Positions 1 through 35,030 of a DNA stretch of 35,030 bases are shown here, one piece after another. The stretch is from Candidatus Gastranaerophilales bacterium (GTDB taxonomy: Bacteria; Cyanobacteriota; Vampirovibrionia; Gastranaerophilales; Gastranaerophilaceae): assembly GCA_944324895.1 (NCBI GenBank), contig CALUYC010000030.1, forward strand, positions 1 through 35,030, given 5' to 3'. The notes beneath the pieces are model-generated. The model made no database searches and was not told the origin of the DNA. It saw only the letters and a list, made by a program, of their open reading frames with translations. Both the position numbers and the translations under genes were made by a program. Positions within the stretch are counted from its first letter, which is position 1, and each line of letters opens with the position of its first letter.

Positions 1-150
1 CCCAAAACAAAACAAATTCAATTTTCAATCTTTAAGCGAAATTGGTACTTTTGAGATTCCTCATATCCTCGTTCTACTCGGATAGCACCACTCGCCTATA
101 AAATAATCTACCCTGAACAAAGTCCAAGGTCAAGCCCCAAAAAAAATAAA
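1..150. other. Non-coding left edge, possible dispersed repeat
   Basis: I see no gene in 1-319. The first 130 bases look different from the rest of the intergenic DNA. They contain a small inverted repeat (TATCC at 64-68 with GGATA at 80-84), three CTCG copies nearby, and the string GAGATTCCTCA at 53-63. From memory, similar 'GAATCTC' strings occur in short intergenic repeats of many bacteria, but I cannot test whether this one recurs in the genome. Positions 176-319 are plain AT-rich spacer. Confidence 0.25.
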
Positions 151-175
151 TAAAAAAAACTCCCGTTCAGGGAGT
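140..175 (-). terminator. Rho-independent terminator after cca
   Basis: The stem is ACTCCC (159-164) with GGGAGT (170-175) around the five-base loop GTTCA. Read on the minus strand, the stem is followed by eight T, then ATTTA, then eight more T, which is a strong U-tract. No comparable T-run follows on the plus strand. It ends the minus-strand rsmE-cca transcript about 145 bases past the cca stop. Confidence 0.8.
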
Positions 176-319
176 AATGCTTTTTATAGGAAGGGAAGGT
201 TAGGAAGTTAGTGTGTGTTTTATGAAGTATAGGGTTGCTTATTATCTTTTAATTTATTTATCACTTACATATATATAAAGTATATAAACTTTATTGAATT
301 TCAGTTTTAATTATTTTTG

Positions 320-1681
320 TTACATATCTTTACAATATGTTGCAAACCACTCTCTAACAAACTTCTCTGCCTCATCTTTGGTTTTTACCCTTCCTCCAAT
401 TTGCTCTTCTTCAAGAGCGTTTATAACACCACCCAAAATGGAAGAAGGGGTTATATTTAAAATTTGCATAATTTCCCTGCCGTCAAGCAACTTTGGCAAT
501 GTTTCAAGCCTTGGTTTAATCTTTAAATAAAATTCGTAAAGCCTTTCAAGGTTTTTAAGGTTATTTTCCACCATCTCATCAGTTACCATTGGCCCCCTTG
601 CACACAACCTATCAGCACGTGCAAGCTCTATAATATCCTCGACATAAGGATTAAGTTTTCTTACAAATCTTATCATCGCTTTGTCTTGTACATCATCTGA
701 GCTCATAAGCGCAGAAGGGTATATATGGTTTTCTATCATAAGGCTTACATATTCTATTTGTTTTTTTGAAAATTTAAGATCTAAAAGAACTGGTTTTATA
801 AGTTCTGCGCCAACTTTATCATGCCCGATAAAACGGTGCCTGCCCGATGGTTCTATAGTGTGAGTTTTTGGCTTTCCTATGTCATGACAAAAAGCAGCCA
901 ATTTAAGCATAGGATTATCCTTGCGCACCGTAGCCATAGTTTCAACACAATGGTGAAATAAATCCAAATGATGGTGCGTATTTGGCGGGATTTTTTTAAT
1001 CTCGTTCACAAAAGGAAAAATTTCAGCTAACAAAGTGCATTCATCAGCAAATAAAATTGCATCTGAGGCATATTTAGCACCGAAAAGCTTTATAAGCTCC
1101 TGATTAATCCTCTCGGGTGCGCATTTTTTTATATTAGACCCGTTTGTTTTAATATATTGCACAATTTCATCATCAAGAGAAAAATTGTACTGGGCAATAA
1201 ACCTAAAGACTCTTAGCATTCTAAGAGGATCATCGTCAAAATTTTTTATATCAAAAGTTTTCAATGTGTTTTTATAAAGATCGCAAACACCATTACATGG
1301 ATCAAATATTTTTTCTGTTTTAAAATTGTAAAATATTGAATTTAAAGTAAAATCGCGCCTTTTAGCATCTTTAAATATATCATCTTCAAGAGCTCTTGAA
1401 ACATCAAAACAATTAATCTTGTCCTCTAAAACAACTCTGTAAATTTCATTTTCCGAGTCCAGCTCAACGAGTGTTCCGCCTGTTTTTTGTGATATTTCTT
1501 TTGCCAATTTATAGGACGAACCTATACAGACAATGTCAACGTCAGTGCTTGATTGAGAGAAAAAATAATCCCTGACACAACCACCAACAAGCCAACAATC
1601 ATAGTTTTGAAGAACATATTTTATGCTGTTTATAACAGAATTTGCTTTTATTTTGTTTTCAACTTCTAAAACGCTAATCAT
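320..1681 (-). CDS. cca: CCA tRNA nucleotidyltransferase with HD domain
   Basis: This enzyme adds or repairs the 3' CCA end of tRNAs in the cytoplasm. The class II nucleotidyltransferase head is clear: LVGGCVRD at residues 31-38, the metal-binding DVD at 47-49, RRDFTLN at 108-114, and DDPLRMLRVFRF at 150-161. A C-terminal HD phosphohydrolase domain follows, with CHDIGK at 266-271 and conserved histidines around 238-245 and 282-288. At 453 residues it is the usual length for the HD-containing form. Its ATG overlaps the stop of rsmE by four bases (ATGA), so the pair is probably translationally coupled. Some bacteria split this work between separate CC- and A-adding enzymes. I cannot tell from sequence alone which activity this copy has, but full CCA addition is the default. 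Confidence 0.93.
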   Translation of the reverse strand: MISVLEVENKIKANSVINSIKYVLQNYDCWLVGGCVRDYFFSQSSTDVDIVCIGSSYKLAKEISQKTGGTLVELDSENEIYRVVLEDKINCFDVSRALEDDIFKDAKRRDFTLNSIFYNFKTEKIFDPCNGVCDLYKNTLKTFDIKNFDDDPLRMLRVFRFIAQYNFSLDDEIVQYIKTNGSNIKKCAPERINQELIKLFGAKYASDAILFADECTLLAEIFPFVNEIKKIPPNTHHHLDLFHHCVETMATVRKDNPMLKLAAFCHDIGKPKTHTIEPSGRHRFIGHDKVGAELIKPVLLDLKFSKKQIEYVSLMIENHIYPSALMSSDDVQDKAMIRFVRKLNPYVEDIIELARADRLCARGPMVTDEMVENNLKNLERLYEFYLKIKPRLETLPKLLDGREIMQILNITPSSILGGVINALEEEQIGGRVKTKDEAEKFVREWFATYCKDM

Positions 1682-2400
1682 TTAAGCCTCGTAACAATAT
1701 TGGAAATACCGGCAACAACAGCGTTTGGGGCTTTAAATATCAACTTACCCAAGCTTATTAAATTATATTTTTTTTCTTTAAAATATTGAAATTCCCTCTC
1801 GCTGAAACCACCCTCAGGCCCTATAACAACAACAATAGGTGAATTTTTATCAATTTTGTTTATGGCATCTTCCAATGCAATATTTGCATATTTTTCTGCG
1901 TATATAAGAATATTGCTTTTCTTATAATTGTCTAAAATTGAAAGGTCACAAACGTCGTTGATAGCTGCAAAATTTGCTCTTTCGCACTGTTTTACGGCTT
2001 CGTTTGAAATTTTTTGCCATTTTTGTGCTTTCTCTACCAGCATTTTTTTGGATACGGCACAATTATCACTAATTACAGGTATAATACAATTTACGCCACA
2101 CTGAGTTGCATTTGAAATTGCAAGAGCCTGCGCATCGGGCTTTAAAACACTTTGAATAAGATGTATATCATAAGGTAATTTACGCTCAGAAGGATAGGTT
2201 TTTATGACTCTTGCTTTAATTATTCGTTTTGAAACCTCGACAACATTTGTCTCGTATTGGATTTCATTCTCGTCGATTAACTTTAAATCCTCGCCACACT
2301 TTAGCCTAAGAGAGTCTGACAAGTGTTTTAAGGTCTCTTTGTCATTAATTATTACAAAATTGTTTAAAATGTTATTTGAATTTATAAAAAAATGAGGCAT
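1678..2400 (-). CDS. rsmE: 16S rRNA (uracil-1498-N3)-methyltransferase RsmE
   Basis: A SPOUT-family methyltransferase that modifies U1498 of 16S rRNA in the 30S subunit, using S-adenosylmethionine. The 240 residues match the family length. The knot region is visible as VVVIGPEGGFSEREF, followed by LGKLIFKAPNAVVAGISNI, which corresponds to the LG..IL..ETA segment of the family. The usual ETA is replaced by APN here, a small departure. The N-terminus (MPHFFIN) fits the family's PUA-like RNA-binding domain. No clear Shine-Dalgarno lies ahead of the ATG. It is the first gene of a two-gene unit with cca and is divergent from the flagellin gene across a 195-base spacer. Confidence 0.9.
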   Translation of the reverse strand: MPHFFINSNNILNNFVIINDKETLKHLSDSLRLKCGEDLKLIDENEIQYETNVVEVSKRIIKARVIKTYPSERKLPYDIHLIQSVLKPDAQALAISNATQCGVNCIIPVISDNCAVSKKMLVEKAQKWQKISNEAVKQCERANFAAINDVCDLSILDNYKKSNILIYAEKYANIALEDAINKIDKNSPIVVVIGPEGGFSEREFQYFKEKKYNLISLGKLIFKAPNAVVAGISNIVTRLK

Positions 2401-2515
2401 AGCAAGCTTATTTTAACACAAAAAGTCATTTTTCTACATCATATGGAGGATATTTAAATAATTAATTAAAGAACCCAAAACACTTGCTACACAATCGTTT
2501 TAGATAATATATGCA

Positions 2516-2544
2516 ACTTTAGTATAAGAAACACAAACTAAAGT
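2516..2544. promoter_or_regulatory. Inverted repeat over the flagellin -35 region
   Basis: A perfect seven-base inverted repeat, ACTTTAG (2516-2522) and CTAAAGT (2538-2544), with a 15-base spacer. The right arm overlaps the proposed sigma-28 -35 element. A regulator dimer site is possible, but arms this short can arise by chance in AT-rich DNA. Confidence 0.25.
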
Positions 2545-2565
2545 ATGAGAAAATTTGTTCGAAGA
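2539..2565 (+). promoter_or_regulatory. Possible sigma-28 promoter for flagellin
   Basis: TAAAGTAT (2539-2546) matches the flagellar sigma-28 -35 consensus TAAAGTTT at seven of eight positions. After an 11-base spacer, TTCGAAGA (2558-2565) keeps only the central CGA and the last A of GCCGATAA. The spacing is exactly the enterobacterial spacing. It would start transcription about 20 bases before the AGGAGAG Shine-Dalgarno at 2585-2591. The weak -10 limits confidence. Confidence 0.45.
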
Positions 2566-2595
2566 CATTTGTGTGGAAAAACTTAGGAGAGAAAA

Positions 2596-3522
2596 ATGGC
2601 AATTTCAGTAAACACAAACGTACCATCACTAATTGCCCAAAACAGCCTTAACAAATCACTTAGTGCTTTAGAAAAGGCAATGCAACAATTAACAACCGGT
2701 AAAAAAATTAACAACGCCGGTGATGATGCAGCAGGGCTAGTGATCTCAGAAAACATGAGAGTACAAATCAATGGCTCAAACAGAGCAATGGACAACGTGC
2801 AAGATGCACAAAACTTTGCGGCAGTCGCAGAAGGCGGTATGATTACAATCGGCGACCACCTGCAAAGGATTAACGAACTTCTAATTCAAGGTGCAAACGA
2901 CACAAACAGCACAGAATCAAGAAAAGCAATCCTTGTAGAAGTTAAACAAAGACTGGAAGATATTAATGTCATCGCACAGTCAACCCAATTCAACGGAAGA
3001 ACAATGTTGGACGGAACATTTGACCCGAATGACCCCGACAAAAGATTTATCGTACAAATCGGTCCGTACTCAGATACTCAAAATGTCGACAACCCGCTAA
3101 ATACCCTCGATATTTCAGGTGCATTTACGGACTGTCACTTATCGACACTTGGTATCGGTACAACAACAGACTCCGGAACCGTAGATGGTATTATGTTACC
3201 ACCGGAACTTGACCCTGATAGTGTAGATTTTGACCCTACAGGTGATAACTTCAGACTGTATATGGACACAGTTCAAGAAGCGGTAACACAGGTAACAGAA
3301 GCTAGAGGTCTTTTAGGCGGTTATTTAAATAGAATGACATCTACTTATGATAACTTGACAATCACTGTTGAAAACATGACAACAGCTAAATCAAGAATTA
3401 CAGACACTGATGTAGCAGAGGCAAGCTCTGAAATGATAAAACAACAAATACTTGAACAAGTTTCAGGTTCTATGTTAACACAGGCTAACCAGCTGCCATC
3501 ATTAGCTTTAAGCTTAATATAG
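2596..3522 (+). CDS. fliC: Flagellin
   Basis: Structural subunit of the flagellar filament, exported through the flagellar type III apparatus. The N-terminal D0/D1 region is textbook: MAISVNTNVPSLIAQNSL, then LTTGKKINNAGDDAAGLVIS at about residues 36-55. The C-terminal D1/D0 region has MTTAKSRITDTDVAEASSEM near 262-281 and ends in ANQLPSLALSLI. In most flagellins this end reads ANQ.P..VL.LL. The middle (about 140-235) is short and acidic, giving 308 residues, a compact flagellin. A good AGGAGAG ribosome site lies five bases before the ATG. No other flagellar gene is in the window, so it is transcribed alone, ending at the terminator just downstream. Confidence 0.95.
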   Translation: MAISVNTNVPSLIAQNSLNKSLSALEKAMQQLTTGKKINNAGDDAAGLVISENMRVQINGSNRAMDNVQDAQNFAAVAEGGMITIGDHLQRINELLIQGANDTNSTESRKAILVEVKQRLEDINVIAQSTQFNGRTMLDGTFDPNDPDKRFIVQIGPYSDTQNVDNPLNTLDISGAFTDCHLSTLGIGTTTDSGTVDGIMLPPELDPDSVDFDPTGDNFRLYMDTVQEAVTQVTEARGLLGGYLNRMTSTYDNLTITVENMTTAKSRITDTDVAEASSEMIKQQILEQVSGSMLTQANQLPSLALSLI

Positions 3523-3552
3523 TAAAAGAAATTATCCCAAATTTCTCTCCAT

Positions 3553-3609
3553 AAAGCACACATCAAAGCGCATTTGATATACTTTAAGGGTATTCAAGTG
3601 TGCTTTTTT
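3553..3609 (+). terminator. Branched terminator after flagellin
   Basis: The outer stem is a perfect nine-base pair, AAAGCACAC (3553-3561) with GTGTGCTTT (3598-3606), followed by TTT. The 36-base loop itself holds two small hairpins: ATCAAA with TTTGAT (3562-3578), then ATACTT with GGGTAT (3579-3593, partly G-U). The result is a three-way junction rather than a simple hairpin. It closes the flagellin transcript. Confidence 0.75.
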
Positions 3610-3683
3610 GCAAGTAAAGATTATGTTAAGGGGCATAAATTTTGTGCTAATATTATATTAAGTTAGTATCGGGAGAGAAAAAT

Positions 3684-4808
3684 ATGATACCTATTATTGA
3701 TTCAAAAAGACAGTATGCAACTGTTGGCAGTGAAGTTGAAAAAGAAGTTATAGAGGTTCTAAGAAGCGGCTCATACATTTTGGGCAAAAATAACAAAGCC
3801 TTTGAAGAAGAAATTGCAAAGTTTTTAGGCTGTAATCATGCTGTAGCCCTAAACAGTGGTACTGATGCCCTGCACCTTGCACTTAGAGCTCTTGATATAG
3901 GCGCAGGCGATGAAGTTATAACTGTAGCATTTACTTTTGTTGCAACAACAGAAGCAATAGGCATAGTGGGAGCTAAGCCTGTTTTTGTTGATATTGATCC
4001 TGATACATTTAACATTGATGTTAATGAAATAGAATCTAAAATCACACCAAAAACAAAAGCAATTTTACCTGTACACTTGTATGGACAGCCTTGCAATATG
4101 GATGTAATTATGGATATTGCAAAAAGGCATGATTTGTTTGTAATAGAAGATGCATGCCAGGCAATCGGTGCTGAATACAAAGGTAAAAAGGTAGGTACTT
4201 TCGGTGATATTGGCTGCTTTAGTTTCTATCCCACTAAAAACCTTGGTACTATGGGTGATGGCGGACTTGTTTCAACAAACAGCGAATATCTTAAAAACCG
4301 TATTATTGCACTTAGAAACCATGGTGGCGCAGTTCGTTATTACCATGATGAAATTGGCGTTAATTCAAGATTAGATGAAGTTCAAGCAGCAATTTTAAGA
4401 GTTAAATTGAAATATATTAACGAATGGAACACAAAAAGACGTGAACATGCCGCGCTTTACAATGAGCTATTTAAAGATACTAAAGATATTGAAACACCTA
4501 AAGAGCTTGATGATACATACTGTGTTTATCACCAATATACAGTTAAAATTCCAAACAGAGATGAAGTACACAAACTTCTTCAAGAAAAAGGTATCGGCGC
4601 TATGATTTACTATCCTGTGCCATTACACTTGCAAAAAGTACATTCTTATCTTGGTTTAAAAGAAGGCTTATTGCCTAATACCGAGAAAAATACAAAACTT
4701 GTTCTATCCCTTCCAATGTTTGCAGAAATTACCGAGGAAGAACAAAAAACAGTTGCAAAAACACTTATTGAATGTGTTGAAAAAGCAAAAAGCAAAGCAA
4801 GTGTTTAA
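3684..4808 (+). CDS. DegT/DnrJ/EryC1/StrS-family sugar aminotransferase
   Basis: A PLP-dependent enzyme of the family that transaminates keto groups on nucleotide-activated sugars, in the cytoplasm. Diagnostic stretches are ALNSGTDALHLALRAL (about 51-66), FTFVATTEAI, LPVHLYGQPCNMD, VIEDACQAIGAEYKG, and the PLP-binding lysine in FSFYPTKNLGTMGDGG near residue 184. RNHGGAVRYYHDEIGVNSRLDEVQAA follows as in the family. The 374 residues are normal length. A GGGAGAG ribosome site precedes the ATG. It sits directly after the flagellin gene but behind that gene's terminator and ahead of its own, so it is probably a separate unit. The precise sugar cannot be told from sequence. A role in O-antigen or flagellin glycan synthesis is inference from context only. 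Confidence 0.88.
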   Translation: MIPIIDSKRQYATVGSEVEKEVIEVLRSGSYILGKNNKAFEEEIAKFLGCNHAVALNSGTDALHLALRALDIGAGDEVITVAFTFVATTEAIGIVGAKPVFVDIDPDTFNIDVNEIESKITPKTKAILPVHLYGQPCNMDVIMDIAKRHDLFVIEDACQAIGAEYKGKKVGTFGDIGCFSFYPTKNLGTMGDGGLVSTNSEYLKNRIIALRNHGGAVRYYHDEIGVNSRLDEVQAAILRVKLKYINEWNTKRREHAALYNELFKDTKDIETPKELDDTYCVYHQYTVKIPNRDEVHKLLQEKGIGAMIYYPVPLHLQKVHSYLGLKEGLLPNTEKNTKLVLSLPMFAEITEEEQKTVAKTLIECVEKAKSKASV

Positions 4809-4816
4809 ACTAAATT

Positions 4817-4842
4817 AAAGCCGCCCAAGTGGCGGCTTTTTT
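4817..4842 (+). terminator. Strong terminator between convergent genes
   Basis: A nine-base GC-rich stem, AAAGCCGCC (4817-4825) with GGCGGCTTT (4831-4839), around the loop CAAGT, followed by six T on the plus strand. The minus-strand side reads TTTAATTTAG after the stem, so it may also serve the convergent activator gene. Confidence 0.9.
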
Positions 4843-4852
4843 ATTATTAATT

Positions 4853-5860
4853 TTAGTTTATATCCCATCTGCCGCAAGTACCACCCCATCGAGCAATAAG
4901 ATTACCTTTTACGTCAGTAATTTTGTGAGCCTCACCGGGTTTTAGCGGTTCAATATCGCCTTCAACTATTGAGATTACTTCGCAATTATTCGAACAACCA
5001 TCACAAGTGCAAGTAACAGAATTAAAATGCATATCTTTTGTTTGCCAACCCTTGAACTTTGTTTGTTCGTTTGTAAATTGATGATGTTCCAGGGCAAGTA
5101 GGGCAGCACCTATTGCACCCATAGTCTGATGATTTGGCGGAACAACAATCTCGCAACCTAGAGCCTCTTCAAAAGCCTTAACCATACCTTTATTTGTTGC
5201 CACACCGCCTTGGAATGTAACAATCGGCAGCAATTCTTTTCCAAGTGCCAAGTTAGACAGATAATTCCTAACTAAAGCCTGACACAAACCGTACAACAAA
5301 TCTTCAACAGGATAACCAAGCTGCTGTTTGTGAATTAAGTCAGATTCCGCGAAAACTCCGCAGCGACCGGCAATTCTAGCAGGCGATGTTGATTGAAGCG
5401 CTATTGTACCAAAATCTTCAATTTTGACGTTCAGTCTTCCTGCCTGTTGGTCAAGAAAACTGCCTGTTCCTGCTGCACAAACGGTATTCATAGCAAAATC
5501 CGTTACAATACCGTCTCTTAAGATAATTATTTTGCTATCTTGTCCGCCTATTTCAAGAATTGTTTGGACACCGGGGACAATAACTGAAGCTGCAACCGCA
5601 TGAGCTGTTATTTCATTTTTAATAACATCTGCACCAACGAGCGCACCGGCTAAATTTCTGCCACTGCCTGTTGTACCAACCGAGCAAACCTCGTAATCGC
5701 AAAGCGATTTTTTTAATAATTCGCTTAATCCACCCTGAACTGCTTTTACAGGCTGGCCCGATGTTCTTAACATGTAAGAATCTATGTATTTTCCGTTTTC
5801 ATCAATTACTGCAAGCTTTGTTGTTACCGAGCCTACATCTATTCCTAAATATACTTTCAT
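4853..5860 (-). CDS. BadF/HgdC-type acyl-CoA dehydratase activator ATPase
   Basis: An ASKHA-fold ATPase of the family that injects an electron into 2-hydroxyacyl-CoA dehydratases or benzoyl-CoA reductases. Phosphate motifs are GIDVGSVTTK (6-15) and ILEIGGQDSK (101-110). The two cysteines that hold the shared [4Fe-4S] cluster of HgdC dimers are present: C128 in VCAAGTGSF and C167 in GRCGVFAES. A C-terminal extension carries extra cysteines (C284, C286, C289, C293, C329) ending in GGTCGRW. I recall such a segment from the long two-domain 'activase-related' proteins. Here the protein stops at 335 residues. I chose the ATG at 5860; an in-frame ATG at 5914 lies inside the rubrerythrin terminator. 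No Shine-Dalgarno is visible before 5860. No dehydratase subunits are nearby, so the partner is unknown. Confidence 0.85.
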   Translation of the reverse strand: MKVYLGIDVGSVTTKLAVIDENGKYIDSYMLRTSGQPVKAVQGGLSELLKKSLCDYEVCSVGTTGSGRNLAGALVGADVIKNEITAHAVAASVIVPGVQTILEIGGQDSKIIILRDGIVTDFAMNTVCAAGTGSFLDQQAGRLNVKIEDFGTIALQSTSPARIAGRCGVFAESDLIHKQQLGYPVEDLLYGLCQALVRNYLSNLALGKELLPIVTFQGGVATNKGMVKAFEEALGCEIVVPPNHQTMGAIGAALLALEHHQFTNEQTKFKGWQTKDMHFNSVTCTCDGCSNNCEVISIVEGDIEPLKPGEAHKITDVKGNLIARWGGTCGRWDIN

Positions 5861-5879
5861 AATGTAAATGGTATTACAA

Positions 5880-5927
5880 ACAAAAAACAAAATAAAGCAC
5901 TTTAGATAAGCCAAACTAAAGTGCTTT
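5880..5927 (-). terminator. Rubrerythrin terminator
   Basis: A perfect 12-base inverted repeat, AAAGCACTTTAG (5894-5905) with CTAAAGTGCTTT (5916-5927), and a ten-base loop. On the minus strand the stem is followed by ATTTTGTTTTTTG, a good U-tract. It begins eight bases past the rubrerythrin stop and shows that the activator gene must start downstream of it. Confidence 0.85.
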
Positions 5928-5935
5928 TAGAATGT

Positions 5936-6520
5936 TTAATAATTTTCACCATAAACTTCAAAATAAGCTCTCGGGTGTAAACAAGCAGGACATGCATATG
6001 GTGCATCACTTCCCAAGAAAGGATAACCACATTTTCTGCATTTCCAAATAATTTCCGTATTTTTTCTAAAAACTGAATTATTTTCAAGATTTTCTTTTAA
6101 TATTTTATACCTTTTTTCATGGGCTTCTTCCACATGTGAAACAGCTTCAAAACAAGCGCCGATAGAGTTAAAACCTTCTTCTCGCGCAACTCTTGCAAAT
6201 TCAGGGTATAAAATCGTATGTTCTTCATGTTCGCCGTTTATTGCATATTCAAGATTTGTAACGGTATCACTTAAACCTGTAGGATAGAGCATATCGGATA
6301 TTTCAAGCGGAATATTATCTCTGCCTAAAAATTGAAAAAATCTTTTAGCATGAGCTTTTTCGTTATTTGCTGTTTCCAAAAATATTGCGGCAATTTGCTC
6401 ATAACCCTCGTCTTTTGCAACTTTTGAATAGTAGGAATACCTGTTTCTGGCCATAGACTCACCCGCAAAAGCCTTCATAAGGTTTTCTTCCGTTCTTGTA
6501 CCTTCAATTTCCCTGGACAT
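5936..6520 (-). CDS. rbr: Rubrerythrin
   Basis: A cytoplasmic non-heme di-iron peroxidase that reduces hydrogen peroxide in anaerobes and microaerophiles. The four-helix ferritin-like domain supplies iron ligands in AGESMARNRY (E21), NNEKAHAKR (E54, H57), GEHEEH (about E97-E100), and AVSHVEEAHEKR (E131, H134). A C-terminal rubredoxin domain follows with CxxC pairs at C161/C164 and C177/C180, the order seen in classical rubrerythrin. The length of 194 residues is typical. The ribosome site AAGGGGG partly overlaps a 30-base palindrome just upstream, which probably controls this gene. It is transcribed alone, with its own terminator. Electrons probably come from rubredoxin- or ferredoxin-type carriers; a ferredoxin gene lies about 4 kb away. 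Confidence 0.95.
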   Translation of the reverse strand: MSREIEGTRTEENLMKAFAGESMARNRYSYYSKVAKDEGYEQIAAIFLETANNEKAHAKRFFQFLGRDNIPLEISDMLYPTGLSDTVTNLEYAINGEHEEHTILYPEFARVAREEGFNSIGACFEAVSHVEEAHEKRYKILKENLENNSVFRKNTEIIWKCRKCGYPFLGSDAPYACPACLHPRAYFEVYGENY

Positions 6521-6528
6521 AATTTCCC

Positions 6529-6558
6529 CCTTATTTTATAAGTACTTACAAAATAAGG
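6529..6558 (-). promoter_or_regulatory. 30-bp palindrome before rubrerythrin
   Basis: Two 15-base arms, 6529-6543 and 6544-6558, are reverse complements with no spacer and one exception (6538 against 6549). In minus-strand RNA that exception would be a G-U pair. The distal end reads CCTTATTTT and the proximal end AAAATAAGG, whose last four bases merge into the AAGGGGG ribosome site. It can be read as a repressor operator centred on the predicted transcription start or as an RNA hairpin masking the ribosome site. A peroxide-responsive PerR-type repressor is a reasonable guess for rubrerythrin, but the sequence does not match the PerR box well enough to claim it. Confidence 0.6.
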
Positions 6559-6578
6559 TAAATAAATATATTAGACAA
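6550..6578 (-). promoter_or_regulatory. Possible sigma-70 promoter for rubrerythrin
   Basis: On the minus strand TTGTCT (6578-6573) and TATTTT (6555-6550) are separated by 17 bases. Each hexamer matches consensus at four of six positions. The start point would fall near 6543, the exact centre of the palindrome, which fits an operator arrangement. Confidence 0.35.
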
Positions 6579-6611
6579 TTAGTCTTGAGGTATTAATTAG
6601 GGCTAAATAAA

Positions 6612-7184
6612 TCAGCTCAAATATTTAAAACCGCATTCGCATACAATATCGTCACATTGAATATCGCAATCCTGATGGGGCAATTTAGTGCAAATTAATT
6701 TTTCGCTAATCGGGATAATCTTTTTTGCTTTTATATTTTTATCGTTAAAAAATCTGTCGTAATATCCGCCACCATAACCAATTCTGTATAAATTCTCATC
6801 TGCGCATAGTGCGGGAGTAAAGACAATATCTAAAATGCTTAAATCTTTAATAGAAGGTGAAATTGGCTCTGGGATTGAGTATTTATTTTTTTTATATTCG
6901 GCAGAATTTGGACATACAAAAAGATTTTTACCATCGCACTTTGGGAAATAGAAAGTTTTATCATTGTATTGTAATAATTCCAAAAGATTAATTTCATCTT
7001 TTATAGGGTAAAAAAGCATAATGTGTTTTGAAGTTTTAAAAACTTCGGATTTTAAAATATTTTTAACAATTAAACTTGAAATTCTATCCAGCTCACCGCT
7101 TAAATAAAGTTTTTGCCTTATATCTCGACAAAATTCCCTGATAAGTTTTTTATTTTGCCCTATATTCGACGGGAATTGTAACAT
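6612..7184 (-). CDS. ygfA: 5-formyltetrahydrofolate cyclo-ligase
   Basis: Converts 5-formyltetrahydrofolate to 5,10-methenyltetrahydrofolate at the cost of ATP, returning a storage folate to the one-carbon pool. The family's glycine-rich signature RIGYGGGYYDRFF lies at about residues 133-145, after DIVFTPALCADE. The basic N-terminal segment KKLIREFCRDIRQKL matches the usual nucleotide-contact start of the family. At 190 residues it is complete. The only ATG that gives a full N-terminus is at 7184, which lies inside the 3' end of a 51-codon gene on the same strand (35-base overlap). The next in-frame Met is too far in. Coupled translation from that small gene is likely, since the ribosome site of its own is weak. 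Confidence 0.9.
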   Translation of the reverse strand: MLQFPSNIGQNKKLIREFCRDIRQKLYLSGELDRISSLIVKNILKSEVFKTSKHIMLFYPIKDEINLLELLQYNDKTFYFPKCDGKNLFVCPNSAEYKKNKYSIPEPISPSIKDLSILDIVFTPALCADENLYRIGYGGGYYDRFFNDKNIKAKKIIPISEKLICTKLPHQDCDIQCDDIVCECGFKYLS

Positions 7185-7305
7185 ATTTTACACCTGTTAA
7201 ATCAATCATAAGAGGTCTTTTTTCCTCTTTTACCTTTCGTTCGGCAGGTTTTAAATCTTCACTTTGATATGCAATTAAATATCGCATGAAATTTTCACTA
7301 AACAT
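7150..7305 (-). CDS. Small 51-residue protein, unrecognised
   Basis: A 51-codon frame begins at ATG 7305 and ends at TAA 7150-7152, preceded by a near-perfect ribosome site AAGGAGGA five bases before the ATG. The protein starts MFSENFMRYLIAY, is rich in Lys and Glu in the middle (AERKVKEEKR), and ends in a more hydrophobic stretch, MIDLTGVKYVTIPVEYRAK. It has no signal peptide, membrane segment or cysteine. Its last 35 bases overlap the start of the folate enzyme, so it is probably the lead gene of a two-gene unit. I do not recognise a family. It could be a real small protein or a translated leader whose job is to control the next gene. The strong ribosome site argues that it is translated. 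Confidence 0.65.
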   Translation of the reverse strand: MFSENFMRYLIAYQSEDLKPAERKVKEEKRPLMIDLTGVKYVTIPVEYRAK

Positions 7306-7314
7306 AAACTTCCT

Positions 7315-7333
7315 CCTTATATTTTATATAAGG
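7315..7333 (-). promoter_or_regulatory. Hairpin overlapping a ribosome binding site
   Basis: A perfect eight-base inverted repeat, CCTTATAT (7315-7322) with ATATAAGG (7326-7333), and a three-base loop. In minus-strand RNA the 3' arm supplies the AAGG of the AAGGAGGA ribosome site of the 51-codon gene. Folding would therefore mask half the site. The stem is AU-rich and weak, so it could open with temperature or on ribosome approach. Confidence 0.5.
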
Positions 7334-7390
7334 TATTTTATTTTTCTATATTGCAAAAAAATAAAATCATTTTACAAAAGTTAACTTAAC

Positions 7391-7726
7391 TTAGCCTGCC
7401 GGCCAAGAAAAACTCCTTCCTGCCATAACATGTATATGCAAGTGAAAAACTTCTTGCCCTGCGCCTTTTCCTGTATTTATTACGGTACGATACTCACTTA
7501 TTCCAAGTTTTTTAACCGCAGCTTTTAATGCTTCAAAAAGTTCTGCTGTTAAATCTTTGTCGTTTAAATCATTTAGTGTTTCTATGTGCTCTTTAGGTAC
7601 AACCAATAAATGCGTTGGAGCTTGAGGGTTAATATCCTTAAACACAACAACTCTTTTGGTTTCATATACAAAATCACTTGGAATTTGACCATTTGCTGTT
7701 TTGCAAAAAATGCAGCTGTCGCTCAT
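7391..7726 (-). CDS. hinT: HIT-family nucleotide hydrolase (HinT-like)
   Basis: A small cytoplasmic histidine-triad protein, of the group that hydrolyses purine nucleoside phosphoramidates and aminoacyl-adenylates. The triad HLHIHVM is at residues 95-101 and is followed by AGRSFSWPAG, the usual HinT C-terminus. The N-terminal CIFCK (C5, C8) is the zinc-binding pair of many bacterial members, and QAPTHLLVVPKEHI matches the substrate-side strand. The 111 residues are complete. AAGGAGGAATAA ahead of the ATG is a strong ribosome site. It stands alone, with 85 bases before the 51-codon gene downstream on the same strand. Confidence 0.93.
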   Translation of the reverse strand: MSDSCIFCKTANGQIPSDFVYETKRVVVFKDINPQAPTHLLVVPKEHIETLNDLNDKDLTAELFEALKAAVKKLGISEYRTVINTGKGAGQEVFHLHIHVMAGRSFSWPAG

Positions 7727-7853
7727 TTATTCCTCCTTAAATTCATGGGTATTCTAGCATATTTGATATATTTAAACTATTTTTTTAAGTTTTATGTAGT
7801 TCTAAGATATGAATTGTATTATAATTATTATTACAAGGATTTAGGGAGAGTTT

Positions 7854-8960
7854 TTGAAAAAGTTACTGTCATTACTTTTAATAATGTTTATGTTTACACC
7901 CTTGTGCCATGCTGCAATAGAAGGGTATGTCGAACGTACCGACACAACAAATAAAGAACTCGATAAAAAACTTTTCACAGGCGAAGTAGAAATGCTTGAG
8001 CAAAAAGATGTTATTAAAATGACAGTATCTCAGGTTTTAAGCTCAGGTTATACTCAAGAAGGGGATGAGTTTTTTGCCGAAGTATCAGAAGATGTTTTAA
8101 GTGACAAGGGAATTATTATCCCAAAAGGTTCAATAGCGCATGGTAAAGTACAATACTTACAAGAAGCAAAAAATATGGGGCGTGACGGTTATATAGTAAT
8201 GGATTTTGACTACCTTGTAACACCTGATGGCAGACAAATTCCAATACAAGCCTCAATATCAACAAAAGAGAATCTTGCAAAAGGAACCGCAAAGGCAATA
8301 GGCGAACATGTGGGCTATACCCTTGCAGGTGGCGTTGTAGGGGGCTTTGTAGCGCTTAATTTGCTTGGCATCGAAGCGGCAATAGCATCTCATGGATACA
8401 CTCTTGCAGGAGGAGCGGCAATAGGCGGTGTTGTAGGTCTAACAGCAGCAATTTTGCACAAAGGTGACGGTGTTCTTATTCAACCGGGGGACGAATTAAA
8501 AATAAAAGTTATGTCAGATGTTGCACTGCCTGTTTTTTCAAAAGACGCGTTTCGTCAGGAAGAATTAAGACTTAGCGGTCTTAACGTAAGGATTAACAGT
8601 GTAGTTTACGAAAAAGACCCGTTTGGTGAAGACAATACAATTACCCTTTCCTTGGGAATAGACAACTTCACACAAAATACATTTTCAGCTTTTGATATAG
8701 CTCTTGTAAACGATACAAAATCTACATTTTTCCCATCGCCCTTTGGGGATACATCTCTTTGGTTTAAAAATATTTCCCCCGGAGATAGAGTTGTAGGCAA
8801 ATTATCTTTCTGCGTAAATGACAGAAAAAAACATCACTGGCTTGTTTTTTATGATAAAAGAACAAAAAAACCGCTAGCAAAGTATTCTATTGACAACGCC
8901 AAATCGGATTTAGAAGAAAAACTCGCCGACAAAAAGAAAAAGAAGAAACGTAAAAAATAA
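7854..8960 (+). CDS. Secreted protein with paired glycine-zipper segments
   Basis: I do not recognise a named family. The start is TTG at 7854, seven bases or so after AGGGAG; this gives a good signal peptide with a basic start, a leucine-rich core, and cleavage after CHA (residue 20). Residues 60-135 look like a beta-rich domain with IIIPKGSIAHGKV and FDYLVTPDGRQIPI. Two hydrophobic glycine-rich segments follow, at about 153-175 and 180-202. Each begins GYTLAGG, so they are an internal duplication able to form a membrane hairpin. VLIQPGDELKIKVMSDVALP comes next, then a second beta-rich domain and a lysine-rich tail (about 356-368). The order of elements recalls the TrbI/VirB10 fold, but this is a loose resemblance. 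A TATAAT at 7820-7825 may be its -10 element. No secretion genes are adjacent. Confidence 0.7.
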   Translation: MKKLLSLLLIMFMFTPLCHAAIEGYVERTDTTNKELDKKLFTGEVEMLEQKDVIKMTVSQVLSSGYTQEGDEFFAEVSEDVLSDKGIIIPKGSIAHGKVQYLQEAKNMGRDGYIVMDFDYLVTPDGRQIPIQASISTKENLAKGTAKAIGEHVGYTLAGGVVGGFVALNLLGIEAAIASHGYTLAGGAAIGGVVGLTAAILHKGDGVLIQPGDELKIKVMSDVALPVFSKDAFRQEELRLSGLNVRINSVVYEKDPFGEDNTITLSLGIDNFTQNTFSAFDIALVNDTKSTFFPSPFGDTSLWFKNISPGDRVVGKLSFCVNDRKKHHWLVFYDKRTKKPLAKYSIDNAKSDLEEKLADKKKKKKRKK

Positions 8961-9031
8961 GTTACACAAAGGGCAATTTTTAAGCTTTCAGCGTTTTTTA
9001 TTAATATGTATAGTTATATCTTTTGAAGGTT

Positions 9032-10411
9032 ATGATAGAAACAAAATCGCTACAAAGCGTTAATAGCTACCCTAATATTAGTTCAAAATACTTGACTTAT
9101 CCTAATGCAGATTTAAGTCAAAAAACAGATGTTGCCGAAATTTCAAAAAAGACAACCGATATACAAGAAAAAACCGAGAAAAAAAAGAAATCTTCAAAAA
9201 AAGCTCTTATTGCGGGAATTTCACTTGCAGGCGCAGCTATAATTACACTTCTTGGGGTTTTAACAAAAGCGCGCGGATTAAATAAAAAAATTCAAGATAT
9301 ACTAAAAAAGAATATTGACGTTGCAGACAGAGAAAATATTCTTAACTTCACAAGACTCAAGGAACACATAAATTTTAGCGCAAAAGAAGGCAGAGCCTTA
9401 AAAATCAGCAATTTTTTAAACAATACGGCAAACTTTAAAGACTGTTATCTTTTGCCGTTTTTAAACAAAATTCCATTCTTAAGAGGTTTTGCACAAAAAA
9501 CTTCTAAAGTTTATACCGATACAGGCATCAGCATGACACAAGCAGCATATAAACATGCAAATACAACCTACGGTATATTTGACAAAAAACTATCCGAGCT
9601 TATAGCCTCTAAACCGAGTCGAGAAATACAAGAATTAATAGAAAAAAGAAATAGCTTAATTTCAGAACATTTTACACCACAGAATATCCCGCAAAGAGCA
9701 AAACAAATCGAACAAATTATGGACAATGTCGGTGAAAAAGGCATTTGTATAACAGTAAGGGACACATTTACAAATTTAATCAAAAAAGCTCTTACAAAAC
9801 GAGATATAAGCGGCTTTGGCGAATTTATAGCAGAAGATATGGTAAAAACGCAAAAAGCAAACTATATTGATGCACTCAGAAAAACTCGTGACGCGATTCT
9901 TGAAATGGATGATAAAATTATAGAATTACTGAAAAACGGTATCGATGAAAAAACTTATAACAACTTAATTACAGCAAGAACAAATGCTCAAAAATCACTC
10001 AATAACGCTATAAGAACAGAAGGTAATGACCTTTTTGATAAAATTCGTGACATAAAAATCGGTAGTGCACCAAATGATATTTTGGGTATGATAGGCACAA
10101 CAGGAATGCTTGGGATATACTTAGCACAAGCAGAAGACAAAAACCAAAGAGTGGAAGCAGCCCTTACTACAGGCTTACCGCTTGGACTTGGTATGTTATC
10201 CACAACTTTTGCCACAATGAAAATGTTTACAGGAATTAAAGCAATAGGTTTCGGTGCAATTACAACATTTATAGCAAACACAATCGGTAAAGTAATTAAT
10301 AAAGAATATCAAAAACGCCACAACATAAAACATCAAGAACTTGAAATTCCTACTCTTGATAAAACAGTTGAAGGTTTAAAAGACAAAATTGTACCTCAAG
10401 AACATTCTTGA
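9032..10411 (+). CDS. Hypothetical membrane protein
   Basis: I do not recognise this 459-residue protein. The first 55 residues are polar and low in hydrophobicity and end in a run of lysines (EKKKKSSKK). A single membrane segment follows at about 57-78 (ALIAGISLAGAAIITLLGVL). A long, mostly helical, Lys/Glu/Asn-rich region covers about 80-340. Then come two or three hydrophobic segments, at about 349-366, 377-395 and 399-418, and a short charged tail. The start is uncertain: ATG 9032 has GAAGG only two bases ahead, while an in-frame TTG at 9023 has no ribosome site. The stop codon sits inside the stem of the terminator shared with the convergent ferredoxin gene. Both this and the preceding gene encode membrane-associated proteins of unknown role. 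Confidence 0.7.
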   Translation: MIETKSLQSVNSYPNISSKYLTYPNADLSQKTDVAEISKKTTDIQEKTEKKKKSSKKALIAGISLAGAAIITLLGVLTKARGLNKKIQDILKKNIDVADRENILNFTRLKEHINFSAKEGRALKISNFLNNTANFKDCYLLPFLNKIPFLRGFAQKTSKVYTDTGISMTQAAYKHANTTYGIFDKKLSELIASKPSREIQELIEKRNSLISEHFTPQNIPQRAKQIEQIMDNVGEKGICITVRDTFTNLIKKALTKRDISGFGEFIAEDMVKTQKANYIDALRKTRDAILEMDDKIIELLKNGIDEKTYNNLITARTNAQKSLNNAIRTEGNDLFDKIRDIKIGSAPNDILGMIGTTGMLGIYLAQAEDKNQRVEAALTTGLPLGLGMLSTTFATMKMFTGIKAIGFGAITTFIANTIGKVINKEYQKRHNIKHQELEIPTLDKTVEGLKDKIVPQEHS

Positions 10412-10420
10412 GGTACAATT
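10379..10420 (-). terminator. Ferredoxin terminator, overlapping a convergent stop
   Basis: Two perfect 16-base arms, 10387-10402 and 10405-10420, around a two-base centre. On the minus strand the stem runs into TTTTGTCTTTT, a usable U-tract, so it ends the ferredoxin transcript 16 bases past its stop. The plus-strand side is A-rich (AAAAAA), which makes termination in that direction weaker. The 3' arm contains the TGA of the convergent membrane-protein gene. Confidence 0.8.
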
Positions 10421-10435
10421 AAAAAATTTAAGTTA

Positions 10436-10615
10436 TTATTCTTCAACTGAAATAACGCTTACAGGACAAGCATCAGCTGCTTCTTTAACGCAGTCTTCGT
10501 TACCTGAAACGTTTGCAGCATTAACTGTTGCAACATCTTCTACTTTAAATACATCAGGGCAGAATGATTCGCATGCGCCACAAGCAATGCAGCCTTCTTC
10601 GATTTTAACTTTCAT
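10436..10615 (-). CDS. fdx: [4Fe-4S] ferredoxin, single cluster
   Basis: A 59-residue cytoplasmic electron carrier. Cysteines C9, C12 and C15 in GCIACGACESFCP plus C50 before a proline are the four expected ligands of one [4Fe-4S] cluster. C19 and C42 occupy the positions that form a disulfide in the Thermotoga maritima ferredoxin, which this protein closely resembles in layout, including the SVISVEE end. The second cluster motif of clostridial 2[4Fe-4S] ferredoxins is absent. The ribosome site AAGGAGA lies six bases before the ATG. The gene is alone, with its own promoter-like element and terminator. Likely roles are in pyruvate oxidation or hydrogen metabolism, and possibly as donor to the activator ATPase or rubrerythrin. 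These partners are inference. Confidence 0.93.
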   Translation of the reverse strand: MKVKIEEGCIACGACESFCPDVFKVEDVATVNAANVSGNEDCVKEAADACPVSVISVEE

Positions 10616-10629
10616 TTTGTTCTCCTTAA

Positions 10630-10692
10630 AATTTTAATATCAATGTCAATTAAGACATTAAAATTATACTAAAAAAAGTTAACAAAATGCAA
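10630..10692 (-). promoter_or_regulatory. Ferredoxin promoter with nested inverted repeats
   Basis: On the minus strand TATAAT (10668-10663) is a perfect -10 element. TTGCAT (10692-10687) lies 18 bases upstream as a weak -35. The region from the -10 to the ribosome site holds nested repeats: AATTTTAAT (10630-10638) with ATTAAAATT (10657-10665), and inside them AATGTC (10642-10647) with GACATT (10654-10659). The pairing covers the predicted start near 10656, which suggests an operator or a 5' hairpin. Confidence 0.5.
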
Positions 10693-10701
10693 CAGGCAAA
10701 A

Positions 10702-11232
10702 TTATAATTCTTTAAGCTCTTTATTTGTGTCCAGCATCTTGGCAAGTGTTTTTGCATCGCCTTTTAGTTTAAAATATTCAGCAAATTTTGGGGTCGTTTT
10801 AAGATTATAAGACCTGCCGTTTCTGTCTTTTGTACGTGAAATAAGACCTTTTTCAACAAGTTCGGCTACATGCTCATATGCATTAGAGCGCAACTCTTTA
10901 AGTGCAGACTGCCTGATTGGCTCTTTTAGTGCAATTACCGTTAGAGTTTTTAACACTGCAGGTTTTAAATCCACAGGGCAAAGTTTTTCAACAATATCTA
11001 AATGCTCGGCTCTGACTTGTATTATATAACCATCCTCATCATCAATCTCAAGAGCACCTTCGCGGGAAGAATAATCAAACATTAAATCTAAAAGTGCACT
11101 TTCAACTTCATCTTCGCGAACACCTAAAAGCTCTGCAATTTCCAGCGGTTGCATAGCACGAGCAGTTACAAACAAAACCGCTTCAACTTTTGCTTTTAAA
11201 TTATTAACTTCATTTATATCTTCAGCTTGCAA
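10702..11232 (-). CDS. scpB: Segregation and condensation protein B
   Basis: A winged-helix kite protein that dimerises and binds the middle of ScpA, forming the SMC-ScpAB condensin that organises and segregates the chromosome. KAKVEAVLFVTARAMQPLEIAELLG near the start and LDIVEKLCPVDLKPAVLKTLTVIALKEPIRQS in the centre (given here as landmarks 75-105) are typical of ScpB. GRSYNLKTTPKFAEYF matches the second winged helix. I prefer the TTG at 11232 because GGAGG lies six bases ahead. A TTG at 11247 would place that ribosome site inside the gene. With this start the protein is 176 residues and overlaps scpA by 11 bases, suggesting coupled translation. It ends the smc-scpA-scpB run. Confidence 0.9.
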   Translation of the reverse strand: MQAEDINEVNNLKAKVEAVLFVTARAMQPLEIAELLGVREDEVESALLDLMFDYSSREGALEIDDEDGYIIQVRAEHLDIVEKLCPVDLKPAVLKTLTVIALKEPIRQSALKELRSNAYEHVAELVEKGLISRTKDRNGRSYNLKTTPKFAEYFKLKGDAKTLAKMLDTNKELKEL

Positions 11233-12100
11233 CTTCTTCCTCCGCAAGTTTTTGCGCTTTTGTTACATAAAGTTTTCCGTAAAAATCCTTTTGGATGATG
11301 TCGACTTCTTCTTTTACCATAAGAAATAAAACCGCAATATAAGCACTGCTTTTATCAAAACCCAAAAGAGTAAGTTCGCGCAATTCTATTTTATCTTCTT
11401 TTTTAAATATTTGTTCTAAATTTTGGCGCATTTTTTCAACAACAGTTTCAATGTATTCATCATGCGCAAGGTTTAAAATATCCTTGGCTTTTAGTTTAGA
11501 ATAATCTCTAACACGTCTTTTTTGTCTTTCGAGTGCATTTTTAAGACTTTGTTTTTTTTCTAACTGTTCATAAAACTCTAAATGACGAATTAAGTCTTTT
11601 AAGGTAACGTTTCTGTTTCTGTTTAATCTTACGCTGGTACGTCTTTGCAACACCTCATCAAAAGAAATGACATTTGAAGAAGACATCTGCAGTTGTTCTA
11701 CTTCATAATTTGCCTCAAAACCGTCGTCAAAAAATTCATCCTCAGGTGTTTCAAGGTCATCAAGCGTAATTCCTTCAATAATATTTGATTTTAATCTTAA
11801 TAAAATTGAAGTAAACAAAAGAGCTCTGCCGATTGATTTTAAATCTTTTATATTTAATTCGCTCAGACGTTGCATATACTTGTCGTATAAGTCAACAATA
11901 TCTATATTCCAAGGATCAATTTTACCGCTTCGCGCTAAATCAACAAGGATTTCAATAGCATCAACATTTGAATCTTTTTGAATACCGTTTTTTGAAATAA
12001 ATTCAATATTTGACCCGAAATCAACAGTGGAATCAAGCCCTGCGATATTTTCCAAGACTTCGTTTTTTGTTCCGTAAAAATTCTCTACGCCGTTGTTCAT
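11222..12100 (-). CDS. scpA: Segregation and condensation protein A
   Basis: The kleisin that bridges the two SMC heads and recruits ScpB. DAIEILVDLARSGKIDPWNI at about residues 47-66 matches the kleisin N-terminal helix region, in the form 'A..LLIDLA..GEIDPWDI' that I associate with cyanobacterial ScpA. The first 45 residues are extra and unconserved. The central part is helical and charged, and the C-terminus (LRELTLLGFDKSSAYIAVLFLMVKEEVDIIQ) matches the winged helix that binds the SMC head. The 292 residues are slightly long for the family. It starts 16 bases after the smc stop with TAGGA upstream. If smc is broken by its nonsense codon, this subunit would lack a normal partner. Confidence 0.9.
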   Translation of the reverse strand: MNNGVENFYGTKNEVLENIAGLDSTVDFGSNIEFISKNGIQKDSNVDAIEILVDLARSGKIDPWNIDIVDLYDKYMQRLSELNIKDLKSIGRALLFTSILLRLKSNIIEGITLDDLETPEDEFFDDGFEANYEVEQLQMSSSNVISFDEVLQRRTSVRLNRNRNVTLKDLIRHLEFYEQLEKKQSLKNALERQKRRVRDYSKLKAKDILNLAHDEYIETVVEKMRQNLEQIFKKEDKIELRELTLLGFDKSSAYIAVLFLMVKEEVDIIQKDFYGKLYVTKAQKLAEEEVAS

Positions 12101-12116
12101 ACTACGCTATTCCTAC

Positions 12117-13943
12117 CTATTGCACTACTTCCTCTTTTAAACCGACACCAGAGATTTTTGTCACACCCTTTCCGCGTTGCGTAACACCAATCATTCTGTC
12201 GGCAGAATCTATCATTGGTTTTCTCAAGCTTACAACTACAAATTGAGTTTGTTTTGCTTGCATATTAATCATTTTTGCCAATTTTTCAACATTTGGGCCG
12301 TCAAGGTGCATATCGACCTCATCAAACGCATAAAATGGAGCCGGCAAGTGTCTTTGGACCGCAAATACAAATGCTAGCGCTGTTAAAGTCTTCTCTCCAC
12401 CAGACATAGCAGCGAGTTTTTGGTTTTTCTTATCTCTAATGCTTGCCCTAAAAACAAGTCCGCCTGCAAAAGGATCGTTTGGATTTTCCAAAACAAGTTC
12501 ACCTTCACCCTCCGAAAGCATCGGGAAAATATCTTTAAAATTCTGATTAACAGCATTAAAGGTTTTTAAAAATTCTTCTTTTTTATTTACCTCATAACCT
12601 TTCATGCGCTCTAAAATTTCAATACGTTCTTTTTCGAGAGTTTCTATTCTTTGAGTAAGCTCGTTTAGAGCGCTTGAAACTGTATCATAATCGTTAATTG
12701 CACGCATATTTACAAGTCCCAAGGCTTCAATTTTCTTTTGCAGTTTTTGAATTTTTGAATTAATTTCATCAAGAGAAATCTCGGTCGGTTCTATTTCTTT
12801 AGGGTTAATTCCCGCGTCTTCAAGTTCTTTTGCGGTTTGTTCCAAAATAGGCTCAAGTTCACGTCTGCGCGCTTTTGAACTTTCAATTTGCTCGTTTATT
12901 CTCTCGAGTTCAACTTCTATATTATTTTTTGTCTTTTCAAGTTCCAAAAGTTCATTCTGCGCGTCATCACGCTGTTTTTTATTCTGGACAAGATTTTTGC
13001 CGAGTTCTACAATTTTTTCTTCGTATTCTTTTAGTACAATTTTTAGTTCATCAATTTCTTGTGCGTATTTTTTCTTGTCTTCTTCAAGTTTTTTATTTTC
13101 TTCACCCACACGAACAATGTCGTCTTGTCTTTGTTTAATACTCATATCGTGGAATTTGATATTGTTTTTCTCTTTTTCAATGTCATTTTGAATATTTAAA
13201 ATTTCACGTTCGATATTTTTAATTTCGTTCTCTACACCTTGCGTTTTTTCTTTTAATTCCTTTAACTCGCCCTCATCAATTAATTTTTCAACTTCGCCGA
13301 TTTCACCTTGAACTTGGGATATTTTATCAAGCAATTCAACATGGCGCGCTTCCATAGAATCCAGTTTTTTCTCATTATCTTTAATTTTTGGGGTAATTTC
13401 ATTTATTCTTGCAAAACCTTTTTCAATTACCTCTTTTGCGCCAGAGTTAACTTTTATAAGATTTTGAAGCTCGTATTTTGCACTATTGTAGACATTTAGC
13501 GCATTTGAATAGTCTGCTCTTACTTGCTCTAAGCGTTTTTCCAAGGTATTTCTTTTTTGTTCAAGTTCTTTATATTCAATTTCAAAGGCTTTTAAACGTT
13601 TTTTAAATGTTTCCAGCTCCTTATCTTCTGCTTTGCCAAAAACCGAGGTTGCACGTCTTCTTGCGCCACCTGTTATAGCGCCTGTTTTTTCAAAAATATC
13701 GCCTTCAAGAGTTACAACACGATACTTGCTCATAAGTTTTTTTGCGCACTCAAGGTTTTCAACAACAATGGTTTCACCCAGCGCAAAGTAAAATGCGTCA
13801 ATATATTTATCGTCAAAATCGATAAGATTTATTGCAAAATCAATAACACCTTCATTTTTAGGCAAAGAAAGTCTCGAGGGAGCTTTTTTTATTTTTTTTA
13901 GCGATAAAAAAGTTAACCTGCCGCAACCATACGATTTTAATAT
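12117..13943 (-). CDS. smc: SMC C-terminal half, after the in-frame stop
   Basis: The second half of the chromosome condensation ATPase, open from codon 561 to 1168 of the full frame. It begins within the hinge (ILKSYGCGRLTFLSL, then the second hinge part LPKNEGVIDFAINLIDF and TGAITGGARRR). It continues through a long antiparallel coiled coil to the C-terminal head. The ABC signature SGGEK is at codons 1074-1078 and Walker B FYAFDEVDMHLD near 1097-1108, both intact. The DEVD-M-LDG form is one I associate with cyanobacterial SMC. No ATG or ribosome site suitable for an independent start is visible. The first near-cognate start in frame is TTG at 13865, which would lose 26 hinge residues and has no Shine-Dalgarno. 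As written, this half would be made only by readthrough or weak re-initiation. Confidence 0.85.
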   Translation of the reverse strand: MLKSYGCGRLTFLSLKKIKKAPSRLSLPKNEGVIDFAINLIDFDDKYIDAFYFALGETIVVENLECAKKLMSKYRVVTLEGDIFEKTGAITGGARRRATSVFGKAEDKELETFKKRLKAFEIEYKELEQKRNTLEKRLEQVRADYSNALNVYNSAKYELQNLIKVNSGAKEVIEKGFARINEITPKIKDNEKKLDSMEARHVELLDKISQVQGEIGEVEKLIDEGELKELKEKTQGVENEIKNIEREILNIQNDIEKEKNNIKFHDMSIKQRQDDIVRVGEENKKLEEDKKKYAQEIDELKIVLKEYEEKIVELGKNLVQNKKQRDDAQNELLELEKTKNNIEVELERINEQIESSKARRRELEPILEQTAKELEDAGINPKEIEPTEISLDEINSKIQKLQKKIEALGLVNMRAINDYDTVSSALNELTQRIETLEKERIEILERMKGYEVNKKEEFLKTFNAVNQNFKDIFPMLSEGEGELVLENPNDPFAGGLVFRASIRDKKNQKLAAMSGGEKTLTALAFVFAVQRHLPAPFYAFDEVDMHLDGPNVEKLAKMINMQAKQTQFVVVSLRKPMIDSADRMIGVTQRGKGVTKISGVGLKEEVVQ

Positions 13944-13946
13944 TTA
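13944..13946 (-). other. smc: In-frame TAA interrupting smc
   Basis: Read on the minus strand the frame runs GAG GTT GCA GCG AGA GCA ATT TAA ATA TTA AAA TCG. The TAA is codon 560 of a 1168-codon frame. Both sides align by eye with the SMC hinge ('..A.AI.FLK....GR.TFLPL..'), where E, Q or K is usual at this position. One base change (GAA, CAA or AAA to TAA) explains it. No frameshift is involved. Confidence 0.9.
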
Positions 13947-15623
13947 AATTGCTCTCGCTGCAACCTCTTCATCATCCAAAACGAAAAACCTTGAACGAGC
14001 ACCCATAGCAACATCCAGCGCATCTGTATATTCGCCTTCTACATCTGCCAACTGCATTAGCGGGGCGTGTACACCTTCAAGATGAGCATTCATAATAGTT
14101 TCGGTTCCTGCACCCAACGCAGCGCTTTTATATGCTTGTTTGCTAGCTTCAAGAGATACTATTTTTCTGTGTGAAAGTTGAATATTATGTTCTAAATCCT
14201 GAAGCTGAGTTCTTGTTTTATCTAAATCTTCAAATGTAATTTTTTGAACACTTTTGCACTCATCAAGCTCTTTTTGCAGTGTTTGTATTTGCAATTCAAG
14301 CTTATCACGTTTGTCGTCAAAAGTTTTTTGCCCTTCTTCGAGTTCTTCAATTTTCTTATTTATTTCACCAAGTTCTTTTTGAAGATTAGAAAGTTCATTT
14401 TCAAGCGGAAGTTTCTCTTTAATAAGTTCTGTTTCTTTATCTTTTAGAGTATCAAGCTCTTTTCTGAGAAAATTTCTGCGTTCAATGTGCTCATCAGCGG
14501 TTTTATTCAACCCTGACATTTCAAGCAGAATTTGAGAAAGCTCGGTTTTTTTCTTTTCTAGCTCATCTTCACGAGTTTTAATAAGTTGTTCTTTTTCTTC
14601 TATAGCTTTAATTATTTCTGCCTTTTTAGCACTAAGATTTTCTATACCATTTTTTGAATTTTCTGCAGTTTTTTTGTTATCTAAGATAAGTTTGTCACTG
14701 TGCGCTATCGATGTTTCTTTACGGCTTATTTCGCCCTTCTTTTCTTCCAAAAGCTTTTTAACTTCAAGCTGTTTATCTTCACCTTGTGCGCGCACCATTT
14801 CGCAAATTTCTTTATATTTTGCGGTTTTATCCTCGATTTTTGACTTTGTTTCATCTAATCTTACGTTTTGAACTTTTATTTCTTTTGTTGAAGTTAGGAT
14901 ATTTTGGTGTACTAAATCAAGTGAACGCTTGGTATCAAAGTATTTTATAACATTGACCTTGCCTTCTAATTCGACTTTTTCATCATGCAAAGCTTTGTAC
15001 TTTAGCGCCATTTCGCGTTCTTCTTTTAATTCTTCCAATCTTGCATCTTTTTCATTTTTAACAATTAAAGAATTTTGAACACGAGCCTCAACAGTTTCAA
15101 GCTCTTTTTGAGCAGCGTCAATTTTTCTGTCAAAGTCAGCAGTACCGGCTATTTCATCAATATAATAACGCCTGTCGCGCGAACTGCAATTTGCAATAGT
15201 TGTAACATGACCTTGCATAATAACATTTAAACTGTTTGTAGTAATGTTATATTTTTCAAGTTCAGAGTGTATTTGGGTAAGCGTACATTGCTTATCGTTC
15301 ATATAATACGTACTTTGCACGCCTTGAGATGTCTTTCTGATTTTCCTTGCTATAATAAGCTCATCTTCTTCATCCAAAGCAAAAGTAACTCTTACAAAAG
15401 CTTCGTTGCGTTTATTATGAGTTGAAATTAAATCGACAGCGCCTTGTTCTGAGCGAAGTTCTTTTGCACTTGATAGACCAAGTGCAAACAAAATACTATC
15501 AATAATATTGCTTTTTCCTGAACCGTTTGGACCCGAAACAACAGTAAAACCATCCAAAAACGGTATGGTATTTTGGTTTGCAAAGGATTTAAAATTGTCT
15601 ATTTCTAACTGTTTAATACGCAT
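13944..15623 (-). CDS. smc: SMC N-terminal half, ending at the in-frame stop
   Basis: The first 559 codons of the SMC condensin ATPase. MRIKQLEIDNFKSFANQ begins the head, and Walker A GPNGSGKSN lies at residues 31-39. Q-loop and arm sequence continue into a coiled coil of roughly residues 165-490. The first hinge segment follows (GVHAPLMQLADVEGEYTDAL, then AMGARSRFFVLDDEEVAARAI), ending at the TAA. A product of this length would have Walker A but lack the signature motif and Walker B, so alone it could not hydrolyse ATP. The intact frame from 12117 to 15623 would give a normal-length SMC. The start is well supported: GGAAG lies about nine bases before the ATG. It heads the smc-scpA-scpB run. 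Confidence 0.9.
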   Translation of the reverse strand: MRIKQLEIDNFKSFANQNTIPFLDGFTVVSGPNGSGKSNIIDSILFALGLSSAKELRSEQGAVDLISTHNKRNEAFVRVTFALDEEDELIIARKIRKTSQGVQSTYYMNDKQCTLTQIHSELEKYNITTNSLNVIMQGHVTTIANCSSRDRRYYIDEIAGTADFDRKIDAAQKELETVEARVQNSLIVKNEKDARLEELKEEREMALKYKALHDEKVELEGKVNVIKYFDTKRSLDLVHQNILTSTKEIKVQNVRLDETKSKIEDKTAKYKEICEMVRAQGEDKQLEVKKLLEEKKGEISRKETSIAHSDKLILDNKKTAENSKNGIENLSAKKAEIIKAIEEKEQLIKTREDELEKKKTELSQILLEMSGLNKTADEHIERRNFLRKELDTLKDKETELIKEKLPLENELSNLQKELGEINKKIEELEEGQKTFDDKRDKLELQIQTLQKELDECKSVQKITFEDLDKTRTQLQDLEHNIQLSHRKIVSLEASKQAYKSAALGAGTETIMNAHLEGVHAPLMQLADVEGEYTDALDVAMGARSRFFVLDDEEVAARAI

Positions 15624-15722
15624 TCAAAACTTCCAAAGACAAGTCTTCATATATAATTAGACAACAAAATGCACTACTATGTCAAATTATGTATAAATAT
15701 TACTCTAAACACTTTAGTTAGA

Positions 15723-16358
15723 TTATTTGGCATATTTATTAAGCATTTCGATACGATTTAACGGCCAAAAAACAAAATAAGCACGACCTATAACTCTCTC
15801 TTTTGGCAAAAATCCCCAAAAACGGCTATCTTGCGAATTTGAGCGGTTATCACCCATCATAAAATATTGACCTTCGGGAATAACAAAAGGCCCGCAATAC
15901 ATATCATCTCGGCATGGAGTCCAATCTGACTTAGATAAAATATAAGGTTCATCAAGCGGAATGTCGTTTATATAAACATACCAATCGCCGTTGTTATCCT
16001 GCTTAATTTCAAATTTATCGCCCTCGACCCCTATAATTCTTTTAATATATGCTATATCCTTACAAAAAATTCCGGTGAGTCTTGAAAATACAGAAAATAC
16101 GTCTTTTTTAAGCCTTTCATCAGGTGGATAAAATACAACAATATCACCTCTTTTAAGTGGGCGCACCACCTTGGAAACTTTTTCAACGAATAATCTGTCT
16201 TTTTCTACTAAAGTCGGATGCATTGAACCCGATGGTATCCATCTGAGTTCTCCTATAAAAAACCTTATTAAGATAACTGCAACAATAACAAAAACAAGCG
16301 TTTCTACCGTTTCTTTTATAAAATCTTTTGCAGTTGTATAAAATTCTTCTCTTTTCAT
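15723..16358 (-). CDS. lepB: Signal peptidase I
   Basis: The membrane-bound serine protease that removes signal peptides from secreted preproteins. With the start at 16358 it has 211 residues: one membrane anchor at about 19-36 (ETLVFVIVAVILIRFFI), the nucleophile S45 in PSGSMHPTL, and the general-base K106 in YIKRIIGVEGD. Box E GDNRSNSQDSRFWGF is near 175-190. I chose ATG 16358 because GAGGA lies five bases ahead and the ATG shares one base with the stop of the polyprenyl synthase (TAATG), a classic coupling arrangement. An upstream in-frame ATG at 16382 would add eight residues. It is the last gene of the envelope run. Confidence 0.93.
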   Translation of the reverse strand: MKREEFYTTAKDFIKETVETLVFVIVAVILIRFFIGELRWIPSGSMHPTLVEKDRLFVEKVSKVVRPLKRGDIVVFYPPDERLKKDVFSVFSRLTGIFCKDIAYIKRIIGVEGDKFEIKQDNNGDWYVYINDIPLDEPYILSKSDWTPCRDDMYCGPFVIPEGQYFMMGDNRSNSQDSRFWGFLPKERVIGRAYFVFWPLNRIEMLNKYAK

Positions 16359-17239
16359 TATATCCTCAAAAGCTCTGCACATAATGCAATTAGAGCATTT
16401 TTAGCGTAGTTATTTTTTGTAAAATCAAGATTGTCGATTGCCATTGTCGCTATTTCGTTGGCCTTTTCACCTGCTTTTTTCGCATAAAGCGCGACTTGGC
16501 TTTCGTTAATGTTAATTATATCACAAGAGGGATTTTCCTGCTTAAAATAAATGTATGGCAGAGTAAAAACACCGTTTTTAATATCATCTTGAGTATTTAA
16601 AAAATTTTTTATATCGTTATTCAGCTGAAACAAAGTGCCAAAATTATACGCAAAGTTTTCTAATGCTTGCTTGGTTTTATCACACACCCCTTTAATTTCG
16701 CACACCGATTGAGCCGCACAGACAAAAAGGTTGGCTGTTTTTGCCGATGTTTTATTTAGATAATCTTGTTCATTTTGCACTTTGTAGCGTGCATTAAATT
16801 GGTTAATTTCTCCATTTATTGTTTTTAAAATATTTTGTGAAAATATTTCCAATACTTTTGTATTTTGAATCTTGGACAATACCAAAAGACAAAGGGAGAG
16901 TAGGTAATCGCCAATTATTATTGATTTTTTTGAACCGATTTTAGAATAAAAACTTTCTTTCTCACGTCTTAATGAACTTTCATCTATAACATCGTCATGC
17001 ACAAGTGTTGCACTGTGCAAAAGTTCAAGACATAAAGCAAGATTTAAAATATCATCATTTATTTTTTCGTCAAGTAACAGAGTGCAAAGATAAGTAAAAA
17101 CGGGACGTATTCGCTTTGATTTTGCAAAAAGAAACCCGAGGATTTCTTCCTTAAGTTCGTTTGGATTATTTTCAACAACAGTTTTCAGATTTTCTTCCAA
17201 ACTTATGATATAAGGTTTTAATGTTTCGTCGGGTTTCAT
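16358..17239 (-). CDS. Polyprenyl diphosphate synthase-like protein, degenerate
   Basis: A trans-isoprenyl diphosphate synthase fold, of the kind that makes geranylgeranyl or longer chains for quinones or carriers. SKRIRP (41-46) replaces the usual GGKR.RP. The first Asp-rich motif is intact: HDDVIDESSLRR, with D82, D83 and D86. The second, normally FQ..DDxxD, reads FQLNNDIKN (204-212), so two of its three aspartates are asparagine. TQDDIKNGVFTLPYIY follows at 217-231 as in the family. The protein has 293 residues, normal for the group. It may be an enzyme with reduced or altered metal binding or the regulatory subunit of a heteromeric synthase. It sits between the M29 aminopeptidase (six-base gap) and lepB (one-base overlap). 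Confidence 0.85.
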   Translation of the reverse strand: MKPDETLKPYIISLEENLKTVVENNPNELKEEILGFLFAKSKRIRPVFTYLCTLLLDEKINDDILNLALCLELLHSATLVHDDVIDESSLRREKESFYSKIGSKKSIIIGDYLLSLCLLVLSKIQNTKVLEIFSQNILKTINGEINQFNARYKVQNEQDYLNKTSAKTANLFVCAAQSVCEIKGVCDKTKQALENFAYNFGTLFQLNNDIKNFLNTQDDIKNGVFTLPYIYFKQENPSCDIININESQVALYAKKAGEKANEIATMAIDNLDFTKNNYAKNALIALCAELLRI

Positions 17240-17245
17240 TTTAAT

Positions 17246-18355
17246 CTAAATTACAAATTTTCCGTTTTCGTATATCAACTTATCGTCAAGATAAATTTTT
17301 GAATTTTCTTTCATATTTTTAATTATATCCCAATGCAAACCGGATTCATTCTTGCCGCCGGTTTCAGGATAACTTGCGCCAAGTGCCATATGAATAGAGC
17401 CGCCGATTTTTTCATCAAACAAAATGTTTCCTGTAACATCTTTAACTCTGTCATTTGTACCTATCGCAATTTCGCCTACAAAGCGGCTACCTGCATCCAT
17501 ATCAAGCATGGACAAAAGAAAATCTTCACCTTTTTCGGCTTTTGCATCAACCACTTTACCGTTTTCAAGCTTGAGCCAAATTTTGTGAGATTCATTTCCA
17601 CGATAAATTGCAGGAAAATCAAAGTAAATTTCGCCTTGTGCGCTGTCTTCAACAGGGGATGTAAAAATTTCACCGTCCGGGAAATTATTTAAACCTGAGC
17701 AGCTGACCCATTTTCTGCCTTCGACAGAAAATGTAATATCGGTTTTTTCGCCTATAATGTGCAGTTTTTTACCACCATTCATAAGGTTTACAAGCCTATC
17801 CTGTTCGCGACCTATTTCTTGCCATTTTTCAATAGGATTATCTAAATCTAAATAGCAAGAATTTACTATAAAATCTGTGTATTCATCCAATGACATTTTT
17901 GCCTCTTGCGCAAGAGCATTTGTCGGATAATCTGCAATTACCCAGTTCAACTTGCCTTGCGCTGCGCGATTTAGCATAAGTGTTGAAAGTTCACGCGTAG
18001 CCGCAGAGCGTTTTGCCATTTTTTTAGAATCAGCCTTTGCCATATTTTTAACATTTAAAGGCGAGCCTATAGAGATGTACTTATCCACTTTTTCGTACTC
18101 TAACTTTGTTATAGGGTCAACAAAAGCAAGTTGCTCATCATTTGCATATTTTATGAAATCTTCAGCAAGTCCTTCCATAGAGCACCTTACAATCGGATTG
18201 GCACCACATTCAAGCACGCGTTTGTATATTTCTTTTACAAGCGGCTGACACAAATAGCTTTCCGCCCTAATAAGTACCAAGTCACCTTTTTGGACTTTTG
18301 TAGAATAATCCACCAAAACTTTAGCGTATTTTTCTAATACTGTTTTATTATTCAT
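17246..18355 (-). CDS. M29-family metallo-aminopeptidase
   Basis: A cytoplasmic zinc or cobalt-dependent aminopeptidase of the thermophilic aminopeptidase T/AmpS family, which releases N-terminal residues from peptides. Metal-binding stretches are GEIFTSPVEDSAQGEI (about 239-254) and the C-terminal GGSIHMALGASYPETGG followed by SGLHWDII, typical of M29 enzymes. With the ATG at 18355 it has 369 residues, the family length. GGAGGAAGG lies just ahead. An in-frame upstream start at 18385 would bury that ribosome site. Its ATG overlaps the lpxA stop by eight bases, so it is co-translated with the lipid A genes. Why a peptidase sits there is not evident. Confidence 0.9.
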   Translation of the reverse strand: MNNKTVLEKYAKVLVDYSTKVQKGDLVLIRAESYLCQPLVKEIYKRVLECGANPIVRCSMEGLAEDFIKYANDEQLAFVDPITKLEYEKVDKYISIGSPLNVKNMAKADSKKMAKRSAATRELSTLMLNRAAQGKLNWVIADYPTNALAQEAKMSLDEYTDFIVNSCYLDLDNPIEKWQEIGREQDRLVNLMNGGKKLHIIGEKTDITFSVEGRKWVSCSGLNNFPDGEIFTSPVEDSAQGEIYFDFPAIYRGNESHKIWLKLENGKVVDAKAEKGEDFLLSMLDMDAGSRFVGEIAIGTNDRVKDVTGNILFDEKIGGSIHMALGASYPETGGKNESGLHWDIIKNMKENSKIYLDDKLIYENGKFVI

Positions 18356-19160
18356 CGCCTTCCTCCATGTTTTTGTAATAAGCATCCTTAAAACGCAAAG
18401 TAACGCCGCGTTTTGATGTTTTTACAAAATCAACGAGTTTATTTACATATTCATTTTTATCAACCGTATCTTCAATAATTTCAAGCGCCTGTGTGGTATT
18501 ATACTCGGGACTTCTTAAAATTCTTATAGCTTTATGTATAGCATCACGTGATGCTCTATCTACGCCTCTGCGTCTTAAACCTATCGCGTTTAAGCCGATT
18601 GGTAGTGCAGGAATGCCTTCTGCCTTACAATAAGGGATTATATCAAGTCTTGCAGCAGAAGCTCCTGAAATAATAGCCATTTCGCCGATTCTTATATTTT
18701 GGTGGAAAACGCACTGGCCGCCCAAAAATGCACCAAAGCCCACTTTAACATGTCCGCCTATTGTGGCTGCATTTGCAAAAATTACTTCATCACCCAACTC
18801 GCAGTTGTGAGCCACATGAGAATATGCCATAAGTAAACATTTATTGCCGACTTTTGTAACATTTCCCTCGCCTGAAGCACGATTGATTGTTGCAAATTCT
18901 CTTATCCAGCAATTTTTACCTATAATAACTCCGGTTTTTTCGCCTTTATAACCTAAATCCTGAGGCTCGCCGCCTATTGATGCCATAGGAGAAATTCTTG
19001 TACCTTCGCCTATTGTTGCATATTCGATATTTGCACCTGCGCCAATTTTAACGCCTGCTTCAATTATAACCCCTTCGCCTATTACAACGTTAGGGCCTAT
19101 TTCAACATCTTGAGCAATTTGCGCACTATCGCAAATAACTGCACTTTTATGAATTGTCAT
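18348..19160 (-). CDS. lpxA: Acyl-ACP--UDP-N-acetylglucosamine O-acyltransferase
   Basis: First step of lipid A synthesis: transfers a 3-hydroxyacyl chain from acyl carrier protein to UDP-GlcNAc. The N-terminal two-thirds is a left-handed beta-helix of hexapeptide repeats (IGPNVVIGEGVIIEAGVKIG and so on). The catalytic histidine is H118 in SHVAHNCELGD, with H115 also conserved. IPPYVIA-like DIIPYCKAEGIPALPIGLN marks the start of the C-terminal helices. The 270 residues are usual. It starts 13 bases after fabZ and overlaps the next gene, so it lies inside the lpxD-lpxC-fabZ-lpxA run. It needs the acyl carrier protein encoded near the right end of the window. Confidence 0.95.
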   Translation of the reverse strand: MTIHKSAVICDSAQIAQDVEIGPNVVIGEGVIIEAGVKIGAGANIEYATIGEGTRISPMASIGGEPQDLGYKGEKTGVIIGKNCWIREFATINRASGEGNVTKVGNKCLLMAYSHVAHNCELGDEVIFANAATIGGHVKVGFGAFLGGQCVFHQNIRIGEMAIISGASAARLDIIPYCKAEGIPALPIGLNAIGLRRRGVDRASRDAIHKAIRILRSPEYNTTQALEIIEDTVDKNEYVNKLVDFVKTSKRGVTLRFKDAYYKNMEEGDE

Positions 19161-19173
19161 TTTTTCACACTTT

Positions 19174-19623
19174 CTATTTTAATGCTATTGTAATTTCGGC
19201 TTCTACACAAAGTTTTCCGTCAACGTATGCGCGGGCATCACATTTTGCAATGGGTCCCTTAATTTTTGTCATATATGTTTCCATTTCCAGTCTGTCACCT
19301 GGACGCACAATGTTTTTAAATCTAACCTTATCAACCGCTGCAAAAAGTGCAAGCTTACCTTTATATTGATCAAGTGAGAGCAAAATAGGAGCTGCCGTTT
19401 GCGCCATAGCTTCAATTTGCAATACTCCGGGCATCACAGGGTTGCCGGGGAAATGTCCGTTAAAAAACATTTCATTCGCCGTTAAATTTTTGTATCCCTT
19501 TGAATACTTACCCGGTACATATTCTGTAATTCTGTCTACAAGCAAAAAGGGGTATCTGTGCGGAATCATCTCCATAATTTCCATAACATCCATGGAAAGC
19601 GGTTTTTCTGTGGTTGTATCCAT
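19174..19623 (-). CDS. fabZ: 3-hydroxyacyl-ACP dehydratase FabZ
   Basis: Hot-dog-fold dehydratase that removes water from 3-hydroxyacyl-ACP in fatty-acid elongation. The catalytic pair is H57 in FNGHFPGNPVMPGV and E71 in LQIEAMAQ. IPHRYPFLLVDRI at about 20-32 is the expected N-terminal signature. The 149 residues are standard. AAAGGAG lies ahead of the ATG. Its place between lpxC and lpxA is the common arrangement in cyanobacteria and many Gram-negatives. It puts the enzyme that consumes 3-hydroxyacyl-ACP for membranes next to the one that uses it for lipid A. Confidence 0.96.
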   Translation of the reverse strand: MDTTTEKPLSMDVMEIMEMIPHRYPFLLVDRITEYVPGKYSKGYKNLTANEMFFNGHFPGNPVMPGVLQIEAMAQTAAPILLSLDQYKGKLALFAAVDKVRFKNIVRPGDRLEMETYMTKIKGPIAKCDARAYVDGKLCVEAEITIALK

Positions 19624-19641
19624 CTTATCTCCTTTATAAAA

Positions 19642-20472
19642 TTACAAACATTTTTCAATATTTTTTGCAAATTGAATATGCAGGGCATGTCCTGCTTCTT
19701 TTACAATAATATTTGCATTTAGCCCTAAGGGGTTAATACCTGTTAAATACAAGTCACCAATAATATCCAAAATTTTATGCTTGGCAGGCTCAAATTCGCT
19801 CCTCAGTTGAGTTGTATAAGTACCATCATCTGTCATGCCAACTGTGTTTTCGATGGTCACACCCTTTGAAATACCCATTTTTTGGAAGGTTTCAAGGTCC
19901 TTTAAATAACCAAAAGTACGAGCTTCTACTATTTCATTTAAATTGGTATCCAAATTCAAATTTACCCAACGATTTTTTAAATCCGGATGGTTATAGTTAA
20001 CAGCGTACGTTATTGTGGTTTTAGCCTGATTGGGCATAAGAACAATAGCAGAATTATTATGAGAAAATACAAAATGATTTTCAACAGGTTTAACAAAAGC
20101 CTGTTCACCTTGATAGCCTGCTTCGTTAAATAAGTCCACCCAAACCTTTGCGCTTCCGTCCATAATAGGAATTTCATAGCCTTGGGACTTAAAATGAACA
20201 TCAAGATTGTCTATGCCACAAATAGCACAAGCAGCCATAAAATGCTCGATAAGAGCAATTTTTGCATCCGCACCATCCTGAACATTGGCAAGAACAACAA
20301 AATGCTCACAGGAAACAACATTTGATGTTTTCGCCTCAATCATTTTATCATTTATAAAAAAGCGTATACCTTGCTTTTCATTTGAAGTATTCGGACAAAT
20401 CTCAAGCTCTGCCTCAAGATTTGTCATTAAACCTCTGCCTTTTGCATTAATTTTAGATTTTACCGTCTTCAT
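19642..20472 (-). CDS. lpxC: UDP-3-O-acyl-N-acetylglucosamine deacetylase
   Basis: The zinc enzyme that commits the pathway to lipid A by removing the acetyl group after LpxA. Zinc ligands are H77 (in IEHFMAA), H232 and D236 (in [13 protein letters not shown]). The general base E76 is present, and H262 in the C-terminal GHALH is the second catalytic histidine. GIDNLDVHF and [13 protein letters not shown] match the family core. The 276 residues are complete and slightly short. It overlaps lpxD by 20 bases and has no strong ribosome site of its own, so translation is probably coupled. The AT-rich C-terminus ends at KNIEKCL. Confidence 0.95.
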
Positions 20473-21562
20473 TTAAAAATTTCTCATAATCTTCTAACAA
20501 ATGTTGATATTTTTTATATTTTTGAACCATAACTTCTGCTTCGCTCAAGTATTTCAAGCGTTTCAAGAAATCTTTTCTAGGAACAGCAGGTGCACCCATA
20601 AGAACGGTTTTTGCAGGATGTGATTTTGTAACACCTGATTGTGCAAGAATAATACAGTCATCACCGATTGATATGTGATCTGCAAGACCTGCTTGACCTG
20701 CTATAACAACTCTGTCGCCGATTTCACAAGAACCTGCAACACCAACTTGAGAAACTATCATACAAGCACGACCGATTTTGCAGTTATGACCTATCATAAC
20801 AAGGTTGTCGATTTTGGTTTGGTCGCCAATAGTTGTATTTTCAATAGTACCCCTGTCTATAGTAGCATTTGCGCCGATTTCAACATCGTTGCCAATAATA
20901 ATTGAGCCTAAAGAAGGAATTTTAAACACTTTTTGATTTTCTTTGCCGCCTTTAATTTCACCTTCTTTTCTTGCGCTTTCAATGTTATCTGGAGTTTCTG
21001 TAACAAAGCTGAAACCGTCAGCTCCAAGGCTTGCACCATGATGAATAATGCATCTGTTGCCGATTTGAACTCTGTCACCCACATTTACACCGGGGTGAAA
21101 TAAACAATCTGAGCCGACTTTAGCAAATTTACCAATATAAACATTTGGCAATAATGCAGTATTGTCACCTATTTCTGCACCACGCGAAATTACAACATTG
21201 GGCCCTATTGAAACATTTTTTCCTAATTTTGCTTCGGGGTGAATAACAGCTGAAGGATGAATTCCAACGGGAGTATCAGGCCCTTCATAAAATAAATTCA
21301 AAAGTTTCATCATAGCAAGTCGCGGACGCTCAACCTCTATTGTTGTAATATTATCAAGATTAACGCCCAAAGGAACAAGTGCAGCTTTTGCCTTTGTTTG
21401 AGCAAGGTTAGCAATTTCATCCTCTCCCAAAGCAAGTGCGAGAGTTGTTTCATCTGCAAGCAATGGTGGCGCAACTTTATCTATTGTACTGTCTTTTACA
21501 ACCGTTAAAATACCGCCTAAAATCTCAGAAATTTCTTTTTGTGTAAAACTTTTTTTACTCAC
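20453..21562 (-). CDS. lpxD: UDP-3-O-(3-hydroxyacyl)glucosamine N-acyltransferase
   Basis: Third step of lipid A synthesis: adds the second 3-hydroxyacyl chain, to the amino group left by LpxC. Residues 1-95 form the uridine-binding domain. A long beta-helix of hexapeptide repeats follows from [14 protein letters not shown] onward, with the hallmark GADGFSF and the catalytic histidine in [12 protein letters not shown]. The C-terminal helix (about 330-369) is present. I set the start at GTG 21562, because GAGGAG lies seven bases ahead. The in-frame TTG at 21577 would contain that site. This gives 369 residues. It starts 46 bases after rfaE2 and overlaps lpxC. Confidence 0.95.
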
Positions 21563-21608
21563 CTTTTTGCTCCTCAAATGCTATTAGAATATGTCTATTT
21601 TAGTACAA

Positions 21609-22073
21609 TTATTTAATTTTGTCGATTATTTTTGTTGTAGACCTGCCTTCAACTAATTCAATAAATTCTACCCAGCCATTGTTTTTAAGTATAACATCTG
21701 CTTCCGGCAATGTTTTTAGGGTATAATCGGCACCTTTTGTATAAATATTGGGTTTTATTATTTCAAGCAAATCTTTTGGCGAATCTTCATCAAACATAAC
21801 AACATAATCAACACTCTCTAGGGCACAAAGCACTTCTGCCCTGTCATTTTCATTGTTAATAGGACGCCCTTCGCCCTTGAGTGAACGCACTGATTTGTCT
21901 GAATTCAAGCCTACAATTAGCACATCACCGAATGCTTTACTCTTTTTTAAATATCTGACATGCCCGGCATGGAGTATATCAAAGCAGCCGTTTGTAGCAA
22001 CAATTACTTTTTTCTGCGACCTTAAAACCTTTAAGAGTTCTTCCAGTTTATCTTTTTCAATTACTTTTCCCAT
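21609..22073 (-). CDS. rfaE2: Heptose-1-phosphate adenylyltransferase-type nucleotidyltransferase
   Basis: A stand-alone version of the second domain of HldE/RfaE, which activates D-glycero-beta-D-manno-heptose 1-phosphate with ATP for the LPS core. The nucleotidyltransferase signature TNGCFDILHAGHVRYLK is at residues 28-43 with the HAGH motif at 35-38. SDKSVRSLKGEGRPINNENDRAEVL and KPNIYTKGADYTLKTLPEADV fit the RfaE2 group rather than TagD. The start at ATG 22073 follows AAGGAGAAAA. A TTG at 22103 lies inside the terminator hairpin. The kinase half (RfaE1) is not in the window. Placement ahead of lpxD supports an LPS role. Confidence 0.88.
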   Translation of the reverse strand: MGKVIEKDKLEELLKVLRSQKKVIVATNGCFDILHAGHVRYLKKSKAFGDVLIVGLNSDKSVRSLKGEGRPINNENDRAEVLCALESVDYVVMFDEDSPKDLLEIIKPNIYTKGADYTLKTLPEADVILKNNGWVEFIELVEGRSTTKIIDKIK

Positions 22074-22082
22074 TTTTCTCCT

Positions 22083-22136
22083 TAAATATAAAACAGCCGT
22101 CAATAACTTTTGTTGTCGACGGCTGTATAATTTTTT
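22083..22136. terminator. Hairpin between parvulin and rfaE2 genes
   Basis: The stem is ACAGCCGTC (22093-22101) with GACGGCTGT (22118-22126) and a 16-base loop that can partly pair again. On the minus strand it is followed by TTTTATATTTAA, on the plus strand by ATAATTTTTT. It follows the parvulin stop by about 20 bases and leaves no room for a promoter before the rfaE2 ribosome site. It may therefore act as a partial terminator or attenuator. Confidence 0.75.
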
Positions 22137-22146
22137 GTTTATTATT

Positions 22147-23271
22147 TTACTTTGCAGGTGTCATATTTTGTGCATTAGGACTTGTTTGAGTATTTTCACC
22201 CCTCAGTTGTTTTTGTATGTTATCGGGATTGAAAGAAGGGTCATTAAATTCAATTTTTGCATTTGATTTTAGACCGTCAAACAATTTTTGCAAAGCCATA
22301 ATTTTCTTGTTTTGCTCAAGATATGCCCTAATTTCACCTTGAACTTGTTCAAAAGGCGCAAGACCAGCTGCGGCTCTGTCTGTTACAAGGATTATATGGT
22401 TACCGAATCTTGTAACAACAATATCTGAAACAGTATCGGGCTTAATTGTAAAGGCAACATCAGAGAACTCTTTAACCATAGCTTCGCGAGGGAAGAAACC
22501 TAAATCTCCGCCTTTTTGAGCAGTACCTTTATCATCAGAATATTTTTGTGCTAAAGCCGCAAAGTTTTTAGGATTAGCCACAGCTTGTGCTCTTACATCT
22601 TTTGCCAAAGCCATTTTCTTATCCATTGCTTCTTTAACTTTTTTATCAATATCTGCAGCGCTTAGTTTGCCGTCTTTGTCAGCGTCGATTATTGATTTTT
22701 TAATCAGCTCAGGATTTGCTTCAATTAAGATGTGAGATGCCTTAACTCTTTCAGGGTAATTAAAACGTTCTTTATTGGCATTATAAAAGTCTTTTACATC
22801 TTTATCGCTGACTTTTACATCAGCAGTTGCTTCAATAAGTTTATTTACTTTTACTTCGTTTGCCAAATCTTCTTTAATTCTTTTTTGTGAAACATTATTT
22901 TGTTTTAGGATTTCATTGAATTTTTCTTCAGAACCCAGTTGTTTAATAATATCTTGTTTTTTTGCTTCGATTTCAGCATCATTTGCAGTGATATTACGTT
23001 TTTTATATTCTTGATCCAAAAGTTTTTTTACAATTAAATCCTGCACAATTCTTTCTTTTGTCATAAGCATGATAGGGCTGTTATCGGCTTTTTGTTCTTC
23101 CGGTGCATTTTTAAATTGGGGGTTATTTTTAACAAGGTTAATCATTTCATTATATTCGCCCCTTGTAATAGCTTCACCGTTTACCGTAATAATAGCCTTG
23201 TTATTTGAAGTACAACCTGCAAACAACATAAGCGAACATAATGCGCTTAAACATACTTTTGTAAACTTCAT
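22147..23271 (-). CDS. PpiC-type peptidyl-prolyl isomerase lipoprotein
   Basis: A periplasm-side lipoprotein foldase of the SurA/PrsA type. The signal ends in a lipobox, LFAG before C20. Residues 28-165 form the SurA-like chaperone region starting ITVNGEAITRGEY. The parvulin domain runs from about 175 to 297 (ASHILIEAN at 178-186, FAALAQKYSDD, GGDLGFFPREAMVKEF, FGNHIILV). Between its first strand and the helix lies an insertion with DADKDGKLSAAD at 196-207, a textbook EF-hand-type calcium loop (Asp at 1, 3, 5 and 12, Gly at 6). A low-complexity Asn/Gln/Pro tail ends the 374 residues. AAGGAG precedes the ATG. It is the last gene of the run starting at 32181. Confidence 0.92.
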   Translation of the reverse strand: MKFTKVCLSALCSLMLFAGCTSNNKAIITVNGEAITRGEYNEMINLVKNNPQFKNAPEEQKADNSPIMLMTKERIVQDLIVKKLLDQEYKKRNITANDAEIEAKKQDIIKQLGSEEKFNEILKQNNVSQKRIKEDLANEVKVNKLIEATADVKVSDKDVKDFYNANKERFNYPERVKASHILIEANPELIKKSIIDADKDGKLSAADIDKKVKEAMDKKMALAKDVRAQAVANPKNFAALAQKYSDDKGTAQKGGDLGFFPREAMVKEFSDVAFTIKPDTVSDIVVTRFGNHIILVTDRAAAGLAPFEQVQGEIRAYLEQNKKIMALQKLFDGLKSNAKIEFNDPSFNPDNIQKQLRGENTQTSPNAQNMTPAK

Positions 23272-23286
23272 AAATTTTACTCCTTA

Positions 23287-26200
23287 TTAATTTTGAATTT
23301 TAAATTCAGATATTACTTTAGATATATAATAAAACAAATCGGTTAATATGTTAAATACTTCATCAAAATTAAGATTGTTTTTATTCATAAGCAAAATTCC
23401 CTGCGCGTTGGTGCAAGACTTTGGCGGGTTTGTAAATTTAAAATATTTTGTTAAGGAAAAATCAATTTTGCGTTTTAAATACATCCATTCCCTTTCATTA
23501 TATGGAGTATAAATTCTAATGCTGTCAGGGGTTTCGCGTATCATTGTAACATTATTTTGTTCTGCAATAAGTCTTAATCTTATTAGTTTTATAAGATTTT
23601 CTACACTTTGCGGAAGTTTTGAAAACCTGTCTTTAAAACCCAGAACAACATTATCCAATTCTGCTGCGTTTTTGACATCGCTCAGGCGTTTATATTCAAT
23701 CATTTTTTGTTCGTAACTGCCTACCCATTCATCAGGTATGTATGCTGTAACATTTATGTCTATAACAGCATTTTGGGGTTTTTTAATTTTTTCTTTAGCA
23801 TAAGGATCTTTTGATTTATTGGCTTTTAGTTCGTTAACGCATTCTTCAAGTAAATTACAATATGTGTCAAAGCCCACATTTACCATATGGCCATGCTGTT
23901 TTGAACCTAAAATATTACCCACACCGCGAATTTCAATATCCCTTAATGCTATGTGATAGCCGCTGCCCAAACTTTCAAAATCTTTTATGGCGTTCAGTCG
24001 TTTATATGCATCGGGTGTTAACTCTTTTGATTTTTTATAAAAACAATAGCAATATGCCTGTCTGTCTGAACGCCCTACTCGTCCTCGCAGCTGATAAAGC
24101 TGCGCAAGTCCGAATTTGTCTGCATCATGGATAAAAATAGTGTTCGCATTTGAAATATCAAGACCTGATTCGATAATTGTAGTGCACAAAAGAATATCGT
24201 ATTCTTTATTTGCAAATTCGTACATTATACGCTCAAGTTCACCCTCTTTCATTTGACCATGGGCAACTGCTATTCTTACATTTGGGACTATATTTGCAAG
24301 ATAATCTCTGAATTGATAAATTGTTTCAACGCGATTGTACAGATAAAAAACTTGTCCGTCACGCTGAATTTCATGATTAATAGCATTTTTTAAATATGCC
24401 TCATTAAACTCGCCGACGTAAGTTTTGACACTTAAGCGGTTCTTTGGCGGAGTATTTATAACAGATAAATCTTTTATGCCTGATAAAGCCATATTTAATG
24501 TTCTTGGTATAGGTGTAGCTGACATTGCAAGTATGTCTATATTTTCGCGGAATTTTTTAAGTTTTTCCTTGTGCCTTACGCCAAATTTGTGTTCCTCATC
24601 TATTACCAAAAGACCCAAATTTTTAAAGGAAATATCATCACCCAAAAGCCTGTGTGTACCTATTACAACATCAACAGTACCTTCATTTATTTCTTTTACA
24701 ACTTGTTTTTGCTCTTTTTGAGAACGAAAACGGGACAACAATTCAACACGAACACTAAAAGGTTTGAAGCGCTCGTAAATTGTTTGAAAATGCTGCAGAG
24801 CAAGTATTGTGGTAGGTGCTATAAGCGCTGCCTGCTTGCCTGACATGACAGCTTTAAAGATGGCTCTTATCGCAATTTCTGTTTTACCAAAACCCACATC
24901 AGCACAAATAAGTCTGTCCATAGGCCGTGGCGTTTCCATATCAGCTTTTGTATCAATTATTGCTTTCATCTGATCGGGAGTTTCCGTATATTCAAAAGCA
25001 TCTTCCATTTCAAACTGCCAGGTTGTATCAGGTTCAAAAGATATACCTTGAGACATTTGCCGCTTTGCATAAAGCTCAAGTAAATCTTGTGCTATAATTT
25101 CAACTTCTGCTTTTGCCTTTGATTTTGTAGCCTCCCAAGCACTGCCACCCATTTTTGAAAGTTTTGGTTTTTGTGCACCGGAACCGCGATAGCGGTAAAG
25201 AAGATTAATTTGTTCAGCAGGCATAAAAAGTTTGTCCGTATTTGCAAATTCTATTTCAAGGTAGTCTTTTTTAGCGCCGTCAATTTCCTGTTTTGTAAGC
25301 CCTTTATAAATTCCCACCCCATGAATAGAGTGCACAACATATTCACCCTCTTTTATGTCATTAATTGAGTCAATATAATCTTGCGATTGCTTATTTTTAA
25401 AGTATTTTCTGACAGTAACATCTTTTGAACGTTTATTGAAAAGTTCTTTGTCGGACAAAAATATAAATCTACCCTTTGGCGTTTCAAAATTATCATCAAA
25501 GTCAATAATACCTCCGCCTGAGCTTAAAGGCGGGGATATTTCAATCTCATCAAAAAAGATTTCTTTTTCTTTTAAAATTTCTTCTATTCTCTTAGGATAA
25601 TTGGTACAAACGCTTATTTTTGCACCATTTTTAATGTTAGATAAAATATATTTTGTAATTTCTTCGGCATCTGAAGAAAAAATCGGCGTCAAAGAAGTTT
25701 GAAACTCGATTATTTTATCGTAATCATCGTCTAAGAAATTATCAAAACCTATTGTTTTAAACTTTTTAACCATAGAAACAAATTCTTCGAACCTGACATG
25801 GTTTAAATTGCAAAGCGGCAACTTTAAGTTTGATGCAATTTCATTTTGGTACTGTTCGCGAAAATCTTTATCGAGATTTTCAAATTTTGCAAAAATCTGC
25901 GATGTCTCATCAAGCACAATTACGTAATCTTTAAAATACTCAAGCGCAGGGCATAAAGCATTTGAAAGATAGCTTTGATAATATTCTATGCCATCAAAAT
26001 ATCCGCTTTCACTAATTTTTTCACAAATTTGGTTGTAAATATCTTTTGCAAGTTCATTATCTGTTTCTTTAACAACATCTGAAAGAGATTTTTTAAAATT
26101 ATTTATTATATTATCATCAATTAGAAACTTGTAGAGAGGATAAATTGTGATTTCTTTTGTTTTTTCTATACTGCGCTGCGTTTTTGGGTCAAAAAATCTT

Positions 26201-26781
26201 ATGTCTTCGACACTGTCCCCAAAAAATTCTATCCTTAAAGGATTTTTATCAAGCGTGTAAATATCTAAAATATCACCCCTTACACAAAATTCGCCAACAT
26301 CGACAACGCTTACGGTTCTTTTGTAGCCAAGCTTTAACAAAGATTTTATAAGGTTTTGATAGTCGATGTCATCATTAACTTTTATCTTTATAGAATTTTC
26401 AATATAGAAATTTCTTGTGGGGAATTTTTCGAACAATGATTTAACAGGCGTTGCAACAATGTCGCAACTGTTTAAAAGCACATTTATTTGCTCTTGATAA
26501 ATATAATAATTTTTCTCTACATCATCATAAAAATTTATATCTTGAGAGGGAAGAATCTTTGCATCAATATTGCAAAAATTCTCTATATCTTTTTGGAATT
26601 TAAGCGCAGCTTGCTCATTAGGCGTAATATACAAAACTTTTTTACCGTAAGATAAAATTGTTTTAAAAATAAGCAGTCTTAGAGGATTATTTAAAGAAGT
26701 AAGGGAGAGTTTGTATACTCCGTCCATATCCAAAAAACGCTTTAGCGCAGGTATTTTAATATTTTGTAATTCAGGACGCAT
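23287..26781 (-). CDS. mfd: Transcription-repair coupling factor Mfd
   Basis: A DNA translocase that pushes stalled RNA polymerase off lesions and recruits UvrA. The N-terminal third (to about 420) carries the UvrB-like region. The RNA polymerase interaction domain begins near KEGEYVVHSIHGVGIYKGL (477-495). The helicase motor has Walker A DVGFGKTE at 628-635, DEEH at 728-731, and SATPIPRTL near 754-762. GVGNILGSKQHGHM, the TRG segment, and a C-terminal domain follow. The 1164 residues are full length. The ATG has no clear ribosome site and lies eight bases after the ROK stop, so coupling is likely. Confidence 0.96.
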   Translation of the reverse strand: MRPELQNIKIPALKRFLDMDGVYKLSLTSLNNPLRLLIFKTILSYGKKVLYITPNEQAALKFQKDIENFCNIDAKILPSQDINFYDDVEKNYYIYQEQINVLLNSCDIVATPVKSLFEKFPTRNFYIENSIKIKVNDDIDYQNLIKSLLKLGYKRTVSVVDVGEFCVRGDILDIYTLDKNPLRIEFFGDSVEDIRFFDPKTQRSIEKTKEITIYPLYKFLIDDNIINNFKKSLSDVVKETDNELAKDIYNQICEKISESGYFDGIEYYQSYLSNALCPALEYFKDYVIVLDETSQIFAKFENLDKDFREQYQNEIASNLKLPLCNLNHVRFEEFVSMVKKFKTIGFDNFLDDDYDKIIEFQTSLTPIFSSDAEEITKYILSNIKNGAKISVCTNYPKRIEEILKEKEIFFDEIEISPPLSSGGGIIDFDDNFETPKGRFIFLSDKELFNKRSKDVTVRKYFKNKQSQDYIDSINDIKEGEYVVHSIHGVGIYKGLTKQEIDGAKKDYLEIEFANTDKLFMPAEQINLLYRYRGSGAQKPKLSKMGGSAWEATKSKAKAEVEIIAQDLLELYAKRQMSQGISFEPDTTWQFEMEDAFEYTETPDQMKAIIDTKADMETPRPMDRLICADVGFGKTEIAIRAIFKAVMSGKQAALIAPTTILALQHFQTIYERFKPFSVRVELLSRFRSQKEQKQVVKEINEGTVDVVIGTHRLLGDDISFKNLGLLVIDEEHKFGVRHKEKLKKFRENIDILAMSATPIPRTLNMALSGIKDLSVINTPPKNRLSVKTYVGEFNEAYLKNAINHEIQRDGQVFYLYNRVETIYQFRDYLANIVPNVRIAVAHGQMKEGELERIMYEFANKEYDILLCTTIIESGLDISNANTIFIHDADKFGLAQLYQLRGRVGRSDRQAYCYCFYKKSKELTPDAYKRLNAIKDFESLGSGYHIALRDIEIRGVGNILGSKQHGHMVNVGFDTYCNLLEECVNELKANKSKDPYAKEKIKKPQNAVIDINVTAYIPDEWVGSYEQKMIEYKRLSDVKNAAELDNVVLGFKDRFSKLPQSVENLIKLIRLRLIAEQNNVTMIRETPDSIRIYTPYNEREWMYLKRKIDFSLTKYFKFTNPPKSCTNAQGILLMNKNNLNFDEVFNILTDLFYYISKVISEFKIQN

Positions 26782-26789
26782 AGAACAAA

Positions 26790-27749
26790 CTAAAGCACTC
26801 TTTCTTCTAAAAGTGCAGCCCCTATAACACCCGAGTAGTCACCAAGAGCAGCTTTTTTAAACTCGATTGAAGCGGCAGGTGTAGGCAAAGCCTTTGCTCG
26901 CGCTTTTTTAATTGTCTTTAAATAAAAATCTTCAACGCTTTGAATTAAGCCGCCGCCAAGAATTATAAGCTCCGGATTATAAAAATTAATAACGCTTGCA
27001 ATACCGCCAGAAAGGTACTCAATAGCCTCGTTTACATATTGAGTTACAACTTCATCATGCGCTTCTAATGATTTTTTAATATGTTTTGAGCTGATTGTAT
27101 TTTTACCATCTGTCAATTCGGTTATAATTGAACTTCTTCCTTTTTTAACCGCCCCTAAAATCCTTGTTTCGATAGCACTTCTTGAAGCATATGCCTCAAG
27201 ACAACCATTACCCCCGCAAGCACAAGCTCTGCCGTTTAAATCTACAATGATATGCCCTATTTCACCTGCGCTTTGACTTGCGCCAAGGTGAATTTTACCG
27301 TCTTTTACGATGCTTGAGCCTATTCCAGTTCCCACAAAAATGCATACTATATCTTTATACTCTTTGCCTGCGCCAAATTTAAGCTCACCAAAAGTTGCAA
27401 CTTCTACATCATTTCCGATATTTACGGGAATAGAGAATTTTTCTTCAAGAATTTCCTTTATGTTTAAATCCCTGCAATCAAGATTAACTGCATTTATAAG
27501 TACACCTTTATTTCGCTCTACCTGACCTGCAAGACCTATTCCTATCGATGAAATTTCCTCTCTTGGAATATTTGAAGTACTTAAAAGTTCTTCAAGCGTT
27601 TCAATTATTTTCGCAGTAATTTTTTTGTTACCTTTTTCTTTTTTTGTTTTATTTTTAACTTCAAAAAGTACCTTGCCGGTGTCTTTTTCTACCATTCCGG
27701 CCAGTATTTTTGTTCCGCCTAAATCTATTCCTACAGAGTATTTTTTCAT
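26790..27749 (-). CDS. ROK-family sugar kinase (glucokinase-like)
   Basis: A cytoplasmic sugar kinase of the ROK family, most like bacterial glucokinases. The phosphate-binding GIDLGGTK is at 7-14 and the catalytic aspartate D114 in GNDVEVATFGE. The second ATP motif VGTGIGSSI is at about 139-147. The family zinc site is complete: H166 in GEIGH and C176, C178 and C183 in ACACGGNGCLE. No N-terminal DNA-binding domain is present, so it is a kinase and not a NagC/XylR-type repressor. The 319 residues are usual. An AGG lies nine bases ahead of the ATG. It sits seven bases after the acyltransferase stop. The true sugar (glucose, N-acetylmannosamine or another) cannot be fixed from sequence. Confidence 0.9.
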   Translation of the reverse strand: MKKYSVGIDLGGTKILAGMVEKDTGKVLFEVKNKTKKEKGNKKITAKIIETLEELLSTSNIPREEISSIGIGLAGQVERNKGVLINAVNLDCRDLNIKEILEEKFSIPVNIGNDVEVATFGELKFGAGKEYKDIVCIFVGTGIGSSIVKDGKIHLGASQSAGEIGHIIVDLNGRACACGGNGCLEAYASRSAIETRILGAVKKGRSSIITELTDGKNTISSKHIKKSLEAHDEVVTQYVNEAIEYLSGGIASVINFYNPELIILGGGLIQSVEDFYLKTIKKARAKALPTPAASIEFKKAALGDYSGVIGAALLEERVL

Positions 27750-27756
27750 TTGAAAC

Positions 27757-28644
27757 CTATTTTAAATCTATAATCTCTTTATTTTTAAGACCCTTTGTCT
27801 TTAATTTTTGTTCTATCAAACGCCACCATTTAAGCTTTTGTCTGTACAAATAATGATAACCTTCAAAGTTTGCGCTTGAAATATCGGCTTGTTGTTTGTC
27901 CAAAAACTGTTCAAATTCACGCTCAAGCATGCAAGTAAAATCTTTCCTGTTAAAGCCGGGGTCATTTACAATTCTTGGTTCACCAAACTCAACAAGTATT
28001 TCAGGTTTGTCTTGTCTTAAAAATGTATAATTTATTGCAACAGGCACTAAATTGACACCACCAAACTTTTTAACGGCCTCTTTTGCAATATAGGCAAGAC
28101 CGGATTGAAAAATCTCGGGTCGGTACATAGGAGGGCGAATTATACCTTGAGGAAAAATCCAAAAAGCAATATCAGGATCCTTAAGAGTTGTTACAGCGTA
28201 TTGCAAAAACTTCATTGCCGATTGGGCAGACTTCTTGTTTATGGGAAAACAACCTACATATTGAAATAAAGGAAACCTGTTCATTTCTTCAATCATAAAA
28301 CGTAAACGTGGTTTTTTAATGACTTTTGCAATAATTCTATAGACAATATTATATGCCAAAACACCGTCCCACCAGTTGTTATGAGGGGCATAGAAAATTG
28401 TTGCTTTGGTTTTGTCACGATTTTCTAGACGTTGTAAATTTTTATACATCAAAGAATAAAAACGTGCTTCAATCATTTTAGGGAAAACAATATCCCCTAT
28501 AAAGTGCCAAAAAGGTATGTTTTTAGCTTCTCTGAATTTTTCATCGCGGTTTCTTAATTTTGTTGGGGGAACCGCGCTGTACATGTGTTGTGGTGTATCT
28601 AAGCTCATGGCAATAATTTTAGTTAATTTTTTCTTATGTGTCAA
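27757..28644 (-). CDS. PlsC-like lysophospholipid acyltransferase
   Basis: A membrane-associated acyltransferase of the glycerol-phosphate acyltransferase superfamily. The catalytic motif is H88NNWWD93 (the HX4D pattern), in the unusual form APHNNWWDG instead of NH.S..D. GCFPINK at 131-137 is the second block, FPQG at 164-167 stands for the usual FPEG, and FQSGLAYIAKEA at 179-190 is the fourth block. A hydrophobic stretch lies around 97-112. The 295 residues are in range. The start is uncertain: TTG 28644 abuts the stop of the previous gene (TAATTG), while ATG 28608 lacks a ribosome site too. Substrate may be lysophosphatidate or another lipid head group. Confidence 0.83.
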   Translation of the reverse strand: MTHKKKLTKIIAMSLDTPQHMYSAVPPTKLRNRDEKFREAKNIPFWHFIGDIVFPKMIEARFYSLMYKNLQRLENRDKTKATIFYAPHNNWWDGVLAYNIVYRIIAKVIKKPRLRFMIEEMNRFPLFQYVGCFPINKKSAQSAMKFLQYAVTTLKDPDIAFWIFPQGIIRPPMYRPEIFQSGLAYIAKEAVKKFGGVNLVPVAINYTFLRQDKPEILVEFGEPRIVNDPGFNRKDFTCMLEREFEQFLDKQQADISSANFEGYHYLYRQKLKWWRLIEQKLKTKGLKNKEIIDLK

Positions 28645-31600
28645 TTAGCTTATACGCTTTAATTGACAATATGCTCTAAAAGCAGTCAATTCCTTTTGAA
28701 TAACGTAGTGATGTTTATCAAGACCCAAACGCGATGCCAAAAGCAGAGCTTTTTCGTAAACTTTTATTGCATTTTGCGCAACTTGATATTTCTTTTCTTC
28801 TTCAACATGGGCGGTTAAATCTTGCAGAATATTTGCTCTTAATTTATATAAATGCATTTGCAGGAATAATAGTTCATTTGCACTTGCATCCTGCAAAGCA
28901 AGTTCACAATACATTTTTGCATTATCAAAATCATTCTTTTGCAAATACGCGCGAGAGAGCAGTTCTTGAAAAAGAATTTTGAAATTAATACTGCTAATTT
29001 TTGCGCTCTCACAAATTGTAACCGCTTTTTCACATATTTCTATGCACCTGTCAGGCCCTGATGAAGGCAGGGTTGCTTTTGCACTAATGTACCAAGCCAA
29101 AAGTGCACCAAAGGCTATTTTTTTATCAGAAAAATATGTCATTTGTTCGGCACAAATTTCAAGCGCGCGAAGAGCATTATTTTCTTTTAGTAGAATATAT
29201 GCAAGCAAGGTTTTTAAAATGTTTTTAGTATAGTCATCGCCGCAGTTGTTTGCAAAAGTAACCGCTTCAAATAAATCTTCTTTTATATTTTCAAAATTAC
29301 CGCTGAAGACTTTGTTAAACAAATCTATCAAGTTCCACTTTGAAACAAGTTTTAAATCATTAACCGCATATGAAAATTCTTTTAATATTGACTGTAAAAT
29401 CTCGTCAGAATCTTTTATAAAACCGCGAGAAGTTTGCGCGCAGGCATGGGATAGTGCCAGATGTAATTTTAACCTTGTAGAATGATGACTTTTATCTTTA
29501 TTAAGTTCTTTTTGAATTTCTTCTATTAATTCAAATGCAAGCGGACTGCCTTGTTGTGCAAAAGATTCCGCAAGTATTATATTTGCCATAATCCAGGCTT
29601 CATAAACTTCTCTTATACTTGCAAATTCACTTTTTTTAGGATGCCTTAAATAATCTTGCAAAATCGGGTTAACTTCATTGTTAACAATACTTGCAATTTC
29701 GGACCAATTACCAAGATATAAAAGAGCTTCAAGTTTTCTTGTTTTAATAAGTGCTCTTTGCAGCTCTTGTTTTGGTTTTGAATAAATTGCAAGAACAGCA
29801 TCGACAGTTTCAACTATTGCAGGATAGTTTTGCGCCATTTTGCAACTTTGAATTAAATAACCGCTTAGCTCTACAACTTTGTTTTCATTTTCACTGTTTT
29901 GTGCGCTCACTATGGCATTTGATAAGTATTCCATAGCTTCTTTTGGGTTTTTATTGTACGTCAATTTACCCAAACGCTCACAGATATTGTTTTTAATGTA
30001 TTCAAAATTAGAAAGTTTAACGTCTTCTAAAAGAATTAAGCTTTGTTTTTGACACAAAGTATAAAAACTTACATCCCCAATATAAGATGCAAGTTTTAAA
30101 CTCATAGTCCAAAGACTGAAGGCAAGGTCTTTTTCACCTGTTATTTGTGCCAAAAGCGAAGGTATTGCAGGAGATGATACTGTTCTTTTGCAAATTTCTC
30201 CAAGCAATTTTTTAAATACATCCAAAAGATCCTTATCTTCTTTTGCATGTGCATAGGTATTCGACCAAACAAGAGAATTTCTAAACTCAAAAATATTTTC
30301 GGTAATTCTTTTTACATAACCGTTCTTCTCTAAAAATGCAGCAACGCGCTCGAAATTTTCAAGCTCAAGAGCAAAAACTTTTTCCATTAATGATTTTGTA
30401 AATTTGCCCCCCAGCATAGATGAAACCATTAAGAAATCGTATTCAAAACGATGATTTTCTTTTAAAAATGCAAAGCGTTTATCCATCAGCTCTTTTAAGT
30501 CATTAATAATATACATTTGGCTTTGTGATGGATCAAATACAAATTCCTTGTTTTGCAAAGTAAGAATTTTTGTTTCTTTTAAATCGTATAGAACCTGCTC
30601 TACATATGCAAAATTACCCTGTGCATTAAGTGCAATTTGATTCAATACACCTTGTGGCAAAATTTCACAACTGCCTATTTGCAGTTTTATGAAGTCTGCG
30701 ACATCACTTATTTCCTTGCGCGCAAGATTAATGTTTAAACATGCGTTTTTAGGCAGTTTTTCGCTGTTTATATACATCGCGATTGCATGTTGATTTCTAT
30801 ATGTTAAGACAAGTTTTGCACCTGTTTTAAAATAATCACATTCTATTAAATATTTTATAAAATCAAAAGAAGTTTCGTCGATAAGGTCAAAATCATCAAT
30901 TACAAGCGTAAGCTTGTTTTTAGACTTTAAATATACCAAAATATCCCTTAGGTCTTCAAAAGTACGCTTTTTATTTTCTAAAATATTCTCATAATATGCC
31001 TCTTTTAGAGGATAAACAATATTTATAAGGGTATCTATTTTTTCTTGCGAAACATGTCCTGATAAATTTTGCCCCAAAACATTTTTTAACTCTTGAACCC
31101 TTTTTTCATATCTGCTCGGCGCAAAAGATAAATCAAACAATGAGAGGCAAACGTCCTGTATAAGGCCCATAGGAGTCACCTGAGTTAATGCACAGCAGTG
31201 TCCTTTTAAAACTATGTGCGGTTCACCTTCAAGCCTTTTATACATGGTTTCAAGTAAATACGTTTTACCGCAACCTCTTGGCGCATTGATTGAAATCGCT
31301 TTTATTTCGCTCCTTGTATCGTTAATGGCATCAAGTACCATTTCAAGAGCGACATCATCTCTTTGGCACTCGCTTTGGGAAAACACCGGCTTTTGGTCTA
31401 AAAACACCATTTTGTATGATACAGGCGAAATTTTTATAAGCGGTATCTCTGATGAGAGCAGCGAATATGCACCTTCTGAGGTAATTATGTCTTTTTCAAT
31501 GCCTGATTCAAGTTGTTTTGGGGAACGTCCGGATTGATATTCATCCTCTTTTAAAATAGCGTATTTGTATGTAATTCCAACGCCCAAAGTCTCATCTAAA

Positions 31601-32181
31601 ATATTGTTAAATTTTTCAAATTCATCAGAAAAAAGTTTGACTTTATCAAGGAATTTAAAGTTTTTAGTATGCGGAATTTTAAACACGACAGTATGCGGGT
31701 TAATAAATTCGCAAGGAACGTTAAAACCCAATTTAACGGATGTTTTAATGTTTAATACTACTTTTTGCCTGAATTCTTCGTCTTTATATTTATCAAAAAG
31801 ATTTTCAAGGTTAATAAAATCAATAAAAACTACGAGTTTTTGCTGTTTTTGAGCAGGCTGCTCCTGAGGATGTTTTTGTACAGACTCGTTTTTAGGTTTC
31901 CTGAATGTTTTTTGTTCTTGTTCTTGCGCTTTGTTTTCCTCGGTTTTTTTTATTTCGTTAAACACATAGGAACACTTACGACATTCTGAGCTTGAAGCAT
32001 AATTTGCACTGCCGCATTTTGGACAAAATTTGACAAATGCAAAACCACATACCGAACAGGAAGAAGAACCTATTCTTGTATAATTTCCACATCTTGGACA
32101 CTTAAATTTAAGCCTCAGACCGCATCCGGGGCATATAGTATCTTGAGAGCTTACTTCAGTTTTGCACTTTGGACAAATCAC
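28645..32181 (-). CDS. Zinc-ribbon, P-loop NTPase and TPR protein
   Basis: A 1178-residue cytoplasmic protein with the layout of a signalling NTPase. The first 72 residues hold three CxxC-CxxC zinc ribbons (C3/C6/C17/C20, C28/C31/C42/C45, C53/C56/C67/C70). A charged Gln/Lys linker follows. Residues 115-262 start LVVFIDFINLENLFDKY and end IKISPVSYKMVFL, which resembles a degenerate class III nucleotide cyclase domain. Walker A (APRGCGKT, 300-307) and Walker B (LTLVIDD, 424-430) define an AAA/STAND-type ATPase. From about 640 onward the sequence is helical and looks like TPR repeats. The start is GTG 32181 with only weak GAG ahead. It is first in the run leading to mfd. Its function is unknown; sensing or scaffold roles fit this architecture. 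Confidence 0.85.
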   Translation of the reverse strand: MICPKCKTEVSSQDTICPGCGLRLKFKCPRCGNYTRIGSSSCSVCGFAFVKFCPKCGSANYASSSECRKCSYVFNEIKKTEENKAQEQEQKTFRKPKNESVQKHPQEQPAQKQQKLVVFIDFINLENLFDKYKDEEFRQKVVLNIKTSVKLGFNVPCEFINPHTVVFKIPHTKNFKFLDKVKLFSDEFEKFNNILDETLGVGITYKYAILKEDEYQSGRSPKQLESGIEKDIITSEGAYSLLSSEIPLIKISPVSYKMVFLDQKPVFSQSECQRDDVALEMVLDAINDTRSEIKAISINAPRGCGKTYLLETMYKRLEGEPHIVLKGHCCALTQVTPMGLIQDVCLSLFDLSFAPSRYEKRVQELKNVLGQNLSGHVSQEKIDTLINIVYPLKEAYYENILENKKRTFEDLRDILVYLKSKNKLTLVIDDFDLIDETSFDFIKYLIECDYFKTGAKLVLTYRNQHAIAMYINSEKLPKNACLNINLARKEISDVADFIKLQIGSCEILPQGVLNQIALNAQGNFAYVEQVLYDLKETKILTLQNKEFVFDPSQSQMYIINDLKELMDKRFAFLKENHRFEYDFLMVSSMLGGKFTKSLMEKVFALELENFERVAAFLEKNGYVKRITENIFEFRNSLVWSNTYAHAKEDKDLLDVFKKLLGEICKRTVSSPAIPSLLAQITGEKDLAFSLWTMSLKLASYIGDVSFYTLCQKQSLILLEDVKLSNFEYIKNNICERLGKLTYNKNPKEAMEYLSNAIVSAQNSENENKVVELSGYLIQSCKMAQNYPAIVETVDAVLAIYSKPKQELQRALIKTRKLEALLYLGNWSEIASIVNNEVNPILQDYLRHPKKSEFASIREVYEAWIMANIILAESFAQQGSPLAFELIEEIQKELNKDKSHHSTRLKLHLALSHACAQTSRGFIKDSDEILQSILKEFSYAVNDLKLVSKWNLIDLFNKVFSGNFENIKEDLFEAVTFANNCGDDYTKNILKTLLAYILLKENNALRALEICAEQMTYFSDKKIAFGALLAWYISAKATLPSSGPDRCIEICEKAVTICESAKISSINFKILFQELLSRAYLQKNDFDNAKMYCELALQDASANELLFLQMHLYKLRANILQDLTAHVEEEKKYQVAQNAIKVYEKALLLASRLGLDKHHYVIQKELTAFRAYCQLKRIS

Positions 32182-32282
32182 GCTATGTTCTCATACAAAA
32201 TTTTAACAATATTTTACAATTATTATATATGAAATTTTAATTTAGTCCACAAAACACATGCGAAATAGTCGATTTGTACCAG

Positions 32283-32311
32283 TTTAAAAAATAAAAAAAA
32301 TATGTTATTAT
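32283..32311 (+). promoter_or_regulatory. Possible promoter for leaderless pdxJ
   Basis: TTTAAA (32283-32288) and TATTAT (32306-32311) are 17 bases apart, with four and five matches to consensus. The -10 ends seven bases before the ATG, so the transcript would begin at or next to the start codon. No Shine-Dalgarno precedes pdxJ, which agrees with a leaderless mRNA. Confidence 0.35.
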
Positions 32312-32318
32312 TGCGACT

Positions 32319-33029
32319 ATGGAATTAGGAGTAAACATAGATCACGTTGCAACACTTAGAAACGCAAGGGGCGGAGATGAACCCAGCGTATTGGATGCTG
32401 CAATAATTGCGCAAAGAGCAGGTGCAAGCGCAATTACAATTCATTTAAGAGAAGACAGGCGCCATATTAAAGATTCTGATTTAGACGAAATCAAAAAAAA
32501 TATAAAAACAAATATTAACCTTGAAATGGCTGCAACACCTGAAATGCAAGCAATAGCGGTTAAAAATAAACCTTATTCATGTTGCATAGTTCCTGAAAAA
32601 AGACAAGAGGTAACTACAGAAGGCGGTTTGGATGTATACTCACAAGAAAACTACATAAGAGAATTTATAAAACCATTGCACTCTGCAGGAATTATTGTTA
32701 GCCTTTTTATTGATCCTGATGAAAAACAAGTGTTCAGCGCACATAACTGCAATGCGGATTTTATTGAACTGCATACCGGAGCATTTTCAAATGCATTTGG
32801 CACTCAGCGCGAACAGGAAGAATTTGAAAAACTAAAAACAGCCGCAGCACTAGCACAAAACCTAGGTTTAAAAGTTAATGCCGGTCATGGGCTGAACTAT
32901 GAAAACGTACATTTAATGCACGATATTGAAGGACTAATTGAACTTAACATAGGCCACAGCATTATTTCTCGTGCAGTTTTTGTAGGGTTGGAACGTGCCA
33001 TTGAAGAAATGAGAGATTTGATTATATAA
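32319..33029 (+). CDS. pdxJ: Pyridoxine 5'-phosphate synthase
   Basis: Ring-closing enzyme of the DXP-dependent vitamin B6 route: joins 1-deoxyxylulose 5-phosphate and 3-amino-1-hydroxyacetone 1-phosphate. The N-terminus GVNIDHVATLRNARGG (4-19) is the family hallmark. ITIHLREDRRHI at about 39-50, NLEMAATPEM near 67-76, CIVPEKRQEVTTEGGLDV, and the catalytic-side VNAGHGLNYEN near 188-198 all fit a TIM barrel of this type. The 236 residues are complete. The gene lies divergent from the zinc-ribbon protein and upstream of yggS, which handles free PLP, so B6 genes are clustered here. No ribosome site is visible. Confidence 0.95.
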   Translation: MELGVNIDHVATLRNARGGDEPSVLDAAIIAQRAGASAITIHLREDRRHIKDSDLDEIKKNIKTNINLEMAATPEMQAIAVKNKPYSCCIVPEKRQEVTTEGGLDVYSQENYIREFIKPLHSAGIIVSLFIDPDEKQVFSAHNCNADFIELHTGAFSNAFGTQREQEEFEKLKTAAALAQNLGLKVNAGHGLNYENVHLMHDIEGLIELNIGHSIISRAVFVGLERAIEEMRDLII

Positions 33030-33123
33030 ACACTTGTAAAGCATTGTTAAGTGTTAATTTGTGTATTATTAAGAAATATTACTTAAGCATAAACATGCTC
33101 AAATCATGTGCCCATGCATGTTT
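33029..33123 (+). terminator. Hairpins after pdxJ, candidate terminator
   Basis: Two inverted repeats lie in the 211-base gap. AACACTT (33029-33035) pairs with AAGTGTT (33049-33055) and is followed by AATTTG. AAACATGC (33091-33098) pairs with GCATGTTT (33116-33123) and is followed by one more T, giving four in a row. Neither has a long U-tract, so termination here would be modest. Confidence 0.4.
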
Positions 33124-33167
33124 TGACAAATAGTGTATAAACAACAATATGTTTACTAAACAAAATG

Positions 33168-33196
33168 TTGTCATATTAAAATTAGTACAATATAAT
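33168..33196 (+). promoter_or_regulatory. Sigma-70 promoter for yggS-sepF
   Basis: TTGTCA (33168-33173) and a perfect TATAAT (33191-33196) with a 17-base spacer. The start should be near 33203, three bases before a GC-rich hairpin. This is one of the two best promoters in the window. Confidence 0.8.
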
Positions 33197-33205
33197 AAAA
33201 AAGGT

Positions 33206-33223
33206 TTTGCGCAACGGCGCAAA
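33206..33223 (+). promoter_or_regulatory. 5' hairpin in the yggS leader
   Basis: TTTGCGC (33206-33212) and GCGCAAA (33217-33223) form a seven-base stem with the loop AACG, at the predicted 5' end of the mRNA. The G-rich ribosome site (GGCGGGGG, 33224-33231) follows directly. Such end hairpins can protect an mRNA from 5' degradation. No T-run follows, so it is not a terminator. Confidence 0.5.
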
Positions 33224-33240
33224 GGCGGGGGAAATGATAA

Positions 33241-33897
33241 GTGTGTACTTATGACACGATTTGTAAAAATCTCGACCGTATATTGAAAATTGTTGATGGA
33301 AAAAATGTAAGGATAGTTGCAGTTACCAAATATTTTAATGAAGATGCGATAAACGATGCTTACAGGGCAGGTTTAAGAGATTTTGGAGAAAGCAGAGCTC
33401 TTGAAGCTATTGAAAAAATCAACAAATTAGACGATGAAATAAGGCAAAAATCGACTTATCATTTTATTGGACATTTACAAACGAACAAAGTAAAGCATGT
33501 TGTTGGATTTTTTGATTTTATCCACAGTGTAGATTCACTAAAATTAGCAAAAGAGATAGCAAAATGCGCGGCAGAAAAAGGTATTGTCCAAAAGGTTTTA
33601 ATTCAGGTAAATGTAGCTGATGAAAAATCAAAATTTGGTATTGCACTTTCACAAACAAATAATTTAATCGAAGAAATTTCAAATCTGAATTCAATAAAAG
33701 TTGAAGGGTTGATGAATATCGCACCTTTAACAGACGATGAAAAAGAATTGAGAGGGATTTTTTCCACAATGAGAGAACTTAAAGAAAAATATAATTTTAA
33801 AGAACTTTCAATGGGAATGAGCAACGATTATAAAATAGCACTTGAAGAAGGCGCTACCATCATTAGGTTAGGAAGAATATTATTTAAGAATTCATAA
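33241..33897 (+). CDS. yggS: YggS-family pyridoxal phosphate homeostasis protein
   Basis: A single-domain PLP-binding barrel of the alanine-racemase fold with no known catalytic activity, involved in PLP balance. The PLP lysine is K30 in VAVTKYF. FGESRALEAIEKI, FIGHLQTNKVK and SMGMSNDYKIALEEGATIIRLGRILF are the family landmarks, the first normally reading FGENYVQE. The 218 residues are usual. The start is GTG 33241, nine bases after GGGGG. An ATG at 33234 is in another frame and stops after six codons. sepF follows 14 bases downstream, the arrangement seen in cyanobacteria and Gram-positives. Confidence 0.92.
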   Translation: MCTYDTICKNLDRILKIVDGKNVRIVAVTKYFNEDAINDAYRAGLRDFGESRALEAIEKINKLDDEIRQKSTYHFIGHLQTNKVKHVVGFFDFIHSVDSLKLAKEIAKCAAEKGIVQKVLIQVNVADEKSKFGIALSQTNNLIEEISNLNSIKVEGLMNIAPLTDDEKELRGIFSTMRELKEKYNFKELSMGMSNDYKIALEEGATIIRLGRILFKNS

Positions 33898-33911
33898 AGG
33901 AGGAAAAGAAA

Positions 33912-34406
33912 TTGGCAGGCATAGGAGAAAAATTTAAGTTTTTATACAACTTATTCGGTTTTGATAATCCGGATGAAAACGAGTTTGGTGAATTGAGAGA
34001 TGAGTATGATACCGAATATGAAACTGACGGTACAAACGTACTTAAAAGAAATTTTGAAACTCAAAGTCCTATGGAAACAAGAGAACGCAACAATTTAAGA
34101 GTGTTGCATGGACAAAACAGAGGCTACGAAGTAATCGTATTTGAACCAAGAGCTTTCAATGAATCAATTAACATTGTTGAAGCACTTAAATCAAGAAAAA
34201 CAGTTATCCTAAACCTGCAATTACTTGACAGAGAACAGTCTCAAAGAATAGTAGACTTCTTATGCGGATGCACACATGCTCTTGATGGTTCACAAAGAAA
34301 AATCGGAGAGTTTGTATTTATCTTTACTCCTTCCAACATAAACATCTCACAGGAAGTAGTTAACTCAAAATTAACAAGAGACGCTATTTGGACAGCTAGC
34401 AACTAA
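33912..34406 (+). CDS. sepF: Cell division protein SepF
   Basis: A cytoplasmic membrane-tethering partner of FtsZ (Cdv2 in cyanobacteria). The N-terminal amphipathic helix (IGEKFKFLYNLFGF) and an acidic linker to about residue 48 precede the SepF core. The core covers about 60-160, with EVIVFEPRAFNESINIVEALKS, VILNLQLLDREQSQRIVDFLCG and GEFVFIFTPSNINIS. The C-terminus is short. The start is TTG 33912, well supported by AAAGGAGG eight bases ahead. The 164 residues are normal. It is the second gene of the yggS-sepF unit and ends at a strong hairpin terminator. No ftsA is in the window, in line with a SepF-based divisome, but that cannot be tested here. Confidence 0.94.
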   Translation: MAGIGEKFKFLYNLFGFDNPDENEFGELRDEYDTEYETDGTNVLKRNFETQSPMETRERNNLRVLHGQNRGYEVIVFEPRAFNESINIVEALKSRKTVILNLQLLDREQSQRIVDFLCGCTHALDGSQRKIGEFVFIFTPSNINISQEVVNSKLTRDAIWTASN

Positions 34407-34441
34407 TTGCGTCTTTTATACGGAGAAACAGAGAGATTTAC

Positions 34442-34464
34442 AGCGCACAATATGTGCGCTTTTT
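34442..34464 (+). terminator. Terminator after sepF
   Basis: AGCGCACA (34442-34449) pairs with TGTGCGCT (34453-34460) around ATA, followed by five T. The stem is GC-rich and the layout classic. It lies 36 bases past the sepF stop and separates this unit from acpP. Confidence 0.9.
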
Positions 34465-34591
34465 ATTTGTCATGGCAGCAAAATTGTAAAAAAAATTAAC
34501 AAAATACAATAAAAGCACAAAATAATTTTTAGCCCCAAAACGTGCGTTGCAAAAGGAAAACAAGAACAGTAAAATTTTATAATTTAATAAT

Positions 34592-34620
34592 TTGCAAAAT
34601 ATCTTTGTGCCCTGTATAAT
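34592..34620 (+). promoter_or_regulatory. Sigma-70 promoter for acpP
   Basis: TTGCAA (34592-34597), 17 bases, then a perfect TATAAT (34615-34620). The start should be near 34627, giving a leader of about 34 bases that includes TGAGG before the ATG. Confidence 0.8.
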
Positions 34621-34660
34621 CTATGGAGTAAGTTAGTTAGTATTATAAATTGAGGTAAAA

Positions 34661-34891
34661 ATGAGCACATTAGACAGAGTTAAAAAAGTTGTAGTTGATC
34701 AATTAAGTGTTGATGAAAACTTGGTAACACCACAAGCAAGCTTTACAGGCGACCTTGGTGCAGATTCATTAGACACAGTTGAATTAGTTATGGCATTTGA
34801 AGAAGAATTCGGTTGCGAAATTCCTGATGAAGAAGCTGAAAAAATCGCAACAGTTCAAGATGCTGTCGACTATATCGATTCTCATTCATAG
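34661..34891 (+). CDS. acpP: Acyl carrier protein
   Basis: The small acidic carrier of growing fatty acids, linked through phosphopantetheine at S36 in [19 protein letters not shown]. Residues 60-70 ([14 protein letters not shown]) form the last helix. The 76 residues are the standard size. TGAGG lies about seven bases before the ATG. It supplies acyl groups to fabF just downstream and to fabZ, lpxA and lpxD elsewhere in the window. A hairpin with a T-run after the stop may lower transcription into fabF, fitting the need for far more carrier than enzyme. Confidence 0.97.
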
Positions 34892-34927
34892 TTAAAATAT
34901 TTGAGACACAGAATTCATTTGCAAAAA

Positions 34928-34962
34928 AGTTGCAATGAGATAGTATCAATTTGTAACTTTTT
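34928..34962 (+). terminator. Weak attenuator between acpP and fabF
   Basis: AGTTGCAA (34928-34935) can pair with TTGTAACT (34951-34958), with one G-U pair, followed by TTTT and more T after one G. It lies 36 bases past the acpP stop and 22 bases before fabF. The stem is AT-rich, so it would stop only part of the transcripts. Confidence 0.45.
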
Positions 34963-34984
34963 GTTTTGAAAGTTTAAGGAAAAG

Positions 34985-35030
34985 ATGATGGAGAACAGGA
35001 AAAGAAGAGTAGTAATAACAGGTATCGGAA
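34985..35030 (+). CDS. fabF: 3-oxoacyl-ACP synthase II, N-terminal fragment
   Basis: Only the first 15 codons are in the window. They read MMENRKRRVVITGIG, and RRVVITGIG is the usual start of FabF condensing enzymes. AAGGA lies four bases before the first ATG and seven before the second (34988), so the second may be the true start. Its position after acpP is the common acpP-fabF arrangement. No more can be said because the gene is cut by the window edge. Confidence 0.8.
   Translation, partial: MMENRKRRVVITGIG

Follow-up and report, generated by a model that had tools for sequence, protein, structure and literature searches.

The chromosome-organizing bacterial Smc (Smc-ScpAB; Pfam families PF02463 and PF06470) can be recognized by its head motifs, long coils, and hinge glycine motif, and it is encoded by a single-copy gene that reads as one uninterrupted frame, with scpA and scpB next to it downstream. 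B. subtilis grows normally on rich medium when the unrelated zinc hook of Rad50 takes the place of its Smc hinge (PMC5344682), so that the hinge fold can be dispensable as long as the arms are still dimerized, and a damaged hinge need not be lethal. Our search of the literature returned nothing on a split Smc in bacteria. The smc gene described here has the motifs, the coils, the single copy, and the neighbors of an ordinary bacterial smc, but differs from it in that codon 560 is a TAA in frame and hinge lobe I has diverged locally. It also has the look of a nonsense allele or a recent pseudogene, with a single lineage-specific point change to a stop and no restart signal; unlike in such an allele, however, the stop sits in a cluster of unusual amino-acid changes. 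In contrast to the Rad50-hook Smc of B. subtilis, which is one continuous chain, the chain encoded by this gene would be cut.

The window, i.e., the whole stretch of 35,030 nucleotides that was analyzed, is contig C30 of the draft MAG of a gut relative of the cyanobacteria, with 1,416,696 bases in 134 contigs (77.8% complete, 0.25% contamination), whose nearest relatives are MAGs labelled Candidatus Gastranaerophilales, including Candidatus Galligastranaerophilus intestinavium. On the minus strand, smc (12117..15623) comprises 1168 codons and a terminal TAA, as stated in the original prediction, and the ABC-head motifs Walker A (GPNGSGKS), signature (MSGGEK), and Walker B (FYAFDEVD), together with the hinge glycine motif (EGDIFEKTGAITGG), can all be read in its translation. 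The product is 81-89% identical to the full-length Smc of 12 genus members. Its hinge matches PF06470 with 87.2 bits (cut-off 22.5), compared with 97-101 bits for genus members with a full match, and SMC_N (PF02463) matches above its cut-off in two pieces, one on each side of the stop. A hinge search of the MAG found no second Smc hinge, i.e., smc is present in a single copy. Where bacterial Smc has a single uninterrupted frame, this gene has a TAA at codon 560 (13944..13946, minus strand), which had likewise been read correctly. The alignment with relatives stays in frame across the stop without an indel, which rules out a frameshift or insertion at this point, in agreement with the earlier reading.

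The internal TAA leaves an N-terminal open frame of 559 aa (13944..15623, minus strand), which includes the Walker A head, a coil, and a truncated hinge lobe I, and a C-terminal open frame of 582 aa (12117..13865, minus strand), which starts from a TTG at codon 587 and includes lobe II, a coil, and the head with signature and Walker B. The linked kleisin partners are present, as scpA (11222..12100, minus strand) and scpB (10702..11247, minus strand) adjoin smc downstream; both frames are open, and the earlier description of them as intact is upheld by 84-97% identity to the genus orthologues (the range for the two genes together). Elsewhere in the window, positions 28645-32181 encode a 1178-aa protein with N-terminal zinc-ribbon-like CxxC motifs and an apparent P-loop ATPase region, and the N-terminal linker of this protein is highly variable across species.

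The original prediction had proposed aligning smc from related genomes at the interrupted codon. In this alignment, all 126 other loci of the order (excluding the window's own, and with some representing the same genome twice) have a sense codon at position 560, namely GAA, GAG, CAA, CAG, GAT, or GAC, with only CAA, CAG, GAA, and GAG occurring in the genus. A hinge survey of 58 genomes, 56 of which gave a hinge match, found a stop only in the window's genome, and a wider survey of 383 genomes gave no stop among the matches listed. The stop is real in the assembly and, of all the genomes examined, occurs in this lineage alone, which supports the proposed random, lineage-specific change; no break of the kind expected for a stable gene fission is shared by related lineages. 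As all examined relatives have an ordinary codon 560, the stop is most likely due to very recent breakage or to an assembly error, and not to a new protein architecture.

The Smc hinge appears to be missing in eight high-quality relatives. In three of them, smc proved to be present in fragments, most of which lie at the ends of contigs, and the other five genomes (G172, G222, G229, G250, and G324; 91-97% complete) have no smc match, owing either to a bin gap or to true loss. In L254 (G184:C11:79998-80501), a match to the C-terminal part of Smc lies inside an apparent 24,203-aa open frame that is probably a masked N run, so that smc may be only apparently absent there. In another family of the order, a second short frame of 159 aa with an SMC hinge match (G046:C22:18357-18695) is found beside a full-length smc.

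Selection on the gene was examined with a purpose-written codon model, in which branch lengths are fitted on the whole gene and the window branch is given separate omegas. Outside codons 494-587, omega on the window branch is 0.006-0.028, at or below background, and hinge lobe II is conserved with an omega of 0.013. Both halves of smc are under purifying selection, and a recent break of a working gene would look identical. Codons 547-576 (13896..13985, minus strand), at the end of hinge lobe I, form an accelerated patch with a window-branch omega of 0.233 versus a background of 0.014 (2dlnL 33.6); the highest value in a scan of five other terminal branches was 15.4. When the excess is modelled as a final selection-free period, the patch requires 16-25% of the branch, whereas the large flanking segments allow at most 1-2%, which indicates that smc overall has not been nonfunctional for as long as that.

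This diverged flank of the stop is a feature that the original prediction missed. Of the 803 Smc columns in which the 12 genus members do not vary, 21 are changed in the window, and eight of these fall inside codons 547-576, a clustering that random placement produced less than once in 20,000 trials (P < 5e-5). The statement that the sequence after the stop still reads as SMC hinge is only partly correct, as the 30 codons around the stop have lost eight genus-invariant residues. Synonymous divergence in the patch is perhaps raised as well (fitted scale 3.6, LRT 4.9). Judged by a profile of the order, the ten changes in the patch are milder than neutral simulations (P 0.006-0.012), but the support is weaker (P 0.05-0.11) once genus-variable positions are left out or the test is confined to the stretch downstream of the stop, and the test of randomness is equivocal. 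The Pfam score is 85.8 bits with the observed patch, 95.4 bits with a genus-type patch, and 75.9-89 bits with eight simulated patches. A plain pairwise identity scan, in which smc ranks 56th of 215 genes, does not single out the patch, so that the claim for it rests on the genus-invariant columns.

No second copy of the patch that could have served as a template was found in the genus or in phages, and a templated origin was rejected. Comparable patches are absent from the mfd, priA, and GH57 genes of the same MAG, which were used as controls. In one relative (L284, G002), a GH57-type protein has ten genus-invariant columns changed within 35 codons near alignment position 534, in an intact gene with no stop; substitution clusters therefore do occur in intact genes. 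The patch in smc may be ordinary local divergence to which the stop was added by chance, the chance of the stop falling inside it being about 2.6% (30/1168 codons). It may also be that one cause underlies both patch and stop, for example a clustered mutation event or an error in the local consensus.

The reliability of the assembly was assessed by a scan for stops and frameshifts, in which 441 kb of the MAG were set against a genus member of 99% completeness (1.19 Mb of its sequence), with 80,298 codons aligned in 244 genes. The TAA in smc is the only genuine internal stop in this comparison, and no frameshift was found; five other asterisks, all at the very 5' ends of alignments, are most simply read as reading frames extended upstream. 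With a lone internal stop and zero frameshifts, the TAA can be put down neither to recoding nor to general noise in the assembly, and the notion of a generally noisy MAG is rejected for stops and frameshifts.

The idea that TAA 560 is decoded as Gln or a different residue, through readthrough or codon reassignment, to give a full-length Smc agrees with the open and conserved frame downstream and with the mildness of the patch changes (P about 0.01 in the looser test), as would be expected if the patch is translated. However, we consider it improbable, as no other in-frame TAA, TAG, or TGA occurs in the 244 genes, none of the six tRNAs found in the 441 kb of this partial genome carries an anticodon that would pair with a stop codon, and codon 560 is a stop in no relative. 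Regulated readthrough, which the original prediction had listed among its options, is left without support by these comparisons. That smc was lost long ago, with the stop as one of its scars, can hardly be credited: the gene does have a stop and a decayed patch, but no other lesion is found in 1168 codons, and selection has not been relaxed over the rest of the gene, where the branch and segment omegas, with less than 1-2% of the branch unconstrained, led us to reject an old pseudogene. A stable split Smc, on the other hand, would have its halves made separately, with a restart within the hinge, and paired via their antiparallel coils and heads, with lobe II supplying some dimerization and Smc-ScpAB still working; residues around the break would then have lost constraint. 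In favor of such an arrangement, both halves are constrained while the patch evolves as if freed from selection for 16-25% of the branch, and the exchange of the B. subtilis hinge for the Rad50 zinc hook is tolerated (PMC5344682). In an AlphaFold2 model of the hinge (TAA read as Q, 50 sequences, mean pLDDT 86.8), whose division into lobes is our own interpretation, the stop falls in codons 552-564, which form the final helix of lobe I, and the candidate restart codon, TTG 587 (13863..13865, minus strand), lies in the linker just ahead of the first strand of the conserved lobe II (codons 593-596). Nevertheless, we find a stable split unlikely. There is no ATG between the stop and codon 631, and TTG 587 (first base at 13865) is the only canonical in-frame start in this interval; its Shine-Dalgarno pairing of -3.0 kcal/mol is equalled or bettered at 30% of random positions, and nothing beyond this background-level site was found as a restart signal for the second half. 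The argument of the original prediction that a missing restart signal speaks against a planned split is therefore sustained. Moreover, codons 577-587 (13863..13895, minus strand), which would be untranslated between the patch and the restart codon, have a window-branch omega of 0, with no amino-acid change and several synonymous ones. Imposing a neutral fraction of 0.16 on them costs 2dlnL 7.3, and the probability of zero change if they were neutral is 2.9%. A long-standing split with an untranslated gap is thus argued against, as neutrality does not extend up to the restart codon: codons 577-587 are fully constrained, but codons 561-576 are not. The gap also lacks an indel or a further stop, and no relative examined has a split Smc. 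As far as could be tested, the stop is not programmed.

The best explanation, to which we assign a probability of about 0.62, is either a recent disruption, in this single lineage, of an smc that was full-length and functional until recently, or a local consensus error, with about equal weight given to a real event and to an artefact. The artefact, in which about 90 bp including a false stop are poorly supported or chimeric and the true gene is an ordinary Smc, is a tentative possibility that makes up half of the best explanation and does not come on top of it. It would provide one cause for both patch and stop, and it is consistent with the possibly raised synonymous divergence of the patch and the fragmentation of the MAG. 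In addition, the contig of a sister MAG (L032, G012:C30) ends at base 13969 within the hinge of smc, near the patch (about codon 531), which perhaps marks an assembly weak spot. Substitution clusters, however, are untypical of short-read consensus errors. The 80,298 codons without other stops or frameshifts, the absence of similar patches in conserved genes of the MAG, and changes that are somewhat milder than random (P 0.05-0.11, and 0.006-0.012 in the looser test) also stand against an artefact. What speaks against the best explanation as a whole is the position of the stop inside the sole fast patch, which calls for one cause behind both, and a simple recent point mutation does not supply it.

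According to the preferred reading of a recent disruption or local error, smc would have been under selection until very recently as a single full-length Smc that acts together with ScpA and ScpB. The ancestral codon 560 was probably CAA (Gln) or similar, and one C-to-T change would have turned it into TAA, within a hinge lobe I stretch of about 90 bp that has diverged unusually fast. If the base is real, translation would end at codon 560 and yield an N-terminal fragment of 559 residues without hinge dimerization and without the C-terminal half of the ATPase head, and Smc function would consequently be lost or badly reduced in this strain. If the base is not real, the stretch would be a local consensus error. 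The comparisons above show the stop itself, its uniqueness, the patch, and the constraint on the rest of the gene; from them we infer that the stop arose recently or is false, and what it would do to the protein.

If the TAA in smc amounts to no more than a recent nonsense change or an error, it advises caution on reading biology from one draft genome. If, however, the strain truly lives with this allele, then either Smc would be dispensable in this group of bacteria, or condensin would work as two chains without an intact hinge. A two-chain condensin, if true, would bear directly on the purpose of the hinge.
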